The notes under the pieces were generated by a model. It was not told the DNA's origin, ran no database searches, and worked only from the letters and a program-made list of their open reading frames with translations. The translations under genes were made by a program, and so were the position numbers. Of a stretch of 64,000 bases of DNA, positions 1-64,000 are shown in pieces. Position 1 is the first letter of the stretch. Every line of letters starts with the position of its first letter. Source of the DNA: Marinomonas sp. THO17 (lineage in GTDB: Bacteria > Pseudomonadota > Gammaproteobacteria > Pseudomonadales > Marinomonadaceae); assembly GCF_040436405.1 (NCBI RefSeq), contig NZ_AP031575.1, positions 1,120,501 through 1,184,500 on the forward strand. The letters are read 5' to 3'.

Positions 1-1531
1 GCAACATAACCTCTATCTGGCCAATCTCTTCACCAACACCAGCAATGACCGTCTTCTCTCCCATCATTAGAGAGGCCATGAAGGCTGCCATCGTTTGTTT
101 ATGAGATGCTTTCGTTAAGGCAATGGTCAATTCTGAGCCATTTATTGGCTTCACATGTGCTGGCAAACAGTCTTCTCGTTCAAAGGTCAATTCACAGCCC
201 ATTTGCCTTAGCAAACCAAATAAATCGGTCCAAGCCCGATCCAGCAAGGCTTCATCAGCCGTAACTGCAACAGCAAAACCCTGTCCAGCCAAAACCGGCA
301 ACAAAGTATGCAAACTTAACTCAGAATGGTGGAAATTAATCGGGGCAATGGGGGCTTTTAAACCCCTTAATCCTACACCATGCACTCGTAATCGATTTGT
401 CGACAGAGCTTCGATCACCACCCCCATATCTCGCAATGCTTGAATGGTGACTTGCACTTCACCGTCTAAACTGACATTTCGCAAATCACTGATATCTTCA
501 CAAAGCGCCGCTATAGTAATCGCGATATGTGACAAAGATTTGTCACCCGGCAAAGAAATATCACCTTGCAGTACAGAAGCCGGAAAAACTTGCATAGCAA
601 CCGAACTGATATCCTTTTGCACATCACTGGTACGTTGCTCTAACAGTCGTAAAAAGTGATCACGAGCCGATTTGGCGCGGGTAAATACACCAAACATACT
701 GGCGCCATCGCCCTGCTCAATCGCCTGACGCATATCCGCTAAACGCTCAGTAAATTGATCAAGGGTTGCCAAGGTTGCCTCTTTATTCGCCAAGAAAACA
801 TCGCGCCACATCACAGGATCACTGGAAGCGATACGAGTAAAATCCCGAAAACCACCGGCGGCAAATTTAAAGATATCCTGACTGCGATCACTATTTGCTA
901 AAGCATCTACCAAGGTGTAAGCCAACAAATGTGGTAAATGACTGGATGACGCCAAGACATGATCGTGATGTGTCACATCCATACTCACCACATCAGCCCC
1001 TATGGCTCGCCATAAACGATGCAATCGATCCACCAACACAGGATCACTGTTCAAGACAGGCGTGACGATCGCCATGTGTTTTTCAAACAATTGAGAATTG
1101 GCTGCCAGCACGCCACTTTTTTCGGCACCAGCAATAGGATGCCCTGGAATGAAGTTGGGCGGCATAACACCGAACACTCGTTCAGCGGCAGACACCACAC
1201 TACCTTTGGTAGATCCTACATCCGTGATTAGGGTTTGTTCATTAAGAAAGGGTTTGATTTCACTCAGTACTGACGCCATGGCACGCACTGGTGTGGCCAG
1301 AACGATCACATCCATTTTCGCTACATAATCGGCTGTCAATTGCGCAGGATAATCAATCACCCCAGTAGACACACCTAATGCCAACTCCCCTTCACGACGA
1401 TCTACTGCATATAAGGTAGCCAAGCCACGCTCTTTCAATGCTTTTGCGAAAGAGCCGCCAATCATACCCAAACCGACAATCATGACATTGCCAAAGTGAT
1501 TCTGCTCTTGTTTAGTCGTATTCTCTATCAA
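1..1531 (-). CDS. tyrA-aroA: Prephenate dehydrogenase fused to a degenerate EPSP-synthase (AroA) domain, 3' end cut by the window edge
   Basis: The first ~290 residues are a TyrA dehydrogenase (prephenate to 4-hydroxyphenylpyruvate): NAD-binding MIVGLGMIGGSF near the N-terminus, then GHPIAGAEKSG and HHDHVLASSSHLPH. A linker leads into an EPSP-synthase domain starting at SLPGDKSLSH (about position 560). The fusion is the usual arrangement in Pseudomonas relatives. I chose the TTG at 1531 because it is the first start after the in-frame pheA stop and has AGGTGA seven bases upstream; the first ATG is 17 codons further in. The gene follows pheA by 15 bases, so it is probably co-transcribed. Odd: in the visible AroA part the family motifs SHR, NSGT, SAQ(V/I)KSA and RDHTE are replaced (see findings). 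The 3' end lies outside the window. Confidence 0.9.
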   Translation of the reverse strand, partial: MIENTTKQEQNHFGNVMIVGLGMIGGSFAKALKERGLATLYAVDRREGELALGVSTGVIDYPAQLTADYVAKMDVIVLATPVRAMASVLSEIKPFLNEQTLITDVGSTKGSVVSAAERVFGVMPPNFIPGHPIAGAEKSGVLAANSQLFEKHMAIVTPVLNSDPVLVDRLHRLWRAIGADVVSMDVTHHDHVLASSSHLPHLLAYTLVDALANSDRSQDIFKFAAGGFRDFTRIASSDPVMWRDVFLANKEATLATLDQFTERLADMRQAIEQGDGASMFGVFTRAKSARDHFLRLLEQRTSDVQKDISSVAMQVFPASVLQGDISLPGDKSLSHIAITIAALCEDISDLRNVSLDGEVQVTIQALRDMGVVIEALSTNRLRVHGVGLRGLKAPIAPINFHHSELSLHTLLPVLAGQGFAVAVTADEALLDRAWTDLFGLLRQMGCELTFEREDCLPAHVKPINGSELTIALTKASHKQTMAAFMASLMMGEKTVIAGVGEEIGQIEVML

Positions 1532-1546
1532 TCTCGCATCACCTGT

Positions 1547-2668
1547 TTATAGCACTGCCACTGGATAAGAACCCAAAACCTTCACTTCAGAGGCCCGCTC
1601 ACGTAACTCTTCGATGACCGCCTGACACTCAGGGTCTTGATAATGACCAACGAAATCTATGTAGAAAATATAGCCCCAGCGACTCATTAAAGATGGCCGC
1701 GTTTCCAAACGTGTCATATCCACCTTATGACGTTCAAAAGCTTCCAATAAGCGATACAAAGCACCTGGCTCATTCTTCGCACTGATCAGTAAAGACGTCT
1801 TATCCTTTCCACTGGCTGGCACATCCTGAGTTCCCACTATTAAAAAACGTGTTGTGTTATCAGGATGATCTTCAACATTCGCAGACACCTTATCAAGGCC
1901 ATAAAGTTCACAAGCAACTTCTCCAGCAATCGCAGCAATGATACGACCATCCTGAGGATCTTGCGCCGCCAAACGCGCAGCTTCTGCATTTGAACTTACT
2001 GCAACACGCTCAACATGCGGCCAATAGCGATCTAACCATGCACGACACTGGGCAAGTGATTGCTGATGGGAGTAAATATGCGTCACTTCATCCGCATTCA
2101 CATTCGGACTTAACAACAGATGATGATGAATACGCTCTTCCACTTCGCCACAGATTTTTAAACGAGAATCGCGGAAGCTGTCTAAAGTATGATTCACCAC
2201 CCCTTCAGTCGAGTTTTCCACTGGCACCACACCATAATTAGCGGCCCCAGATTCCACTTCGCGAAACACTTCATCAATGGCAGCCATCGGCGCACTAATA
2301 ATAGATTTACCAAAATGCTTAAGTGCTGCTTGCTGAGTAAAAGTACCCTCAGGCCCTAAGAAAGCAATGCGCATTGGCTTCTCTAACGCCAAGCAAGAAG
2401 ACATGATTTGACGAAATATTTTCGCCATTTCTTCATTATCCAATGGCCCTTCATTTCGCGCCATGACACGGCGTAAAACTTGCGCCTCTCGCTCAGGACG
2501 ATAAAAAACAACGGCTTCGTTACCTTGCTCTGCCAACTTCACTTCAGCTACTTTTTCAGCGCATCTGGCACGTTCATTAATTAAAGACTGGATTTGCGAA
2601 TCGATACTGTCGATTCTGTCGCGTAGCAGCGGCAGCGTATCCGGTACGGCCGATTTTAAATTAGACAT
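1547..2668 (-). CDS. pheA: Chorismate mutase/prephenate dehydratase (P-protein)
   Basis: Bifunctional enzyme of phenylalanine synthesis, 373 residues, the usual length. An N-terminal AroQ-type chorismate mutase helix bundle (about residues 10-95) is followed by prephenate dehydratase (about 100-280, with FLGPEGTFTQQAA, VPVENSTEGVVNHTLD and the catalytic TTRFLIVG) and a C-terminal ACT domain (GALYRLLEAF and ETRPS) expected to bind phenylalanine for feedback inhibition. The ATG at 2668 sits nine bases after GGG and is preferred over a GTG at 2674 that directly abuts the serC stop. It lies between serC and tyrA-aroA, making an aromatic/serine operon. The hisC gene often found between pheA and tyrA in Pseudomonas is absent. 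Confidence 0.95.
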   Translation of the reverse strand: MSNLKSAVPDTLPLLRDRIDSIDSQIQSLINERARCAEKVAEVKLAEQGNEAVVFYRPEREAQVLRRVMARNEGPLDNEEMAKIFRQIMSSCLALEKPMRIAFLGPEGTFTQQAALKHFGKSIISAPMAAIDEVFREVESGAANYGVVPVENSTEGVVNHTLDSFRDSRLKICGEVEERIHHHLLLSPNVNADEVTHIYSHQQSLAQCRAWLDRYWPHVERVAVSSNAEAARLAAQDPQDGRIIAAIAGEVACELYGLDKVSANVEDHPDNTTRFLIVGTQDVPASGKDKTSLLISAKNEPGALYRLLEAFERHKVDMTRLETRPSLMSRWGYIFYIDFVGHYQDPECQAVIEELRERASEVKVLGSYPVAVL

Positions 2669-2674
2669 AACCAC

Positions 2675-3754
2675 TTACCCATAACGTTTCTCAAAAGCTT
2701 TCATGAAATCAATCAAGGCTTGAACGCCTTCCATTGGCATGGCGTTATAAATACTAGCGCGCATACCACCAACAGAACGATGGCCTGCTAAAGTACGTAA
2801 ACCAGCTGCTTCCGATTCTTCTAGAAAAGCGGCTTCTAACGACTCGTCAGCTAAAGTAAAAGGCACATTCATACGTGAACGATAAGCTGGTGCAATAGGG
2901 TTAGCATAAAACGCACTTTGATCAATAAAATCATACAAAGCCTTAGCTTTTGCTTGGTTCACTACCTCTATTGCCGATACACCACCCTGCGCTTCCAACC
3001 ATTCAAATACCAAGTCAGCCAAATAAATGGCAAAGGTCGGTGGCGTATTTACCATAGAATCGTGCTTAGCCAAATTAGCAAAATTCCAAATAGTCGGTAA
3101 TGAATCATCACAACGTGCTAACAAATCTTTGCGGATGATGCAGATTACAATACCCGCTGGCCCCACGTTTTTCTGTGCGCCTGCGTAAATCACACCGTAC
3201 TGACTGACATCTATTTTGCGTGACAAAATAGTAGAAGATAAATCGGCAACAATAGGCAGGCTCGTTTGCGGAAGATCGGCAAACTCTAAGCCACCAATAG
3301 TCTCATTAGGACAAATATGTAAATAAGCCGCCTTTTCATCCAATTCCATATCGGACCAATTTGGCACATAGGTGTAATTATCTGCCTTAGATGAAGCAAC
3401 CACATTCACTCGAGTATATTTTTTCGCTTCTTTGATGGCTTTGCTTGACCAAGCACCTGTATCCAAATAACACGCAGACTCATAACCTTTTGCTAGGTTT
3501 GCTGGAATCTGCGCAAACAAAGTCGATGCACCACCTTGAACAAACAATATTTCGTAATCGTCATTGATGTCTAGCAAGCGCTTTAGACGCGCCTTTGCCG
3601 AGGCCAAAATAGACATAAATTCCGTACTGCGATGGCTCATCTCCATCACTGATACACCTGCGCCATGCCAATCCAACAGTTCGGCTTGTGCCTTCTTTAA
3701 AACCGCTTCAGGAAGCGCTGCTGGACCAGAACAAAAATTGTACTTTCGACTCAT
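2675..3754 (-). CDS. serC: Phosphoserine aminotransferase
   Basis: PLP-dependent class V aminotransferase, 359 residues, converting 3-phosphohydroxypyruvate to phosphoserine and also acting in pyridoxal phosphate synthesis. Visible features are the N-terminal YNFCSGPAALPEAVL, the PLP lysine in GAQKNVGPAGI, and the C-terminal GGMRASIYNAMP substrate loop. Its stop codon lies directly before pheA. It is separated from gyrA upstream by 82 bases that contain a probable gyrA terminator. Confidence 0.96.
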   Translation of the reverse strand: MSRKYNFCSGPAALPEAVLKKAQAELLDWHGAGVSVMEMSHRSTEFMSILASAKARLKRLLDINDDYEILFVQGGASTLFAQIPANLAKGYESACYLDTGAWSSKAIKEAKKYTRVNVVASSKADNYTYVPNWSDMELDEKAAYLHICPNETIGGLEFADLPQTSLPIVADLSSTILSRKIDVSQYGVIYAGAQKNVGPAGIVICIIRKDLLARCDDSLPTIWNFANLAKHDSMVNTPPTFAIYLADLVFEWLEAQGGVSAIEVVNQAKAKALYDFIDQSAFYANPIAPAYRSRMNVPFTLADESLEAAFLEESEAAGLRTLAGHRSVGGMRASIYNAMPMEGVQALIDFMKAFEKRYG

Positions 3755-3791
3755 CCCGTTTTTTACCTCTAAACATCAGGAGCCAATCTAA

Positions 3792-3819
3792 ACAAAAGCG
3801 ACGCATCAAGTGCGCCGCT
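3792..3819 (-). terminator. Probable gyrA terminator
   Basis: On the minus strand a nine-base stem (AGCGGCGCA / TGCGTCGCT, one mismatch) with a five-base loop is followed by TTTTGTTT, just downstream of gyrA and upstream of serC. Confidence 0.6.
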
Positions 3820-3836
3820 GTTATTACATATTTATC

Positions 3837-6494
3837 TTATTCATCTGTCGCATCGGGTTGCTCTGCTTCGCCGAGTGCTTGATTCTCTGTATCTGGCTCA
3901 TCGCCATCTAACATATCGTCTTCATCGTCTTCATCGACGCGAACCACACCCACTAGATGTTCATCATTGGTCAGACGAATCAAGGTGACACCTTGCGTAT
4001 TACGACCTTGACAAGACACCTCTTCAACGCGCGTACGCACCAAGGTGCCTTGATCAGTAATCAGCATGATCTCGTCAGCATCATTCACCTGAGTCGCGCC
4101 CACCACCGGACCATTGCGCTCAGATACCTGAATACCTATCACCCCTTGACCGCCACGACCATAAACAGGGAAGTCTTCTACTAATGTACGTTTCCCATAG
4201 CCATTTTCACAAGCCATCAAAACAGCAGAACCTTCTTGCGGCACAATCAAGGATACGACCTTAGAACCTTCCGCTAAACGGATACCACGTACGCCCGCTG
4301 CGGTACGACCCATTGGGCGCACATCACCTTCGTTGAAACGAATTGTCTTACCTGAGCTAGACACCAACATAATGTCATTGTCACCAGAGGTCTGAGCAAC
4401 GCCCACCAAGGTATCAGATTCATCCAAATTCAATGCAATCAAACCGGTCGAACGAGGACGAGCGAAGTGTTCCATTGCCGTTTTCTTAACAGTACCCTTG
4501 GCTGTTGCCATAAAGATGTAACTACTTGCCTCTTGGTTTTGGCTTTCATCTTCTTCATCAACGTCCGTTTTCTCAGCAGCGGTCAAAGGCAACAGAGCTG
4601 AAATTTGTTCGCCCTCTGCCAATGGCAATAAGTTGACAATAGGACGACCTTTGGAAGAACGGCTCGCGACAGGAATCTCAAACACACGCAACCAATACAC
4701 TTTACCGAAGTTGGTAAACAGCATCACAGTATCATGACTACTGGTCACCAGCAGATGGCTGATATGATCTTCTTCTTTCATAGCAGAAGCCGACTTACCT
4801 CGACCGCCACGACGTTGTGCTTTGTATTCTTCAAGCGGTTGTGATTTGGCGTATCCGGTATCAGAAATGGTCACCACCATTGGCGCTTCATCAATCAAAT
4901 CGGCAATGGTCAAATCTTGGCGAGAAGTTAAGATTTCCGTACGACGAGTATCACCAAACATTTCACGCACTTCTTCTAACTCTTCACGAATCACTTCCAT
5001 CAAACGTGTTGGGTTAGACAAAATCTCCAACAGTTCTCCGATCAGATCAATCAATGCACGATATTCGTCCATTAATTTTTCGTGTTCTAGCCCCGTCAAG
5101 CGGTGCAGACGCAAGTCCAAAATCGCTTGCGCTTGATCGGGTGACAAATGGTAAGCACCATCAACAAAACCGTACGCGGCATCAAGATCGTCCGGGCGAC
5201 ACGCATCAGAACCAGCGCGCTCCAACATTGCCATCACATCACCTGGCTGCCAGGACTCAGAAACCAGTTTTTCTTTCGCTTCTGCGGAGGTTGGCGAGGT
5301 ACGAATCAATTCGATCACACGATCAATATTGGCCAAAGCCACCGCTAGACCTTCGAGAATATGACCTCGCTCTCGCGCTTTACGCAATTCAAAGATGGTT
5401 CTTCGAGTCACCACTTCACGACGATGCTTAACAAAACACTCAAGGATTTGTTTCAAGTTAAGCAGCTGTGGACGACCATCAACCAAGGCCACCATATTCA
5501 TACCGAATACAGACTGTAATTGAGTTTGCGAGAAAATATTATTAACCACTACGTCTGGGTTCTCACCACGACGCAATTCCACCACGATACGCATACCATC
5601 TTTATCAGACTCGTCACGTAATTCGCTGATGCCTTCAATTTTCTTCTCTTTTACCAACTCAGCGATTTTCTCAATCACTTTTGCTTTGTTTAGTTGATAA
5701 GGAATTTCGGTGAAGACAATGGCTTGGCGATTACCCTTGTCCATGTCTTCAATATGATGACGAGCACGCATATAAATGCGCCCACGACCCGTTTTGTAAG
5801 CCTCAATAATGCCAGCACGGCCATTGATAAAAGCCCCTGTTGGAAAATCTGGGCCCGGGATACGTTCAATCAGCTCATCAATGGAAATGTCATTATTATC
5901 AATCACGGCCAAGCAACCATCGATTACTTCGCCCAAATTATGAGGAGGGATATTGGTTGCCATGCCCACCGCGATACCGGCAGAACCATTCACCAACAAG
6001 CCTGGGACACGAGCCGGCAAGACTTCAGGCATAAACTCTGTACCATCATAGTTTGGTACAAAATCGACCGTTTCTTTTTCCAAATCCATTAGAAGATGAT
6101 GAGAAATCTTCTCCATACGGATTTCGGTATAACGCATGGCTGCGGCACTATCACCGTCTACTGAACCAAAGTTACCTTGTCCATCGATCAAGGTATAACG
6201 CATGGAAAAAGGTTGCGCCATACGAACAATCGTATCGTAAACCGCTGAGTCACCATGAGGGTGATATTTACCTATTACGTCACCAACGATACGCGCTGAT
6301 TTTTTGTACGGTTTATTCCAATCATTTTTCAGTTCGTTCATCGCAAAAAGAACACGACGGTGAACAGGTTTCAGCCCGTCTCGAACATCCGGTAACGCAC
6401 GACCAACGATAACACTCATCGCATAGTCTAGATAGGAACCTTTCAGTTCATTTTCGATACTGACGGGAATAATTTCTTTGGCTAATTCACCCAT
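3837..6494 (-). CDS. gyrA: DNA gyrase subunit A
   Basis: Type IIA topoisomerase subunit, 885 residues, which breaks and rejoins DNA as an A2B2 complex with GyrB. The catalytic tyrosine is in [10 protein letters not shown]. The GyrA-box that wraps DNA is present as [10 protein letters not shown], followed by the beta-pinwheel repeats. The tail from about residue 850 is strongly acidic ([14 protein letters not shown]), as in many gammaproteobacteria. The quinolone-resistance region reads [17 protein letters not shown], keeping the Ser and Asp equivalent to E. coli positions 83 and 87, so the common resistance changes are absent. Confidence 0.98.
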
Positions 6495-6837
6495 AGATAC
6501 AATCGATCCTTATGCCTCGTAAGCCCAAAGGCTTCCTAATATCTTTTTTTATAAGCGCCGTATTGTACCACAAGGAAAAAAATAACACCCCTTCCCAATT
6601 GATGTTTTGTTGCCTATTCGTGCAAATATGATCCCATCTCCACCTTACTTCGTAAAAATCATTGTCAAACATCAAATAAGTATTTATCAATAAGGCAATC
6701 TAAGAATTGTTATTGGTCTCGTGAAAGTGTTAACGCTATACTTATTTAATCATCGGCCAGCACTTTCACCGCCGCATTAAAATTCAGGTCCACAGCAGCG
6801 GACGACACCCAGATTCAACTACAAATAAGGCATATCT
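6495..6837. promoter_or_regulatory. gyrA-ubiG divergent intergenic region with a 9-base inverted repeat
   Basis: This 343-base region separates two divergent genes and should hold both promoters. GTGAAAGTG at 6721-6729 is matched by CACTTTCAC at 6761-6769, a perfect inverted repeat with a 31-base spacer in front of ubiG. The AT-rich GCTATACTTATTTAAT between the arms could contain a -10. No small gene or RNA is recognised. Confidence 0.35.
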
Positions 6838-7560
6838 ATGACAACCAACCCTCAACAACCCAATGTAGATCTTGATGAAGTTGCCAAATTTGAAGCACTA
6901 GCCAGCCGCTGGTGGGATACAGAAAATGAGTTCAAACCATTACACGACATCAATCCACTACGCACTAACTACATCAAAGAGCGCGCCGGTCTGGATGGTA
7001 AAAAAGTCATCGACATTGGCTGTGGTGGTGGCATTTTATCCGAAGCCATGGCCAAAGAAGGCGCACAGGTAAAAGGCATCGATATGGGCGAAGCGCCTTT
7101 AGCGGTGGCAAAATTGCATTTAGAAGAATCTAAGCTAGACATTGACTATGAACGCATCACAGCCGAAGACATAGCTGCTCGTGAAGCGGGCCAATACGAT
7201 GTGGTGACTTGCCTAGAAATGCTTGAACACGTTCCAGATCCTGCGTCCGTCATCCGCGCCTGCATGACATTGGTGAAACCCGGCGGACACGTGTTCTTCT
7301 CAACCATTAATCGCAACCCTAAAGCCTACCTATTTGCCATCATTGGTGCCGAATACGTGCTTAATATGTTACCAAAAGGCACGCATGACTACGCGAAATT
7401 CATTCAACCAGCCGAGCTGAATGCCTTTGCCCGTGAAGCAAATCTTGAAGTTCAACATATGACTGGCCTAACCTACAACCCTTTCACTAAAGTCTATAAG
7501 CTCAACGACAGAGATGTGTCGGTCAACTATATGATGCATACCCAAAAGCCGACCGCCTAA
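6838..7560 (+). CDS. ubiG: Ubiquinone biosynthesis O-methyltransferase
   Basis: Class I SAM-dependent methyltransferase, 240 residues, carrying out both O-methylations of the ubiquinone ring. SAM motif I is [16 protein letters not shown] (about residues 58-73), with the acidic GIDMG after the next strand and [10 protein letters not shown] further on. The N-terminal [19 protein letters not shown] and the C-terminal MTGLTYNP are UbiG signatures. It is followed 21 bases later by the YciK-type SDR, so the two are probably one operon. Confidence 0.96.
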
Positions 7561-7581
7561 ATTAAGGCATCAGGAGGAGAT

Positions 7582-8325
7582 ATGTTTGATTATCAAGCCC
7601 CAAGCCAATTGCTCAAAGGCAAAACCATTATGGTCACAGGCGCAGGAGACGGCATAGGCAAAGCCGCCGCCCTTACTTATGCCGAACATGGTGCGACCGT
7701 TATTTTACTCGGTCGTACTACCAAAAAATTAGAGGCCGTTTACGACGCTATTGAAGCCAAAGGCTATCCACAAGCCGCCATCGTACCTCTGAATCTTGAT
7801 GGCGCCTCTGAGCACGAATATAGAGAACTGGCCAACACCTTAACATCGGAGTTTGATCAACTTGACGGGGTATTACACAATGCTAGCCTGCTTGGTGAAC
7901 GTTGTGACCTTCAGCATTACGACATCAGACTTTTCGAACAAGTGATGCGCGTCAATGTCACCAGCCAACTGGCACTTACCCAAGCCTTGATGCCGTTACT
8001 GAAAAAATCCCCTGCAGCTTCCATTATTTTTACCTCTTCGGGTGTTGGACGAACAGCGAAAGCCAAATGGGGAGCTTACGCAATCTCCAAATTTGCCACA
8101 GAAGCCATGATGCAGCTTTTTGCTAATGAGCTGGCCGAAAGCCAGCCAAACATTCGCGCTAACGCCATCAATCCTGGCGCAACCAAAACTGCCATGCGCG
8201 CTGCAGCTTACCCAAATGAAGATCCAAATAGCCTTCCAAGCGCCACTGACATCATGCCTCTTTATCTGTATCTAATGGGTAAAGACAGCCTGACAATCAA
8301 CGGACAATCCCTCAACGCACAATAA
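7582..8325 (+). CDS. yciK: YciK-type short-chain dehydrogenase
   Basis: SDR-family oxidoreductase of 247 residues resembling E. coli YciK along its length. It shows TGAGDGIGKAAALTYAEHGA for cofactor binding, LDGVLHNASLLGERC (NAS where classic SDRs have NAG), Ser in FTSSGVGR and the YAISK catalytic pair. The physiological substrate of YciK is not established. An AGGAGG-like site (CAGGAGGAGAT) precedes the ATG. It sits directly behind ubiG. Confidence 0.85.
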   Translation: MFDYQAPSQLLKGKTIMVTGAGDGIGKAAALTYAEHGATVILLGRTTKKLEAVYDAIEAKGYPQAAIVPLNLDGASEHEYRELANTLTSEFDQLDGVLHNASLLGERCDLQHYDIRLFEQVMRVNVTSQLALTQALMPLLKKSPAASIIFTSSGVGRTAKAKWGAYAISKFATEAMMQLFANELAESQPNIRANAINPGATKTAMRAAAYPNEDPNSLPSATDIMPLYLYLMGKDSLTINGQSLNAQ

Positions 8326-8339
8326 AAATTACGTAATTT

Positions 8340-8369
8340 ATGCAATGGGTAAACTCACTCCCATTGCAT
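8340..8369 (+). terminator. Hairpin after the ubiG-yciK unit
   Basis: A perfect ten-base stem, ATGCAATGGG / CCCATTGCAT, with a ten-base loop lies 15 bases after the yciK stop. The following run is only ATTCTT, so it may be a weak terminator or an mRNA-end stabiliser. Confidence 0.45.
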
Positions 8370-8399
8370 ATTCTTAGTGGCATCAGTTAATCTCATAAC

Positions 8400-11396
8400 A
8401 TGATTAAAGCCGTATTAACACTTCATATTCTGATTTACCTTATGTTCAGCAACGCTCTTTTTGCTGAACAAAGCACGGCTATAGACAAAGCATTAGCTCA
8501 ACAAAATAAAGTGAGTGCTTCAGAGCCAATCAATAAATCAAACAAGACATCAGATACTCTCACAGCAAACACAAACACCTTGCTGGGACATATGGTCGAG
8601 ATTCCACATAAGAGTCGTACCGACCAAAATCAATACCACTTTGTAATATTAGAAAACCAACTTAAGGTGCTCCTGGTTAGCGACCCTCAAGCAGAGAAAT
8701 TCTCAGCATCCTTATCAGTGAATGTGGGTAACTTTGCAGACCCTGAAACACAACCAGGTTTGGCCCATCTACTTGAACACATGTTATTTCTAGGCACTCA
8801 AAAATACCCAAAATCTGGTGATTATCAATACTACATTCACAACAATGCTGGTACCCATAATGCCTACACCAGCACAAACACCACCAACTACTTTTTTGAT
8901 GTCAAACCTTCTGCCTATGAAGGCGCATTAGATCGATTTTCACAATTCTTTATTCATCCTTTGTTTAGCGAAGCACTTACTCAGAGAGAAAAAAACGCAG
9001 TAGACGCTGAATACAAGGCCAAAATCAAGACCGACAGCCGTCGTAATAATCAAGCCTTAAAAACCTTGATCAATCCTCAACACCCATACAGCCGATTCTC
9101 AGTTGGCAATTTAAAAACTCTTAAAGACCAACCCGGCAAACCTTTAAGGCAACAGCTTCTTAAGCTTTATCAACAAGAATATTATGCTAACAATATGGCC
9201 TTGGTCCTGGTCGCCAATCTTAATCCAGAAACACTTGCCAAATTAGCACAACACTATTTTTCAGACATTCCTACCAGTGCATCGGCTCAACTGGAAAAAA
9301 AACAGTACCCTGACTTAATTCAACCTGATCAAGCACAACTGCAATTCGTTCGCTCACTCTCAGACCACAATAGCATTAGCTTTAACTACCAAATCCCTGC
9401 ACAAAATTCATACTATAAAACTCAACCAACACGCTATTTGTCTTATATTTTGGGCAACGAAAATCAACACTCTTTGTACGCCAATCTAAAGGCGCAAGAC
9501 CTCATTACAGGCATCTCAGCAACCACCAGTAAGGATTATGGACACAATGCCTTTTTTACCGTCAAAATTCATTTAACCAACAAAGGTATGTCGCAGATTG
9601 ATGAAGTTGCCAAGCAGTTTTTTGCGACCATTAGCTTACTCAAATCTTCTCCAGTCAATTCTTTGTACTTAGAGGAAGGGCTAAAACTCAGTCGCCTCAT
9701 GTTCAACAATCAAGGCTACATACAGCCCATCCAACTGGCTCGCGCCTTATCATCTCGTTTGTTAAGGATTCCCGCAATGGACTTGCTGGGTAGCTTTAGA
9801 GTGGAGCACACCGCTTCTGCTGAGGAAGTACATACCTTGTTGGATCAACTGACGCCACAACACTTATTAATTCAAATTGCCAGTCAACAAGACTTCCCAC
9901 AACACTGGGCTGCTGAGGTCAGTAAATGGCAAAAAGAAACGTATTACGATACCCAGTATAGCAATCACTTTTTTAGCCAAGACCTAATAGAAGAGATGAA
10001 CTCTGCCGTCAAAAGCACCTTAGTCAGCCTGCCACAAAAAAATGTATTCATTCCCGACAGCTTGGCATTAATTAAACAAAAAGACGACTTACCAGAAGTC
10101 GTTTATAAACAAACTGGTTTTCAGTTTTGGAATAAATCCGACCCCAGCTTCAACAAACCCACTGCCATGCATTTTCTAGCCTTTCGCTTTGACCATGCTG
10201 CAGATACCCCCAAACACATGCTCGCCAATCGTTTATGGACCAGACTTTTCAATAACAGCATTAGTGAAGCCACCTACTCTCCCTATGTTGCTGGCTTAGG
10301 TTATAGTTTTTATCCGCACGCCAATGGCGTCACTTTGCGCACTAATGGCTATTCAGATAAACAAGGAAATTATTTGGTTTGGTTAGTGGATCAACTGTTT
10401 CTCTACCGACCTGATGCTGAACGCTTTAAGGCCGCTAAACTTCAGCTGGCAAAAGACCTACTAAATCAAGCTAATCGACAAGCATTTCGCAATGCCAATA
10501 CAGCCTTTAATACACTGATTACCAAAAACAGCTTTACAAAAGAAGCATTAACCAATGCACTAAAAACACTTACCTTTGAAGACTTTGTTAACTTCATCAA
10601 GCACGCTAGAGAAAGCTTCAACCTACTTGGATACAGTACAGGTAATATCACCTCTGACGATACCAAACAGCTAGCAAACAAGCTCTATGAACGCTTTACC
10701 GGTCGACTCATTGAGCGTGCGCCCATAAAAATAGAAACCAAAACCATCACGCCATTAGAAAAGCTGCATTATCGTTTTCAATCCAACAGTGATGACAAGG
10801 TCATTTTGTATACCCTGATCGACACCAGTCATCAACAAGAAACTGAACGCAAAAGCATTCAACAAAAATGTTACTTCACCCTACTGAATAAATTGATTAA
10901 AAGCGCTTTTTATCAAGAATTACGTACCGACAAACAACTTGGTTACATTGTAGGCACGCAGGACTTAAGTGTGCGTAATACTCCTATTCTTGGGCTGCTA
11001 GTACAATCCCCCAATAAGAGCAACCAGACCATTATCAAGGCCATTGAAGACTTCCTAAATGAACAGAAAGTAAAGCTTAAAAACCTCTCTGATGAAGACT
11101 TTCATCGTGTAAAAGAAGGCATGTTGTTAGACGTCACGCGCAAAGCAAAAAATTTAGCTGAGAACGCCTTAAAAGAGTGGCACCAGATCGCCAAGTCCAC
11201 ACCAAACTTCAAAACACAAGAAGAATGGATAAACTCCATTAACAGGATAAAGAAAGACGATTTTATGGCATTTTTAAAGGAAAAGATCGAATCAAATCAA
11301 ACAACGCGAATTCTAGTACACAACCAACCAATGGATAACACTTGGCTCACACAACATGGCTGGCAAGAAACCTCAGCCACCAATCAAAGCCTCTAA
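8400..11396 (+). CDS. ptrA: Pitrilysin/insulinase-type M16 zinc protease, exported
   Basis: M16-family metalloprotease of 998 residues with a hydrophobic signal peptide (about residues 1-22, ending NALFA). The inverted zinc motif HLLEH is at residues 123-127 inside GLAHLLEHMLFLGT, with the glutamate as general base; the third zinc ligand is expected in the EREKNAVDAEYKAK-like stretch near residue 200. The large size with two M16 halves and a middle domain matches protease III, which degrades peptides in the periplasm. Its 3' end overlaps the convergent gene at 11373-11903 by 24 bases. The family is certain; assignment as PtrA rather than another long M16 protein is likely. Confidence 0.85.
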   Translation: MIKAVLTLHILIYLMFSNALFAEQSTAIDKALAQQNKVSASEPINKSNKTSDTLTANTNTLLGHMVEIPHKSRTDQNQYHFVILENQLKVLLVSDPQAEKFSASLSVNVGNFADPETQPGLAHLLEHMLFLGTQKYPKSGDYQYYIHNNAGTHNAYTSTNTTNYFFDVKPSAYEGALDRFSQFFIHPLFSEALTQREKNAVDAEYKAKIKTDSRRNNQALKTLINPQHPYSRFSVGNLKTLKDQPGKPLRQQLLKLYQQEYYANNMALVLVANLNPETLAKLAQHYFSDIPTSASAQLEKKQYPDLIQPDQAQLQFVRSLSDHNSISFNYQIPAQNSYYKTQPTRYLSYILGNENQHSLYANLKAQDLITGISATTSKDYGHNAFFTVKIHLTNKGMSQIDEVAKQFFATISLLKSSPVNSLYLEEGLKLSRLMFNNQGYIQPIQLARALSSRLLRIPAMDLLGSFRVEHTASAEEVHTLLDQLTPQHLLIQIASQQDFPQHWAAEVSKWQKETYYDTQYSNHFFSQDLIEEMNSAVKSTLVSLPQKNVFIPDSLALIKQKDDLPEVVYKQTGFQFWNKSDPSFNKPTAMHFLAFRFDHAADTPKHMLANRLWTRLFNNSISEATYSPYVAGLGYSFYPHANGVTLRTNGYSDKQGNYLVWLVDQLFLYRPDAERFKAAKLQLAKDLLNQANRQAFRNANTAFNTLITKNSFTKEALTNALKTLTFEDFVNFIKHARESFNLLGYSTGNITSDDTKQLANKLYERFTGRLIERAPIKIETKTITPLEKLHYRFQSNSDDKVILYTLIDTSHQQETERKSIQQKCYFTLLNKLIKSAFYQELRTDKQLGYIVGTQDLSVRNTPILGLLVQSPNKSNQTIIKAIEDFLNEQKVKLKNLSDEDFHRVKEGMLLDVTRKAKNLAENALKEWHQIAKSTPNFKTQEEWINSINRIKKDDFMAFLKEKIESNQTTRILVHNQPMDNTWLTQHGWQETSATNQSL

Positions 11397-11903
11397 TTTT
11401 CTCTCTTTGGCCTTCAAGCTTTCACCACCACCAGAAGGAAGCGGAATAGCGCCTTGACCGATTGGCGCAAAATCCCCCACATCGGGTTGTATCTCTTCGG
11501 TTATGTTTTCACCACTTTCATTTAACAAGCCGATTTCAGGCATCATACGCAAGCGCCTTTCCTCAATTTCTTCAGGCACATTTCCGGTAAACAATACGGT
11601 GAAAGGTGCTTCTTTGGTTCGCTTATTCACTTCATCGTATATGGCTTGTTCTCGCTCAGAGATGGCATTTTCTTCGAGATAAGTGAGACCTGACGCATCT
11701 GGAGAAATGACGAGATTAGGCTTATATTCTTCGCGAGCAGAATCGACAGGTATGACGGCAACTTCTTCTTTGGAACTCAACACCACTTGATGTTCAGCGC
11801 GAATCACCTGATTACCATAAATAATCTCCACAGGCTGACGCTCAACCGTTTGCGCCAAGCACAGTGAGGAAAAAAAACATAATGCTAAATTAACAGGTTT
11901 CAT
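11373..11903 (-). CDS. Hypothetical secreted protein
   Basis: A 176-residue protein with a short signal peptide (about residues 1-17, ending CLA) and an acidic, Pro/Glu-rich mature part without hydrophobic segments. The C-terminal third (IGQGAIPLPSGGGESLKAKE) looks unstructured. No family is recognised. It converges on the M16 protease gene and overlaps it by 24 bases, encoding its last seven residues (KLEALIGG region) antisense to the protease end. A periplasmic location is inferred only from the signal peptide. Confidence 0.65.
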   Translation of the reverse strand: MKPVNLALCFFSSLCLAQTVERQPVEIIYGNQVIRAEHQVVLSSKEEVAVIPVDSAREEYKPNLVISPDASGLTYLEENAISEREQAIYDEVNKRTKEAPFTVLFTGNVPEEIEERRLRMMPEIGLLNESGENITEEIQPDVGDFAPIGQGAIPLPSGGGESLKAKERKLEALIGG

Positions 11904-11955
11904 AGCGTCACCAAAACAGTCCCTTACTCCACTATAGAAGATTAAGGAACAATAA

Positions 11956-11987
11956 AAAAGGAATTCAGATCTCTCTGAACTCCTTTT
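11956..11987 (-). terminator. Bidirectional-looking terminator after fabV
   Basis: The arms AAAAGGA.TTCAGA and TCTGAA.TCCTTTT form a 13-pair stem with one mismatch and a four-base loop. Read on the minus strand it ends in TTTTTTATT, 32 bases past the fabV stop. Confidence 0.75.
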
Positions 11988-12018
11988 ATCGGAATGTATT
12001 TGCCGAGCTTGAATGTCT

Positions 12019-13221
12019 TTACAGACTAATCACATCAAACGTCACGTCTGGATTAACATCCGCTTCGTAATCCACGCCATCTACGCCAAAGCCAAACAAC
12101 TTCAAGAACTCATCTTTGTAAAGCTGATAATCTGTCTCTGCAAACAAGTTTCCATCATTAATTTGCGGCCACAAATCACGACAAGCTTGTTGTACGTCTT
12201 CACGCAATTCCCAGTCATCCAAACGCAGACGATTCATATCATCTGTTAATTCTGCTGGATTATGATTGTTGAACAAGCGCTCAGCAAACATGCGATAAAT
12301 TTGATCCATACAACCTTCGTGCAGACCTTTTTCACGCATTACCTTAAACACCATTGCCAAGTACAAAGGCATCACAGGAATCGCCGAAGACGCTTGCGTC
12401 ACAACCGACTTCAATACCGCAACATTCGCGCCACCATTGAGTGCTGACAATTGCGTGTTAATGGCTGAAGACGCGCGATCTAAATCTTCTTTCGCCTTAC
12501 CCAAAGCACCGTGCCAGTAGATAGGCCAAGTGATGTCAGAACCAATGTATGAATAAGCAACCGTACGCACACCTTCAGCAAGCACACCAGCGTCTTGTAG
12601 GGCTGACATCCATAATTCCCAATCTTGACCGCCCATTACGGTGGTCGTAGCAGCGACTTCTTCTTCTGTTGCTGGCTCAATCTCAGCGTCAATAATAACG
12701 TCTTTGTTAGTGTCGATGGCGGTTGAGCGATATGGCTGACCAATCGGCTTCAATACAGAACGTACGACTTCCCCCGTATCTGGCAATTTACGAACCGGAG
12801 ACGCCAAGGAGTAAACTACCATATCAACTTGACCAAGATCCGCTTTGATCAATTCGATAACCTTGTCACGCGCTTCATTTGAAAACGCATCACCATTAAT
12901 ACTTTTCGCGTACAAGCCTTCTTCTTTCGCCGCTTTATCAAACGCGGCCGCATTGTACCAGCCAGCTGTACCTGGCTTTTTCTCCGTCCCTGGTTTTTCA
13001 AAAAACACACCAATGGTTGCAGCACCAGAACCGAATGCAGCGGCAATGCGGGAAGAAAGACCATAACCACTAGAAGAACCAATCACGAGTACTTTTTTGG
13101 GGCCGTTTTCGATGGCACCATTTTTCTTAGTAAGAGCAATTTGTTCTCTCACATTTTGCTCACAGCCCACAGGGTGAGTCGTTGTACAAATAAATCCACG
13201 AATTTTTGGTTTAATGATCAT
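12019..13221 (-). CDS. fabV: Enoyl-ACP reductase FabV
   Basis: NADH-dependent trans-2-enoyl-ACP/CoA reductase of 400 residues, performing the last step of the type II fatty acid elongation cycle. It starts [20 protein letters not shown] as FabV proteins do, has the dinucleotide-binding [15 protein letters not shown] (about residues 44-59), and carries the family-specific Tyr-x8-Lys pair in [10 protein letters not shown]. FabV enzymes are typically little affected by triclosan. The gene is monocistronic, with its own terminator downstream. Confidence 0.96.
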
Positions 13222-13389
13222 AGTATTTTCTCAACATCATGTTTCGATTACGTCTTGCCTGGCAATCCCTTCAAATGAGACAGGCAACACAAATGAGATC
13301 GCCATGATACAATAGCCGGATCCATATGTCCTGATTCTCTTTGAATACAGAATCAAATTCTTTATCCCGCGCCCTATAATGAGATCACA

Positions 13390-14631
13390 GTGCAAATATT
13401 AGTAATTGGCTATGTTTGGCCCGAACCCAACTCCTCTGCCGCCGGCAGCCGTATGATGCAATTACTGCACAGTTTTCATCAACAAAACTGGCCAATCACC
13501 TTCGCCAGCCCAGCACAACTTAGCGACCACATGGCCGATCTCAGTGAGTACAACATCAATGTGACGCAAATCGAGCTAAACAACGACAGCTTTGACCGTT
13601 TTATCGATGATTTACAACCTAACATCGTTATCTTTGATCGTTTTATGATGGAAGAACAATTCGCTTGGCGGGTTGAAAAATGCTGTCCGGACGCCTTACG
13701 TGTTCTCAACACAGAAGATTTGCATTCGCTTCGTCATGGACGTCATCAGGCGGTAAAAACCGAACGCCCTTTTCAGTTGAAGGATATGTATTCTGACTTA
13801 GGAGTGCGTGAAATCGCCGCCATACACCGCAGCGATCTTACCTTGATGATTTCAGAATACGAAACACAATTACTAAAAGACGAGTTCCAAGTACCAGAAA
13901 GCCATCTGATGTACTTACCCTTCATGCTTGAAGAAGCGCCACAAAGCACAGCTCTTCCCCTCTTTGAGGAAAGGCAGCATTTCGTCACCATAGGTAACTT
14001 TCGTCACGCCCCAAACTGGGATGCGGTACGACAGCTAAAAACACACATTTGGCCAAAAATACGTCAAGCTTTACCAACAACAGAACTGCACATTTACGGT
14101 GCTTATCCACCTCCCAAAGCCAGCCAACTACACAACCCCAAACAAGGTTTTCATATTAAGGGTTGGGCAGAAGATGCAAAACAAGTCATATCGCAAGCCC
14201 GAATTTGTTTAGCTCCAATACGTTTTGGCGCTGGTATCAAGGGCAAGTTAGTAGAAGCCATGCAAGTTGGCACACCCAGCATTACCACCAAGATAGGCGC
14301 GGAGGCCATGGCGGGACCTTGGCCCTGGAATGGCGTTATCACAGATGATGTGGATGAATTTGTTGCTGCTGCTGTGTCTCTTTATCAAGACCAAGCAAGT
14401 TGGCAACTGATGCAGAATAACGGTTTTTCCATTCTCAACGCACGCTTTCAAAGAAACGAGTGGCAAAACAAACTGATTCAACGTCTACTAAGACAAGTTC
14501 AACTCAAAGATGTGCTGAGAGATCATCACTTTTGGGGCAAAATGCTGCGACATCACAGCCTGAAAAGTACTCAATATATGTCTCAGTGGATCGCCTTAAA
14601 AAATCAGCAAGAAACCTCTGCTGAGAAATGA
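13390..14631 (+). CDS. Glycosyltransferase, GT4-like
   Basis: A 413-residue protein with a GT-B fold pattern. The N-terminal ILVIGYVWPEPNSSAAG is the sugar-acceptor domain start. The C-terminal half has FVTIGNFRHAPNWDAVRQL and then FGAGIKGKLVEAMQVGTPSITTKIGAEAM, the nucleotide-sugar-binding region of GT4 enzymes. The start is GTG, needed to keep the conserved N-terminus. TATAAT lies only nine bases upstream (13375-13380), so the message may have almost no leader. Acceptor and donor are unknown. It stands alone between fabV and a DUF1289 gene. Confidence 0.8.
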   Translation: MQILVIGYVWPEPNSSAAGSRMMQLLHSFHQQNWPITFASPAQLSDHMADLSEYNINVTQIELNNDSFDRFIDDLQPNIVIFDRFMMEEQFAWRVEKCCPDALRVLNTEDLHSLRHGRHQAVKTERPFQLKDMYSDLGVREIAAIHRSDLTLMISEYETQLLKDEFQVPESHLMYLPFMLEEAPQSTALPLFEERQHFVTIGNFRHAPNWDAVRQLKTHIWPKIRQALPTTELHIYGAYPPPKASQLHNPKQGFHIKGWAEDAKQVISQARICLAPIRFGAGIKGKLVEAMQVGTPSITTKIGAEAMAGPWPWNGVITDDVDEFVAAAVSLYQDQASWQLMQNNGFSILNARFQRNEWQNKLIQRLLRQVQLKDVLRDHHFWGKMLRHHSLKSTQYMSQWIALKNQQETSAEK

Positions 14632-14693
14632 CCTTAAGCCGTTAGCAATTACTTGGGTTGTAAATTTGAAATAAAACTCATTTGGCAGGAAGG

Positions 14694-14921
14694 TTAAGAC
14701 TGGCTCACAAATTGACTAGCCGCTTCACGTTCTCTCACCTTTTGCATAATGGCGCGCTGCCCCTCTATCGCCAAACTGCCCCATTGACTGATTTCATAAC
14801 CAGTACGATAACAACCAACACAGACATCATTATCGTCTAGATAACATACATTTACGCAAGGCGAAGGCAGCCTTTCTTGTTGAGTTGAGTTTACTTTGTG
14901 TGATTCTTTTGATGAGCTCAT
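14694..14921 (-). CDS. DUF1289 family cysteine-rich protein
   Basis: A 75-residue protein whose core SPCVNVCYLDDNDVCVGCYR matches the DUF1289 pattern of four cysteines followed by a conserved tryptophan (QWGSL). A metal-binding role is plausible from the cysteines but not shown. The ATG at 14921 has AAGG nine bases upstream and is preferred to an upstream GTG at 14957. It is followed by the yeeN-like gene on the same strand only in the sense of orientation; the two are separated by about 100 bases. Confidence 0.85.
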   Translation of the reverse strand: MSSSKESHKVNSTQQERLPSPCVNVCYLDDNDVCVGCYRTGYEISQWGSLAIEGQRAIMQKVREREAASQFVSQS

Positions 14922-15026
14922 TAGTTTGCCTTGATAAAGATAACTCTTTAGCTTCACTTTTTTACTATCAGGCGCCCTTTACAACAGAGCGCCTTGATCA
15001 CATCCGCTTTTCACGAACATATGATC

Positions 15027-15743
15027 TTAGTATTCAGCGTTATGGTAAACACGCTGAACGTCATCTAATTCATTTAGCAAATCCAGAAAACGCTCAAACT
15101 GCTCAACGTCTTCACCTTGGATTTGTGTCATGTTTTGTGCCACGAATTGAATCTCATCCATATCAAATTCCATGTCACCAAAAGCGTCTGTTAGGGCTGT
15201 TTTCGCTTTTGCATATTCGGTGTTTGGTGCAAAAACCGTCACTTTCCCGTCTTCCAGTTCAATGTCGGTCACGTCCACATCTGCCATCATCAAAGCTTCC
15301 AATACCGCTTCTTCATCATCGCCATTGAAGACAAAAATAGCACTGTGATCAAACATATGACTTACACTGCCTTGGCCACCAATCTTACATTTCACCTTAT
15401 TAAAGCAAGTGCGCACATCGCCAAAGGTACGGTTTGGGTTGTCAGACAAACAATCCACAATCACCATAGTGTTACCTGGTCCAAATCCTTCGTAACGGGC
15501 TGTATCAAAATCTTCGCCGCCACCGCCTTTCGCCTTATCAATTGCTTTGTCGATAACGTGAGTTGGCACTTGATCTTTCTTCGCACGGTCAATCAGTGAA
15601 CGCAACGCTAGGTTGCCATTTGGATCAATACCACCGGACTTTGCACAAACATAAATTTCGCGACCATATTTACTGTAAACCTTAGCTTTTTGATCTGAGG
15701 TTTTTGCCATGGACTCTTTGCGATTTTGATAGGCTCTGCCCAT
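15027..15743 (-). CDS. yeeN: YebC/PmpR family protein, YeeN subtype
   Basis: A 238-residue YebC-family protein. [20 protein letters not shown], the glycine-rich [11 protein letters not shown] and the C-terminal DDVQRVYHN are diagnostic. The N-terminus [14 protein letters not shown] and the length match E. coli YeeN rather than canonical YebC. YebC proteins have been linked to transcriptional regulation and, more recently, to translation; which applies to YeeN is unsettled. Confidence 0.88.
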
Positions 15744-15843
15744 TACGTATTCCTATTCATTACAGATTAAAAAAAAGTGATTTTAACGCTTCACTTTACC
15801 AGTGTGAACTCTTGCTAAGCAAAAGCTGCTAATCAGCGTACAA

Positions 15844-16737
15844 TTAGTCAGCCTGATTGTTCAACATAGTTGCAAATCTTTGGTCTTTATCTTGCCAGAG
15901 TTGATTGACCCATTGTTGAAATCTTTGTCGATACTCAGCATCGTTTTGATAGTCACCCAATAAGTTCATATCAATTGGCATGGTACGAATGTGTACCTTG
16001 ATTTCAGCAACTTTCCCGGATAAGTATTGAAAGAAACTGGGAATGCCTTTTGGATACACTATGGTCACGTCAATCAGCTGATGTAATTTTCCATCCATCG
16101 CATTCAATGCAAACGACAGACCACCCGCTTTGGGCATCAATAAATGCTGAAAAAGGCTGGATTGTTGGTCATGCTTAGCTTGAGTGAAACGAGTACCTTC
16201 CAAGAAATTCATGATAGACACAGGAAAATGCTGAAACTTCTCACACGCCTTTTTGGTGACCTCAATGTCTTTACCTTTCAGCTCAGGGTGTTTTTTCAGC
16301 AAAGCTGGGCTGTAACGCTTCATAAAAGGAAATTCCAATGCCCACCAAGCCAAACCAATAAAAGGAACCCAAATGAGCTCTTTCTTCAAAAAGAATTTAA
16401 TAAAAGGAATACGGCGATTGAAAATCCGCTGCAGTACTAGAATATCTACCCAAGATTGATGGTTCGCCACCAGCATGTACCAATCCTTTGCCAACAAGTC
16501 TTGTTGTCCGCTAAGAGCAATCTTGGTACGCCCGAAGTAACGCTGATTGAGATTATTCATCCCTATCCAAAAGGTCGCAATATGATCCAACCAAAGATTC
16601 AAATGCGCTCTTACAATAGCAAATGGCAAACAGCTTTTCAGTAAGGCTAAAAGCATAACAGGCAAGAAACAAAGTAAGGTATTTAATACGATCAAAGAAA
16701 AGGAAAAGACTGCTCTAATAGCAGGTAACTTGGGCAT
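15844..16737 (-). CDS. PlsC-family acyltransferase, YihG-like
   Basis: Inner-membrane lysophospholipid acyltransferase-type protein of 297 residues. An N-terminal membrane segment (about 8-35) is followed by the catalytic box NHQSWVDI, and later FLEGTRFT provides the acyl-acceptor-binding motif. The overall pattern and length fit the YihG branch, suggested to make lysophosphatidic or related lipids. Position-specific substrate cannot be read from the sequence. Confidence 0.85.
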   Translation of the reverse strand: MPKLPAIRAVFSFSLIVLNTLLCFLPVMLLALLKSCLPFAIVRAHLNLWLDHIATFWIGMNNLNQRYFGRTKIALSGQQDLLAKDWYMLVANHQSWVDILVLQRIFNRRIPFIKFFLKKELIWVPFIGLAWWALEFPFMKRYSPALLKKHPELKGKDIEVTKKACEKFQHFPVSIMNFLEGTRFTQAKHDQQSSLFQHLLMPKAGGLSFALNAMDGKLHQLIDVTIVYPKGIPSFFQYLSGKVAEIKVHIRTMPIDMNLLGDYQNDAEYRQRFQQWVNQLWQDKDQRFATMLNNQAD

Positions 16738-16974
16738 TATGGAGACTCTTTAGCATAATTTTTTTGCGCATAATACTAAAGCTGATAGAAGAATGGAAAT
16801 CCTCATTATTTACACCTCTAGCGAGTAGCCAAGTTTCCACAAGAAACTGTATAGTAAACATACGATTAGCATATTTTTATTCGAATTAGCTTGATATTTG
16901 ACGCCAATCTTATATCGAAACGACTCATTTCTGGCCGTACAAGCTGGATAAAATACAGGAATTTAAGCTCGACC

Positions 16975-18381
16975 ATGACCGCTCTTAAAGGCTTAAAGAT
17001 TCGACATAAGCTCTTTGCCGTTTTCGTTCTCAGTAACATCTTATTAATTGTTTCCATGTGGCAAGTCTTTCAATGGAGCTTTGACCGTGGCTTTGTTTCC
17101 TACGCCACCGAACGTGATCGTGATTTTCTTGAGCAAATGGCCAACCGCACCGCTAATTTGTATATCTACTATGATGACTGGTACTTCTTAGTTCAAGAAA
17201 GCCGTATGGAAAAAGAGTGGTACAAGGCCAAATTGGAAAACCTACGCGATTTGGTACCACCGCCAAGCACACCTAATTTGGATCTCATTTACCCATCACA
17301 ATATTATCGTCAGCGATTTCTTCTGTACGATCAACAACAGCATTCTATTATTGGTTCTGTTCCTTTCGCCAGTGCCGAGACACATGCCGTTAAAGTCAAT
17401 GATAGGATTGTAGGTTACGTTGGCTTGCGCTCCATTCGTGAACTGGTACAAGACCAAACTCTCCGTTTTGTAAAACAACAAGGTGAGGCCTTCCTGCTGA
17501 TCTCCGCCTTTATGCTCGCCATTGCAGCCTTGCTAACATGGCCTTTGGCACAGTGGCTGAGTCGTCCATTGAGTTCAATGCGCATGGCCACCAAGAAGCT
17601 GGCAATGGGCCAATTTGATACTCGCATTGAAGTAAAAGGTAGCGACGAATTAGCCGATTTGAGTGGTGATTTTAATCACCTTGCTTACACCTTAGAAAAT
17701 ACCCGCGAAGCGCGTAAACGATGGGTTGCAGATACCGCGCATGAGCTGCGTACTCCGGTAGCAATTTTACGTGGCGAAATTGAAGCCATGCAAGATGGTA
17801 TTATTAAGATCACACCAGAAAGTTTGGCGTCATTGCAGCATGAAGCCATACATATTGCGCGCTTAATTGATGACCTAAACCAACTTTCCATGCATGATAT
17901 GGGCAGTTTGAACTACGATATGGAAGAATTGGAATTGCAGGATATCGTCGAGCAATCTGTGCAAGCAATGACGCTTCCCTACAGCGAGGCGGGACTTGAA
18001 ATTGAATTTGAAGATCAGGAAAACGCCCCCATTATCATGACAGGCGATGCCGACAGGTTACATCAACTGTTCTCAAATTTAATAAATAATTCATTAAAGT
18101 ACACAAACGCACCTGGCAAACTAAAAGTCAGTTTATCAAAACAGGGGAAAAATGCCGTTATTCTATTTGAAGACAGTGCACCTGGCGTAAGTGATGAAGA
18201 CAAAGACCGAATTTTTGAGCAGTTCTATCGCATCGAAAATTCTCGTAACAGAGCGACTGGCGGCCGTGGATTGGGTCTGGCCATTTGTACCAACATAGTG
18301 GACGGTCATCAAGGTAACATCAGTGCCTACCATTCTCCTATTGGCGGGTTAGGCATAAAAATAGAACTCCCTTTAAACTGA
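16975..18381 (+). CDS. BaeS-like sensor histidine kinase
   Basis: Membrane histidine kinase of about 468 residues from the ATG at 16975. Order of parts: TM1 (about residues 10-35), a periplasmic domain to about 175, TM2, HAMP (RPLSSMRMATKKLAMG), HisKA with the phospho-acceptor His in DTAHELRTPVAI, and HATPase with NLINNSLKYT, DSAPGVSDED and GRGLGLAI. Translation could begin at 16891, but that extension is charged and precedes the normal start before TM1. The response regulator follows 18 bases later. The BaeS resemblance is by layout and motif; the signal is unknown. Confidence 0.85.
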   Translation: MTALKGLKIRHKLFAVFVLSNILLIVSMWQVFQWSFDRGFVSYATERDRDFLEQMANRTANLYIYYDDWYFLVQESRMEKEWYKAKLENLRDLVPPPSTPNLDLIYPSQYYRQRFLLYDQQQHSIIGSVPFASAETHAVKVNDRIVGYVGLRSIRELVQDQTLRFVKQQGEAFLLISAFMLAIAALLTWPLAQWLSRPLSSMRMATKKLAMGQFDTRIEVKGSDELADLSGDFNHLAYTLENTREARKRWVADTAHELRTPVAILRGEIEAMQDGIIKITPESLASLQHEAIHIARLIDDLNQLSMHDMGSLNYDMEELELQDIVEQSVQAMTLPYSEAGLEIEFEDQENAPIIMTGDADRLHQLFSNLINNSLKYTNAPGKLKVSLSKQGKNAVILFEDSAPGVSDEDKDRIFEQFYRIENSRNRATGGRGLGLAICTNIVDGHQGNISAYHSPIGGLGIKIELPLN

Positions 18382-18399
18382 TAAGGAAAGAGTAACGAT

Positions 18400-19077
18400 A
18401 TGAGTAAGATACTAATAATCGAAGATGAACCAAAATTGGCTGAATTGATGGGCGCTTATCTAGAACAAGCGGGGTACGAACATCATCACCTTGATCGTGG
18501 TGACATTGCTGTTAACTACATTAAAAACAACCAAGTTGATACTATCTTGCTCGATCTTATGTTGCCTGGTCTAGATGGTGTGGAAATTTGCAAACAGGTT
18601 CGCCAATTCAGCAGTGTGCCTATCATAATGGTAACGGCCAAAGCAGAAGAAATCGATCGTCTTATCGGCCTTGAGATGGGCGCTGATGATTATGTCTGTA
18701 AACCTTTCAGCCCGCGTGAAATCGTCGCTCGCGTGAAAGCTAACTTGCGCCGCGTTGAACTTGACCAAGAAGAATCACCACGTACTGATGGCTTTGATCT
18801 TGATGTGGATCGCCTTCGTGCTACTTATAAAGGTGAACTGATTGATCTGACCACCGTTGAGTTCCAATTATTACAGCTTTTGATCAAAGAACCTGGACGG
18901 GTCTTTGGTCGTGATCTGATCATGAAAAGCATTTACACCGATAGCCGTGTGGTAAGTGATCGTACCATCGACAGTCATATTAAGAAGTTACGTAAGAAAA
19001 TTTCGGCTGTTGCCCCCGAACTGAATGTTATTCATTCTGTATATGGTGCGGGATACCGTTTCGAAAACAACGACTAA
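18400..19077 (+). CDS. OmpR-family response regulator, BaeR-like
   Basis: A 225-residue response regulator with a receiver domain (IEDEPKLAEL, phospho-acceptor Asp in ILLDLMLPGLDG, Lys in VCKPFSPRE) and a C-terminal winged-helix DNA-binding domain (RDLIMKSIYTDSRVVSDRTIDSHIKKLRKK). It is the partner of the kinase directly upstream. BaeSR systems respond to envelope stress and control efflux; no efflux genes sit next to this pair. Confidence 0.9.
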   Translation: MSKILIIEDEPKLAELMGAYLEQAGYEHHHLDRGDIAVNYIKNNQVDTILLDLMLPGLDGVEICKQVRQFSSVPIIMVTAKAEEIDRLIGLEMGADDYVCKPFSPREIVARVKANLRRVELDQEESPRTDGFDLDVDRLRATYKGELIDLTTVEFQLLQLLIKEPGRVFGRDLIMKSIYTDSRVVSDRTIDSHIKKLRKKISAVAPELNVIHSVYGAGYRFENND

Positions 19078-19112
19078 TTCTCACCAAGTGTGAACAGTAA
19101 AAGGGAAACAAG

Positions 19113-20063
19113 TTGGGCAACTTTTTAGACGTATTGGCATTTTCTTTTTCTATTACAATGCCAATATTTTTAATATTGGCATTGGGGGTCATTCTTTATC
19201 GATTACGCATCATCAATGACAATTTTATCGATACTGCGTCTAAATTGGTGTTCAATGTTACCTTGCCCGCCTTACTCTTTATCAGTATTTCTAAAACCAG
19301 CTTAACCAGTGAAACGGATTTTTCACTGGTGATTTATGCCATGCTGGCGGTGATCGTCACCTATGTTGCTTTAGAGCTCATTATGGCGGTCTGGATCCCA
19401 AACAAAGCGGAACGTGCCGTACTGGTTCAGGGGGCATTTCGCTCTAACATGGGCATCATAGGCTTGGCTTATTGTGTCAATGCTTACGGCGATAACGTAT
19501 TCGCCGTCGCCTCAGTGTATTTAGGGGGCGTCACTGTTTTATTCAACATTCTATCAGTAATAGGCCTGACTCGTGGACTTGGTGGCAACACCAATTTCAA
19601 AGGCATCTTCAAGGGTATTATGAAAAACCCTTTGATCATTGCCATTGTGGCCGCCTTTGTGTTTTCCATTTTTGGACTTCACTTACCTACTACTTTGCAT
19701 AAAGCCGGTGATTATTTTGCGCAAATGACCTTACCACTTGCACTCTTGTGTGCTGGTGCCTCATTAAGTTTTAGCTCAATGCGTAGGGATTTATTTGGTG
19801 CGGTATTGTCTTCTTGTGGCAAACTAATCTTTATTCCTGTTGTGCTGACTTTTGGTGGATATTTATTAGGCTATCGCGGAATGGAATTAGGCGTTCTCTT
19901 CTTAATGTCTTCAGCACCCAGCGCATCCGCCAGCTATATTATGGTAAGAGCGATGAATGGTAACGCCACCTTGGCGGCGAATATTATTGTCATCACCACC
20001 CTAGCTTCCTTGATTACCACCAGTATTGGGGTTACTTTGTTACGCAGTTTGGCGCTTATCTAA
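19113..20063 (+). CDS. AEC (auxin efflux carrier) family transporter
   Basis: A 316-residue, very hydrophobic protein with about ten predicted membrane segments in two halves and the family's N-terminal LALGVILYRL...FNVTLPALLF and C-terminal SSAPSASASYIMVRAM. AEC carriers export or exchange small organic acids in bacteria. The start is TTG at 19113 with GGGAAA eight bases before it. It lies 36 bases after the regulator gene and just before a DctB-like kinase, so a dicarboxylate-related substrate is a guess from context only. Confidence 0.85.
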   Translation: MGNFLDVLAFSFSITMPIFLILALGVILYRLRIINDNFIDTASKLVFNVTLPALLFISISKTSLTSETDFSLVIYAMLAVIVTYVALELIMAVWIPNKAERAVLVQGAFRSNMGIIGLAYCVNAYGDNVFAVASVYLGGVTVLFNILSVIGLTRGLGGNTNFKGIFKGIMKNPLIIAIVAAFVFSIFGLHLPTTLHKAGDYFAQMTLPLALLCAGASLSFSSMRRDLFGAVLSSCGKLIFIPVVLTFGGYLLGYRGMELGVLFLMSSAPSASASYIMVRAMNGNATLAANIIVITTLASLITTSIGVTLLRSLALI

Positions 20064-20123
20064 AGCTTGTTATCAGACTCTGGTAAGTGCTGTATTAACA
20101 AACCTTACCATGAGAAAGACTCA

Positions 20124-22199
20124 TTGATCGCCTCTTTTCAAAAGCATAAATTTTGGTTTGTCAGCCTAGCTTTGGCCTGCTCAATCAGTTTATTCATCAT
20201 TGTCAATAAACTTGCCTATCAATTTTTAGTGATCGAAAAGCATACTCAAGGCCAAGATAGGTTATTGAATTATGTTATCGAGCTTCGCAACGAACTAAAA
20301 GACTATCAAATACTCCCTTATGCTTTAGCTGACAACCCAACACTCTTGGCTTTCATGTCCGATCCCAACAACACTTTAATTCGGCGTCAAATGCAACGCC
20401 AATTGGAAGATTTAAAGCAAGTTTCCAATACACAGGATTGGCTTATCTTATCTGTTCAAGGTGAAGCCATCTTGTCTAGCGATCAATCGTCTAACTTCAT
20501 CTTATCCGATTATTTTCACCTTCAAAATCTAAGCCAAACACTGCAAGAACACCAAGGAGAATACTTGCTGATTTCAGGTTATAAACCTACAACCTACCAA
20601 TCTGTTCACTTAGCACTGGCTCCAGTGTATGACAGCGCAGGCCATTTATCGGGGGCTATAGCCATTAAAATTGATGTTAGTGAACTGATTGAACGTTGGA
20701 ACCTACTGGATGACTTGGTGTTTATAACGGACCAAAACAATCTGGTATTTGTTACCAACAAGCTCAATCAAATCATTAGCAGTGATTGGTTAAGCAAACA
20801 AAGGACTGTAGAATTTTTTGACCAAACCCAAGCGAAAACCTATCGATTCAACCAACAAGATTATCTAGTGCAAGATGTACTATTAGATGATCTTCAATGG
20901 CAAATTCATTACCTGTCGAGTCTGGATACCATCAAAAAACGAGCACGCGATCTGGCTTGGATCAGCTTAGGCGTTTTTGCCTTGCTGTTTGTATTTTGGT
21001 TATATCGCCGCGAGCGCTCCTTGAAAATCGCCTCGGAACTCGAAAATCAAACTTTAATTGCCAATAGTGCTTTGCAACAGAGGGTATTGATTGAAAATAC
21101 CCATGTTGGCCTGTTGCTGTTAACCGCTGACGGCAAAGTGACCTTTGTGAACCCAATGGGCAAGCGTTATTTTGGTGAAGACGCCCAACTGATTTCTTAC
21201 AACCTCTTAGACTTCCTTCCCGACACCGATGAAAACCAACGGGCTCGTCAGTTCCTTTCCTCTTTACCCCACCAGGATTACCAAGCAAAAGCGGATTTTC
21301 TGGAACAAGAAGTGATGTTGGTAAAACACAATGGCGACACCTTTCCAGCCCTGCTCTCAGTATCACCTTTGCAATGGAACCATGAGCTTGGTTATCTAGT
21401 GACATTATTAAACATCAGCAAACGTAAGTTAGCCGAATTGAAATTACTGGAAGCCAATGCTCAGTTGGAAGACCGTGTATTGGAACGTACTCAAGCTTTA
21501 GAACAAGCTCAACAAGAACTGCTACGTACCGAAAAGCTAGCCGCCATCGGACAAATGTCCACAGCCATAGCCCATGAACTTAATCAGCCACTGACAGGCA
21601 TTCGCACTCTTACTTATACAGCGGAACTCTTATTAAAACGTCAAGACTCAGAACAAGCCTTAAAAGTGGTCACCGATTTGGAATCCTTGGTAACCAGAAT
21701 GCAGACCCTTACCAGCGAATTAAAAGTTTTCGCGTTTCGACGCCCGGAACAACTCGTCAGCACCTCGATAAGAGACTGCTTTAACAAGGCAATTGATCGA
21801 CTGGGCGAGGAAGCAAAATTCCTAGATTACCAAATACAAATAACAGAATACGATGCAGTTCTGGCCGAACCCAGCCGTTTAGAACAGATTTTCAGTAATC
21901 TCATCAGCAACAGCATTCAAGCTTGTGCAGAAACAGACATCAAGCCGATAATCTCACTGTGCAGTAAAGCCGTTGGAGAACAAATTCTGATAGAATTCAA
22001 AGACAATGGTCCTGGTATAGAAGAAGACAAACTCGCGCATATTTTTGAACCTTTTTTTACCACCAAACCCATTGGCAAAGGTCTGGGATTAGGCATGGCC
22101 ATCAGCGCGAATTTGGCGAAAGACATGAATGGTAAACTACAAGCCAATTACAATAACCAAGCCGAACTGGTGTTCACTTTAGTTTTACAAAAGGCATGA
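20124..22199 (+). CDS. dctB: DctB-like sensor histidine kinase
   Basis: Kinase of about 691 residues. After TM1 (about residues 9-30) comes a large periplasmic double-Cache-like domain (FILSDYFHLQNLSQTLQ...YLLISGYKP), TM2 near residue 285, a PAS domain (LLLTADGKVTFVNPMGKRYFGE), a coiled coil, HisKA (IAHELNQPLTGIRT) and HATPase (LISNSIQAC, DNGPGIEEDK, GKGLGLGMAI). This layout is that of DctB, which senses C4-dicarboxylates. No ATG fits the N-terminus; I use the TTG at 20124 just before TM1, though a TTG at 20067 is possible. The sigma-54 regulator starts one base after its stop. Confidence 0.82.
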   Translation: MIASFQKHKFWFVSLALACSISLFIIVNKLAYQFLVIEKHTQGQDRLLNYVIELRNELKDYQILPYALADNPTLLAFMSDPNNTLIRRQMQRQLEDLKQVSNTQDWLILSVQGEAILSSDQSSNFILSDYFHLQNLSQTLQEHQGEYLLISGYKPTTYQSVHLALAPVYDSAGHLSGAIAIKIDVSELIERWNLLDDLVFITDQNNLVFVTNKLNQIISSDWLSKQRTVEFFDQTQAKTYRFNQQDYLVQDVLLDDLQWQIHYLSSLDTIKKRARDLAWISLGVFALLFVFWLYRRERSLKIASELENQTLIANSALQQRVLIENTHVGLLLLTADGKVTFVNPMGKRYFGEDAQLISYNLLDFLPDTDENQRARQFLSSLPHQDYQAKADFLEQEVMLVKHNGDTFPALLSVSPLQWNHELGYLVTLLNISKRKLAELKLLEANAQLEDRVLERTQALEQAQQELLRTEKLAAIGQMSTAIAHELNQPLTGIRTLTYTAELLLKRQDSEQALKVVTDLESLVTRMQTLTSELKVFAFRRPEQLVSTSIRDCFNKAIDRLGEEAKFLDYQIQITEYDAVLAEPSRLEQIFSNLISNSIQACAETDIKPIISLCSKAVGEQILIEFKDNGPGIEEDKLAHIFEPFFTTKPIGKGLGLGMAISANLAKDMNGKLQANYNNQAELVFTLVLQKA

Positions 22200-22200
22200 C

Positions 22201-23568
22201 ATGCAAATGGATACCCAAGCAATAGAAATCTGGTTACTGGATGACGATGACATTGTCCGCTCAACCACAGCTCAATGGTTGAGATTATCAGACTTTGAGG
22301 TACGAGAGTTCCAAGACGCACGCACCTTACTTAGCCAATTTCATGCCGACTTGCCCTGTATTATTGTCAGTGATATCCGCATGACGCCTATGGACGGATT
22401 AACACTCATGGCAGAGTGTTTATTACAAGACCCTAACTTGTCTTTCATCCTGATCACAGGCCACGGCGATGTTGACACCGCGGTAAGCGCTCTTCGCGAT
22501 GGTGCGTTCGACTTTTTAGAAAAACCCTTTGATCCAAATCGTCTTATTCAAACCGCCAGAAAAGCTATTCAGACTCGCAAAGCACAACTGCAATTGGCCA
22601 CCCAGAGGCAATATCTGGGGGACTTACATGGTTTAGAAGAAACCATCATAGGTCAAGATGAACAAATGGTTCGAGTACGTCAGCAGATTCAAACCTTCGC
22701 CAACATAGACACCCATGTCATCGTCTATGGTAAAACGGGCTGTGGAAAAGAGCTCGTCGCCAAAGCCTTACACGATGCCAGCCCCCGTAAAGACAAACCT
22801 TTTATTGCCATCAACTGTGCCGCCATTCCAAGCGATTTATTTGAAAGTGAATTATTCGGCCATGAAGCCGGCGCTTTTACCAGTGCCCACAAACAGCGTG
22901 TCGGTAAACTTGAGCTGGCCAGCGAAGGGACTTTGTTTTTGGATGAAATTGAAAGCATGCCCTTTTCCATGCAAATTAAGCTACTACGTGTTTTACAAGA
23001 AAATCAATTGGAACGTATTGGCAGTAATCAAACCATTCACATCAACCTCAGAGTGGTTGCTGCGGCAAAACAAGACTTACAAAATATGGCAGATTTTCGC
23101 CAAGACTTGTTTTTCCGCCTCAATGTATCGCAAATTCATCTGCCTGAATTACGCCATCGTGGTTCTGATATCCCTCTATTGTTTGAGCACTTTTGCCGAC
23201 ACGCGATTGAAGAAAGAGGCGGAGAGTTTAAACCTCTTAGTCCAATTGATTTAGAAACCCTGACATTATATGGCTGGCCTGGAAACGTTCGTGAACTACG
23301 TAATGTGGCGTTACGTTATGCTCTAGAAGCCAACACCAGTGTGGCTAAAATTCTCGCCGGCTATCAAGCGCAAGAGCAAATTAACACACAAAGCCCTTTG
23401 CCTTTGAGTGTGAAGGTTCAAGAATACGAGCGCAGCTTAATCGATGCCTGCTTGCGACAGCAAAAAGGCAACATCCAGCACGTTCTAGAAGAGCTGCAAC
23501 TGCCCAGACGAACACTCAATCAAAAAATGCAAAAATATGGCCTAAATCGTGGCGATTATTTGGATTGA
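22201..23568 (+). CDS. dctD: DctD-like sigma-54-dependent response regulator
   Basis: NtrC-family activator of 455 residues: receiver (LLDDDDIVRST, phospho-Asp in IIVSDIRMTPMDG, Lys in LEKPFDPNR), AAA+ domain (Walker A VYGKTGCGKELVA, Walker B GTLFLDEIESM, arginine fingers in the FRQDLFFRLNV region) and a Fis-type C-terminal helix-turn-helix (NIQHVLEELQLPRRTLNQKM). The sigma-54 contact loop reads GAFTSA, not the usual GAFTGA. It is co-transcribed with the DctB-like kinase. Transport genes it might control are not adjacent except for the upstream AEC carrier. Confidence 0.88.
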   Translation: MQMDTQAIEIWLLDDDDIVRSTTAQWLRLSDFEVREFQDARTLLSQFHADLPCIIVSDIRMTPMDGLTLMAECLLQDPNLSFILITGHGDVDTAVSALRDGAFDFLEKPFDPNRLIQTARKAIQTRKAQLQLATQRQYLGDLHGLEETIIGQDEQMVRVRQQIQTFANIDTHVIVYGKTGCGKELVAKALHDASPRKDKPFIAINCAAIPSDLFESELFGHEAGAFTSAHKQRVGKLELASEGTLFLDEIESMPFSMQIKLLRVLQENQLERIGSNQTIHINLRVVAAAKQDLQNMADFRQDLFFRLNVSQIHLPELRHRGSDIPLLFEHFCRHAIEERGGEFKPLSPIDLETLTLYGWPGNVRELRNVALRYALEANTSVAKILAGYQAQEQINTQSPLPLSVKVQEYERSLIDACLRQQKGNIQHVLEELQLPRRTLNQKMQKYGLNRGDYLD

Positions 23569-23700
23569 CATCAAACCACACACTGGGCTTTTTGCTTCAA
23601 TTAAAAAGCTCACTCTCACACTGAAACCTTGATCTCATTTCCCCCACCTCTCACCTTATGACGGAAAAATATTAACTCAAGCAAATTAATTTATATTTTT

Positions 23701-23757
23701 TAATGAGAATCACTTGCATTAATATAAAAAACATTCTTTAATGATAACCATTATCAG
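23701..23757 (+). promoter_or_regulatory. Promoter with two Fur boxes
   Basis: A -35 TTGCAT (23714-23719) and -10 TTTAAT (23737-23742) are 17 bases apart. Two Fur-box-like sequences cover them: TAATGAGAATCACTTGCATT at 23701-23720 and TAATGATAACCATTATCA at 23739-23756, the latter close to the GATAATGATAATCATTATC consensus. Iron-repressed transcription of the downstream regulator-flavodoxin pair is inferred. Confidence 0.8.
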
Positions 23758-23784
23758 ATCAGAGAAAAAACAGAGGCTAGGTTG

Positions 23785-24678
23785 ATGCAAATGCAAATCC
23801 ACATGCTAGACATTTATGACACCCAAGGACAGGTTCGTGAATCTGTCGAGGCTGCCTTATCTGGTCATAAGCAGGCCTATGCTCTACTGCCTAATCTGCA
23901 TTTGCTCAATCAGCATATCCATGCCAAACAAAGCATGTCCATTCATGAAGTGGCACAAGCAGGATTGTATTTTTCTTTTTTAGGTCACAAGGCTATCCGT
24001 TCAGTACAAGACATAGAGTCAGTACAAATACATTATCAAGCCAGTCCATTAAGTGGCGAATTCAGCATGCAAAAAGGTCAGCAACAAAGTTTGTTGCAGG
24101 TACGCATTGCACCAAGCTTATTGGCCGCTGTACTGGGTGAGACAGAAGAACAAGTCATTCAACACTTTTCGTTAATGCAAAAAGCATTAGCAGACAATGG
24201 TGCGCCAATTAGGTTGCCTATAACCCATAAAATAGAACAAATACTCAAACCTGTTTTGACTCATAAGGGCAGTTCAATCAGTCTAGCGGGACAGATTTAT
24301 GGGGTGATTTTTACTCTAATTGAACAACTGCAAATGCTTAATCATTTGTCCCGTTGTGAAGATTGTCAGAGCAAATTGTTTCATGCTCAAAATCTGATTG
24401 AAGCCCAAGAGCAAGACACACTCTCTATTTCAAGTCTTGCTGAACAAGTGGGTCTAAATGACGAAGCCTTAACCATAGGCTTTTATTTAATCGTCGGACA
24501 ATCCATTGAAAGCTATTGTATGCAAAGCAAGATAAAATATGCCGCGGCGAGATTGAGAGAAGATCCTTCTGCAAAGTCTCATATTGTCGCGGAAAGTGGC
24601 TTTTCAGAAGCTCAATTTGAAGCGGCTTTTATTAAACATTTTGGCGTGAGCAGTCAGCATTACGGCCAAATTCATTAA
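23785..24678 (+). CDS. AraC/PchR-like transcriptional regulator, Fur-controlled
   Basis: A protein of about 297 residues whose last ~100 residues form an AraC-type double helix-turn-helix (SISSLAEQVGLNDEALTIGFYLIVGQSIESYCMQSK...SHIVAESGFSEAQFEAAFIKHFG). The helix order is recognisable but several consensus residues differ from AraC. The N-terminal part (MQKGQQQSLLQVRIAPSLL) resembles PchR-type iron/siderophore regulators. CEDCQ near residue 190 is a CxxC pair. The ATG at 23785 is chosen over the TTG one codon earlier. Two Fur boxes lie upstream and the flavodoxin gene follows by 21 bases. Confidence 0.75.
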   Translation: MQMQIHMLDIYDTQGQVRESVEAALSGHKQAYALLPNLHLLNQHIHAKQSMSIHEVAQAGLYFSFLGHKAIRSVQDIESVQIHYQASPLSGEFSMQKGQQQSLLQVRIAPSLLAAVLGETEEQVIQHFSLMQKALADNGAPIRLPITHKIEQILKPVLTHKGSSISLAGQIYGVIFTLIEQLQMLNHLSRCEDCQSKLFHAQNLIEAQEQDTLSISSLAEQVGLNDEALTIGFYLIVGQSIESYCMQSKIKYAAARLREDPSAKSHIVAESGFSEAQFEAAFIKHFGVSSQHYGQIH

Positions 24679-24699
24679 GTTACAGGAAAAAAGTTAACC

Positions 24700-25236
24700 A
24701 TGGCGCAAGCATCAATAGCCCTGATTTACGGTACAGACACAAACAACACAGAAGAAGTTGGCCACAAAATAGCAAAGCAATGGGAAGAATTGGGTGAACA
24801 AGTCGATATCTTCAACATCAAAGATATTGAATTAAGCCAACTAGAAGAATACAACACTCTGATAATGGGTATCCCGACTTGGGACTTTGGTGGCATCCAG
24901 TCTGATTGGGAAGACATTGGCGACAGTCTGTCAGAATTGTCTTTGGAAAATACCACCATTGCTTTGTACGGTTTAGGTGACCAATTTGGTTACGGAGATT
25001 ATTTTGTTGATGCGATGGGCTGGTTGTATGAAAAATTGCTACCTACCCAAGCCACTTTCATTGGCCAATGGTCAACAGAAGGTTACGAGTTTGAAGCATC
25101 GCGTGCTTGTATCGAAAATAAAGAAAATTTTATTGGTCTTGCCATAGACGAAGACCAACAATTTGAACTCACTGACGAACGTATTGAGCAGTGGGTTATC
25201 CAGCTTTACGCTGAAAGAGCTGTGGAGGCCGCATAA
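24700..25236 (+). CDS. fldA: Long-chain flavodoxin
   Basis: FMN electron carrier of 178 residues that replaces ferredoxin when iron is short. The phosphate-binding loop reads GTDTNNTEE, with Asn where most flavodoxins have Gly (TxTGNT). The aromatic FMN loops are MGIPTWDFGGIQSDWE and LGDQFGYGDYFVDAM, the latter including the long-chain insertion. Fur boxes upstream of the preceding gene fit the classical iron-starvation control. A large palindrome begins at its last codon. Confidence 0.93.
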   Translation: MAQASIALIYGTDTNNTEEVGHKIAKQWEELGEQVDIFNIKDIELSQLEEYNTLIMGIPTWDFGGIQSDWEDIGDSLSELSLENTTIALYGLGDQFGYGDYFVDAMGWLYEKLLPTQATFIGQWSTEGYEFEASRACIENKENFIGLAIDEDQQFELTDERIEQWVIQLYAERAVEAA

Positions 25237-25340
25237 TAACCACTGACTGGCCATTGTTCTAAGTAAACGACTCAAATTTGGATTCCCACACATTCGCTGC
25301 CCCGAATGCCCAAATTTTACTTAGCAACAATGAGGTTATT
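25235..25340. repeat. 106-base imperfect palindrome at the end of fldA
   Basis: Paired arms in order are AATAACC/GGTTATT, CATTGTT/AACAATG, CTAAGTAAA/TTTACTTAG, AAATTTGG/CCAAATTT, and an inner CATTCG/CGAATG. They nest around one centre near 25300 with small bulges. The outer arm includes the fldA stop codon. It is either a transcript-end structure or a small palindromic element. Confidence 0.7.
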
Positions 25341-25368
25341 ATACGACTTGCTCTTGTTTGCGTAAAGA

Positions 25369-25412
25369 ACGTGGCTACCTCTCCTTTCTCTCCTGCTTGG
25401 AGGTAGCCACGT
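25369..25412. repeat. Perfect 13-base hairpin between fldA and the DUF3301 gene
   Basis: ACGTGGCTACCTC at 25369-25381 and GAGGTAGCCACGT at 25400-25412 pair perfectly around an 18-base pyrimidine-rich loop. No strong T run follows (TATTCCCTTTCTC), so a standard intrinsic terminator is doubtful. Together with the palindrome just upstream it fills most of the 309-base gap 25237-25545. Confidence 0.65.
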
Positions 25413-25545
25413 ATTCCCTTTCTCTATCATCACCTAATCTAACTATTCTTAGTTCATAATTGACGTTAAGCGTTAAAATCTTACCCTACCGATATTACCT
25501 TAGTTCCCACATATTGGATATCATGAGAGGAATGTGAGGAGTATT

Positions 25546-25860
25546 ATGAACCTACAACTGTCTGATATTGTTATTGCGCTTATACTTTTTAGCTTAGCTT
25601 ATGCCTGGTGGCGTAATACCGCTATTCGAGAACAAGCAACCAAATCGGCCAAACAACATTGTCAGTCACTTCATCTTCAGTTATTGGATGAAAGCGTGGC
25701 AGGCATTACTTGGCGTCCTTGCTTGTATCACGGCGCTCCTGCCATTAAACGCACTTACAAATTCGAATTCAGTTCTTCTGGTATTGCTAGGTACACAGGT
25801 ACCATTACCTACATAGGCGCGCAGCAAACTAAAATTTGGCTGAGCCCACATGATATTTAA
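25546..25860 (+). CDS. DUF3301 family protein
   Basis: A 104-residue protein with one N-terminal membrane segment (about residues 5-22, including LAYAWW) and the DUF3301 core: an REQATKSAKQHC stretch, LQLLDESVAGITW, and RTYKFEFSSSGIARYTG. The function of the family is unknown. The ATG at 25546 has a perfect GAGGAG five bases upstream, preferred to the GTG at 25534. Confidence 0.82.
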   Translation: MNLQLSDIVIALILFSLAYAWWRNTAIREQATKSAKQHCQSLHLQLLDESVAGITWRPCLYHGAPAIKRTYKFEFSSSGIARYTGTITYIGAQQTKIWLSPHDI

Positions 25861-26143
25861 GTTTAGGAAGGTGCGAAAAATGGGATTTTTGTAGCAAAAA
25901 ATGAGTAAATAAAGCGGTAGAATCAAAACTTGTCTATACTTAAAAAATGCAATTTACCCGCTTAAAAAGCGCTTAATATGATTGCATTCATAGTGGATCG
26001 CGCAATAATATACTTTAGTTACTTTTGTTCACATTTGTATGAAATGATCTGAAAGAATCATGTAACATCAAACTCTGACAATGGTAATGAATTAATCTAA
26101 ATGATTATTTCAAAGATAAATAATAATAAATGCAGGATTTCAT

Positions 26144-28030
26144 ATGTTGGCAAATCTAAGTTTTCGCACTAAGTTACTCTCTCTCTTGATTGCAGCAGTT
26201 CTTGGCTTTGTGGTAGTAACTGCCGTAGCAATGCAAGGATTACATGTACAAGAAAACTCCTCATCTCAATTTGATAGACTGACCACAGTCGATAAAGATC
26301 TTTCCTCATTAACCATCATATTAATGGAAGAATACGAATCACTTTCCAGTATTGACGATGCCAGTTTCGATACCTTCGTTACGACACTAGACAACAACTA
26401 CAATAATTTCACTGAGATCCTCAATAAGGATCAAGATTTATTGCAAGATGCAGAAGCCAAAGAGCTTTTGGGCACAATTTCCACTTCTTTGGAGAATTAC
26501 AACTCATCACTCAAACAATTGGTGTTGCAAAGGCAAAAGGTAGGTTTTAATGGTTCTTCAGGTTTGAAAGGTCAAATTTCTGCTTTTGGCGAGCAAGTTA
26601 CTGAAGAAATTTCTTTCTTGAGCCTAGTAAAACAAGAGTTTCTACCAGTACGAGAAGCAGAAAAAAATTATATTTTTGAACCTATTGAAGCCAATAAACA
26701 ATCCTTTATGGAACGTTTCGACAAATTTAACAAGCGTGTGGTTAATTTTGGTTTAGAAGAGCGTTTTGGCGGATCAATCAATCAATATCTGACCGCGGTA
26801 CAAAACTTTGATAACGAGAACCAAGTACTGAGTCAGCTACAAAATCAATTTGAAACAGCAAAAACAGAATTCAGCAACACTCGTTTAACCGCAGCCAATT
26901 ATATGCAACAAGCGGTTGTTGAAGCCCGTCAACAAGCGTCTGCAAGCTCACAACAAGCCAGTATTAGTCTGATTATTGTCAGTATTGCCGTCACTATCAT
27001 TGCCGCTTTGATGATCGCCAGTATTGGTCGCAGTGTGAACAAGACCCTAACACAGATCATCAGTGATCTTGCCAAGGTGAAAAATGGTGATTTGACGGCG
27101 CGTTTATTAGTAAACAGCAAGCGTAACGATGAATTTGATTCTTTATGTGGCTCGGTCAATGAAATGACAACTGGCTTAAGCTCGGTTATTAGCGATGTTG
27201 CTAGCACAACACGCGGAGTTAGCAATATGGTAACTGAGTTAAATACCTCAGTGTCTAACATTGCCCACAGTAATCGCTCGGTCAGTGAACAAACCAATTC
27301 ATTGGCAGCGGCGACGGAAGAAATCTCCACCACCATTTCAAGTATTTCTCATACCACAGAAGACTTAAGCTCACAGTCACAAAATACCTATGAGTCCGCC
27401 AAACTTGGTTCCGAAACCATTAGCGGCGCCTTATCAAATCTGTCAACCACCATTGAAGTGGTCAACAAAACCAGCACTCAATTAAATGAGCTAGGTCAGT
27501 TGTCCAAAGACATCGATAATGTGATTGCCATGATTAATGATTTGGCTAACCAAACTAACTTGCTTGCCTTAAATGCTGCCATTGAGGCTGCTCGTGCTGG
27601 CGAAGCGGGACGCGGTTTTTCCGTAGTGGCCGATGAAGTACGCTCTTTGGCTGAGAAAACGGTGGATGCGACCGCCAAGATCACCGACATAGTTAGTACC
27701 ATCCAATCTTCAACGCAGAATGCCATCGAGACCATGCAAAATGGTCAAGAGAACCTTCATGCCATTGAAGAATTTAGTGAAAAAGCCGAGCAAGCCATTC
27801 GAGAAATTGAGAAAAATGCTCAAACCAGCTCATCCTCTTCCGTTGAGATGGCGCGCTCCATTCAAGAAGTCGCGAAAACCGCTATTCATATGAGCGAGGA
27901 GATGGACAAGATTGCACAACAGCTGCAACGAGATAACAACAACATCAACAATATTGAGGGGAATACCCGAGATATCCATAATCAAGTATCGAGCTTGGAC
28001 GACAAGACCAGCGTCTTTACTACAGATTAA
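26144..28030 (+). CDS. Methyl-accepting chemotaxis protein
   Basis: Transmembrane chemoreceptor of 628 residues. TM1 spans about residues 10-30; a long, all-helical periplasmic ligand domain follows to about 275 (its size suggests a helical-bimodular type); TM2 covers about 277-298; HAMP runs to about 350. The signalling hairpin tip is [33 protein letters not shown]. The C-terminus lacks a CheR-docking NWETF-like pentapeptide. It is monocistronic with a terminator shared with gltX. Ligand unknown. Confidence 0.92.
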
Positions 28031-28057
28031 ACATCAAGTTCTACTTTTTATTGAATC

Positions 28058-28084
28058 AAAAAAGCCGGCTTTGCCGGCTTTTTT
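28058..28084. terminator. Terminator between the convergent MCP and gltX genes
   Basis: AAAAAGCCGGC / GCCGGCTTTTT with a three-base loop, giving T runs on both strands. Confidence 0.9.
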
Positions 28085-28105
28085 AATGAGTAGAACCAAT
28101 CCATC

Positions 28106-29587
28106 TTAAAGGGCTGCGTACTCTTTTTCCCAACGTTTTGCTTCTTTCTTAGAAGGGCTACCCAAAGCATTTACGGCTGTGCGCATACGAGCCCGGGAAA
28201 TATCTGACCCTAAAATCGCCATAGCATCAAAGACGGATACTGAAGCCGTTGTGCCAGAAATAGCAACAAACAAAGGTGCAAAGAAATCTTTAGGCTTGAT
28301 CTCCATAGCTTGCGCTAAGGATTTCATTTCGTTAAAGATGTTGTCTTTTTCCCATTTGTTCAATGCTTCTAAGCGCCATAAAGCACACTGCATGGCTTTA
28401 CGTAACACCTCTTCTTCCATCTTAATACTGGAAAAATCTTCTTTGGTTAACGGCAATAAACCTTTTAGAAAGAAACCTGCTACATCCGCTACATCCGAGA
28501 AAGTCTCCACTCGCGGCATCACTAAGGGCAGAATTTTCATCAGGTACTCTGGGTTCAACGCCCACTCCATGTATTTCTGAGCAAAGCTTTCAGGTGTCAA
28601 GTTTTCACGAATCCACATGCCATTCAACCAGCTTAGCTTCTCAACATCAAAAACCGGGCCACCCAGTGAAACACGTTGAATATCGAAATGCTCAATCATC
28701 TCTTCGAGAGAGAATTTCTCACGTTCATCCGGCATGGACCATCCCATACGACCTAGGTAATTAATAACGGCTTCCGCCATATACCCCATGCGTTGATAGT
28801 ACAAAATACTGGTTGGATTTTTACGTTTTGATAATTTGGATTTATCTGGATTGCGCAACAAAGGCATGTGACATAAGGTCGGCATTTCCCAGCCGAAGTA
28901 TTGGTACAACAAAATATGTTTAGGCGCCGAATTAATCCATTCCTCACCACGAATAACATGGGTGATTTTCATCAAGTGATCGTCGACAACATTAGCAAGA
29001 TGATAGGTTGGCATGCCATCGGCTTTTAAAAGCACTTGCATGTCCACCTGGGCCCAATCAATCTCTATGGTGCCGCGTAGCATATCATGCACCACACACA
29101 CCCCTTCTTCAGGCACTTTCATACGGATGACATAAGGCACTCCAGCATCCAACTTGGCTTGAACTTCTTCTGCTGTCAGTTTAAGGGCGCGACCATCGTA
29201 TTTTTGCGGTAAACCTTGCTCTTTTTGGTCGGCGCGCATTTGGTCTAACTCTTCTGGCGTTTCAAAGGCGTAAAAGGCATGACCTTTTGCAACCAATTCC
29301 CGAGCGTATTGACCATAGATATCACCACGTTCACTCTGACGATAAGGACCATACTCCCCGCCTACATCTGGACCTTCTGCCCAATCTAAGCCTAACCAAC
29401 GCAAAGCATCCAAAATCATCTGTTCTGATTCAGGCGTACTACGAGTTTGGTCCGTGTCTTCAATACGCAAAATGAACTTACCACCCATTTTACGAGCGAA
29501 AGCCATATTAAAGAGTGCAATGTAGGCCGTTCCAACGTGAGGATCACCTGTTGGAGACGGAGCAATACGTGTTCTTACCTCAGACAT
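28106..29587 (-). CDS. gltX: Glutamate-tRNA ligase
   Basis: Class I aminoacyl-tRNA synthetase of 493 residues that charges tRNA-Glu. The HIGH-type motif is in [17 protein letters not shown] and the KMSKS-type motif is [14 protein letters not shown] start at the ATG at 29587 ([14 protein letters not shown]), because the reading frame upstream to 29746 carries no family sequence. It converges with the MCP gene at 28030. Confidence 0.97.
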
Positions 29588-30058
29588 AAATTTCTCAATT
29601 ATCCACTTGCTGAAAAATGTGCCTATTATAAGCATCTCCCTTTCGTTGAGTAAGGGGCTATCACCATCTTTTCCTAAGTAGCAGAAGTTTTTCTCTTCTC
29701 TTTTATGTGCTTTCCAGCAACCATAGCCTGCATGTAGTGATATCACGCACCAATGTACTACTCATCTTCCCTTTAATCGCACAAAAATAAAACACTCCTT
29801 CCTCAGCAAGGACAAACCGTGAGTCACATCAGGGTTATGACTAAAAAAACTAAAAAAAATAATACGCTTCCCCTCCCAACAGCGATGAATAAAGGAGCTT
29901 AGAAGCAGATGAAATCAATATAAGTATTATTTATGCCCTGTTATGTTCCTTTCTTTGAACAAAATTTGCACTAAATTAAAACATTTATGCCTAAATGGTC
30001 TGTTTATTGCTTGTTATGCCCTTAAAAACAACATTATTAACTACTAGGAGGGAATAGG
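29588..30058. other. gltX-MCP intergenic region, nothing recognised
   Basis: 471 AT-rich bases between two divergent genes. They must hold the gltX and MCP promoters, but no convincing -35/-10 pair or small gene stands out. The last bases before the MCP start hold a strong ribosome site, AGGAGGGAATAGG. Confidence 0.3.
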
Positions 30059-31222
30059 ATGCTGCTAAAACCCGGTACCATACTCATAGCTGCACTACCC
30101 TATTACGCTAGAATTGCTATTATGCTTTTGCTCGGCCTGGTTTGTATTTCAGCTTTGTATTGGTCGTTTCTTCAACCGCAGGCAAATACTCTGATTTTAA
30201 TTGGTACGGGCTTGTTGATGTATTTTGCCATGTCAGCCAACTATTTGACGCGGCAGCGTATCAGAGAACTCAATCATCATCTTAAAGATTTTGATACCGA
30301 TCAGGTATTAGAACTGTCCTACAATGATAAAGAGTTCAATCAACTGGCCAGTAAAATCAACAGTTTATTGCGTAACATTCATCGCAAACAACACCTACTC
30401 AAAAGCTGCTCTCAAGAGACACAATACACAGCCAATGAATTGCATAATTCGTCCAATAAAGTGGCGCACGGTGCCGAACAGGAACATCAGGCGTTGGACT
30501 CCTTGGTCAATGAAAGCACAAAGATGAGTTTGGCCATTAATGACATCTTAACTCACGTTCAAAGCACCTTGGATACCGCGCACCAAACCCATCGCCAATC
30601 AGAGGAAGGGCAAGTTGCGCTTGACAATTTACGCCAGCAAATCACCAGCATGCATACAACGGTAACAAACAATCAAACACAAATGCAGGAGCTGATTGAA
30701 ACAACGGAGAAAATCAAAAATTTCGTCGCCACCATAGAACAAATCACCTCACAAATTAATTTATTGTCCCTCAATGCCGCGATTGAATCAGCTCGAGCAG
30801 GTGAAGCAGGTCGCGGCTTCGCTGTGGTAGCCAATGAAGTCAGAGAACTGGCATCACGAACAGAAGTGGCCGCTCAAGATATAGATTTGATGGTAAACTC
30901 GATTGCTTCTCAAGTGCATACCTCTGAAAAAACCAGCCTCAAGTTAATCGACTTCGCTAATCAAGCCTCACTAGGATCAGAAGAAGCCAGCATGGCTTTA
31001 TCCGAAATATATCAAGCCGCCCAATCCACACAAAGTGAGGTAAAGCAATCATTAGAAGGAATCAGTGAATTTCAGTTCACCAACAATCAAATGTCAGAAC
31101 GACTTAAAGACATAGCTGAGGTCAGTGAACAACACAGTAAAGCCAGTAAAGACGCAAAAGACATGGTCAAATATTTGGAATGGTTGTCATCGCGCTTGGA
31201 TCAAAAGGAAGCCTTACTATGA
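30059..31222 (+). CDS. Methyl-accepting chemotaxis protein without a periplasmic sensor domain
   Basis: Chemoreceptor of 387 residues. Two membrane segments (about 18-38 and 46-62) are joined by only about ten residues, so it has no extracytoplasmic ligand domain of its own. A HAMP-like/coiled-coil region leads to the signalling tip [42 protein letters not shown]. Its stop overlaps the start of the next gene in ATGA, meaning the two are translationally coupled. It may take its input from that partner (see findings). Confidence 0.9.
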
Positions 31223-32037
31223 ATATTATCTTACTGCTTATTACGACCTGCTTTGCCATCATTGGTTTGGCCTTGATCCGACACACCTATGCAAGAACAC
31301 AAGCCAAGCAACGCACCATAGATGGCATTCAAGGGGTAAACCATTTTGTTGAGTTAATCAAACTAACCCAGCAACATAGGGGAATGCATTCTGGCTACTT
31401 AAATGGCAACACAGACTTCAAAAGCAAATTGACCGCACTGGAAAAAACCATTCAAGCGGAATATGAACAGCTGCTAAATTTTGAACAAAAACACCGCTAC
31501 CCAAGCCAATTAAGCATTCAATTCACCCATAAGCAATGGCAACGACTCTTGCAAAAAGAAGACTTACAAAGCAGCCAAAGCTTTCAACTTCATACTAGTC
31601 TGATTAACCGTCAGTTAGAGGCTTTGTGGGATTTAGCAGATGAGTTTGCCTTAACTACTAATCGCCAACAGAAGGTACGTCTCACCTCCCAACAATTAGT
31701 AAAAACCTTACCCGAATTAGCCGAAGCCATAGGACAAATTCGAGCGCTAAGCATACAAGTGGCGAGCAAACAGGATTTAAGTTCCGACAAAAAATTGCAG
31801 CTGATTTTCACCTTGAGCAAAATCTCAGAACACCATAGCCAATTAAGACAAGTACTCCCCACTGACAGCAATCAGGGGTTACAAGCGTTTGTTGCAGACA
31901 TTAAAAACAGTGTCGAACATGACACCTTAAGCCAGCGAGACCCTGACAATCTATTTCAAGAAGCTAGTCAGATTATTAACCAACTATTTGCTTTTATAAA
32001 TAATCGCTTACATCAGTTAAAAGAAAACCTTCACTGA
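31219..32037 (+). CDS. Membrane-anchored NIT-like (nitrate/nitrite-sensing-type) protein
   Basis: A 272-residue protein from the ATG at 31219: one N-terminal membrane segment (about residues 2-20) followed by an all-helical region. [21 protein letters not shown] resembles the helix-1 signature of NIT domains (LxxLQxERGxSxGYL), and a second half repeats the helical layout, as in the two four-helix bundles of NIT domains. There is no kinase, MCP or other output domain. Overlap with the upstream MCP (ATGA) points to a joint function. The NIT call is by pattern only; ligand unknown. Its last seven bases overlap the convergent xni gene. Confidence 0.65.
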
Positions 32038-32807
32038 TACTTAAGTTTGGATAAGCGAAAACCCAGAGACACATCGGTTTTCAAGGTCACTAGGGAGCGG
32101 GACAAAATGCATTGTTCATAATTGCCCGCTAACTGCTTTTGGATACGTTCAGGAAATCGAGAGTGTTGCGCATAAATGGCTTCTATTGTGTTGGCTTGCG
32201 CCAGAATGTTCAGCGCTGTTTTCGGACCAATGCCTTTCACTCCAGGAATACGGTTAGTGGTATCACCTACTAATGCCCAATAATCCACTAACTGTTCCGC
32301 TTCCACACCGTATTTCCCTGGCACCCAAGCTTTGTCATAACCCAACTTAGCAAAGTAGTCATATTGCAATATGTATTCGTTTGACAATAGCTGGGTGAAA
32401 CCTTTGTCAGTGGACACTATGTAGGCTTTCATCTGATTTCGAGCGGCTTTTACCGCCAGCGTTGCAATCAGATCATCGGCTTCCCAGCCTTCCATGCGCA
32501 AACAAGGAAAATGGTTATAGCGAAATACTCTTGCAAATTCTTCCAAGGCATCTAATAAGGTATCGTCCATCGGCACTCGGCCCAGCTTGTATTCGGGATA
32601 GACTTGATGGCGCCAGGTTTTACCACTTGAATCAAACACAACCACAGCATAATCAGGCGAGAATTGTTTGGCCAACTTAACAAGTGCATCGATCGAGATA
32701 CTCTGAGTTCGTTCAATTCGCCTTTGAGTATCTTGTTCTGATTCCAAAGCCGCATACAAACGACGAATCAGGTTTAAACCGTCAATAATAAGTAATGATT
32801 TCGCCAC
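32031..32807 (-). CDS. xni: Flap endonuclease Xni (ExoIX-type 5'-3' exonuclease family)
   Basis: A 258-residue structure-specific nuclease of the PolI 5'-exonuclease family, standing apart from PolA. Visible are the N-terminal LLIIDGLNLIRRLYA, metal-binding Asp/Glu in EGWEADDLIATL, and the helix-hairpin-helix GVKGIGPKTALNIL that binds DNA. Length and the compressed N-terminal active site match Xni rather than PolA. Potassium-binding and exonuclease activity are family knowledge. Confidence 0.88.
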   Translation of the reverse strand: MAKSLLIIDGLNLIRRLYAALESEQDTQRRIERTQSISIDALVKLAKQFSPDYAVVVFDSSGKTWRHQVYPEYKLGRVPMDDTLLDALEEFARVFRYNHFPCLRMEGWEADDLIATLAVKAARNQMKAYIVSTDKGFTQLLSNEYILQYDYFAKLGYDKAWVPGKYGVEAEQLVDYWALVGDTTNRIPGVKGIGPKTALNILAQANTIEAIYAQHSRFPERIQKQLAGNYEQCILSRSLVTLKTDVSLGFRLSKLKYQ

Positions 32808-32906
32808 ACAAATACCCTATATTTCAAAATTTCTCGGTATGCTTATAGGGTAACATGACGACATAAACATCACGATCTAACCACAAGAATTAAAAAGGAC
32901 AGTCAT

Positions 32907-34127
32907 ATGCAAACGACCCAACAGATGCTCACAGGGCTTATTCTGAGTGCCATTTGTCAACCCCTGTTGGCAGACCCTATTACGGCTGTTATCGGTTTAA
33001 ACAGCAGCCAAATTGTGGAAGACAATAAGCAACTTAGTCTTACTCCCGTTGTCGGTAGCCTATTGCCACTTACCACCGACTTTCGCCCTTTAAGCTATCA
33101 AGACCAATCTTCCCAAAATCAGTGGTTTCATCAAATACAGCATCAAGTTCGAGTTGAGCATAAACAAAGAGAACTGAGTTTTACTGGCAAACTCGTTAAG
33201 GTCGACCTAGGTCAACAGCAATTCACACTGCTGGTCGATAGCCGTCCCCTACAGCTACCAATAGATGACTTTTATCTACTACCACTTGAACAGCAGCCAC
33301 TGCCTCAGAACAATCTTGAGGTTCCAGTAAGTTACCAAACTGAACAATTGTCTTGGTTGCCTCAACTCAGTCTGATTTTTCATGGCAACAAAGTCACCCT
33401 TGCCCAACAAGCCTTATTGCAAAACCATGCCAACCAACCACTGATAATAGACAAAGGCTTACTGCATTATTCCCATCACGAAACCATGCCTCAACTTAAA
33501 ATGGAACGCACCATGACCTTAATGGATTCAGCGGCGCCTCAAGTAACTTACCAAGACAATGAGGCGAGTTTTAAGCTTACTGAACAAATTGAAATCGCAC
33601 CTTATGGTAAATTGCTTTATCCCCTACCGAGCAGCGAATTACCAATCAAGCACCACCAACACATCGCCCAACAGTTCACTCACGCAAGCCAAACAGGCAG
33701 TATTGCACTGGACTTTAACAATCAGTTGAGCTTTACCCTTAATCAAGACAGCATGCCGGGTACGTACAAAACATTTTGGCAACGGGATGGTCTGCTAATA
33801 CCAGCCAAGGTCACGTCTTTTGAAACCATGCGAGAAGGACAAGAGGTTCAAGTCATAACCAATAAAAGCCAAACGATAAAAGGCCAACTCACCTTGGTCA
33901 GTGCCACATCAAAACAACTGCCCAGCCGTCAAATGTGGCGTTTAACGGTTAAAAATCTTGATAAAAAGTCCGCTGAATTTGCCCTCACGCAAAGCACCAA
34001 TGGCGTATTAGACATAATTCAAGGCAATGGAATCCAAAAAGTGTCAGCCAACAGTCTTTTGATTGCTGGAAAATTAAATCCCAACCAAGAAAAAGTCATC
34101 AACTATACTTTGCAGGTGAATAAATAA
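32907..34127 (+). CDS. Secreted DUF4139-like hypothetical protein
   Basis: A 406-residue protein with a signal peptide (about residues 1-22, ending PLLA). The middle part has the DUF4139-type pattern: QLSWLPQLSLIFHG (the conserved SWxPxY position is degenerate), then VTLAQQALLQNHANQPL, and a later RLTVKNLDKKSAEFAL. Beta-rich with no membrane segment after the signal. The family link is weak and function unknown. It lies between xni and tolC, divergent from xni. Confidence 0.6.
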   Translation: MQTTQQMLTGLILSAICQPLLADPITAVIGLNSSQIVEDNKQLSLTPVVGSLLPLTTDFRPLSYQDQSSQNQWFHQIQHQVRVEHKQRELSFTGKLVKVDLGQQQFTLLVDSRPLQLPIDDFYLLPLEQQPLPQNNLEVPVSYQTEQLSWLPQLSLIFHGNKVTLAQQALLQNHANQPLIIDKGLLHYSHHETMPQLKMERTMTLMDSAAPQVTYQDNEASFKLTEQIEIAPYGKLLYPLPSSELPIKHHQHIAQQFTHASQTGSIALDFNNQLSFTLNQDSMPGTYKTFWQRDGLLIPAKVTSFETMREGQEVQVITNKSQTIKGQLTLVSATSKQLPSRQMWRLTVKNLDKKSAEFALTQSTNGVLDIIQGNGIQKVSANSLLIAGKLNPNQEKVINYTLQVNK

Positions 34128-34331
34128 CAGCATTTAGGGGGGTTAACAGGACAAGGCAATCTAATAAAGACTCATGCTTGCTATAAGTTTTCACATTAAA
34201 AGACTATTTAAAGCATTTCGTTATGATATGGTCAGTAGTCATAATAGATATAGCGAAAATGGCACTGCAACCCGACCGAAAGTTACGCTAGTATTATAAC
34301 TAAATTTCATACTATGGGCCTACAGAAATCT

Positions 34332-35657
34332 ATGAAAAAGCATATTATCTCATCTTTGATCACAGCAGCCGTTCTGTCCAGCACTGTAACACATGCTGAA
34401 AGCATCTACGAAGTTTACAAACTGGCAAAACAAAATGACCCAGGTCTTAGAGCTGCAGCGGCCACTTATCAAGCGGAAAAAGAAGGGGTCACTGTCACTA
34501 AGGGTAACCTTTACCCACAAATCAGTTTCAGCGGCAACCTTGGTTACACCAATATAGACAGCCCTTCTGTGGAATACAATAACAATTCCAACACCTTATC
34601 CTTAGAGTTGAATTACCCTATTTACTCACCAGCACTTGACTATGCGGTTGACGCAGTTGAAATCAGCAGTCAAAGTTCAGGCGTCAGTTACGAAAATTCT
34701 GAAGAAGATTTGGCACTGACCACCCTAAACGAATACTTCAACCTATTGATCGCTCAATCAACGTTACAAACCACTGAAGCCTTGGTGAAGAGTACTGCCA
34801 GTCAGCTTGATCGTGCCAAAAAACAATACGAAGTGGGTTTGGCGTCCATTACAGATCTACAAGATGCTCAAGCCGAATACGACTCAGTACGTGTCAACGA
34901 ACTAAGCGCACGTTCTAGTGTTGCCTACGCTCAAAAAGCCTTATACCAAAGAACAGGACGGGTCATAGAAAGCATCCCAACCTTATCAGCTGATTATCCA
35001 ATTGAGCTAGACCCCAATATGACTGTGGAAAGCTTAATCGCTAAGGCGCGAAAAGATAACAAAGAGCTCCAGATTCTTAGTCTCTCGGTTGACAGTGCAG
35101 AAAATAACGTCAACATTCAAAAAGCCAATGGTCGTACTCCCACCTTCTCGATTGGCGGCTCTATTTCACGTACCGATAATGACTACAGTATTACCACTCA
35201 ATCATTGACCAGTGGTGCAACCAACACATCGGCCGTGTCACTCAGTGTTAGCATTCCTCTTTACAGTGGTGGTGCCATCAACGCATCTGTTCGTCAAGCC
35301 TCTGCCCAAGCGGAATCTGCCATTGAACAAAGAGCCAGCACCCTACAATCTATTGAACTAAACATTCGTAGCTTGTACCTTGATTTGCAAACCTCTGTTG
35401 CACAGATCGCCGCACAGCGACAGTTAATACGTTCACGTCAAAGTGCCTTAGAGGCGACTCAAGCAGGCTATGATGTGGGTACACGTAATTTAGTTGAGCT
35501 CTTAGCAGCGCAGTCTAACCTATACGATGCGCAAAACACTTACGAACAATATCGTTACAACTTTGTGCTGCAACAACTTAGATTGCTAGAAGCCACTGGA
35601 GACCTCACAGAAAGCAAGATCAAAGAATTGGATAGATGGTTAGTGGCGAAAAACTAA
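34332..35657 (+). CDS. tolC: TolC-family outer membrane channel
   Basis: Outer-membrane efflux/type I secretion duct of about 441 residues with a signal peptide ending THA (about residue 22). It has the two internally repeated halves of OEP domains: VYKLAKQNDPGLRAAAATYQ..., LNEYFNLLIAQ, AKKQYEVGLASITDLQDAQAEYD in the first and YDVGTRNLVELLAAQSNLYDAQNTY in the second. The ATG at 34332 (MKKHIIS) is chosen because it opens the signal peptide. No inner-membrane pump or adaptor gene is adjacent, as usual for tolC. Confidence 0.93.
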   Translation: MKKHIISSLITAAVLSSTVTHAESIYEVYKLAKQNDPGLRAAAATYQAEKEGVTVTKGNLYPQISFSGNLGYTNIDSPSVEYNNNSNTLSLELNYPIYSPALDYAVDAVEISSQSSGVSYENSEEDLALTTLNEYFNLLIAQSTLQTTEALVKSTASQLDRAKKQYEVGLASITDLQDAQAEYDSVRVNELSARSSVAYAQKALYQRTGRVIESIPTLSADYPIELDPNMTVESLIAKARKDNKELQILSLSVDSAENNVNIQKANGRTPTFSIGGSISRTDNDYSITTQSLTSGATNTSAVSLSVSIPLYSGGAINASVRQASAQAESAIEQRASTLQSIELNIRSLYLDLQTSVAQIAAQRQLIRSRQSALEATQAGYDVGTRNLVELLAAQSNLYDAQNTYEQYRYNFVLQQLRLLEATGDLTESKIKELDRWLVAKN

Positions 35658-35677
35658 CCCCTCTTCATAATAGGCTC

Positions 35678-35713
35678 AAAAAAGCGCAACATGATGTCAT
35701 GTTGCGCTTTTTT
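35678..35713. terminator. Terminator between convergent tolC and apeB
   Basis: A 17-base perfect stem, AAAAAAGCGCAACATGA / TCATGTTGCGCTTTTTT, with a two-base loop, symmetrical for both strands. Confidence 0.93.
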
Positions 35714-35740
35714 GTTTATGTATCGACTCAACTCTAGAGT

Positions 35741-37039
35741 TTAACGACTAATCAACTTTTCACGCTTGGTAAAGCGCGTTAACACCTTATACAAACCATG
35801 AGCATCATGGCTGCCTGCCAACTCACGAATCGAATGCATACCAAAGGTCGGCAAACCGATATCTATGGTTGGTACCCCAATCTCACCCGATGTAATTGGA
35901 CCAATGGTACTGCCACACCCCATGTCACTGCGTACCACGAAAGTTTGTACATCATAATCTTCTTGCGCCGCCACATCACGGTAGATACTGGCTGTTTCAC
36001 TGTTCGTTGCGTAGCGCTGATTGGCATTCACCTTGATTACAGCGCCTTTGTTAATAGCAGGAGCGTGATTATTATCATGACGGCTGGCATAGTTAGGATG
36101 CAAGGCATGGGCGTTATCCGCAGACACCAACATAGAACGCTGCACAGCCTGTACAAATTGCTCAGGATTGGGTGTTAAGCGACGTAATACATCCTCTAAG
36201 AAAGGCCCATTAGCGCCGCAAGCGGACAAACTACCTATCTCTTCATGATCGGTACAAATCAACAAGCTTGGACGTTCGTTGTTAGCACTTAACAAGGCTT
36301 GTAACCCCACATAACAACTCAACAAGTTATCCAGCCTTGCCGAACAAATGTATTCTTTGTGCAAACCCACCAAGGCGGCTGGTTGCGTGTCATATAGGCT
36401 TAACTCAAAATCTAGAACCTGTTCTACTGCTAAATCTTCATACTGCTTTTGCAATTGCTCTAATAGCATTTGCTTGAGATCAAACTCATTATCCGCACCA
36501 CAGAGAATCGGCAAAATCTCTTCTTGTGGATTAACAGAAAAGCCTTCATTTACTTTACGATTCAGGTGAATCGCCAGATTAGGCACCACTGCAATCGGTT
36601 CTTTAAAATCGATTAAGCGACTTTCAATATCGCCAGATCGAGTTTTAAAGGTGACTCGACCCGCAATCGATAAATCACGATCCAACCAAGTGTGCAGTAA
36701 TACGCCACCGTACACTTCAACACCAAGCTGATGATAGCCAAAACGATCCACATGCGCGTTAGGTTTCAACTTCAAACAAGGACTGTCCGTATGGGCACCA
36801 ATCATGCGCCAACCGGTTTGACTGACATCCAAAGTCGGTGTGGTAAAAGCAATTAAGGAAGATTCATTGCGAGTAACAAAATACTTGCCCCCCTCTTCAA
36901 TCACCCAATTATCCTCTTCAAACAGCTCCTCATAACCTGCTGCTAGTAACTCTGAACGCATGCTATCAGTGGCATGAAAGGGAGTTGGTGACACTTGTAA
37001 GAAGGACAATAAGCTGTCATTAAATTTTGAATATTCCAT
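35741..37039 (-). CDS. apeB: M18 family aminopeptidase
   Basis: Cytoplasmic zinc aminopeptidase of 432 residues. The metal ligands and catalytic residues are seen in [33 protein letters not shown] and [15 protein letters not shown], with the C-terminal [20 protein letters not shown]18 enzymes release N-terminal residues, often acidic ones, from peptides. It is a single gene sharing a terminator with tolC. Confidence 0.94.
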
Positions 37040-37160
37040 ATTTTTCCATAAGCAAAATGTTACAAAAGTGACTTTTTCACACTTAAGCTGGCCATACAGC
37101 CCAGTGTCTAATATGATTTTAACAATGATGTACTAAATAAACAGAGAGACACGACACCGG

Positions 37161-39209
37161 ATGAACTTAAAACGCCTCATGCTTTGCCTGGTAACAGGCT
37201 ATACTTTTGCCGTCTCCCCGGTATTCGCTTATCAAGAGTTACAGCCGCCTCATGAATACGATGACGTTTCACGAGAATTGGTTGAAATGCTCGAAGGCAT
37301 TCATTACAACCGTCCTCATATTGATGACGCCATCTCCTCTATGGCCTTCGATTATTACATCGATGCCCTAGATCCAACCAAAAGTTTCTTTCTGCAAAGT
37401 GACATAGACGAATTGGAGCAATACCGTTATCAATTCGATGACGCACTTCGCGATGGAAACACTCAGGTGGCCTACACCATTTACAATCTCTACCTGAAAC
37501 GCTTTGAAAAACGTCTGCAAGACTTGCAAGCTAATTTGCCTGACATGGTGAAAAACTTCAATTATGAAATTGATGAAAGCTTAAATAATGACCCTGATAA
37601 TCAACATTGGGCAAAAAGCATGGTGGAATTGGACGATTATTGGCGTAAGCGTCTTAAAAATCGTGCCCTCATTCTCAAAATGAATGGCGAAGATCCAGAC
37701 AAAATTGTTTCTGTTTTGGAACGTCGCTACAAAAATCAATTAAAACAAGTGGATCAAACGGATGCGGTAGACGTCTTCCAAACCTTCGCTAATGCCGTCA
37801 CGGCAGCGCTTGATCCTCATACCACCTACTTTGCCCCGCGCGCCTCAGAAACCTTTAACATCAATATGAGTTTGTCCCTAGAAGGCATAGGTGCGGTTTT
37901 GCAAATGGACGACGACTACACCAAAGTCGTGCGTTTGGTTCCCGGTGGCCCGGCAGCCACCCAAAGTGACCTGGCTCCCAATGATCGTATCATTGCCGTT
38001 GGCCAAGAAGATGGCCCTATGGTTGACGTAGTGGGCATGCGTTTAGACGACGTGGTAGACATGATTCGTGGCGAACGTGACACCACAGTTCGCTTAGAAA
38101 TTACCCCCAGCAAAGGCAATACCCAAGCCAGCAAAGTCATCAACATAGTACGCAAAAAAGTCAAACTGGAAGATCAATCCGCGAAAAAAGAAATTGTCGA
38201 AGTAGAACGTGGTGGCGAAACCTACAAGGTTGGCGTCATTACCCTGCCAACCTTTTACTCGGATTTCGCTGCCATTCAAGCGGGAGAAAAAGATTATAAA
38301 AGCTCTACCCGTGATACTAAAAAACTGATTGAAGAACTGCGTAAAGAAGACATTTCTGCGCTGATCCTGGATTTACGTAATAACGGTGGCGGTTCATTAC
38401 AAGAAGCCAACGCCCTAGCAGGCCTTTTTATTCCTTCTGGCCCAACCGTGCAAATTCGTGATCAAAGTGGCCGTGTGACTCCCCTTGGCGATTCTGACCC
38501 AAGCATCACTTACAGCGGTCCTATGGCAGTACTGGTAAATCGTATGAGTGCCTCGGCATCAGAGATTGTGGCAGGCGTGTTACAAGATTACGGCCGCGCT
38601 TTAATCCTAGGTGACCAAACCTTTGGTAAAGGCACAGTGCAAGTACTACAAGAAATGGACAAAGGTCAGCTAAAAGTCACGCAAGCCAAGTTCTACCGCG
38701 TATCAGGTGAAAGTACACAACACAAAGGTGTCATGCCAGACATTATGTTCCCCTCTTTGATTGATAAAGAATCGGTGGGTGAAAGTGCACTGGATAACCC
38801 TTTGCCTTGGGATAAAATCCACGAAACCCGCTACCCTGTGTACTGGAACATGCCAGCTTATTTACCAATTTTGACACCGCGTCATGAGGCCAGAATGGCA
38901 AAAGATCCCAACTTCGTCGCCATTAATGCGCAAATTGCGGATTTTAAAGAGCAAGTGGAAAAATACAAAACCATCTCTTTACAAGAAAGTAAGCGTGAAC
39001 AACTCAGAGAAGAGAACGACCAACGTGATTTAGATCGAGAAAACACACGCCGTAAGGCGTTGGGGTTAGACACTTTGGCTTCAGTAGATGACATCGAACC
39101 CATTGAAGAAGACACCTACGCCAAAGAAGCGTCTGAAATTCTGCTCGACTTTATTGCCACCAATCAAATGGCGCAAAAACAAGCGGAAAAACAAACTGCT
39201 CAAAAATAA
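37161..39209 (+). CDS. prc: Tail-specific (C-terminal processing) protease Prc
   Basis: Periplasmic S41A peptidase of 682 residues that degrades or trims proteins from nonpolar C-termini. It has a signal peptide (about 1-23, ending VFA), a helical N-terminal domain, a PDZ domain near residues 225-320 (SLEGIGAVLQMDDDYTKVVRLVPGGPA), and the catalytic Ser at 465 in RMSASASEIVAG with Lys at 490 in TFGKGTVQ, 25 apart as in E. coli Prc. The charged C-terminal helix (KQVEKYK...DLDREN) is typical. Confidence 0.95.
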   Translation: MNLKRLMLCLVTGYTFAVSPVFAYQELQPPHEYDDVSRELVEMLEGIHYNRPHIDDAISSMAFDYYIDALDPTKSFFLQSDIDELEQYRYQFDDALRDGNTQVAYTIYNLYLKRFEKRLQDLQANLPDMVKNFNYEIDESLNNDPDNQHWAKSMVELDDYWRKRLKNRALILKMNGEDPDKIVSVLERRYKNQLKQVDQTDAVDVFQTFANAVTAALDPHTTYFAPRASETFNINMSLSLEGIGAVLQMDDDYTKVVRLVPGGPAATQSDLAPNDRIIAVGQEDGPMVDVVGMRLDDVVDMIRGERDTTVRLEITPSKGNTQASKVINIVRKKVKLEDQSAKKEIVEVERGGETYKVGVITLPTFYSDFAAIQAGEKDYKSSTRDTKKLIEELRKEDISALILDLRNNGGGSLQEANALAGLFIPSGPTVQIRDQSGRVTPLGDSDPSITYSGPMAVLVNRMSASASEIVAGVLQDYGRALILGDQTFGKGTVQVLQEMDKGQLKVTQAKFYRVSGESTQHKGVMPDIMFPSLIDKESVGESALDNPLPWDKIHETRYPVYWNMPAYLPILTPRHEARMAKDPNFVAINAQIADFKEQVEKYKTISLQESKREQLREENDQRDLDRENTRRKALGLDTLASVDDIEPIEEDTYAKEASEILLDFIATNQMAQKQAEKQTAQK

Positions 39210-39224
39210 TCTATTCTAACGACT

Positions 39225-39251
39225 AGGACACAAGCCCTTGGCTTGTGTCCT
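39225..39251 (+). terminator. Hairpin after prc
   Basis: Perfect 12-base stem AGGACACAAGCC / GGCTTGTGTCCT with a three-base loop, 15 bases after the prc stop. The T run is short (GCTTTG). Confidence 0.65.
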
Positions 39252-39276
39252 GCTTTGATGTAAGACTGACACTCCC

Positions 39277-39573
39277 ATGGCAAAAGCGTCCACCGACCGT
39301 AATACCATCGATCTATTTGGCAAATCTCCCGGCCGTCCTAGAACCAGCAATCTATCTCGCAAAGATCAACTTAAACACAATAAACGAGCACAACGCCAAA
39401 AAGAGAAAGCCCTCGGCATGAAGCGTTTGGAAGTCATAATTGATCAAGACACCCTAGACTTACTTGATCAATTATGTGAGAACTCAGGATTAAAACGCGC
39501 TGAATGGTTAACCCAGCAGATTCAAAACAGCGCCAAAAAGCTCAAAAAGCGCCCGCTAAAAGCCGCTAAATAA
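39277..39573 (+). CDS. ybfE: YbfE-like protein (LexA-regulated protein family)
   Basis: A basic 98-residue protein. TDRNTIDLFGKSPGRPRT at the N-terminus and KRLEVIIDQDTLDLLDQL near the middle match E. coli YbfE, which belongs to the LexA regulon there. The C-terminus has a ribbon-helix-helix look and ends in a lysine-rich tail. No LexA box (CTGT-N8-ACAG) can be seen in the 67 bases upstream, so damage control is not supported here. Function unknown. Confidence 0.8.
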   Translation: MAKASTDRNTIDLFGKSPGRPRTSNLSRKDQLKHNKRAQRQKEKALGMKRLEVIIDQDTLDLLDQLCENSGLKRAEWLTQQIQNSAKKLKKRPLKAAK

Positions 39574-39676
39574 ACTGACCAAGAAAAGCTACCAATAGCC
39601 TTGCCAAGAAAAGCCGCCATTGCCAATAGACTTTTGCTATACTGTTCGGCCATTTCATTTGATCGAACATGGCTTT

Positions 39677-40255
39677 ATGGCAAAACTCTATTTTTATTAC
39701 TCAGCGATGAACGCGGGCAAATCCACCGTGCTTCTACAATCGGCACACAATTATCAAGAACGAGGTATGCAGGTTCTACTGCTCACCGCGGCCATTGATG
39801 ATCGCTTTGAAACGGGCAAAATTGCCTCTCGCATCGGTATTTCAGCACAAGCCAGTCTGTTTGATAAAACGACCCAAATCGCCGAACTGATTCGGTCTGA
39901 GAACAAGCAAGAAGCTCTCAGCTGTATTCTCATCGACGAAGCGCAATTCTTAACCAAAAAACAAGTTTATGAATTATCCGAAATTGTCGATAAAATGGGC
40001 ATTCCGGTTTTGGCCTTTGGCATTCGTACCGACTTCCAAGGAGAATTGTTCGAAGGCAGCCAAGCCTTATTAGCTTGGTCAGACAAACTAATAGAGTTAA
40101 AAACCGTGTGTCACTGTGGCAGCAAAGCCACTATGGTGATTCGCGTAAACGAGCAAGGAATTCCTGTAAAGGAAGGGGCTCAGGTAGAAATTGGTGGCAA
40201 TGACCGCTATTTATCTGTGTGCCGAAAACACTTTAAAGAAGCTGTGAGAGATTGA
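39677..40255 (+). CDS. tdk: Thymidine kinase
   Basis: Type II thymidine kinase of 192 residues in the nucleotide salvage pathway. The P-loop is [10 protein letters not shown], followed by ILIDEAQFL, the lasso region near GIRTDFQGE, and zinc ligands in CHCGSKA and CRKHF. The ATG at 39677 (MAKLYFYYS) is the family start. Two bases separate its stop from rdgC. Confidence 0.96.
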
Positions 40256-40257
40256 TT

Positions 40258-41154
40258 ATGTGGTTTAAAAATGCCCAAATATTCCAACTAAGTGACACGG
40301 AATCATTGGATACCAATGAGCTGATTCAAAAAATACCCGAGTTTCCATTACAGGAATGTGGTTCTCAGGAAGAATTTTCCTTCGGCTGGTTGCCCCTGAT
40401 TCGTAACAGTGAACAATGGAGTTTGGCGAGCGACCGCTGTCTTTTGTTTCGTGCCGGAAAAGAAGAAAAAGTCTTACCATCTGCCGTCGTGCGTGAAGAA
40501 CTGGAAGCCAAAGTGGCTGAGATCGAACTGATCGAAGGTCGCAAAGTCGGCCGCAAAGAAAAAGGCGACATGAAAGACGAACTGGTCTTCTCTTTGCGCC
40601 CGAAAGCCTTCTCTAAACGTTCTGATATTTGGGCCTACATTGACTTAAATGCCAAGATTTTGGTACTGAATAGCACCAATGCAGGCATGACAGAATTACT
40701 TTTTAAACAGTTGCAAACCACCCTTGGCAGCTTCCCAATGACCCCTTTACAGGCACAAGTGTCACCCGCTGGCCTAATGACCGACTGGCTAACGAAAAAT
40801 GACGTACCAGCTAGCCTAGAAACCGGTGAAGAATGCGAAATCCAAGACAGCTCAGAAGACAAAGCCAGCATCCGCTTTAAAGCGTTAGAACCGCTTTCTG
40901 AAGACGTCACCCGACATCTTGAACAAGGCATGTCCGTGAAAAATCTGGCGCTGCGTTGGACAGATAAAATGAGCTTTGTGCTACACGATGATCTCACCTT
41001 ACGTAAGATCAAATTTGACGACGCTCTAAAAGAAGCCGCTTTCAACGATTCTCAAGGGGGTGGCCTATCGGATATGGACGCAAACTTTTCTTTAATGTCA
41101 TTAACCATGAGAGAGTTTTTTGCGTCATTCAGCAACTGGTTTGAGATCAAATAG
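40258..41154 (+). CDS. rdgC: Recombination-associated protein RdgC
   Basis: A 298-residue ring-forming, non-specific DNA-binding protein that restrains RecA filament formation. It begins MWFKNAQIFQL as RdgC does and ends MREFFASFSNWFEI. SLRPKAFSKRSD matches the conserved internal FSLRP stretch. Likely co-transcribed with tdk. Confidence 0.95.
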   Translation: MWFKNAQIFQLSDTESLDTNELIQKIPEFPLQECGSQEEFSFGWLPLIRNSEQWSLASDRCLLFRAGKEEKVLPSAVVREELEAKVAEIELIEGRKVGRKEKGDMKDELVFSLRPKAFSKRSDIWAYIDLNAKILVLNSTNAGMTELLFKQLQTTLGSFPMTPLQAQVSPAGLMTDWLTKNDVPASLETGEECEIQDSSEDKASIRFKALEPLSEDVTRHLEQGMSVKNLALRWTDKMSFVLHDDLTLRKIKFDDALKEAAFNDSQGGGLSDMDANFSLMSLTMREFFASFSNWFEIK

Positions 41155-41331
41155 CCCCTCTCAAACTCAAGTGTTATCTTACTCCACAAGCCTTTTCCAC
41201 AGATTGCGTGGATAAGCTTGGGGAGAAAGCTCGGCAAGCCAGATAAGCTGGTATTGCGCCCTAAATAGCACACTAATTAGCCAGCCTTTCACAAGGCATT
41301 TGCGTGCCAATCTTGTATAGCGAGTGGATAA

Positions 41332-42495
41332 ATGACAAAACTCAAGCAAGAACAACAGATAGCCAAAAAAGTCACCTTGGTCGGTGCTATTTGGGATGCC
41401 CTGTTGGGCCTTGCCAAAATTCTTGCGGGTCATTTTTCTCACTCCAATGCTCTGCTGGCCGATGGCATTCATTCCTTGTCTGATCTGGTCACAGACATCT
41501 TTGTCTACTTCACTTCTGCCAATGCCCGCCGTGGGCCAGACGAAAATCATCCTTATGGGCATTTACGCTTTGAAACCCTTACCACAGTCGCATTAGGCTT
41601 CATCTTGATGTTAGTCGCAATTGGCATTGCCTTTGACGCCTTTGCTAGTGAAGGGCAAAACGCCCAATTTACTTGGTACGGTTTGGCCGCCATCCTCATC
41701 ACCATAGTGGTTAAAGAAGGCATCTTTCATTACACCAAACTGGCAGGTGAAAAGATTCAGAGCAAGATGCTGATCGCCAATGCCTGGCACAGTCGCAGTG
41801 ATGCTTTGTCGTCCGTGGCGGTATTGGCGGGTTTAGTGGGTATTTATCTGGGCATTCCTTGGGCCGATCTCGCCGCCGCAGTGGTTGTGGCCTTGCTGAT
41901 TGCCAAAATGGCCATTGGCATGATCTGGGAAAACCTTGCTGAATTGGTGGATACCGCACCCGATCCAAAGCTGATGGCGCAAATAAAAGACACGGCGAAT
42001 AGTCTAAAACACGTCATGGCACCACACGATATGCGCGCCCGTTCCATGGCAGGCAAAATCTATCTCGATATGCACATTCATGTGCCCAGCCACGCCACGG
42101 TAAGTGAAGGTCATTACCTTGGGGATTTGGTCGCCTACACTATCAAGCAAGCCCACCCACAAGTGGCCGATGTGATGGTTCATATTGATACCGACGACAG
42201 CATTCAAACCGACAGTTTCCGTGAGGAAAAAGGCAAACCACCGCAACTAAAACTGCCCGCTCGTCAGCAAATTTTGGCCGACTTAGGTTACTTATTAAGA
42301 GAGCACAAGGCTTACATAAACCTAGAGAATACCCGCTTGCATTATCTTAACAAGCAATTGGAAATGGAAATCATAGCACAAGCCGAGCAACTGCCGGTGG
42401 AGCAACAAGCGGCCGCCAGCCAGCAAATACTCTTCATTTTGAATCAAGTAAGCTATCTGCATCAGGCCAGTGTGCACTGGGTACACAACGCCTAA
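41332..42495 (+). CDS. Cation diffusion facilitator transporter with long C-terminal extension
   Basis: Inner-membrane Zn/Fe/Mn-type exporter of 387 residues. The metal site pairs are in ADGIHSLSDLVTD (TM2) and NAWHSRSDALSS (TM5). Six membrane segments occupy about residues 12-205. The usual cytoplasmic domain (MAGKIYLDMHIHVPSH...HPQVADVMVHIDTDD) is followed by about 95 extra residues. Metal specificity cannot be decided from these residues. It converges with rmuC. Confidence 0.88.
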   Translation: MTKLKQEQQIAKKVTLVGAIWDALLGLAKILAGHFSHSNALLADGIHSLSDLVTDIFVYFTSANARRGPDENHPYGHLRFETLTTVALGFILMLVAIGIAFDAFASEGQNAQFTWYGLAAILITIVVKEGIFHYTKLAGEKIQSKMLIANAWHSRSDALSSVAVLAGLVGIYLGIPWADLAAAVVVALLIAKMAIGMIWENLAELVDTAPDPKLMAQIKDTANSLKHVMAPHDMRARSMAGKIYLDMHIHVPSHATVSEGHYLGDLVAYTIKQAHPQVADVMVHIDTDDSIQTDSFREEKGKPPQLKLPARQQILADLGYLLREHKAYINLENTRLHYLNKQLEMEIIAQAEQLPVEQQAAASQQILFILNQVSYLHQASVHWVHNA

Positions 42496-42525
42496 TCGCT
42501 CATTGAATCAAACTCTTATTTTGAG

Positions 42526-42566
42526 CAGGCTTTGGAAAATCAATCCGTTTGATCTTCCAAAGCCTG
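42526..42566. repeat. Long hairpin across the rmuC stop codon
   Basis: CAGGCTTTGGAAAATCAA pairs with TTGATCTTCCAAAGCCTG, an 18-base stem with one mismatch and a four- to five-base loop. The right arm lies in the last rmuC codons and includes the stop (42540-42542), so the structure doubles as coding sequence and probable terminator between the convergent CDF and rmuC genes. Confidence 0.7.
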
Positions 42567-43847
42567 ATTAAGATGACCATCCGGTAAACTTTTACTGGTT
42601 TTAGCACCCATCTGTTTCAGCTTCTCGGCACGAGACAACAAATTGCCTCGCCCCGTCGTCAGCTTTTTCAACGCCGCATCGTGACTGCGATTCACCGCCT
42701 CTAGCTTGCTGCCAATGTCATCCATGTCTTGCACAAAGCCCGCAAATTTATCGTACATGGCTCCCGCTTGACGGGCGATCTCAATGGCATTTTGACTTTG
42801 TTTTTCATTGCGCCAAATGTTTTGCACCGTGCGCAATGTCGCTAATAAATTCGATGGCCCAACAATGATGATATTGTGTTCAAAGGCTTCACTGAACAAA
42901 CCATTGTCCGCTTGTAACGCCAAACCAAACGCCGCCTCAATGGGAATAAAGAGCAACACAAAATCTAATGACGACACGTCCGGTAGGTCATGATAAGACT
43001 TGGCACTCAGCTCCTTCATGTGGCGTCTTACCGCTTCCAAATGCTGCTTCAAAGCACGGCTCTTATCTTCCTCTGTTTGCGTTTCCATGTAAGCCAGATA
43101 GCTTACCAAGACCATTTTCGAATCCACCACAATTTGTTTATTGTCTGGCAGATGAATCACCACATCTGGCTGCAAGCGACGACCGTCCTCGGTCTGATAA
43201 GACGCCTGCACTTGATATTCACGGCCCTTTTCTAAGCCTGAGCGCTCTAAAATTCGCTCCAAAATCACCTCTCCCCAACCGCCTTGTAGCTTATTCTGCC
43301 CTTTTAGAGCGTGGGTAAGGTTGACCGCATCGTCACTGATTTTTTGATTGAGTTGTTGTAGATTTTTGATTTCTTTCGCCAAGGAGAAACGCTCGCGGGC
43401 TTCTTCTTGATAACTCTTTTCCACCCGTTCTTGAAATTTTTGAATCTGACTGCCCAGTGGGGTTAACAAAGAACCTAATTGACGCTCGTTCTCTTGCGCC
43501 AAATGACGACCTTGTTGCGCCATAATTTCATGGGCAAGCTGTTTAAATTCCACCTCATTTTGCTTTTTTTGTTCGCGATAAAAGGCTTCTTTTTCTTGCC
43601 ACACTTGTTGTGCCGCTGCAAATTGCTGCTCTAAGGTGATGGCTTCTTTCTCTAAATAATGTAATTGATCCTTCGACTGGGACAAAAGTCGTTGTAATTC
43701 TTCATTTTGTTGCAGAATTTTTGCCTGCTCCTGCTGCCACTTGCGACGCATAGCCTGTACAATAAGCAAGGCAACAAGAGACACCAACAGGGTCGCGGTA
43801 AAAAAACCAGAAAGCGCCCAAATGGATTGCCCAAGCCAATCAATCAT
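42540..43847 (-). CDS. rmuC: DNA recombination protein RmuC
   Basis: A 435-residue protein with an N-terminal membrane anchor (about residues 12-30), a long coiled coil (about 35-190) and a nuclease-fold domain with NKLQGGWGEVILERILERSGL, DVVIHLPDNKQIVVDSKM and LLFIPIEAAFG. RmuC limits inversions between short repeats. The gene runs against the CDF transporter and divergently from yigZ. Confidence 0.94.
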   Translation of the reverse strand: MIDWLGQSIWALSGFFTATLLVSLVALLIVQAMRRKWQQEQAKILQQNEELQRLLSQSKDQLHYLEKEAITLEQQFAAAQQVWQEKEAFYREQKKQNEVEFKQLAHEIMAQQGRHLAQENERQLGSLLTPLGSQIQKFQERVEKSYQEEARERFSLAKEIKNLQQLNQKISDDAVNLTHALKGQNKLQGGWGEVILERILERSGLEKGREYQVQASYQTEDGRRLQPDVVIHLPDNKQIVVDSKMVLVSYLAYMETQTEEDKSRALKQHLEAVRRHMKELSAKSYHDLPDVSSLDFVLLFIPIEAAFGLALQADNGLFSEAFEHNIIIVGPSNLLATLRTVQNIWRNEKQSQNAIEIARQAGAMYDKFAGFVQDMDDIGSKLEAVNRSHDAALKKLTTGRGNLLSRAEKLKQMGAKTSKSLPDGHLNQALEDQTD

Positions 43848-43968
43848 AAAATATACAACCTACTATTTTTAAAAAGAAAAGATTAAAGGATAAGAGACCT
43901 TTTAAGCACCAAAGTGATGTCAGCACCTTAGTGACGCATAATGGCCGAACAAGTCTTAGTAAGTTTAC

Positions 43969-44586
43969 ATGGATTACTATCTTAGCCCAACACACAGACA
44001 ACGCTTTGAACTGGAAATCAAAAACAGCCAGTTCATTACCACTGTCTGTCGTACTCAAGGCCGTGACGCAGCGAAACAATGCATAGATGAGATTAGAAAC
44101 GAATTTCCCGATGCTAATCACCATTGCTGGGCGTTCGTGGCAGGCGCGCCCAATAATGTTCACTTATGGGATCAAAGTGACGACGGCGAACCCAAAGGCA
44201 CGGCAGGCAAACCCATGTTGAACGTCTTACAGCACTCTGACTTTGGCGAAATCACCGTAGTGGTCACTCGCTATTTTGGCGGCATCAAATTGGGCGCAGG
44301 CGGTTTAGTAAGGGCTTACAGTCAAGCCGTACAAGAAGCCTTAACTCAAACCCTATATGAAAATGTTTACCCACGCCGCCCTGTGCAACTAAAAATCGCC
44401 TACCCTTTATTGGGCAAGGTAGAATATTGGCTAGAACAGAGCGATATTGAAGTCACCAACAAAACATACAGCGACAGCATCATTCTTGACCTTGCTGTCA
44501 TTGAACGTACTTGGCCAGAACAAAAGTCCGCCCTAACGGACCTCTGCCAAGGCAGCTTAACCTTAACAGAACTGGACAACGCATAA
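43969..44586 (+). CDS. yigZ: YigZ/IMPACT family protein
   Basis: A 205-residue UPF0029 protein. The conserved core DDGEPKGTAGKPMLNVL, VVVTRYFGGIKLGAGGLVRAYS is complete, followed by a C-terminal DUF1949 domain. The bacterial role is uncertain. The start at 43969 (MDYYLSP) gives the standard length. It ends two bases before rapA. Confidence 0.92.
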   Translation: MDYYLSPTHRQRFELEIKNSQFITTVCRTQGRDAAKQCIDEIRNEFPDANHHCWAFVAGAPNNVHLWDQSDDGEPKGTAGKPMLNVLQHSDFGEITVVVTRYFGGIKLGAGGLVRAYSQAVQEALTQTLYENVYPRRPVQLKIAYPLLGKVEYWLEQSDIEVTNKTYSDSIILDLAVIERTWPEQKSALTDLCQGSLTLTELDNA

Positions 44587-44588
44587 CC

Positions 44589-47417
44589 ATGTACCAAACT
44601 GGACAAAGATGGAGTAGCCGCAACGAGCCTGATCTCGGCGTCGGCATGATAGTCGAAAAACAAGCCAAATCCTTCACCCTGCACTTTGCTGATGCTGAAA
44701 CGGACCGTCAATACTCAAACGATCAAACCAGCTTGGTAAGACGCACCTTAACAGTGGGTGACCAACTGCATTTTCAAGACGAAACCTTCACCGTTTTAGA
44801 AGTGGAAGAAATCGATGGTTTGATCGAATATCGTGTCAGCGACGACGATGACTGGCTCGAAGAGTCCATAATTCAGTTCCCACGTAATGACAAGAACGAA
44901 TTGGATTCCTTACTGGCCTTATCCCCAGCCCGGCGCATGTGGTTTGACTTGCGCCGTCATACCCTAGAACACCAAGCCGCCAACGCCGCCTCACCAGTAC
45001 GCGGTTTAATGGGCCTCAAAGCCGAACTCTTGCCGCACCAAATTTACCTTGCCCATGACATTGCCAGTCGCCCCAAAGCCCGTGCTTTGCTGTGTGACGA
45101 AGTAGGCATGGGCAAAACCTTAGAAGCCGGCTTGATTCTGCACCAACGCCTACTCAATGGTTTATGCAAACGGGTTTTGATCCTGACGCCAACCAACCTA
45201 CAACACCAATGGTTAGTGGAAATGCTGCGTCGTTTTCATCAACCCTTTTCCCTCATCAATGAATCTGTCTACGAAGACTTCATGGAAGGCGACGATAACC
45301 CATTTGAGCAACAGCCTTTTGCCATTGCCCCCATTGATTGGGCCAGCCAACACCGCCACGCGGCGCAACACATGCTGTCTGCCGAGTGGGACATGGTGAT
45401 CGTTGACGAAGCGCACCACCTAGCTTGGCACCCAGACACCCCCAGCATGGGTTATCAACTTGTCGCCCGTTTGGCGGCGCAAAGCGAATCCCTCCTGTTG
45501 CTCAGTGCGACCCCCGAACAAACCGGTGAACGCGAGCACTTTTCGCGTTTGCAATTAATTGACCCAGACCACTACCACGACTTTGATCGTTACTTGGCGC
45601 AGCAACAAGAATTCAAACAAGCAGCGGAATTGGCAGAAAGTTTATTGCCTTACAGCCAAGAGAATCATGGCCTTGCTGCCAAAGATTGGACAGCAGCATT
45701 CGCTCAATACCTAGATGAAGTGCAAGGCAAAGACTGGTTTGCTCAACTGCAACAAAGCCAAGGCGCCACTCAGGTTAGTGCCGCGCAAGACGCCATTAAC
45801 TGGTTGATCGACCGTCATGGCACGGGCCGCGAAATGTTCCGTAATACCCGCGCTGCGGTAGGCGGTTTCCCCGACCGTTACCTGCACTCCTACCCACTGG
45901 AAAACAACGAATTTTTTGTCTCAGCCACACACCATGTGCAACCAGAGCATGAGGTGGCACACGGCCTATGGGAAAAAGACCCGCGTTGGGTCTGGCTGAG
46001 AGAATTCCTCGAATGTCAGGCGGACAAAGTCTTAGTCATTTGTCATACCGCTGACATGGCCCAGTGGCTTAACGATCAACTCACCTTTGCTGGCTTCCAA
46101 AGTGCCGACTTCCATGAGCAAATGCCACTCATTCACCGTGACCGTGCTGCCGCTTACTTTGCTGACGAAGACGGCGCGCAAATTCTTGTCTGTTCAGAAA
46201 TTGGCAGTGAGGGTCGTAACTTCCAATTCAGTCATCACTTAGTCATGTACGACTTACCTGAGCACCCTGACCTGCTAGAACAGCGCATTGGTCGTCTGGA
46301 CCGTTTAGGCCAGCTCAACGACGTACAAATCCACGTACCCTATCTCAAAGACAGCGTACAAGAACGCCTGTTTCACTGGTATCACCAGGCTCTTAATGCC
46401 TTCTGTCGCACTACAGGGTCTGGCGATAAGGTGGCGGAAGCCTTCCGCGAAAGCCTACACGCTTACTTGCATGGTCAGGACGATGACAGGGATTTACTTC
46501 AAGAAGCCCATGTTTACCATGAAGCCTTGTTGAAGCAGATGGACGAAGGTCGTAACCGCTTGTTGGAAATGAGTTCCTGCCGCCCTGAGCAAGCTCGCCA
46601 ATTGATTGATCAGATCAATCATCAAGCCACCAAGGGCTTGCACCATTACATTGAGCAAGTAACCCATGCGTTTAACATCTACGCCGATTGCCAAAATGAC
46701 GATGCTGATGCGGCTGCTTGGTTTATCCGCCCTTCTACCGACATGATGCTCGAAGCCCTGCCTGGCATCGAAGAAGAAGGCAAAATGCTGATGCTGGATC
46801 GTCGCCAAGCCAGCCAACGTGAAGACGTGGCCTTTGCCACTTGGGAGCATCCTCTCATCACCATGTTGATGGACGAAGTACAAGGTTTTGACTCAGGCAA
46901 ACTGACCTCTGCTATCCTGCCCATTGCCGCCTTACCAGAAGGCACAGTGTTGGTCGAAAGCATGTTCGTGATTGAAGCCACCGCACACCCGCGCCTCAAA
47001 CTGGCTCAGTCATTACCCATGACACCAATGTGGCAATTGTCCGACGCCAAAGGCAAGTTCCTACATCAGCAATTCACCGCTGACAAATGGTCTGAAAAAC
47101 TGAAAAGCGTGCCCAATCGCGTGGCAGAACAATGGGTTGCCGCCTTGCGAAAAGACCTAATCGAAGTGCTGCAAGCGCACCAATTGAATGCCCAAGATCA
47201 AGCGCGCCCTATTGTTCATGCAGCCAAGACGGCCTATCAGCATCGCTGTGAAAACGAAATCGACCGTCTGCGCGAACTCAAAGCCTACAACAGCTTAATT
47301 CGTGATGAAGACATCGACGCCTTGGAAAACAACATGCAAGAAGGTTTAGTGCGCATTGATGAACATCAGATTCGCCTAGACGCGATTCGCATCATCTTGA
47401 CCACCAAACCGGAATAA
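44589..47417 (+). CDS. rapA: RNA polymerase-associated ATPase RapA
   Basis: SWI/SNF-family protein of 942 residues that binds RNA polymerase and recycles it after transcription. Walker A is LCDEVGMGKTLEAGL, the DEAH box is VIVDEAHHLAWH, and the helicase C half has VCSEIGSEGRNFQFSHHLV with LEQRIGRLDRLGQ. N-terminal Tudor-like domains precede. The ATG at 44589 follows the yigZ stop directly. It is followed after four bases by rluA. Confidence 0.95.
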   Translation: MYQTGQRWSSRNEPDLGVGMIVEKQAKSFTLHFADAETDRQYSNDQTSLVRRTLTVGDQLHFQDETFTVLEVEEIDGLIEYRVSDDDDWLEESIIQFPRNDKNELDSLLALSPARRMWFDLRRHTLEHQAANAASPVRGLMGLKAELLPHQIYLAHDIASRPKARALLCDEVGMGKTLEAGLILHQRLLNGLCKRVLILTPTNLQHQWLVEMLRRFHQPFSLINESVYEDFMEGDDNPFEQQPFAIAPIDWASQHRHAAQHMLSAEWDMVIVDEAHHLAWHPDTPSMGYQLVARLAAQSESLLLLSATPEQTGEREHFSRLQLIDPDHYHDFDRYLAQQQEFKQAAELAESLLPYSQENHGLAAKDWTAAFAQYLDEVQGKDWFAQLQQSQGATQVSAAQDAINWLIDRHGTGREMFRNTRAAVGGFPDRYLHSYPLENNEFFVSATHHVQPEHEVAHGLWEKDPRWVWLREFLECQADKVLVICHTADMAQWLNDQLTFAGFQSADFHEQMPLIHRDRAAAYFADEDGAQILVCSEIGSEGRNFQFSHHLVMYDLPEHPDLLEQRIGRLDRLGQLNDVQIHVPYLKDSVQERLFHWYHQALNAFCRTTGSGDKVAEAFRESLHAYLHGQDDDRDLLQEAHVYHEALLKQMDEGRNRLLEMSSCRPEQARQLIDQINHQATKGLHHYIEQVTHAFNIYADCQNDDADAAAWFIRPSTDMMLEALPGIEEEGKMLMLDRRQASQREDVAFATWEHPLITMLMDEVQGFDSGKLTSAILPIAALPEGTVLVESMFVIEATAHPRLKLAQSLPMTPMWQLSDAKGKFLHQQFTADKWSEKLKSVPNRVAEQWVAALRKDLIEVLQAHQLNAQDQARPIVHAAKTAYQHRCENEIDRLRELKAYNSLIRDEDIDALENNMQEGLVRIDEHQIRLDAIRIILTTKPE

Positions 47418-47421
47418 CTCA

Positions 47422-48060
47422 GTGATCGACGACCCTTCCTTATTGGAGATACTGTACGAAGATGACTGGTTCGCCGTCATCAACAAACCAGCAAACTGCT
47501 TGTCTGTGCCCGGTCGTGGCCCAGACAAGCAAGACTCCATCCTCCATCGAGCTGAGCAAACCTTCGGCCAAGCCTTTGCCATTCATCGCTTAGACGAAGC
47601 CACCTCTGGCTTAATCTTGGTGGCCAAAACCCACGACTGCCAAAAGCGCATGTACGCCCATTTTCGTGAGCGAGAAGTGAAAAAAGAATACCGCGCCCTG
47701 CTGCGTGGTCGCCTCCAAGGCGAACACGGTGAAGTGCGCAAACCCCTTCGCTGTGACTGGCCGAACCGCCCTAGACAAATCGTCTGCACCGACCAATGGA
47801 GCAAAGACGCCATCACCTTCTGGCAAGTACTCGACTACCAAGACAACACCACCCGCGTGCGACTCACCCCATACACAGGCCGCTCGCACCAACTGCGCGT
47901 CCACATGCAAAGCCTAGGGCATAGCATCATAGGCGACGAATTCTACGATCCAGAATATTCCAGCGCGGATGAAAGATTGCTGCTGCACGCCTATCGATTG
48001 GAGTTTCGTCATCCTTTTACTGGGGCATGGGTGGCGTTTGTGGCACCAATTCCTTTTTAG
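47422..48060 (+). CDS. rluA: RluA-type pseudouridine synthase
   Basis: A 212-residue enzyme making pseudouridine at 23S rRNA position 746 and tRNA position 32 (family knowledge). The catalytic Asp is in AIHRLDEATSGLILV. LRCDWPNRPRQIVC and TGRSHQLRVHMQSLGH follow E. coli RluA closely. The start is GTG at 47422. It is the last housekeeping gene before the repeat-flanked island. Confidence 0.92.
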   Translation: MIDDPSLLEILYEDDWFAVINKPANCLSVPGRGPDKQDSILHRAEQTFGQAFAIHRLDEATSGLILVAKTHDCQKRMYAHFREREVKKEYRALLRGRLQGEHGEVRKPLRCDWPNRPRQIVCTDQWSKDAITFWQVLDYQDNTTRVRLTPYTGRSHQLRVHMQSLGHSIIGDEFYDPEYSSADERLLLHAYRLEFRHPFTGAWVAFVAPIPF

Positions 48061-48063
48061 GGG

Positions 48064-48700
48064 TTTTGTTTTGCCCGATATTTTGTGAGTTCCTCGGTTT
48101 GGCTTTGGTTGGGGAGGTTTTTTTAGTCTCTGCCCGAGGGAACTTATGTTTCCTCGAAATGGCTTTGGTTGGGGAGCTTTTTTCCGCCCTGCTAGGCGGG
48201 TAACTTTTGTCTAGCGCCACAAAAGTAATCAAAAGGCCGCTTAAATCCTTTCGCGCAATCGGGATCGCGTCGAGGGTTACCTCAAGAAGCGAATTATCTC
48301 TTTTTACGTTTAAAAGCGTTTCACACCTGATGAACTCTCATGTCTCCTCCCCTTTCCAAGGGGAGGGTTAGGGTGGGGTTAGCCCAGCAACCAAAAATTC
48401 ACTTTGCCTGAGGGTATTCTGGATTCTTCTCATTGGCTTTGTTTGGGGAGCTTTTTTCCGCCCTGCTGGGCGGGTAACTTTTGTCTAGCGCCACAAAAGT
48501 AACCAAAAAGTCGCTTTTATCCTTTCGCGCAATCGGGATCGCGTCGAGGATTTTCACCAGTGGCTCGTTACCTCTTTTTACTTTTAAAAGCGCTTCACAC
48601 CTGACAAAATCTCAAGATCCTTCCCATTACCTAAAAGAAAACTTCTTCAAGGGGCTAGGATGGGGTTAGCCCAGCAACTTCAGACAAATTCAAAGTAAAC
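48064..48700. repeat. Left flanking complex repeat block of the cassette island
   Basis: Begins with TTTTGCCCGATATTTTGTGAG, then about 60-base units built on GGCTTTGGTTGGGGAGCTTTTTT, then two longer units (from about 48161 and 48435) containing a CCGCC...GGCGGG hairpin, an ACTTTTGT...ACAAAAGT hairpin, CTTTCGCGCAATCGGGATCG, CTCTTTTTACGTTTAAAAGC and a CCTCCCCTTT.CAAGGGGAGG hairpin leading to GGGTTAGCCCAGCAA. The same modules recur at 56073-56960. No coding capacity is believable here. Confidence 0.85.
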
Positions 48701-48712
48701 CGCGAAAAAATG

Positions 48713-48741
48713 TAGGTCTGATAAGCGCAGCGCCATCAGAC
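48713..48741. repeat. REP-like hairpin
   Basis: TAGGTCTGATAAGCGCAGCGCCATCAGAC folds with GTCTGAT/ATCAGAC arms. It resembles the REP palindrome theme (GGTCGGATAAG...CATCCGAC) of enteric bacteria. About 45 bases further, ACAACTT/AAGTTGT followed by six T (48785-48816) makes a second hairpin whose near copy is at 56536-56562. Confidence 0.6.
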
Positions 48742-49044
48742 AAAATTTGTGTGCCTAGGCGTTAAAAAAACAACGAGTTGAAACACAACTTAAAATAACA
48801 ATAAAAGTTGTTTTTTGGTGTTTATAGTGCCTGAAACTAAATATTTAGGGATAGTCGACAAGTTGTTTTCACTAAATTTGTGTTGAAAGGATATGATTCA
48901 CTAGAAGCAAGTAAAGTTAAAAAACAGGAAGAAATACATCACAAACTCCTTGTGTATATGTTTAAAAAAACTGTACAAATATACAGTTTATTTTTTGAGT
49001 TGCCAATTTTTGGCTCGCTTTGCCTGATAAATAATCACAGTATT

Positions 49045-49168
49045 GCGCGTTTGCGCTGGTAGAAAAATAAAAAGTCTTTTAGTATCAATGGATAAGAATA
49101 TCCATAGTAAAAATAACGCGCTGTGGATAAATGGAATAACGCGCATGCGCACTATTAAAATGTTATGC
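49045..49168 (+). repeat. Repeated cassette leader, copy 1
   Basis: Runs from GCGCGTTTGCGCTGG through TTTTAGTATCAATGGATAAGAAT to CGCGCATGCGCACTATTAAAA, ending on GTTATGC, the cassette junction in front of the DUF3144 gene. A longer second copy is at 53591-53834. Confidence 0.65.
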
Positions 49169-49183
49169 ATCAAAGAGGAATTC

Positions 49184-49480
49184 ATGCAAGAAGTAGACGA
49201 AGAGTTTTACGATCGAGCTGATACACATATTCACTTATCTAATGATCAAATAAATGAAAAAGTTGGCATGGGTAAAGTGAGCGCATCAAATATGTATGCT
49301 ACTGCCAGGTTTAATGCCTGGGTTAGTGCCTGCGGTTGGCAATCAGGCCAAGAAATGGCCGAAGCCAAGGAAGAAACTCTCGAATATTTCGTCGCCGAGT
49401 ACCGAAAGATGCTCGAAGATAATCTTAACGACTATATCGATAATTTCGAGTCCTATATGCAGGTAAACAAAAATGCATAA
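49184..49480 (+). CDS. DUF3144 family cassette protein
   Basis: A 98-residue acidic protein matching DUF3144 along its length: EEFYDRADTHIHLSNDQ, GKVSASNMYATARFNAWV and EYFVAEYRKMLEDNLNDYIDNFESYM. Function of the family is unknown. The ATG at 49184 follows AGAGGAATTC; upstream in-frame starts would include cassette-junction sequence. Its TAA lies within the following attC site (GCATAAC), the normal arrangement in integron cassettes. Confidence 0.85.
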   Translation: MQEVDEEFYDRADTHIHLSNDQINEKVGMGKVSASNMYATARFNAWVSACGWQSGQEMAEAKEETLEYFVAEYRKMLEDNLNDYIDNFESYMQVNKNA

Positions 49481-49570
49481 CAAGGCGCATCACAAATTGC
49501 CGCTATGCGGCAAGGACGCTCAATACGTGGCTTCGCCACTCCAATCGCGCCTGTGTGCGCGGCGTTAGGG
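49475..49570 (+). repeat. attC-like recombination site 1
   Basis: From GCATAAC to GTTAGGG (96 bases). Outer arms GGCGC...GCGCGGCG pair, with inner hairpins TTGCCGC/GCGGCAA and GTGGC/GCCAC. Confidence 0.8.
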
Positions 49571-49615
49571 CTCCCTCAAGTAGGATATTCCTCAAAATAT
49601 TTAAAGGTATGTAAA

Positions 49616-50335
49616 TTGATATTTGATAAAGAAAAAGCAAAAGACATAGCAGCAGACCACTGTATCAATGATGAAGAAAGAGCGCTTATTCCTTCATTCG
49701 CTGAAGTTTGCAGTTTTCTTTCAGAATTTCCTAGTGAGCTTTCATGGAAAACGAAGAAGAATAACCCAATAAAACCCGATCCAAATACTGATGAAGGGTT
49801 AAATATCTTAGCTAGTAAATATTTTGAATCTTACCGTAGGTCCGATTTCCCAGCTGAACCTTCGACCGTTCCTGACGAAATGGTATCCGTAATAATGGAG
49901 CAAGCCTATGGTTACACCGCCGAGGAGTGCAAAAGAATTAAGTTAGAGCATCAATACTCTATGTGTGCGGAGAATTGTGTTGGCAATTTACTTGAACGGT
50001 ATATCAATTCTAAATTGAGCAAAAGTCATTGGAATTGGTGCTGTGGTGAGTTTGTGAGAGCAGTTGATTTTATTGGTAGAAATGAGAAAAACGAATGGAT
50101 AGCGCTACAAATAAAAAACAGGGATAACTCAGAAAACTCGTCAAGCAGCGCCATTAGAGATGGAACAAGAATTCAAAAATGGTATCGTTCGTTTTCTAAA
50201 GACACAAAAAAAGGAAGGCCTAGCTTTACACGTTGGGATAAGTTGCCGCCTCTTATGCAAGGTTATGGTCTAAATGAAGAAGATTTTAAAAAATTTGTGA
50301 CATCATATATTGCCAAAGAAAAGACTAAAAAATAA
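49616..50335 (+). CDS. SinI-like type II restriction endonuclease
   Basis: A 239-residue protein. Its core WNWCCGEFVRAVDFIGRN...WIALQIKNRDNSENSSSS resembles SinI-family endonucleases (GGWCC cutters) and presents a PD-(D/E)xK-type active site: Asp in AVDF and Gln-x-Lys in LQIKN. There is no ATG in frame until residue ~88; I use the TTG at 49616, nine bases after AAGG. Longer starts would run into the attC site. It converges on the methyltransferase gene, 19 bases away, inside the same cassette. Family assignment is from memory of motifs; the recognition site is not proven. Confidence 0.7.
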   Translation: MIFDKEKAKDIAADHCINDEERALIPSFAEVCSFLSEFPSELSWKTKKNNPIKPDPNTDEGLNILASKYFESYRRSDFPAEPSTVPDEMVSVIMEQAYGYTAEECKRIKLEHQYSMCAENCVGNLLERYINSKLSKSHWNWCCGEFVRAVDFIGRNEKNEWIALQIKNRDNSENSSSSAIRDGTRIQKWYRSFSKDTKKGRPSFTRWDKLPPLMQGYGLNEEDFKKFVTSYIAKEKTKK

Positions 50336-50354
50336 CAGCGAAGTTAGGGTTTGG

Positions 50355-51776
50355 CTAGCCAAACCCTAACTCTCCCTGCTCAGCTCGAGAATTATGCCCA
50401 TCTACAAGTTTCTGAAACTCCTTTTTCCATTCGGTATTTGTAGTGTTTTTATAACGTGAGTATTTAAAATCTTCATACTGTGCATTATCAAAACCATTCA
50501 ATAAATTTAAAACTAAAGTTCCAACAGCCTTGCCCAGGCTGACCGGCACGGCATTGCCAACTTGCTTGTATTGCTGAATTAAAGGGCCGGCCAACTCCCA
50601 GCTATCAGGAAACTCCTGTATCTTCTTGTACTCTTGAATGGATAGGGGTCTGTCTTCTTCTGGATGAGCAAGATCCGTTGCAGGCATAGCAGGATGGGTG
50701 ACCAGCGTTGGGGAAGGCTTATCCCATGCCAATCGTCTAAGAAAACCGGTCTTTCCTCCACCAGAGTAAAACGATTTGCCCATGGCTTCTTTTTGTAACT
50801 CCACGGGAAGATTTTTCCAATTTTCGCCGGACTTCAACAGTCTGTAATATTTCAGCCTCTTCTCTGGGAAAGTAAGGTGATCATGTTTATTGATCCTCAA
50901 AAGACATTTCTTCAAAGTGTTCCATTTTGGCAAACCATACTCACCATTTTCAGAATGCGTAGGAGTTAGAAATGGCGGTGTTTTTCCGTCACGAGCGCAG
51001 ACAATAATTACTCGCTCTCTAACTTGAGGAGTTCCAAAGTTCGCGGAATTATATAAGTTAAATGAATAGCCATATCCAGATTTTTCAAGCCTTTTTATAA
51101 TGAAGTTTAGAGCGCCACCTTTCAGTTCATCTTCGCTAAGGTCTGGAAAATCTTTTCCTCTTTGCTCATGAGGTCTATGCTCCATTGGGCATGATAAAAG
51201 TCCTCGAACATTTTCAATTACAAAATATTTGGGTCTTAACTCAAGACACAAATCCAGATATTTTAAAAAGACGTTACCACGCTCATCGTTAAAGCCTTTC
51301 CTATTACCTGCTGTACTAAAAGCTTGGCAAGGTGGCCCTCCAACAATCAAATCAATATCATCGCTTTTATTTAATCCGGCTTCACTCCTAATACGTGCAG
51401 CATCGTAGTCATTGATATCTGTTAAAAGAGCAATGTCAGGTTTATTCAAGGCAATAGTTTGCCTACAAAACTTATCTATTTCACAGGCAAGCCGAATGTC
51501 GAAACCAGCCTTCTCTATTCCCAAGTCAAGCCCCATTGCCCCTGAGAAGAAACTTAGTGCAATAGGTTTTGTGCTATTTGTTAAATATGCTGGGTGATCT
51601 TCGGCTACATTGTGAGCTGTTTTTAGTCCATATCTATTCAGGCTAATGGGGTCTATCACCCAAGAATTGCCAATTTTTCTGGCAGCCAAATCTCCTTGGC
51701 GGCACAATGTTCTAACTCTTTGCTCGCTAATATCAAGTTGCAGAGCTGCTTCTTTGATGGTAATTTCGGTACTCAT
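50355..51776 (-). CDS. DNA (cytosine-5) methyltransferase with N-terminal helix-turn-helix
   Basis: A 473-residue modification enzyme. Residues ~4-50 form a MerR/excisionase-type helix-turn-helix (ITIKEAALQLDISEQRVRTL...GNSWVI). The methyltransferase follows: motif I LSFFSGAMGLDLGIEKAG, catalytic Cys in GGPPCQAFSTAGNRKG, ENV in VIENVRGLL, QVRERVIIV and the final QVGNAVPVSLGKAVG. The target recognition region lies around residues 270-390. The ATG at 51776 has AAGGA upstream. It protects host DNA from the convergent endonuclease; a palindrome in its promoter suggests self-control by the N-terminal domain. Confidence 0.9.
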   Translation of the reverse strand: MSTEITIKEAALQLDISEQRVRTLCRQGDLAARKIGNSWVIDPISLNRYGLKTAHNVAEDHPAYLTNSTKPIALSFFSGAMGLDLGIEKAGFDIRLACEIDKFCRQTIALNKPDIALLTDINDYDAARIRSEAGLNKSDDIDLIVGGPPCQAFSTAGNRKGFNDERGNVFLKYLDLCLELRPKYFVIENVRGLLSCPMEHRPHEQRGKDFPDLSEDELKGGALNFIIKRLEKSGYGYSFNLYNSANFGTPQVRERVIIVCARDGKTPPFLTPTHSENGEYGLPKWNTLKKCLLRINKHDHLTFPEKRLKYYRLLKSGENWKNLPVELQKEAMGKSFYSGGGKTGFLRRLAWDKPSPTLVTHPAMPATDLAHPEEDRPLSIQEYKKIQEFPDSWELAGPLIQQYKQVGNAVPVSLGKAVGTLVLNLLNGFDNAQYEDFKYSRYKNTTNTEWKKEFQKLVDGHNSRAEQGELGFG

Positions 51777-51811
51777 TTGTAGTTTCCTTGTCGAAACCTG
51801 TAATAGGTACC

Positions 51812-51839
51812 AATATAACTGTATAAAAATACATGTCAA
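51812..51839 (-). promoter_or_regulatory. Methyltransferase promoter with overlapping palindromic operator
   Basis: On the minus strand TTGACA (51839-51834) and TATATT (51817-51812) are 16 bases apart. The spacer contains TGTATTTTTATACA (51833-51820), a perfect five-base inverted repeat with four bases between arms. Binding there would block RNA polymerase. Confidence 0.65.
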
Positions 51840-51840
51840 G

Positions 51841-51912
51841 CCCTAACAAGGCGCTGCGCTCACTGGCAATTTTACGCTGCGCTACAAATTGCCAGTGAGC
51901 GCAGCGTTAGGC
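51841..51912 (+). repeat. attC recombination site 2
   Basis: CCCTAAC to GTTAGGC (72 bases). The arms CGCTGCGCTCACTGGCAATTT and AAATTGCCAGTGAGCGCAGCG are perfect complements over 21 bases around a short central loop. It is the clearest site of the array. Confidence 0.9.
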
Positions 51913-51922
51913 ATCTATATAA

Positions 51923-52264
51923 ATGAAGATACGAAAAGAACAAACAGTTTGCGAATGGATAGGTGTTAATCCAAATGAACCCTTAGCTGGCACAAAGCTA
52001 GGTATTGCTCTAAGTACTTTAGGCAAAGAACCAATTAATGGCTTAAGGCACAAAGAAGAAAATGGGACAAACGGTTGGTATATTTGGTGCGGTGAAGAAC
52101 TATCAGAAAATCCTGATTTTTTCTCACCGTTGCATGTTGAGCATGTATCTAAATATCTCCCACAAATACTAGAATATTTGGCTCTACCAGCTGGCTATCG
52201 CTTCTTAATAGACAGCAACAACTACGAAGATGTTTGGTTTGATGGCGAATTACTCAATGCATAA
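51923..52264 (+). CDS. Hypothetical cassette protein, Imm33-like
   Basis: A 113-residue acidic protein containing NGWYIWCGEELSENPDFFSPLH and LPAGYRFLIDSNNYEDVWFD. Similar proteins are common in Vibrio and other cassette arrays and resemble the Imm33 (DUF2185) immunity-protein pattern (GWxxxxGxE). That resemblance is tentative. No signal peptide. The stop is inside the next attC site. No partner toxin is next to it. Confidence 0.65.
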   Translation: MKIRKEQTVCEWIGVNPNEPLAGTKLGIALSTLGKEPINGLRHKEENGTNGWYIWCGEELSENPDFFSPLHVEHVSKYLPQILEYLALPAGYRFLIDSNNYEDVWFDGELLNA

Positions 52265-52339
52265 CAAGTACATTAAAAGTCGCCCGCTAAAAGCGTGGGC
52301 TGGACTCGCTGTCGCTCGCGCCTGCTTGCGATGTTAGTT
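52259..52339 (+). repeat. attC-like site 3
   Basis: GCATAAC to GTTAGTT (81 bases) with internal GCCCGC/GCGTGGGC-type pairing; arms are less regular than in site 2. Confidence 0.6.
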
Positions 52340-52361
52340 GTATAAAAGTCTGGAGATATTA

Positions 52362-52736
52362 ATGACGCCAAAAGAGGTAGTGATTTTATTTTGGGAAGCA
52401 ATGGAGTCCAATGATTTTGCCAAAGCTAGTCAATGGCTTTCCGAAGATTTTGAAGGGTTTTGGCCTCAGAGTTCGGAGCTTATTGTTGGACGTGAAAATT
52501 TCACAGCAATAAACCATTATTATCCTGCAAGCGGTAAATGGTTATTTGACATCAATTCTATTGTTTGTGAGGAAAATACGGTTGTAACGGATGTATCAAT
52601 AACTGATGGTGAAGTCAAAGCAAGAGCAATTACATTTCATACCGTAGAAAATGATCTAATCAGGAAACAAGTAGAATTTTGGCCAGAAGATTATCCAGCA
52701 CCGGAGTGGCGCTCGAAATGGATCAAAAAGGTCTAG
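52362..52736 (+). CDS. NTF2/SnoaL-like cassette protein
   Basis: A 124-residue protein with the SnoaL/NTF2-like cone-fold pattern: N-terminal helix VVILFWEAMESNDFAKASQWLSEDF, then GFWPQSSELIVGRENF, and a beta-rich C-terminal half with DGEVKARAITFHTVEND and WPEDYPAPEWR. Members bind or convert small ligands; the substrate here is unknown. The ATG at 52362 follows TGGAG. Single-gene cassette. Confidence 0.72.
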   Translation: MTPKEVVILFWEAMESNDFAKASQWLSEDFEGFWPQSSELIVGRENFTAINHYYPASGKWLFDINSIVCEENTVVTDVSITDGEVKARAITFHTVENDLIRKQVEFWPEDYPAPEWRSKWIKKV

Positions 52737-52749
52737 AGGTATGAAATAC

Positions 52750-52805
52750 AACTAACAAATCGCATCAATTGACATAATGTAGTGGTCAATATTGTGGCGT
52801 TAGTT
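52750..52805 (+). repeat. Short attC-like site 4
   Basis: AACTAAC to GTTAGTT (56 bases), with arms CGCATCAATTGAC and GTCAATATTGTGGCG nearly complementary. The right end overlaps the stop codon of the reversed toxin gene. Confidence 0.75.
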
Positions 52806-53081
52806 GCTTTCAGGGAATTTTTGCTTTTGGTGTAAGACTCGGAGAATGTGAAGGGTTTCGTCTTTTATGAAATAGGAAACTATCATTGAGACTTCAGGAA
52901 TAATTAATAATCTTCCCGGTATACCTTCTCTCTCAACGCCCATTAGAGGTTGTTGATTCAAGTTTTCGATTTTTTTCTCAATTATTGCGTCCGTTTTTTC
53001 TGCTGCTAATGGGTTAAATTCGTACAAGAATTCGAAAATAGCCTCACGATCGTTCAGCGAACTTTTTTCCCAAACGATCAT
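52800..53081 (-). CDS. RelE/ParE-family toxin
   Basis: A 93-residue toxin of the RelE/ParE superfamily: WEKSSLNDREAIFEFLYEFNPLAAEK at the N-terminus, an IPGRLLIIPEVSMIVSYFI core and ILRVLHQKQKFP at the end, the typical ParE/RelE pattern. Its ATG overlaps the antitoxin stop (ATGA), so it is translated after the antitoxin. Target (ribosome or gyrase) is not readable. The module is reversed relative to most of the array. Confidence 0.85.
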   Translation of the reverse strand: MIVWEKSSLNDREAIFEFLYEFNPLAAEKTDAIIEKKIENLNQQPLMGVEREGIPGRLLIIPEVSMIVSYFIKDETLHILRVLHQKQKFPESN

Positions 53082-53362
53082 TTTTTGGCTTTATTCCTAA
53101 TTTTCATTTTTCGAGCTTCCATGTCCAAGTTGGCCTCTTCATGGCTAACAAACTCACTCTGCCCTTTTTCTAACTTGTTAAACGCAGCATTTACTTCATC
53201 AGTAAGCCACTGGTCATGTGTCATTATTTTGCGTTGCTGTTCAGCAAGTTCTTCAGTAAGTTCTCTACAAGCGTCACTTAAAGTACGCCCTTGGCTTTCA
53301 GCCATTGTCTGAGCCAAGCGTTTGGTTTCTTCATCCACTCTAAATTGTATGCGAGTATCCAT
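53078..53362 (-). CDS. RelB/DinJ-family antitoxin
   Basis: A 94-residue antitoxin. MDTRIQFRVDEETKRLAQTMAESQGRTLSDACRE is the ribbon-helix-helix DNA-binding dimer part; the C-terminal helix-rich tail (KLEKGQSEFVSHEEANLDMEARKMK) should wrap the toxin. AAGGAG lies seven bases before the ATG at 53362, which is why later upstream starts are not used. It normally represses its own operon. Confidence 0.87.
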   Translation of the reverse strand: MDTRIQFRVDEETKRLAQTMAESQGRTLSDACRELTEELAEQQRKIMTHDQWLTDEVNAAFNKLEKGQSEFVSHEEANLDMEARKMKIRNKAKK

Positions 53363-53404
53363 GGTAGACTCCTTAGACATGTACGCACAAATGTTAGCAC
53401 GCAC

Positions 53405-53590
53405 ATTGAATTAACGACAACTATCTTCGAAACTTGTCGCCATACTGGTAGAAAAAACGCTGAAGATTCCTCAGGGTCAGAGTAAAATTAAATATGATTC
53501 CGCGAATTCTACTCTGACACCTTTTAATTACCTTTTAATCCATATTGCGAAGATATTTCTCGTTTTGTGCCATTCAATAGTCAAGAAAAT
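53405..53590. other. Antitoxin-upstream gap with RAYT-type palindrome
   Basis: Part of the 446-base gap 53405-53850. It should hold the toxin-antitoxin promoter. GACAA...TTGTC pairs near 53430-53450 could be a decayed attC arm. The palindrome 53475-53521 and the second leader copy (53591-53834) fill the rest; no gene is seen. Confidence 0.3.
53475..53521. repeat. GGTCAGAGTAAAATT palindrome (REP/RAYT-like)
   Basis: TCAGAGTAAAATT and AATTCTACTCTGA pair over 13 bases with one mismatch. The sequence resembles the ends that flank IS200-like REP-associated transposases. A related copy is at 58930-58963. Confidence 0.6.
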
Positions 53591-53834
53591 GCGCGTTTTG
53601 CACTGGCAAGAAATGAAAAAGCGTTTTAGTATCAATGGGTAAGAATCTTCGCAGAAAAAATAACAGGCTGTGCTCACCTAAAAGAAAGATGAAATAACGC
53701 GCACACTCGTTTTTCCATTTTTGGGTTTTGTGAATAGGTTTATAAAAGCATTATTTTTCAGTTACTTATAGAATATTTGGCGAAATTTTGGCATTGTCTA
53801 AACGCGCATGCGCACTATTAAAAATGTTATATGC
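53591..53834 (+). repeat. Repeated cassette leader, copy 2
   Basis: Matches copy 1 at GCGCGTTTTGCACTGG, TTTTAGTATCAATGGGTAAGAAT, ATAACGCGCA and CGCGCATGCGCACTATTAAAA before GTTAT, but carries about 110 extra AT-rich bases between the last two blocks. Confidence 0.65.
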
Positions 53835-53850
53835 TCCAAGGAGGTTTAGC

Positions 53851-54348
53851 ATGGTTTCAGAAATAGATTTCCCAGTAGAAACGAAGATTAATGGTAAAGA
53901 ATTAAACTCATATTACCGAGATTCATTTAAAGTACAGGTTAATAAAGTCGACCTAGAAGCGAAAAATGTATATCACAGCATATTTGGTTTTTTGCCAAAA
54001 CCAATTCAGCTAGCATTATCGTTACGTAATTCAATTGTTAAATACATTGGCTTTTCTGCTAGCAATACTGAAATGAGTTTGCCTCTAGAAGATATAGAAT
54101 CAGGTAAAAAAGCAGGTTTTCTCATTATTGAGTCTGTCGAACCTGATGAAGTTGTTTGTGGCGCTTATGAGCCTAATATGGATATGTGGTTATCAGTTTT
54201 AAAATTGTCAGAGCGCGATTTTGCCGTTTCCACTTTAGTAAATTTAAAAACTAAAACTAGCAAGATATATATGGTGTTTATAAAACCATTTCATAAATTG
54301 GTTGCTAAATATTGTATTAAACAAGCGCTCAAAGCAGGTCGCATATAA
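53851..54348 (+). CDS. DUF2867 family cassette protein
   Basis: A 165-residue protein fitting DUF2867: ELNSYYRDSFKV, AKNVYHSIFGFLPKP and LALSLRNSIVKYIGF are its hallmarks, with LVNLKTKTSKIYMVFIKPFHKLV at the C-terminus. Function unknown. The ATG at 53851 follows AAGGAGG by six bases, an excellent ribosome site. It is AT-rich relative to rapA or gyrA. The TAA lies at the start of the next attC. Confidence 0.85.
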   Translation: MVSEIDFPVETKINGKELNSYYRDSFKVQVNKVDLEAKNVYHSIFGFLPKPIQLALSLRNSIVKYIGFSASNTEMSLPLEDIESGKKAGFLIIESVEPDEVVCGAYEPNMDMWLSVLKLSERDFAVSTLVNLKTKTSKIYMVFIKPFHKLVAKYCIKQALKAGRI

Positions 54349-54446
54349 CAAACGCTTCAACAAAGGACGCAAAAAAGCTTGGCTTGCGTCACTTCGTTCC
54401 TTAATTTTAGTCAAGCTTTTTTGCGCCTGTTAAGCGGGCGCTATGC
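54344..54446 (+). repeat. attC-like site 5
   Basis: ATATAAC to GCTATGC (103 bases). The arms ACGCAAAAAAGCTTG and CAAGCTTTTTTGCGC pair over 14-15 bases, and AACAAACGCTTCAAC / CTGTTAAGCGGGCGC gives the outer boxes. Confidence 0.8.
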
Positions 54447-54461
54447 ATCCAGGAAAGTTAA

Positions 54462-54827
54462 ATGGAAAAAATAAATATCAGTGAAAAGTTTTCTTTGTTC
54501 AGCGAAACGTGGACCCCTAAAATTATTGCCGAATCCAATGGCCAACTTGTCAAAATTGCAAAAGGCGAAGGCGAACTCGTTTGGCATTCACATGAAAATG
54601 AAGATGAGCTATTTATAGTTTTTAAAGGCAAGCTTACATTAATGTTACGGGATCGTTCTGTAACACTGCTTCCTGGAGAGTTGTTTGTCGTCCCAAAAGG
54701 AGTAGAACATTGTCCCGTTGCTGAAGAAAATACACACTTCATGATGATTGAGCCAGCAAGTACTGCACATACAGGAACGGTTGTATCAGAACAGACTGTC
54801 GGCCTTAACAAACAATCGCGTATATGA
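54462..54827 (+). CDS. Cupin domain cassette protein
   Basis: A 121-residue single-cupin protein. Metal ligands lie in VWHSHENEDELFIVFKGKL and the second motif is LLPGELFVVPKGVEHCPV, both complete (HxH...E and H). Small cupins may be isomerases, dioxygenases or binding proteins; nothing in the context tells which. The ATG has AGGA upstream. Confidence 0.88.
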   Translation: MEKINISEKFSLFSETWTPKIIAESNGQLVKIAKGEGELVWHSHENEDELFIVFKGKLTLMLRDRSVTLLPGELFVVPKGVEHCPVAEENTHFMMIEPASTAHTGTVVSEQTVGLNKQSRI

Positions 54828-54828
54828 T

Positions 54829-54933
54829 GCATAACAAAGCGCTTAACTCGTTCACTGCGTTCACTGGGACACAAATGCGGCGCGCCTTCGGCATTATCGC
54901 GCCACGTTCGTGCCCGTTAGCTTAGCGTTATAT
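54829..54933 (+). repeat. attC-like site 6
   Basis: GCATAAC to GTTATAT (105 bases). AAAGCGCTTAAC / GTTAGCTTAGCG-type outer pairing and a GGCGCG/CGCGCC inner hairpin are visible. Confidence 0.72.
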
Positions 54934-54946
54934 CCGAGTTTAAATA

Positions 54947-55387
54947 ATGATCTACAAACTTCTCAAAAGCCATTTGGATACAGATGTGCTTGGATGCTGG
55001 AAGAAACATTTGTCGCACTTTAATAAGGTTATTGGATACTCAGCCACAGGAACAATTTTTCTTATGTCTTCCGAGACAAATGAATACATAGCCTTTTATC
55101 CGAGTATGCCTGGTAATAATTGTAAAAATTACGGTGTATTTAAAAGCGAAGATGAGTTTGAAAATACAATTTTGAAAGAACCTTCATTCCCGCAGTATTG
55201 CTTGTACCCAATTAACCCAGAAGATCTGCAAGTTCTGGAATCGAACCTAGGGCCACTCGACAATGAGCAAGTTTACTACCCTATTCTCGATCCCATTCTT
55301 GGTGGCTCTTTAGAGCTAGGCCGATTTGATAAAGGCAATGTTTGGATCAGGACAGAAATTGTCGGGCAAAATCGGGGCATCGAGTAA
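54947..55387 (+). CDS. DUF1851-like (Tdi1-type immunity) cassette protein
   Basis: A 146-residue protein with the DUF1851/T6SS immunity Tdi1-like pattern: GYSATGTIFLMSSETNEYIAFYPS, NPEDLQVLESNLGPLDNEQVYYPILDPILGGSLEL. Such proteins include immunity factors and many orphan cassette genes. No effector is nearby, so the immunity role is only inferred from the family. Confidence 0.65.
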   Translation: MIYKLLKSHLDTDVLGCWKKHLSHFNKVIGYSATGTIFLMSSETNEYIAFYPSMPGNNCKNYGVFKSEDEFENTILKEPSFPQYCLYPINPEDLQVLESNLGPLDNEQVYYPILDPILGGSLELGRFDKGNVWIRTEIVGQNRGIE

Positions 55388-55389
55388 TG

Positions 55390-55475
55390 CACATAACAAG
55401 CGCATTGCGATTCACACCAGTTGACAATGTGGACAGCAGCGACTAGTTTGCACCTCGTTGCGCAACACGCTACAC
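55390..55475 (+). repeat. Degenerate attC-like site 7 with a promoter inside
   Basis: CACATAACAAGCGCATTGCGA at the left can pair with TCGTTGCGCAACACGC at the right, but the right end (CGCTACAC) departs from GTTRRRY. Inside, TTGACA (55421-55426) and TAGTTT (55444-55449) are 17 bases apart and could drive higBA. Confidence 0.45.
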
Positions 55476-55483
55476 TCAATCAG

Positions 55484-55762
55484 ATGATTAAGTCATTTAA
55501 ACATAAAGGTCTGAAGTTGTTTTTCGAAACAGGAAAAACGTCAGGCATTCAGACAATGCACGCGAAGAAACTTCGTATGCAATTAGCGGCTATCCATACC
55601 GCACAAACCATCGATGACATTAATCTACCCGGTTTTTCCCTTCATCAACTTAAGGGAGACAGGGCCAATATTTGGTCAATATCAATTAACGGTAATTGGA
55701 GAGTTACTTTCGAGTTCACGGATGGTAATGCTTACATCTTAAATTACGAGGATTATCACTAA
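55484..55762 (+). CDS. higB: HigB-family toxin
   Basis: A 92-residue HigB-type (RelE superfamily) mRNA-cleaving toxin: MIKSFKHKGLKLFFETG start, LRMQLAAIHTAQTIDDINLPGF, and NIWSISINGNWRVTFEF with the catalytic basic/aromatic residues, ending YLNYEDYH-like (ILNYEDYH). Toxin precedes antitoxin, as in higBA. The ATG at 55484 is chosen; upstream frame is attC sequence. The stop overlaps the antitoxin start by one base. Confidence 0.92.
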   Translation: MIKSFKHKGLKLFFETGKTSGIQTMHAKKLRMQLAAIHTAQTIDDINLPGFSLHQLKGDRANIWSISINGNWRVTFEFTDGNAYILNYEDYH

Positions 55763-56055
55763 TGAATATGCATAACCCACCACACCCAGGTGAATTTATC
55801 GAAACCATTTACATGGCACCACATGGCATCAGTTGCCGAGCATTAGCGAAGCATCTTGGTGTGGCGGCCTCAACCCTTAATCGAATCGTCAAAGGCAAAA
55901 GTGCTGTCACGCCAGAAATGGCTTTAAGGCTATCAAAAGTATTGGGACGAAGCCCCGAAAGTTGGCTTAGCATGCAGGACAATTATGAACTTTGGCAGGC
56001 CAAGCAAAACATCAACTTAGACAATGTTCAGCCAATCGATCTGACGGCAGCCTAA
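55762..56055 (+). CDS. higA: HigA-family antitoxin
   Basis: A 97-residue XRE-type antitoxin. NPPHPGEFIETIYM is the family start; the helix-turn-helix is CRALAKHLGVAASTLNRIVKGKSAVTPEMALRLSKVL, followed by SPESWLSMQDNYELWQA. It neutralises HigB and represses the operon. Last cassette of the array; a TAACAGGC after the stop may be the remains of its attC, after which the right repeat block begins. Confidence 0.93.
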   Translation: MNMHNPPHPGEFIETIYMAPHGISCRALAKHLGVAASTLNRIVKGKSAVTPEMALRLSKVLGRSPESWLSMQDNYELWQAKQNINLDNVQPIDLTAA

Positions 56056-56072
56056 CAGGCTTGATAGCTTTT

Positions 56073-56960
56073 TGGGATTTGTTTTGCCCGATATTTTGTG
56101 AGTTTCTTCTGAATGGTTTTGGTCGGGGAGGTTTTTTAATCTCTGCCCGAGGGAGCTTTTGCTTCCTCTAAATGGCTTTGGTTGGGGGCTATATTACCTC
56201 TGCCCGAGGGAGTTTCGAGTTCCTCGGATTGGCTTTGGTTGGGGGGCTTTTTTTAATCTCTGCCCAAGGGAACTTTTGCTTCCTCTGAATGGCTTTGGTT
56301 GGGGAGCATTTTTCCGCCTTTTAATTCTGGGAAAGGCTAGGCGGGTAACTTTTGCCAATCGATGCAACACTCTCTTTCAATAGGAACGCAAAAAATCTTT
56401 TGGGTCCTTTCGCGCATTCCATTACTGCATTAAAAAGCGCGTCGAGCATTTTTTGCTGACAGGCTCGTTGCCTCTTTTTACGTTTAAAAGTGTTTCACAT
56501 CTGATGAAATCTTATGTTCCTTTCCCTTTTTAAATACAACTTTAGCTTACAATAAAAGTTGTATTTTGGTTTTCTATAGAGCAAGTCTAATGTTTAATCT
56601 GCCTGAGGGTTCTTGGTTTTCCTCTGGTTGGCTCTGGTTGGGGGCTATATTACCTCTGCCCGAGGGAGTTTCGAGTTCCTCGGATTGGCTTTGGTTGGGG
56701 AGCTTTTTTCCGCTTATAAATTCTGGGAAAGGCTAAGCGGGTAACTTCTTATTTGAATTTAAGAGTAGCGCCACAAAGCTCACTTTCTAAAGGTAAGCAA
56801 AAGGTCGCTTTCATCCTTTCGCGCAATCCATTACTGCATTAAAAAGCGTGTCGAGAGTTGCCTCAAGAAGCTCATTATCTCTTTTTACGTTTAAAAGCGT
56901 TTCACATCTGACAAAATCTCATGTTCCCTCCCCCTTTTCTTTAAGAGGAAAGCTAGGATG
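56073..56960. repeat. Right flanking complex repeat block
   Basis: Opens like the left block with TTTTGCCCGATATTTTGTGAG, followed by about four to five ~60-base units (CTCTGCCCGAGGGA...TTCCTC..ATGGCTTTGG) to 56320, two long units (from about 56291 and 56686) and two further short units near 56610-56700. CCGCC...GGCGGG is interrupted here by TTTTAATTCTGGGAAAGGCT. ACAACTTT/AAAGTTGT at 56536-56562 matches the hairpin at 48785-48811. Reading frames across it (GFGWGAFF repeats) are by-products. Confidence 0.85.
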
Positions 56961-57219
56961 AGGGGGATTCCAGTATTCTCAAGAAAATGATTTCCGACTG
57001 GCGAAGTACAAAACACTGTTCTAGATTGAATCCAATATAGGAATCATTAAGGTCTGAGTGATTGGAAAGGGTGATAGGAAAGGACAAAGGCAATCAGTGC
57101 ACTTTAAATAGCAATAAATGGCGGCCAAGCGCTTCTTGTTAGGTATTGATTTTGCTAATAAAAATTGGCTTGCCAACAGAAGAGAGATTGGATGAGAACG
57201 AGTCGTCGGGAAGGCTTAT
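56961..57219. other. Region between the right repeat block and the AraC gene
   Basis: No gene or repeat is recognised. It contains short reading frames only and should include the promoter of the AraC-family gene. Confidence 0.3.
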
Positions 57220-58047
57220 ATGTTGGACATCAGTTCTAAAATATTTTTAGATTATAATCCGCTTCAAGGAAAAGTCGCTGATGGTCGCATTTTTAAAACC
57301 CAGCAACCATCCGTTGCCATGACCCCTTGGGTGCAATCCTATTGGCAGCTCACGGTGCCCAAAGGCCTGTTTCACTACCACAGTGTGCCGGACAATTGTG
57401 TTGATTGGATTATCAATCTGGATTGCTTCGAAGATAATTTTCTTATTCCGCCATTTCTGTCATCGACTGTGTTTCACATTGATGGCCCAGGGTCGTTTTT
57501 TGCTATACGTTTTCGAGTTCTAGGTCATAAAAGCTTAATTTCTGTACCTTTAGGGGAATGGGGTGAGCTGGGTATGATAAAGGCAGAAGATGTATTACCT
57601 AGGGAGGTCCTTTATTCTGTATTTGACACCATTCATAGGGCAGAACATTTTGATAAGCGCTGTCGTAATTTGTCGGCTTTGTTGCTCTCGGTCATCAAGC
57701 TGCCAGAGATAGATCCGCGCCTAGGGAATTTTATTCGCTTCTGTTATGAAAATATCGGCTCTCATCTTGATTTGTCAGATGGCCAAAGCTCTGAATTCGG
57801 TGTGTCTGCTCGTCAGCTTAGACGCTTGGCCAAACAGCATGTTGGCTTATCTCCGAAAGATTTTTACCAAGTAATAAGGTTTCAAAACACCCTCAAAACC
57901 ATGAAGGCATGGCCACAGAATAAAGCTTATTTGGATCATTACTACGACCAGCCTCACTTTGCACGCGAATTTAAACGCCTGTCTGGTGTCACGCCGACAC
58001 AATTCAGAAATATGTCCGTTTTGTACAATCACGACTCTTATGAATGA
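57220..58047 (+). CDS. AraC-family transcriptional regulator
   Basis: A 275-residue regulator. The N-terminal domain (VQSYWQLTVPKGLFHYHSVPDNCVDWI...FAIRFRV) is the DUF6597 type found in AraC proteins; the C-terminal DNA-binding domain has FGVSARQLRRLAKQHVGLSPKDFYQVIRFQNTLK and YYDQPHFAREFKRLSGVTPTQFR. It precedes two VOC-family genes and may control them. Confidence 0.9.
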   Translation: MLDISSKIFLDYNPLQGKVADGRIFKTQQPSVAMTPWVQSYWQLTVPKGLFHYHSVPDNCVDWIINLDCFEDNFLIPPFLSSTVFHIDGPGSFFAIRFRVLGHKSLISVPLGEWGELGMIKAEDVLPREVLYSVFDTIHRAEHFDKRCRNLSALLLSVIKLPEIDPRLGNFIRFCYENIGSHLDLSDGQSSEFGVSARQLRRLAKQHVGLSPKDFYQVIRFQNTLKTMKAWPQNKAYLDHYYDQPHFAREFKRLSGVTPTQFRNMSVLYNHDSYE

Positions 58048-58089
58048 AAAATAATGCGATTCCAGCAATGAATAATAGGAGCTAATAAG

Positions 58090-58488
58090 ATGATTAACAT
58101 TGACGCCATGTTTCCTGTGATGGTGACAGCAAATTTGGAAGCGGTGAAAGCATTCTATGAATCTGTGTTTGGCTTTCATGCCGTATTTTACGACCCTGAT
58201 TTTTACTTGCATTTGGTATCGGCCAATTCTGGTGTTCAGCTCGGTTTCTTGATGCCAGAGCTTGCCAGTCAGCCTGACTTTCTTCGACCATTAATGTCGG
58301 CCGATGGCTATGTGATATCGTTAGAAGTTAAGGATGCCGCTCACGCCTATGCGCAAGCTCAAAAAATGAGTTTGACGATTGCGATGGCACTCAAAGAAGA
58401 AACCTGGGGACAAGTGCATTTTATGCTTCAAGACCCAGCAGGTTTTCGAATCGATCTGGTCCAACATATAGAGGTTTCTGACCACTAG
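58090..58488 (+). CDS. VOC-family (glyoxalase/bleomycin-resistance fold) protein
   Basis: A 132-residue protein of paired beta-alpha-beta-beta-beta units: FPVMVTANLEAVKAFYESVFGF at the start and VHFMLQDPAGFRIDLVQHI at the end, typical VOC motifs. Metal ligands are not complete enough to assign glyoxalase activity. Preceded by AGGAGC and followed by another VOC gene after 28 bases. Confidence 0.85.
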   Translation: MINIDAMFPVMVTANLEAVKAFYESVFGFHAVFYDPDFYLHLVSANSGVQLGFLMPELASQPDFLRPLMSADGYVISLEVKDAAHAYAQAQKMSLTIAMALKEETWGQVHFMLQDPAGFRIDLVQHIEVSDH

Positions 58489-58516
58489 TCACAACACTCT
58501 GTAATCGGAGAAAATT

Positions 58517-58888
58517 ATGCAGCTTGGATGTTTCTCAGTCAGTTTAGCCGTTAATGATTTAGACAAATCGAAAGATTTTTATGAAAAATTAGGCTTTGAG
58601 GTTTTTGCAGGTGATCCATCCCATGGATTTTTGATCATGAAGAATGGAGACACAAATATTGGGTTATTTCAGGGTATGTTTGAAAATAATATACTGACCT
58701 TTAATCCTGGTTGGGATCAAAATGCCAAGTCGGTTTCATCATTCGATGACGTTCGAGCGCTTCATAAAAAGCTTCAGTCTGAAGGAATAGAGATCATTCA
58801 AGACGCCATCACAGGAGAGCAAGGACCTGCCAGTTTTTCGGTCATTGACCCTGATGGTAATCAAATACTTATAGATCAACATGTTTAA
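58517..58888 (+). CDS. VOC-family protein
   Basis: A 123-residue VOC protein: FSVSLAVNDLDKSKDFYEKLGF and SFSVIDPDGNQILIDQHV. It carries the acidic DPDGN end motif. Ribosome site GGAG seven bases upstream of the ATG. Possibly an operon with the previous VOC gene and the AraC regulator. Confidence 0.87.
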   Translation: MQLGCFSVSLAVNDLDKSKDFYEKLGFEVFAGDPSHGFLIMKNGDTNIGLFQGMFENNILTFNPGWDQNAKSVSSFDDVRALHKKLQSEGIEIIQDAITGEQGPASFSVIDPDGNQILIDQHV

Positions 58889-58929
58889 GAAGACCAACAC
58901 TCTTGCACAGGATTCATTAGATTATTAGG

Positions 58930-58963
58930 GGCAAAGTAAAATTAAATACCATTTTGCTTTGCC
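58930..58963. repeat. GGCAAAGTAAAAT palindrome (second RAYT-like copy)
   Basis: GGCAAAGTAAAAT and ATTTTGCTTTGCC pair over 13 bases with one mismatch and an eight-base loop. It is placed just after the VOC genes and shares the AAAGTAAAATTAAAT theme of 53475-53521. Confidence 0.6.
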
Positions 58964-59006
58964 GTCTTTTATCTTAAATATAAGTTTATGAAAACAGGGT
59001 GATGAT

Positions 59007-59336
59007 ATGCCTATAGCAAATTGTTTGGTCTCTTCTAAGTGTCAACCTGGCAACACAAATTTGATCGATTTGTGGGCGAATGCATCCGGGCAATCATCAG
59101 AACAGATGACCGTTACCATCAGTCATTACGATCAACAATTTGGTCATGACTATGAGGTGATCGTGAATCTGTATTTACCTTCCCTATGGTCAAAAAACAC
59201 TATTTCTCTTTTACAAACGGGCTTATCAAAAGCCCTATCAGAACACTTTAGCTTGCCCATTGAACAGGTTTTCATCATGACAAGCCTAATTGATTCGGGT
59301 TTTGTTGTAGAATCCGGAGAAGCAGTTAACTGGTAA
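59007..59336 (+). CDS. Tautomerase-like small protein
   Basis: A 109-residue protein starting MPIANCLV, so removal of Met would leave Pro-1, the catalytic residue of tautomerase-superfamily enzymes. The later half (EVIVNLYLPSLWSKNTISLLQTGLSKAL...VFIMTSLIDSGFVVESGE) has the beta-alpha-beta layout of that fold. Sequence identity to named families is not apparent. GTGATGAT precedes the ATG. Function not assigned. Confidence 0.55.
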   Translation: MPIANCLVSSKCQPGNTNLIDLWANASGQSSEQMTVTISHYDQQFGHDYEVIVNLYLPSLWSKNTISLLQTGLSKALSEHFSLPIEQVFIMTSLIDSGFVVESGEAVNW

Positions 59337-59622
59337 AAAACTAGCTGGTAAAGAAAGCTTATGGGCTATCTGCGGCCCTAAAACCTGCCAACTCCTTCAC
59401 TTCATCTCATCGTTTCAAACATTGGCACCCTTGCATTTTCTCTCACTAGCCAAATAAGAATTATCAACTACACTCAATGACTATGGCCTAATAAAAATAA
59501 CAAGGTATCGGTCAAGGTAATTGCCTAACTACAGTAAGATACCTGCAAAAGACGTTACCAGACCTTAACCGCATTTTTTGTGCGTCTTTTCGATATAACA
59601 CAGACATGGTTATGGAGGATTT

Positions 59623-60897
59623 ATGTTTTGGCCCCATCATAAGATACCCCATCTCCCCCCTTTGTTGACTCAAAAATGGGATGAAATATACACCCCCAGC
59701 CAGCTCATTCGCAGCATGTTTATTCTATTGTGCATCTTGGGCAGTGCTATTCTGATTTTTTCCGCCCTCACCATTTACTGGGTTTCAAAAGCCTACATTC
59801 TTGATCGAGCCGAAGCGGAAGCCATTAGCATCAGCCAATCTTTTACCAACAATCATTATGAATTGGTACTCGCCAGTGAGAATGCCAATATTGATATTAG
59901 TAACATGGCAGAGGACAAATTAGACACAGCCTTTCGCCAGACATTAGCGCCTTTTCATATGATCAAGGTGAAGGTCTTCACACCGGATAGAACCATTGCC
60001 TACAGTACGGATAAAAGCATTATCGGCACCACAAATATTGGCAATGATTCCCTTGAAAAAGCGCTACTAGGGGAAGATGTTTCTAAGATGTACACTAAAA
60101 ACAGCGAAATGGATTTACGCTTTGAACAACATTTTGATATTGACGTGGTGGCGACTTACACACCCGTTTTTAATCAAGCAGGACAGATCGCTGGTGCCTT
60201 CGAAATCTACCAAGATGTGACTCGCTTTCGCGATGACATGAACACGGCCATCCTTACTGGCACTTTGATTGTGCTGACCAATCTATTGATTATTTTTTTC
60301 ATCGCCTATCGATTTATGAGACTGCCACTGTCTGCCCTAAAAGTAGCCCATAAAAAGTTACAGAGGATGGCAACAAAAGACAGTTTAACGCAGATAGATA
60401 ATCGCTCTCAGGCATTGTCTTTTTTTGATAAGGAAATATACCGTTTGAATCAGTTTGGCGGCAAACTCAGCATTATTTTAATGGATTTAGATAAGTTTAA
60501 ATTAATCAATGATACCTATGGACACCCCGCGGGGGATGAAGTGATCAAGCAATGCGCAAAAGCCATTCGCGCTTGCCTTCGCCAAGGAGACTGTGTGGGC
60601 CGCTATGGGGGCGAAGAATTTATCATCATATTACCCCACGCGAATGAACAGCAAGCCTTTAATGTGGCTGAACGAATCCGTAACGTCATCAAAAACCTAA
60701 AGATAGTGTACGATGGAAAAACCATTCCGGTTTCCATCAGTGCAGGCATCACTGAAGTGCTCTCAACAGAAGAAAACACAGATGAGGTTATAAACACGGA
60801 TGACCTTATTAAAGAGGCGGATCAAGCGCTTTACGATGCCAAAGCGAAAGGGCGTAATTGCAGTATTTGCGCATCCCAGTTTGCCATGGCCAAATAA
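59623..60897 (+). CDS. Membrane diguanylate cyclase (GGDEF)
   Basis: A 424-residue protein with TM1 (about 30-52), a periplasmic Cache-like domain (to about 200), TM2 (about 205-228) and a GGDEF domain from about 245: LIDNRSQ-like start, MDLDKFKLINDTYGHPAGDEVI and the active-site GGEEF in GRYGGEEFIIILP. It makes cyclic-di-GMP. No inhibitory RxxD is seen just before the GGEEF (the position reads QGDC). Ligand unknown. A 17-base tandem repeat runs over its stop. Confidence 0.9.
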   Translation: MFWPHHKIPHLPPLLTQKWDEIYTPSQLIRSMFILLCILGSAILIFSALTIYWVSKAYILDRAEAEAISISQSFTNNHYELVLASENANIDISNMAEDKLDTAFRQTLAPFHMIKVKVFTPDRTIAYSTDKSIIGTTNIGNDSLEKALLGEDVSKMYTKNSEMDLRFEQHFDIDVVATYTPVFNQAGQIAGAFEIYQDVTRFRDDMNTAILTGTLIVLTNLLIIFFIAYRFMRLPLSALKVAHKKLQRMATKDSLTQIDNRSQALSFFDKEIYRLNQFGGKLSIILMDLDKFKLINDTYGHPAGDEVIKQCAKAIRACLRQGDCVGRYGGEEFIIILPHANEQQAFNVAERIRNVIKNLKIVYDGKTIPVSISAGITEVLSTEENTDEVINTDDLIKEADQALYDAKAKGRNCSICASQFAMAK

Positions 60898-60939
60898 CAG
60901 CAATAGCCAAATAACAGCAATGGTCAAATAACAGCAATA
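60889..60939 (+). repeat. Three 17-base tandem repeats across the GGDEF stop codon
   Basis: GCCAAATAACAGCAATA repeated three times with minor changes (60889-60905, 60906-60922, 60923-60939). Each unit carries an in-frame TAA for its own phase; the gene ends in the first unit. Confidence 0.85.
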
Positions 60940-60976
60940 AACAAGTTACCAGCTATGGCTGGACGATTTTCACAAG

Positions 60977-61003
60977 AACACCGCAGTTTGGCCCTGCGGT
61001 GTT
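60977..61003 (+). terminator. Terminator after the GGDEF gene
   Basis: AACACCGCAG / CTGCGGTGTT perfect ten-base stem, seven-base loop, followed by GGTTATTTATT. Confidence 0.75.
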
Positions 61004-61031
61004 GGTTATTTATTGCATCCTAGGGCTCTGT

Positions 61032-61199
61032 CTACTGAGTTATTTTCGCCACTATTTTTCTGACCAAAGGTGCGACAATGGCAACCGTGGGGAAAGCAAT
61101 TGGCCATGTGGTGATACAAGTTCTCAACCACTGTTGAGCAAAACCTGTGTGAATGCCTTGTGACTTTGATAAGTCGAAATCAAAGTAAAATGTCTTTCC
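61032..61199 (-). pseudogene. Remnant of a DUF2798 gene
   Basis: A minus-strand reading frame ending at 61032 codes for GIHTGFAQQWLRTCITTWPIAFPTVAIVAPLVRKIVAKITQ in one piece, which matches the second half of DUF2798 membrane proteins (W...WPxAFPxxxxVAPLVR). The frame has no start: a TGA lies about 56 codons upstream and the first transmembrane half is missing. It fills the middle of the 544-base gap 60898-61441. Confidence 0.7.
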
Positions 61200-61441
61200 A
61201 TATCAATCCTCCCTAGTGGCAAATAATGTCTCTCATCATATTGGCAATATTCTTCCCTCTCTTCTAAGCTGAATTGATGAGCTCTTCCGAGTTCGTATCA
61301 TGGATTCCAATAATAATCACCGTCACTTTTTCGTTATTTTTTTTAATACTGCCAGAGTTCACACGACTCAATGTGAAGAGACGTTTTGTCTGATTTCGGC
61401 TTTTAATCTTATCCATCACTCTGCTTCTTAAGGAGAAATCT

Positions 61442-62368
61442 ATGAAACGATTCTTCATTTTTATATCCTTAATAGGGCTTGTAGGCTGTGCTCCATTAAA
61501 ACAAGAGGTTGTATTATTTCCTGATGAGTATGCCCCATCCACACATGAGGTAGTGGACTTCAATAAACCCAGTGATCGACCGAGATTTCTCAGTTGCAAC
61601 TACGAACATTATGCAGATGCTTACAGTAATCAGGTGCCAGATAATAAAAACCACAATAAAGCCGCCGTAGCCGCTTATAAATTCGCTTTAATGGCTAGCA
61701 ATAGTTATCACGATAATGCTTTTTTTACGATTAAAGATTGGCACTATGTTAAGCACTATCGTGGTAAAGAAGGAAGCCATCAAGAAATAGAGTTTCAAGC
61801 CGACATCTGGGAATACAGACAGCAAGATCAAGTTGAGAAAATTGCCATTGTGTTTCGTGGTACAGATGGAAAAGGTGATTGGGATGCTAATTTAAAGCTG
61901 GCTACGGAACACTCTGGCCGGATGCCAGCCCAATATCAAATCGCAAAGACATTATACAATCAGCTTAAATCCCGTGATGAGTATAAGCAGGCAAGGGTTT
62001 ATTTAGTAGGACATTCTTTAGGCGGCAGTCTTGCTTATCATGTGTCTTGGTATCATGAGAATGTGCTTGCATTTACCTTTAACGCTTCAGAAAGAAAATG
62101 GGTATCTGGTAAGGCGACAAAAGCGACACGATATGTTCTAAGAGAAAATGACGAAATACTGACCAGAATAAAGTTTATTCGCTATTTTTCGCCATTAGCA
62201 CCTGATACGGTCACAGCTGAAGAGTACGATTTTTCTTTAGGAAATAGTATTCGACAACACAATATGTACAACTTCGCCAGAGGCCTGTTGCTCCTAGCAG
62301 CAGCGAATGGTGATTCAGACGCAAAAGCCATTCTAAACGATAACCTCATGTGTGAACTGGCTTTGTGA
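61442..62368 (+). CDS. Lipase class 3-like lipoprotein
   Basis: A 308-residue protein with a lipoprotein signal (lipobox LVGC, cleavage before Cys-17) and a lipase-class-3 core: IAIVFRGTDGKGDWDANL (oxyanion side) and the nucleophile elbow GHSLGGSLAYH. Catalytic Asp and His are expected in the LAPDTVT / IRQHNMYNFARG region. The envelope-anchored esterase role is inferred from family and lipobox. Confidence 0.85.
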   Translation: MKRFFIFISLIGLVGCAPLKQEVVLFPDEYAPSTHEVVDFNKPSDRPRFLSCNYEHYADAYSNQVPDNKNHNKAAVAAYKFALMASNSYHDNAFFTIKDWHYVKHYRGKEGSHQEIEFQADIWEYRQQDQVEKIAIVFRGTDGKGDWDANLKLATEHSGRMPAQYQIAKTLYNQLKSRDEYKQARVYLVGHSLGGSLAYHVSWYHENVLAFTFNASERKWVSGKATKATRYVLRENDEILTRIKFIRYFSPLAPDTVTAEEYDFSLGNSIRQHNMYNFARGLLLLAAANGDSDAKAILNDNLMCELAL

Positions 62369-62491
62369 ATCGTGTTGGTATTAACAAAATTTTTCAAACT
62401 TACCTTTATGATAGTACTTACTTTAAGTAAGCAAATGATATTATGATCATGCTTTGAACGATAAAAAAAATTATTCAGTTTGGAGTAAAGT

Positions 62492-63127
62492 ATGAAAATT
62501 GCCATTTTGGGTGCTACAGGTTTTGTTGGCCGAGCAGTATTACAACAAGCTATCGAAGAAGGCTATGATGTAAAAGTCCTAGTGAGAAACCCTGCAAAAT
62601 TAGCTATCTCAAGTGACAAAATAAAAGTCATACAAGGCAGTTTAGAAGACAAAGAGAAAGTAGAGGAAACACTGGCTGGTTGCAGTGCCGTTGTTAATGC
62701 AGCTGGCGGTGTGAAAGGCTCGGATCAATATGAAGCCTTCATCAAAATTACAGGGATTTTAGTGAACGCCATGAAGCGCGTTGGCATCAAAAAATTAGTC
62801 AGCATTAACGGTACAGGCACCATTTTACCTAATGAATATGTTGGTTTTAAGCGTCGTTTTTTAAGCACCATTGTCGGTATTTTTTTAAAGCACATGAAGG
62901 ATGCGAAGAAAGCGGAAATGCGAATATTATTAAAACAAACAGACATTGACTGGGTAAGTGTCCGCGCCAATTTAATTCTGAAAAAGCCAGCCACAGGAAA
63001 GGTGGTGGCCGACGATCAAAAAATGCCAGGCGGTAAGATTACCCTACCCGATCTCGCCAAATTTATGCTCGATCAAATTGACAATGACCAATGGATTCAT
63101 AAGGCGCCATTTGTTGCCATAGCCTAA
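62492..63127 (+). CDS. NAD(P)-binding NmrA/SDR-like oxidoreductase
   Basis: A 211-residue atypical SDR: Rossmann start KIAILGATGFVGRAVLQQA, then VIQGSLEDKEKVEETLAGCSAVVNAAGG and a GKVVADDQKMPGGKITLPDLAKFMLDQI end typical of NAD(P)H-binding proteins. No catalytic Tyr-Lys pair is visible, as often in this group. Substrate unknown. Ribosome site TGGAG upstream. Confidence 0.83.
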   Translation: MKIAILGATGFVGRAVLQQAIEEGYDVKVLVRNPAKLAISSDKIKVIQGSLEDKEKVEETLAGCSAVVNAAGGVKGSDQYEAFIKITGILVNAMKRVGIKKLVSINGTGTILPNEYVGFKRRFLSTIVGIFLKHMKDAKKAEMRILLKQTDIDWVSVRANLILKKPATGKVVADDQKMPGGKITLPDLAKFMLDQIDNDQWIHKAPFVAIA

Positions 63128-63495
63128 CAAAACTGAACACCAGGGAAGGTACCAGTCCACTGACTAGGGCAACGTGCTCCCGCCCTAATGCCCTACCTCC
63201 ATGTAGATCTCCTTTGGGTCTTTATCAAGATTCAAAACTTGAATATGCTGATATCAGCTTTCGGCGTCTTATGCCAGCAAGTGCATCATAAAATTACTGC
63301 TGTGTTGAGGCTGATAAACATCTTGCAACATAAAGGCACAACTACCCAATGTAAAATAGGCCAGCATGAAAATAAGACACCATTTCAAACCTCATTTTTT
63401 GGGTAAAAAAATCGCCCCTTCAAAATCCTTAGCTGGAACAAAGGCTGTTATTTCGACTAAATTCAAATTTTTCATACTGCCCACTGCCTTATCCA
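63128..63495. other. Intergenic region before the partial kinase gene
   Basis: 368 bases with GGCAACGTGCTCCCGCC and mixed AT-rich stretches. A 72-codon frame at 63188-63406 has no support as a gene. No element was recognised. Confidence 0.25.
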
Positions 63496-64000
63496 TTATT
63501 GAAAATTCCGTGTCGCGAACTGATTCAATTCAGCAACCGATTTGATGACATAGACTTGCTTCTCAGCAGAATAAGCCTCTAATTTGAGACTAAAATCTTG
63601 ATTCCAAAATAACGGACAAAGGCGTAAGGTTTTATAACTTTGCCAACTGCCCTTAAGGATAGAACTGCCCTCAGGCCAACCTTCTGGTGTAACAAACACA
63701 CCTTTGAGCAAGCGTTTGATCACAAACCAATAGCTGGTTGCATAGGCAAGATCCACATAGATCAGGGTGTCTGCAATCTCTAGCCGCTGATAAAAAGCGC
63801 TGATCGGACCAAAACCGTCGATGATCCAAGTATTCGTCGACAAGAGTGCGGCGTGCGCTTGATCAAAGACTTCGCGTGGCACCAAGTCGCCATTAGCTTG
63901 ATAAACCAAGCTATCCAATGGGTGTAAAGGCAAGCCGGTTTGCGCAGCCAAGGCTTTACTTAAGGTGGATTTGCCACTACCAGGCTTGCCAAATACCGCG
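63496..64000 (-). CDS. P-loop kinase (adenylate kinase/topology-modulation type), 5' end beyond the window
   Basis: The frame stays open to the window edge, giving at least 168 residues. The first visible residues AVFGKPGSGKSTLSKALAAQ contain Walker A (GKPGSGKS), so only a few residues are missing. LHPLDSLVYQANGDLV and WIIDGFGPISAFYQRLEIADTLIYVDL are the usual Asp and lid-side motifs of small AAA/adenylate-kinase-like proteins (FlaR group). The true start lies past 64000. Confidence 0.8.
   Translation of the reverse strand, partial: AVFGKPGSGKSTLSKALAAQTGLPLHPLDSLVYQANGDLVPREVFDQAHAALLSTNTWIIDGFGPISAFYQRLEIADTLIYVDLAYATSYWFVIKRLLKGVFVTPEGWPEGSSILKGSWQSYKTLRLCPLFWNQDFSLKLEAYSAEKQVYVIKSVAELNQFATRNFQ

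Follow-up and report, generated by a model that had tools for sequence, protein, structure and literature searches.

Fungal regulators of the QutR type derive from the catalytic domains of AROM. In bacteria, a fused shikimate-pathway domain has been described in decay in Pseudomonas syringae, in which about 200 residues of the AroF (AroA) half of the TyrA-AroF fusion are deleted and a second, probably transferred aroF is present; the case was called unusual, and it was considered that the remnant could turn into a regulatory domain (Song et al. 2005, PMC1173090). The TyrA core of Pseudomonas stutzeri, engineered free of AroF, is reported to be active (PMC1173090).

Here we analyze the tyrA-aroA fusion gene at the left edge of a 64,000-nucleotide stretch of the Marinomonas sp. 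THO17 genome (the window). Our reading, to which we assign a probability of about two-thirds, is that a working TyrA is joined to a dead EPSP synthase, the catalytic task having been handed over to a free AroA and the fused half having been retained by TyrA as a non-catalytic component.

The fusion gene and its operon

Positions 2 to 1531 of the window, reverse strand, form one open frame corresponding to codons 1 to 510 of the fusion. The whole gene, located at G000:C1:1119809-1122031(-), equivalent to L004:7810-10032(-), has 740 codons and zero stops. The relevant features of the window are as follows.

1..1531, reverse strand: tyrA-aroA fusion gene, codons 1-510 of 740, crossing the left edge of the window
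617..1531, reverse strand: TyrA half (residues 1-305), PDH_N plus PDH_C
1..574, reverse strand: EPSP-synthase half (PF00275) from residue 320, catalytically dead as judged by its residues, continuing outside the window to residue 738
1547..2674, reverse strand: pheA (chorismate mutase-prephenate dehydratase), upstream operon neighbor, ORF named by sequence
2675..3754, reverse strand: serC, ORF named by sequence

Complete TyrA and AroA domains share one reading frame, the architecture of the bifunctional enzyme, within the local gene order gyrA-serC-pheA-[tyrA-aroA]-cmk-rpsA. This is the order of the upper-gammaproteobacterial supraoperon (PMC1173090), with hisHb missing here. The NCBIfam model for the whole fusion, NF011381, matched residues 12-738 with 826.6 bits, below its curated cut-off of 902. 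A promoter and terminator scan of the fusion gene gave signals no more than in shuffles. At the extreme 3′ end, synonymous divergence over the last 45 codons (L004:7810-7960, outside the window) is about half that found elsewhere in the gene (0.36 versus 0.67), perhaps reflecting a DNA-level signal for cmk-rpsA expression.

The TyrA half carries PF02153 and PF20463 and is under strong purifying selection (dN/dS, 0.030), and by sequence it is an intact prephenate/cyclohexadienyl dehydrogenase. It is also the only TyrA of the genome: a genome-wide profile search returned no other convincing PF02153 match, the sole additional one (26 bits, in a 279-amino-acid frame) not being counted as a TyrA.

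Loss of active-site residues in the AroA half

The first-pass annotation, made from the letters of the window, had read four altered motifs in the AroA half (SHI, HHSEL, ASHKQTMA, and EIGQIE). All four were confirmed in the translation and in the alignment.

524..547, reverse strand: GDKSLSHI for GDKS-SHR; K22 and S23 kept, R27 replaced by I
308..331, reverse strand: HHSELSLH for GNSGTSMR; N94H, G96E, T97L, R100H
86..109, reverse strand: ASHKQTMA for SAQVKSA; S169 kept, Q171 replaced by K
11..28, reverse strand: EIGQIE for TRDHTE, as placed by the alignment

We scored 17 contact or catalytic positions (E. coli numbers: K22, S23, R27, N94, G96, T97, R100, R124, S169, Q171, D313, K340, E341, R344, D384, H385, and R386) in an alignment that set the AroA half beside E. 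coli AroA, 22 intact fused halves drawn from the order's other families, and the genomes of the genus (n = 50). The same 17 residues are found in the free AroA of the window's own genome, which was aligned to structure 1g6s. Neither E. coli AroA nor any intact fusion of the order deviates at these 17 positions. This alignment upheld the degradation read in the first-pass annotation and extended it to the C-terminal part of the half, beyond the window, where D313 is replaced by S, K340 by Y, E341 by H, H385 by Q, and R386 by Y. The claim that the substrate-binding positions are gone accordingly holds for 11 of the 17 (R27, N94, G96, T97, R100, Q171, D313, K340, E341, H385, and R386) but not for K22, S23, R124, S169, R344, and D384, which persist. 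Six of the 17 residues of an active EPSP synthase remain in the fused half, versus all 17 in the free AroA.

The same state was found throughout the 50 Marinomonas-group genomes, a set that consists partly of draft assemblies and includes Maribrevibacterium (G016), each carrying a full-length open fusion. Between 4 and 8 of the 17 positions are retained per genome; R344 is kept in 49, K22 in 48, S169 in 43, and D384 in 42, and R100, K340, E341, and H385 in none. Since the same four residues are gone in 50/50 genomes, their loss predates the genus as sampled. From these residues we conclude that the fused AroA half is, as predicted by sequence, catalytically dead, its active site dismantled.

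At the level of the fold the half is still recognizable, PF00275 matching it over model positions 5-411 with 154 bits (complete intact fused halves, 375 to 415 bits). Against solved structures it scored 145 and 144 bits with 4gfp and 3roi and 129 bits with 5buf, and only 33 bits with E. coli EPSPS; these far better matches identify the degraded half, by sequence similarity, as a fused-type AroA. A structure prediction of the 510 in-window residues, run without an alignment, gave a pLDDT of 35.6, and the model was discarded as uninformative.

A frameshift or assembly error, which the first-pass annotation had named as what could overturn its reading, has a negligible probability as the source of these changes. 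We found nothing in its favor, and it is refuted by the uninterrupted 740-codon frame and by 49 other genomes in which the half is degraded in the same way. Independent genomes, together with the lack of any internal stop and a dN/dS near 0.1 (see below), exclude sequencing error.

An intact, free-standing AroA in the same genome

A second aroA elsewhere in the genome had also been predicted, and an intact one was found at G000:C1:227376-228653(-), 0.89 Mb from the fusion and adjoining a thiamine-biosynthesis cluster (genes named by sequence). Its product scored 484.7 bits with PF00275 and has 17/17 of the residues; besides it and the fusion, the PF00275 family is represented in this genome by MurA only. 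The alignment of this protein with E. coli EPSPS structure 1g6s runs from residue 1 through 424, and its highest-scoring match among solved structures is PDB 3nvs (638.6 bits), which we take to be Vibrio cholerae AroA.

The free AroA was detected in 49/50 genomes of the genus, with identities of 80 to 92%; the exception, G043, is a 77% complete assembly. In G027 (C45:84070-85337) the gene is split by a frame change into two overlapping frames, probably a draft sequencing error; otherwise this genome, whose fused half is also degraded, would be without an intact AroA.

These data bear on whether the fused half might retain EPSP synthase activity through an unusual active site. Its fold-level similarity to the family (PF00275, 154 bits) and the catalytic residues still left speak for such activity, which we nevertheless judge very improbable, given that R100, K340, E341, and H385 occur in 0/50 genomes, that most other contacts are variable, and that an intact AroA is present in 49/50.

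In a tree of 91 proteins, the free AroA clustered with those of Neptunomonas OB1, G086, and G150 (support, 100/96), apart from Vibrionaceae and Aeromonas, and the tree points to no direct donor. Because of this shared cluster, the free AroA is probably older than the split of Marinomonas from its Neptunomonas OB1, G086, and G150 relatives.

Decay of fused halves across the order

We searched 82 other fusion-bearing genomes of the order for a free AroA, scored as present above 460 bits. Six had one, and in three of these (G086, G097, and G158) the fused half is degraded, with scores of about 290 bits and active residues lost; in the other three (G150, G056, and G106) it is intact by score. Degraded fused halves numbered 0 among the 76 genomes without a second AroA, a count in which a few halves were cut by contig ends. 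Across the order, fused halves therefore appear to decay only in genomes that also have a second AroA, as judged from these sequences.

Counted as events, decay took place in Marinomonas, in G086, and in the genus of G097 and G158. Saccharospirillum impatiens (L204) shares K22R and G96A with the latter two genomes (L215 and L216), and their free AroAs group together; the G097/G158 genus appears to be related to Saccharospirillum. The fused half of G086 (L217) has N94H, G96A, R344P, D384S, and H385L. Decay is milder in S. impatiens, G097, G158, and G086, each of which has a second AroA, and the Saccharospirillum-type and G086 lineages decayed independently of Marinomonas. In Neptunomonas OB1 (a metagenome-assembled genome) and G150, both AroAs are intact. 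In Reinekea (L205) and Gynuella (L206), cmk comes immediately after tyrA, the AroA half being absent, and a free AroA lies elsewhere in the genome; these are relatives of Saccharospirillum without aroA in the operon. The order hence includes redundant AroA pairs, fused halves in early decay, halves fully decayed yet retained, and genomes lacking the half, a distribution suggesting that the gain of a second AroA precedes the loss of the fused one. Separately, G076 (C1:655407-656624) encodes a third, divergent protein of the EPSP-synthase family (168 bits) beside an intact fusion and MurA.

Purifying selection on the degraded half

Selection was measured as dN/dS by the simple counting method of Nei and Gojobori, pooled over twelve close Marinomonas pairs, with 95% intervals over codons. 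The pooled value was 0.095 (0.081 to 0.110) for the degraded half, 0.030 for TyrA, and 0.029 for the free AroA. Stops in the degraded half number 0 in 50 genomes, whereas about 21 per lineage would be expected neutrally given the synonymous divergence seen. The half is neither truncated nor affected by a large deletion in any of the 50 species, and gaps are confined to 37 of its 441 alignment columns. Purifying selection has therefore continued after the loss of the catalytic residues, as in a pseudoenzyme domain, and since it acts at the codon level, the half must still do something. The first-pass annotation had offered a second aroA and a repurposed half, structural or regulatory for TyrA, as alternatives; the evidence favors both jointly, selection showing a retained role, one that we infer to be for TyrA itself.

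The main rival is that the half has no task at all and is trapped, its frame kept open by polarity on cmk and rpsA and its fold by the harm that a misfolded tail would do to TyrA. We consider this unlikely, though several observations fit it: cmk and rpsA lie directly downstream of the fusion gene, selection on the half is roughly three times weaker than on TyrA and the free AroA, and Reinekea and Gynuella, without the half, have tyrA adjoining cmk. Polarity alone leaves unexplained the dN/dS of 0.095 and the ten newly fixed residues described below; misfolding avoidance might explain selection at the codon level, and the low dN/dS could reflect this only. Moreover, none of 50 species has truncated or largely deleted the half, although the relatives show that an operon can do without it.

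Constraint along the degraded half is uneven, with a dN/dS of 0.050 in subdomain 1 (residues 324-392) and 0.145 in subdomain 3 (residues 469-545), which carries part of the old pocket. Within Marinomonas, conservation at the active-site columns does not exceed that of the rest of the half (P = 0.49), as expected if the pocket is disused, and a repurposed pocket was rejected on this basis. The same result weighs on a related alternative, that the half is an allosteric domain of TyrA whose old pocket binds, as a sensor, a metabolite of the aromatic pathway. In keeping with such a sensor, K22, R344, D384, and S169 are retained in 48, 49, 42, and 43 of the 50 genomes, respectively, and Song et al. 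2005 (PMC1173090) suggested a similar fate for what remains of the half in P. syringae. Most pocket columns, however, vary freely among species and as a group do not exceed the rest in conservation, and the strongest constraint falls on residues 381-420 and not on the whole pocket. We regard ligand sensing as improbable, although some ligand binding by the half may persist, given that K22, R344, and D384 are mostly kept.

Ten positions that are invariant or nearly so in active fusions hold one new residue in at least 49 of the 50 genomes, the replacements including G352N, Y399N, G412P, P456L, and S651E. The most conserved stretch of the degraded half across the 50 species lies within the window.

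335..388, reverse strand: residues 382-399 (RVHGVGLRGLKAPIAPIN)

Mean pairwise identity over residues 381-400 is 0.87, versus 0.53 for the half as a whole; the corresponding values in active fusions are 0.67 and 0.72. The shift in conservation at 382-399 exceeded every residue permutation but was not significant against circular shifts (P = 0.6), and because of the latter we treat it as a lead only. It is suggestive of residues 382-399 being a candidate new contact surface.

Proposed explanation

The reading that we favor, handover of catalysis to the free AroA with retention of the fused half by TyrA, can be set out as follows. The sequences support three steps: a free-standing AroA of the E. 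coli/Vibrio type was already present, as a second copy, in an ancestor within this part of the order; the fused half lost the residues contacting PEP and shikimate-3-phosphate before diversification of the Marinomonas group; and its reading frame and fold-level sequence nonetheless stayed under purifying selection. All EPSP would now be made by the free AroA, and the dead half would be retained since TyrA in these bacteria depends on it as a non-catalytic component. Its likeliest task would be in folding, stability, or oligomer assembly via the N-terminal subdomains (residues ~320 to 420), ligand sensing being less likely. Given that TyrA works without the half in P. stutzeri and that Reinekea and Gynuella have a tyrA without it, such dependence would be lineage specific.

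More tentatively, and at somewhat less than even odds, the full-length EPSP-synthase domain may have become a dedicated, non-catalytic chaperone-like or assembly partner of TyrA in the Marinomonas ancestor, residues 382-420 providing a new and conserved surface for contact, and at least two further lineages of the order may have set out on the same route independently.

Meaning and comparison with known systems

Fusions of this kind are usually taken to have two activities, an annotation that for one half would be wrong in Marinomonas. For work on the shikimate pathway in these bacteria, the relevant enzyme is probably the free AroA and not the fused one. The graded series in the order, from both AroAs intact (G150 and Neptunomonas OB1) through early decay (Saccharospirillum and G086) and a dead but maintained half (Marinomonas) to its absence (Reinekea and Gynuella), amounts to a natural experiment on keeping versus losing a dead domain, and Marinomonas would illustrate well how an enzyme domain can become, in nature, a non-catalytic component. 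No report of a dead AroA half in Marinomonas or of an EPSPS pseudoenzyme was found in the open-access literature searched. What appears to be new, on the sequence evidence, is a full-length, catalytically dead half under selection genus-wide, together with the order-wide association with a second AroA.

In gene order and domains the Marinomonas fusion belongs with the upper-gammaproteobacterial TyrA-AroA proteins (TyrA-AroF; NF011381/PRK14806), with 36 to 40% full-length identity to the intact fusions of its order; unlike them, it has an AroA half without 11 of the 17 active residues and scores 826.6 bits against the cut-off of 902. The free AroA resembles the E. coli (1g6s) and presumed V. 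cholerae (3nvs) type in its full-length alignment and all 17 residues but, unlike these references, groups with other Oceanospirillales, outside Vibrionaceae. As in P. syringae, the function of the fused AroA has been discarded, TyrA retained, and a second, free AroA is present; in P. syringae, however, about 200 residues of the half were deleted, whereas in Marinomonas the half is full length, with residues substituted, and under selection across the genus. The likeness to QutR lies in domains of shikimate-pathway enzymes that have lost catalysis and been kept for another role. The QutR-type protein became a transcription regulator, whereas the Marinomonas half stays fused to an active enzyme.
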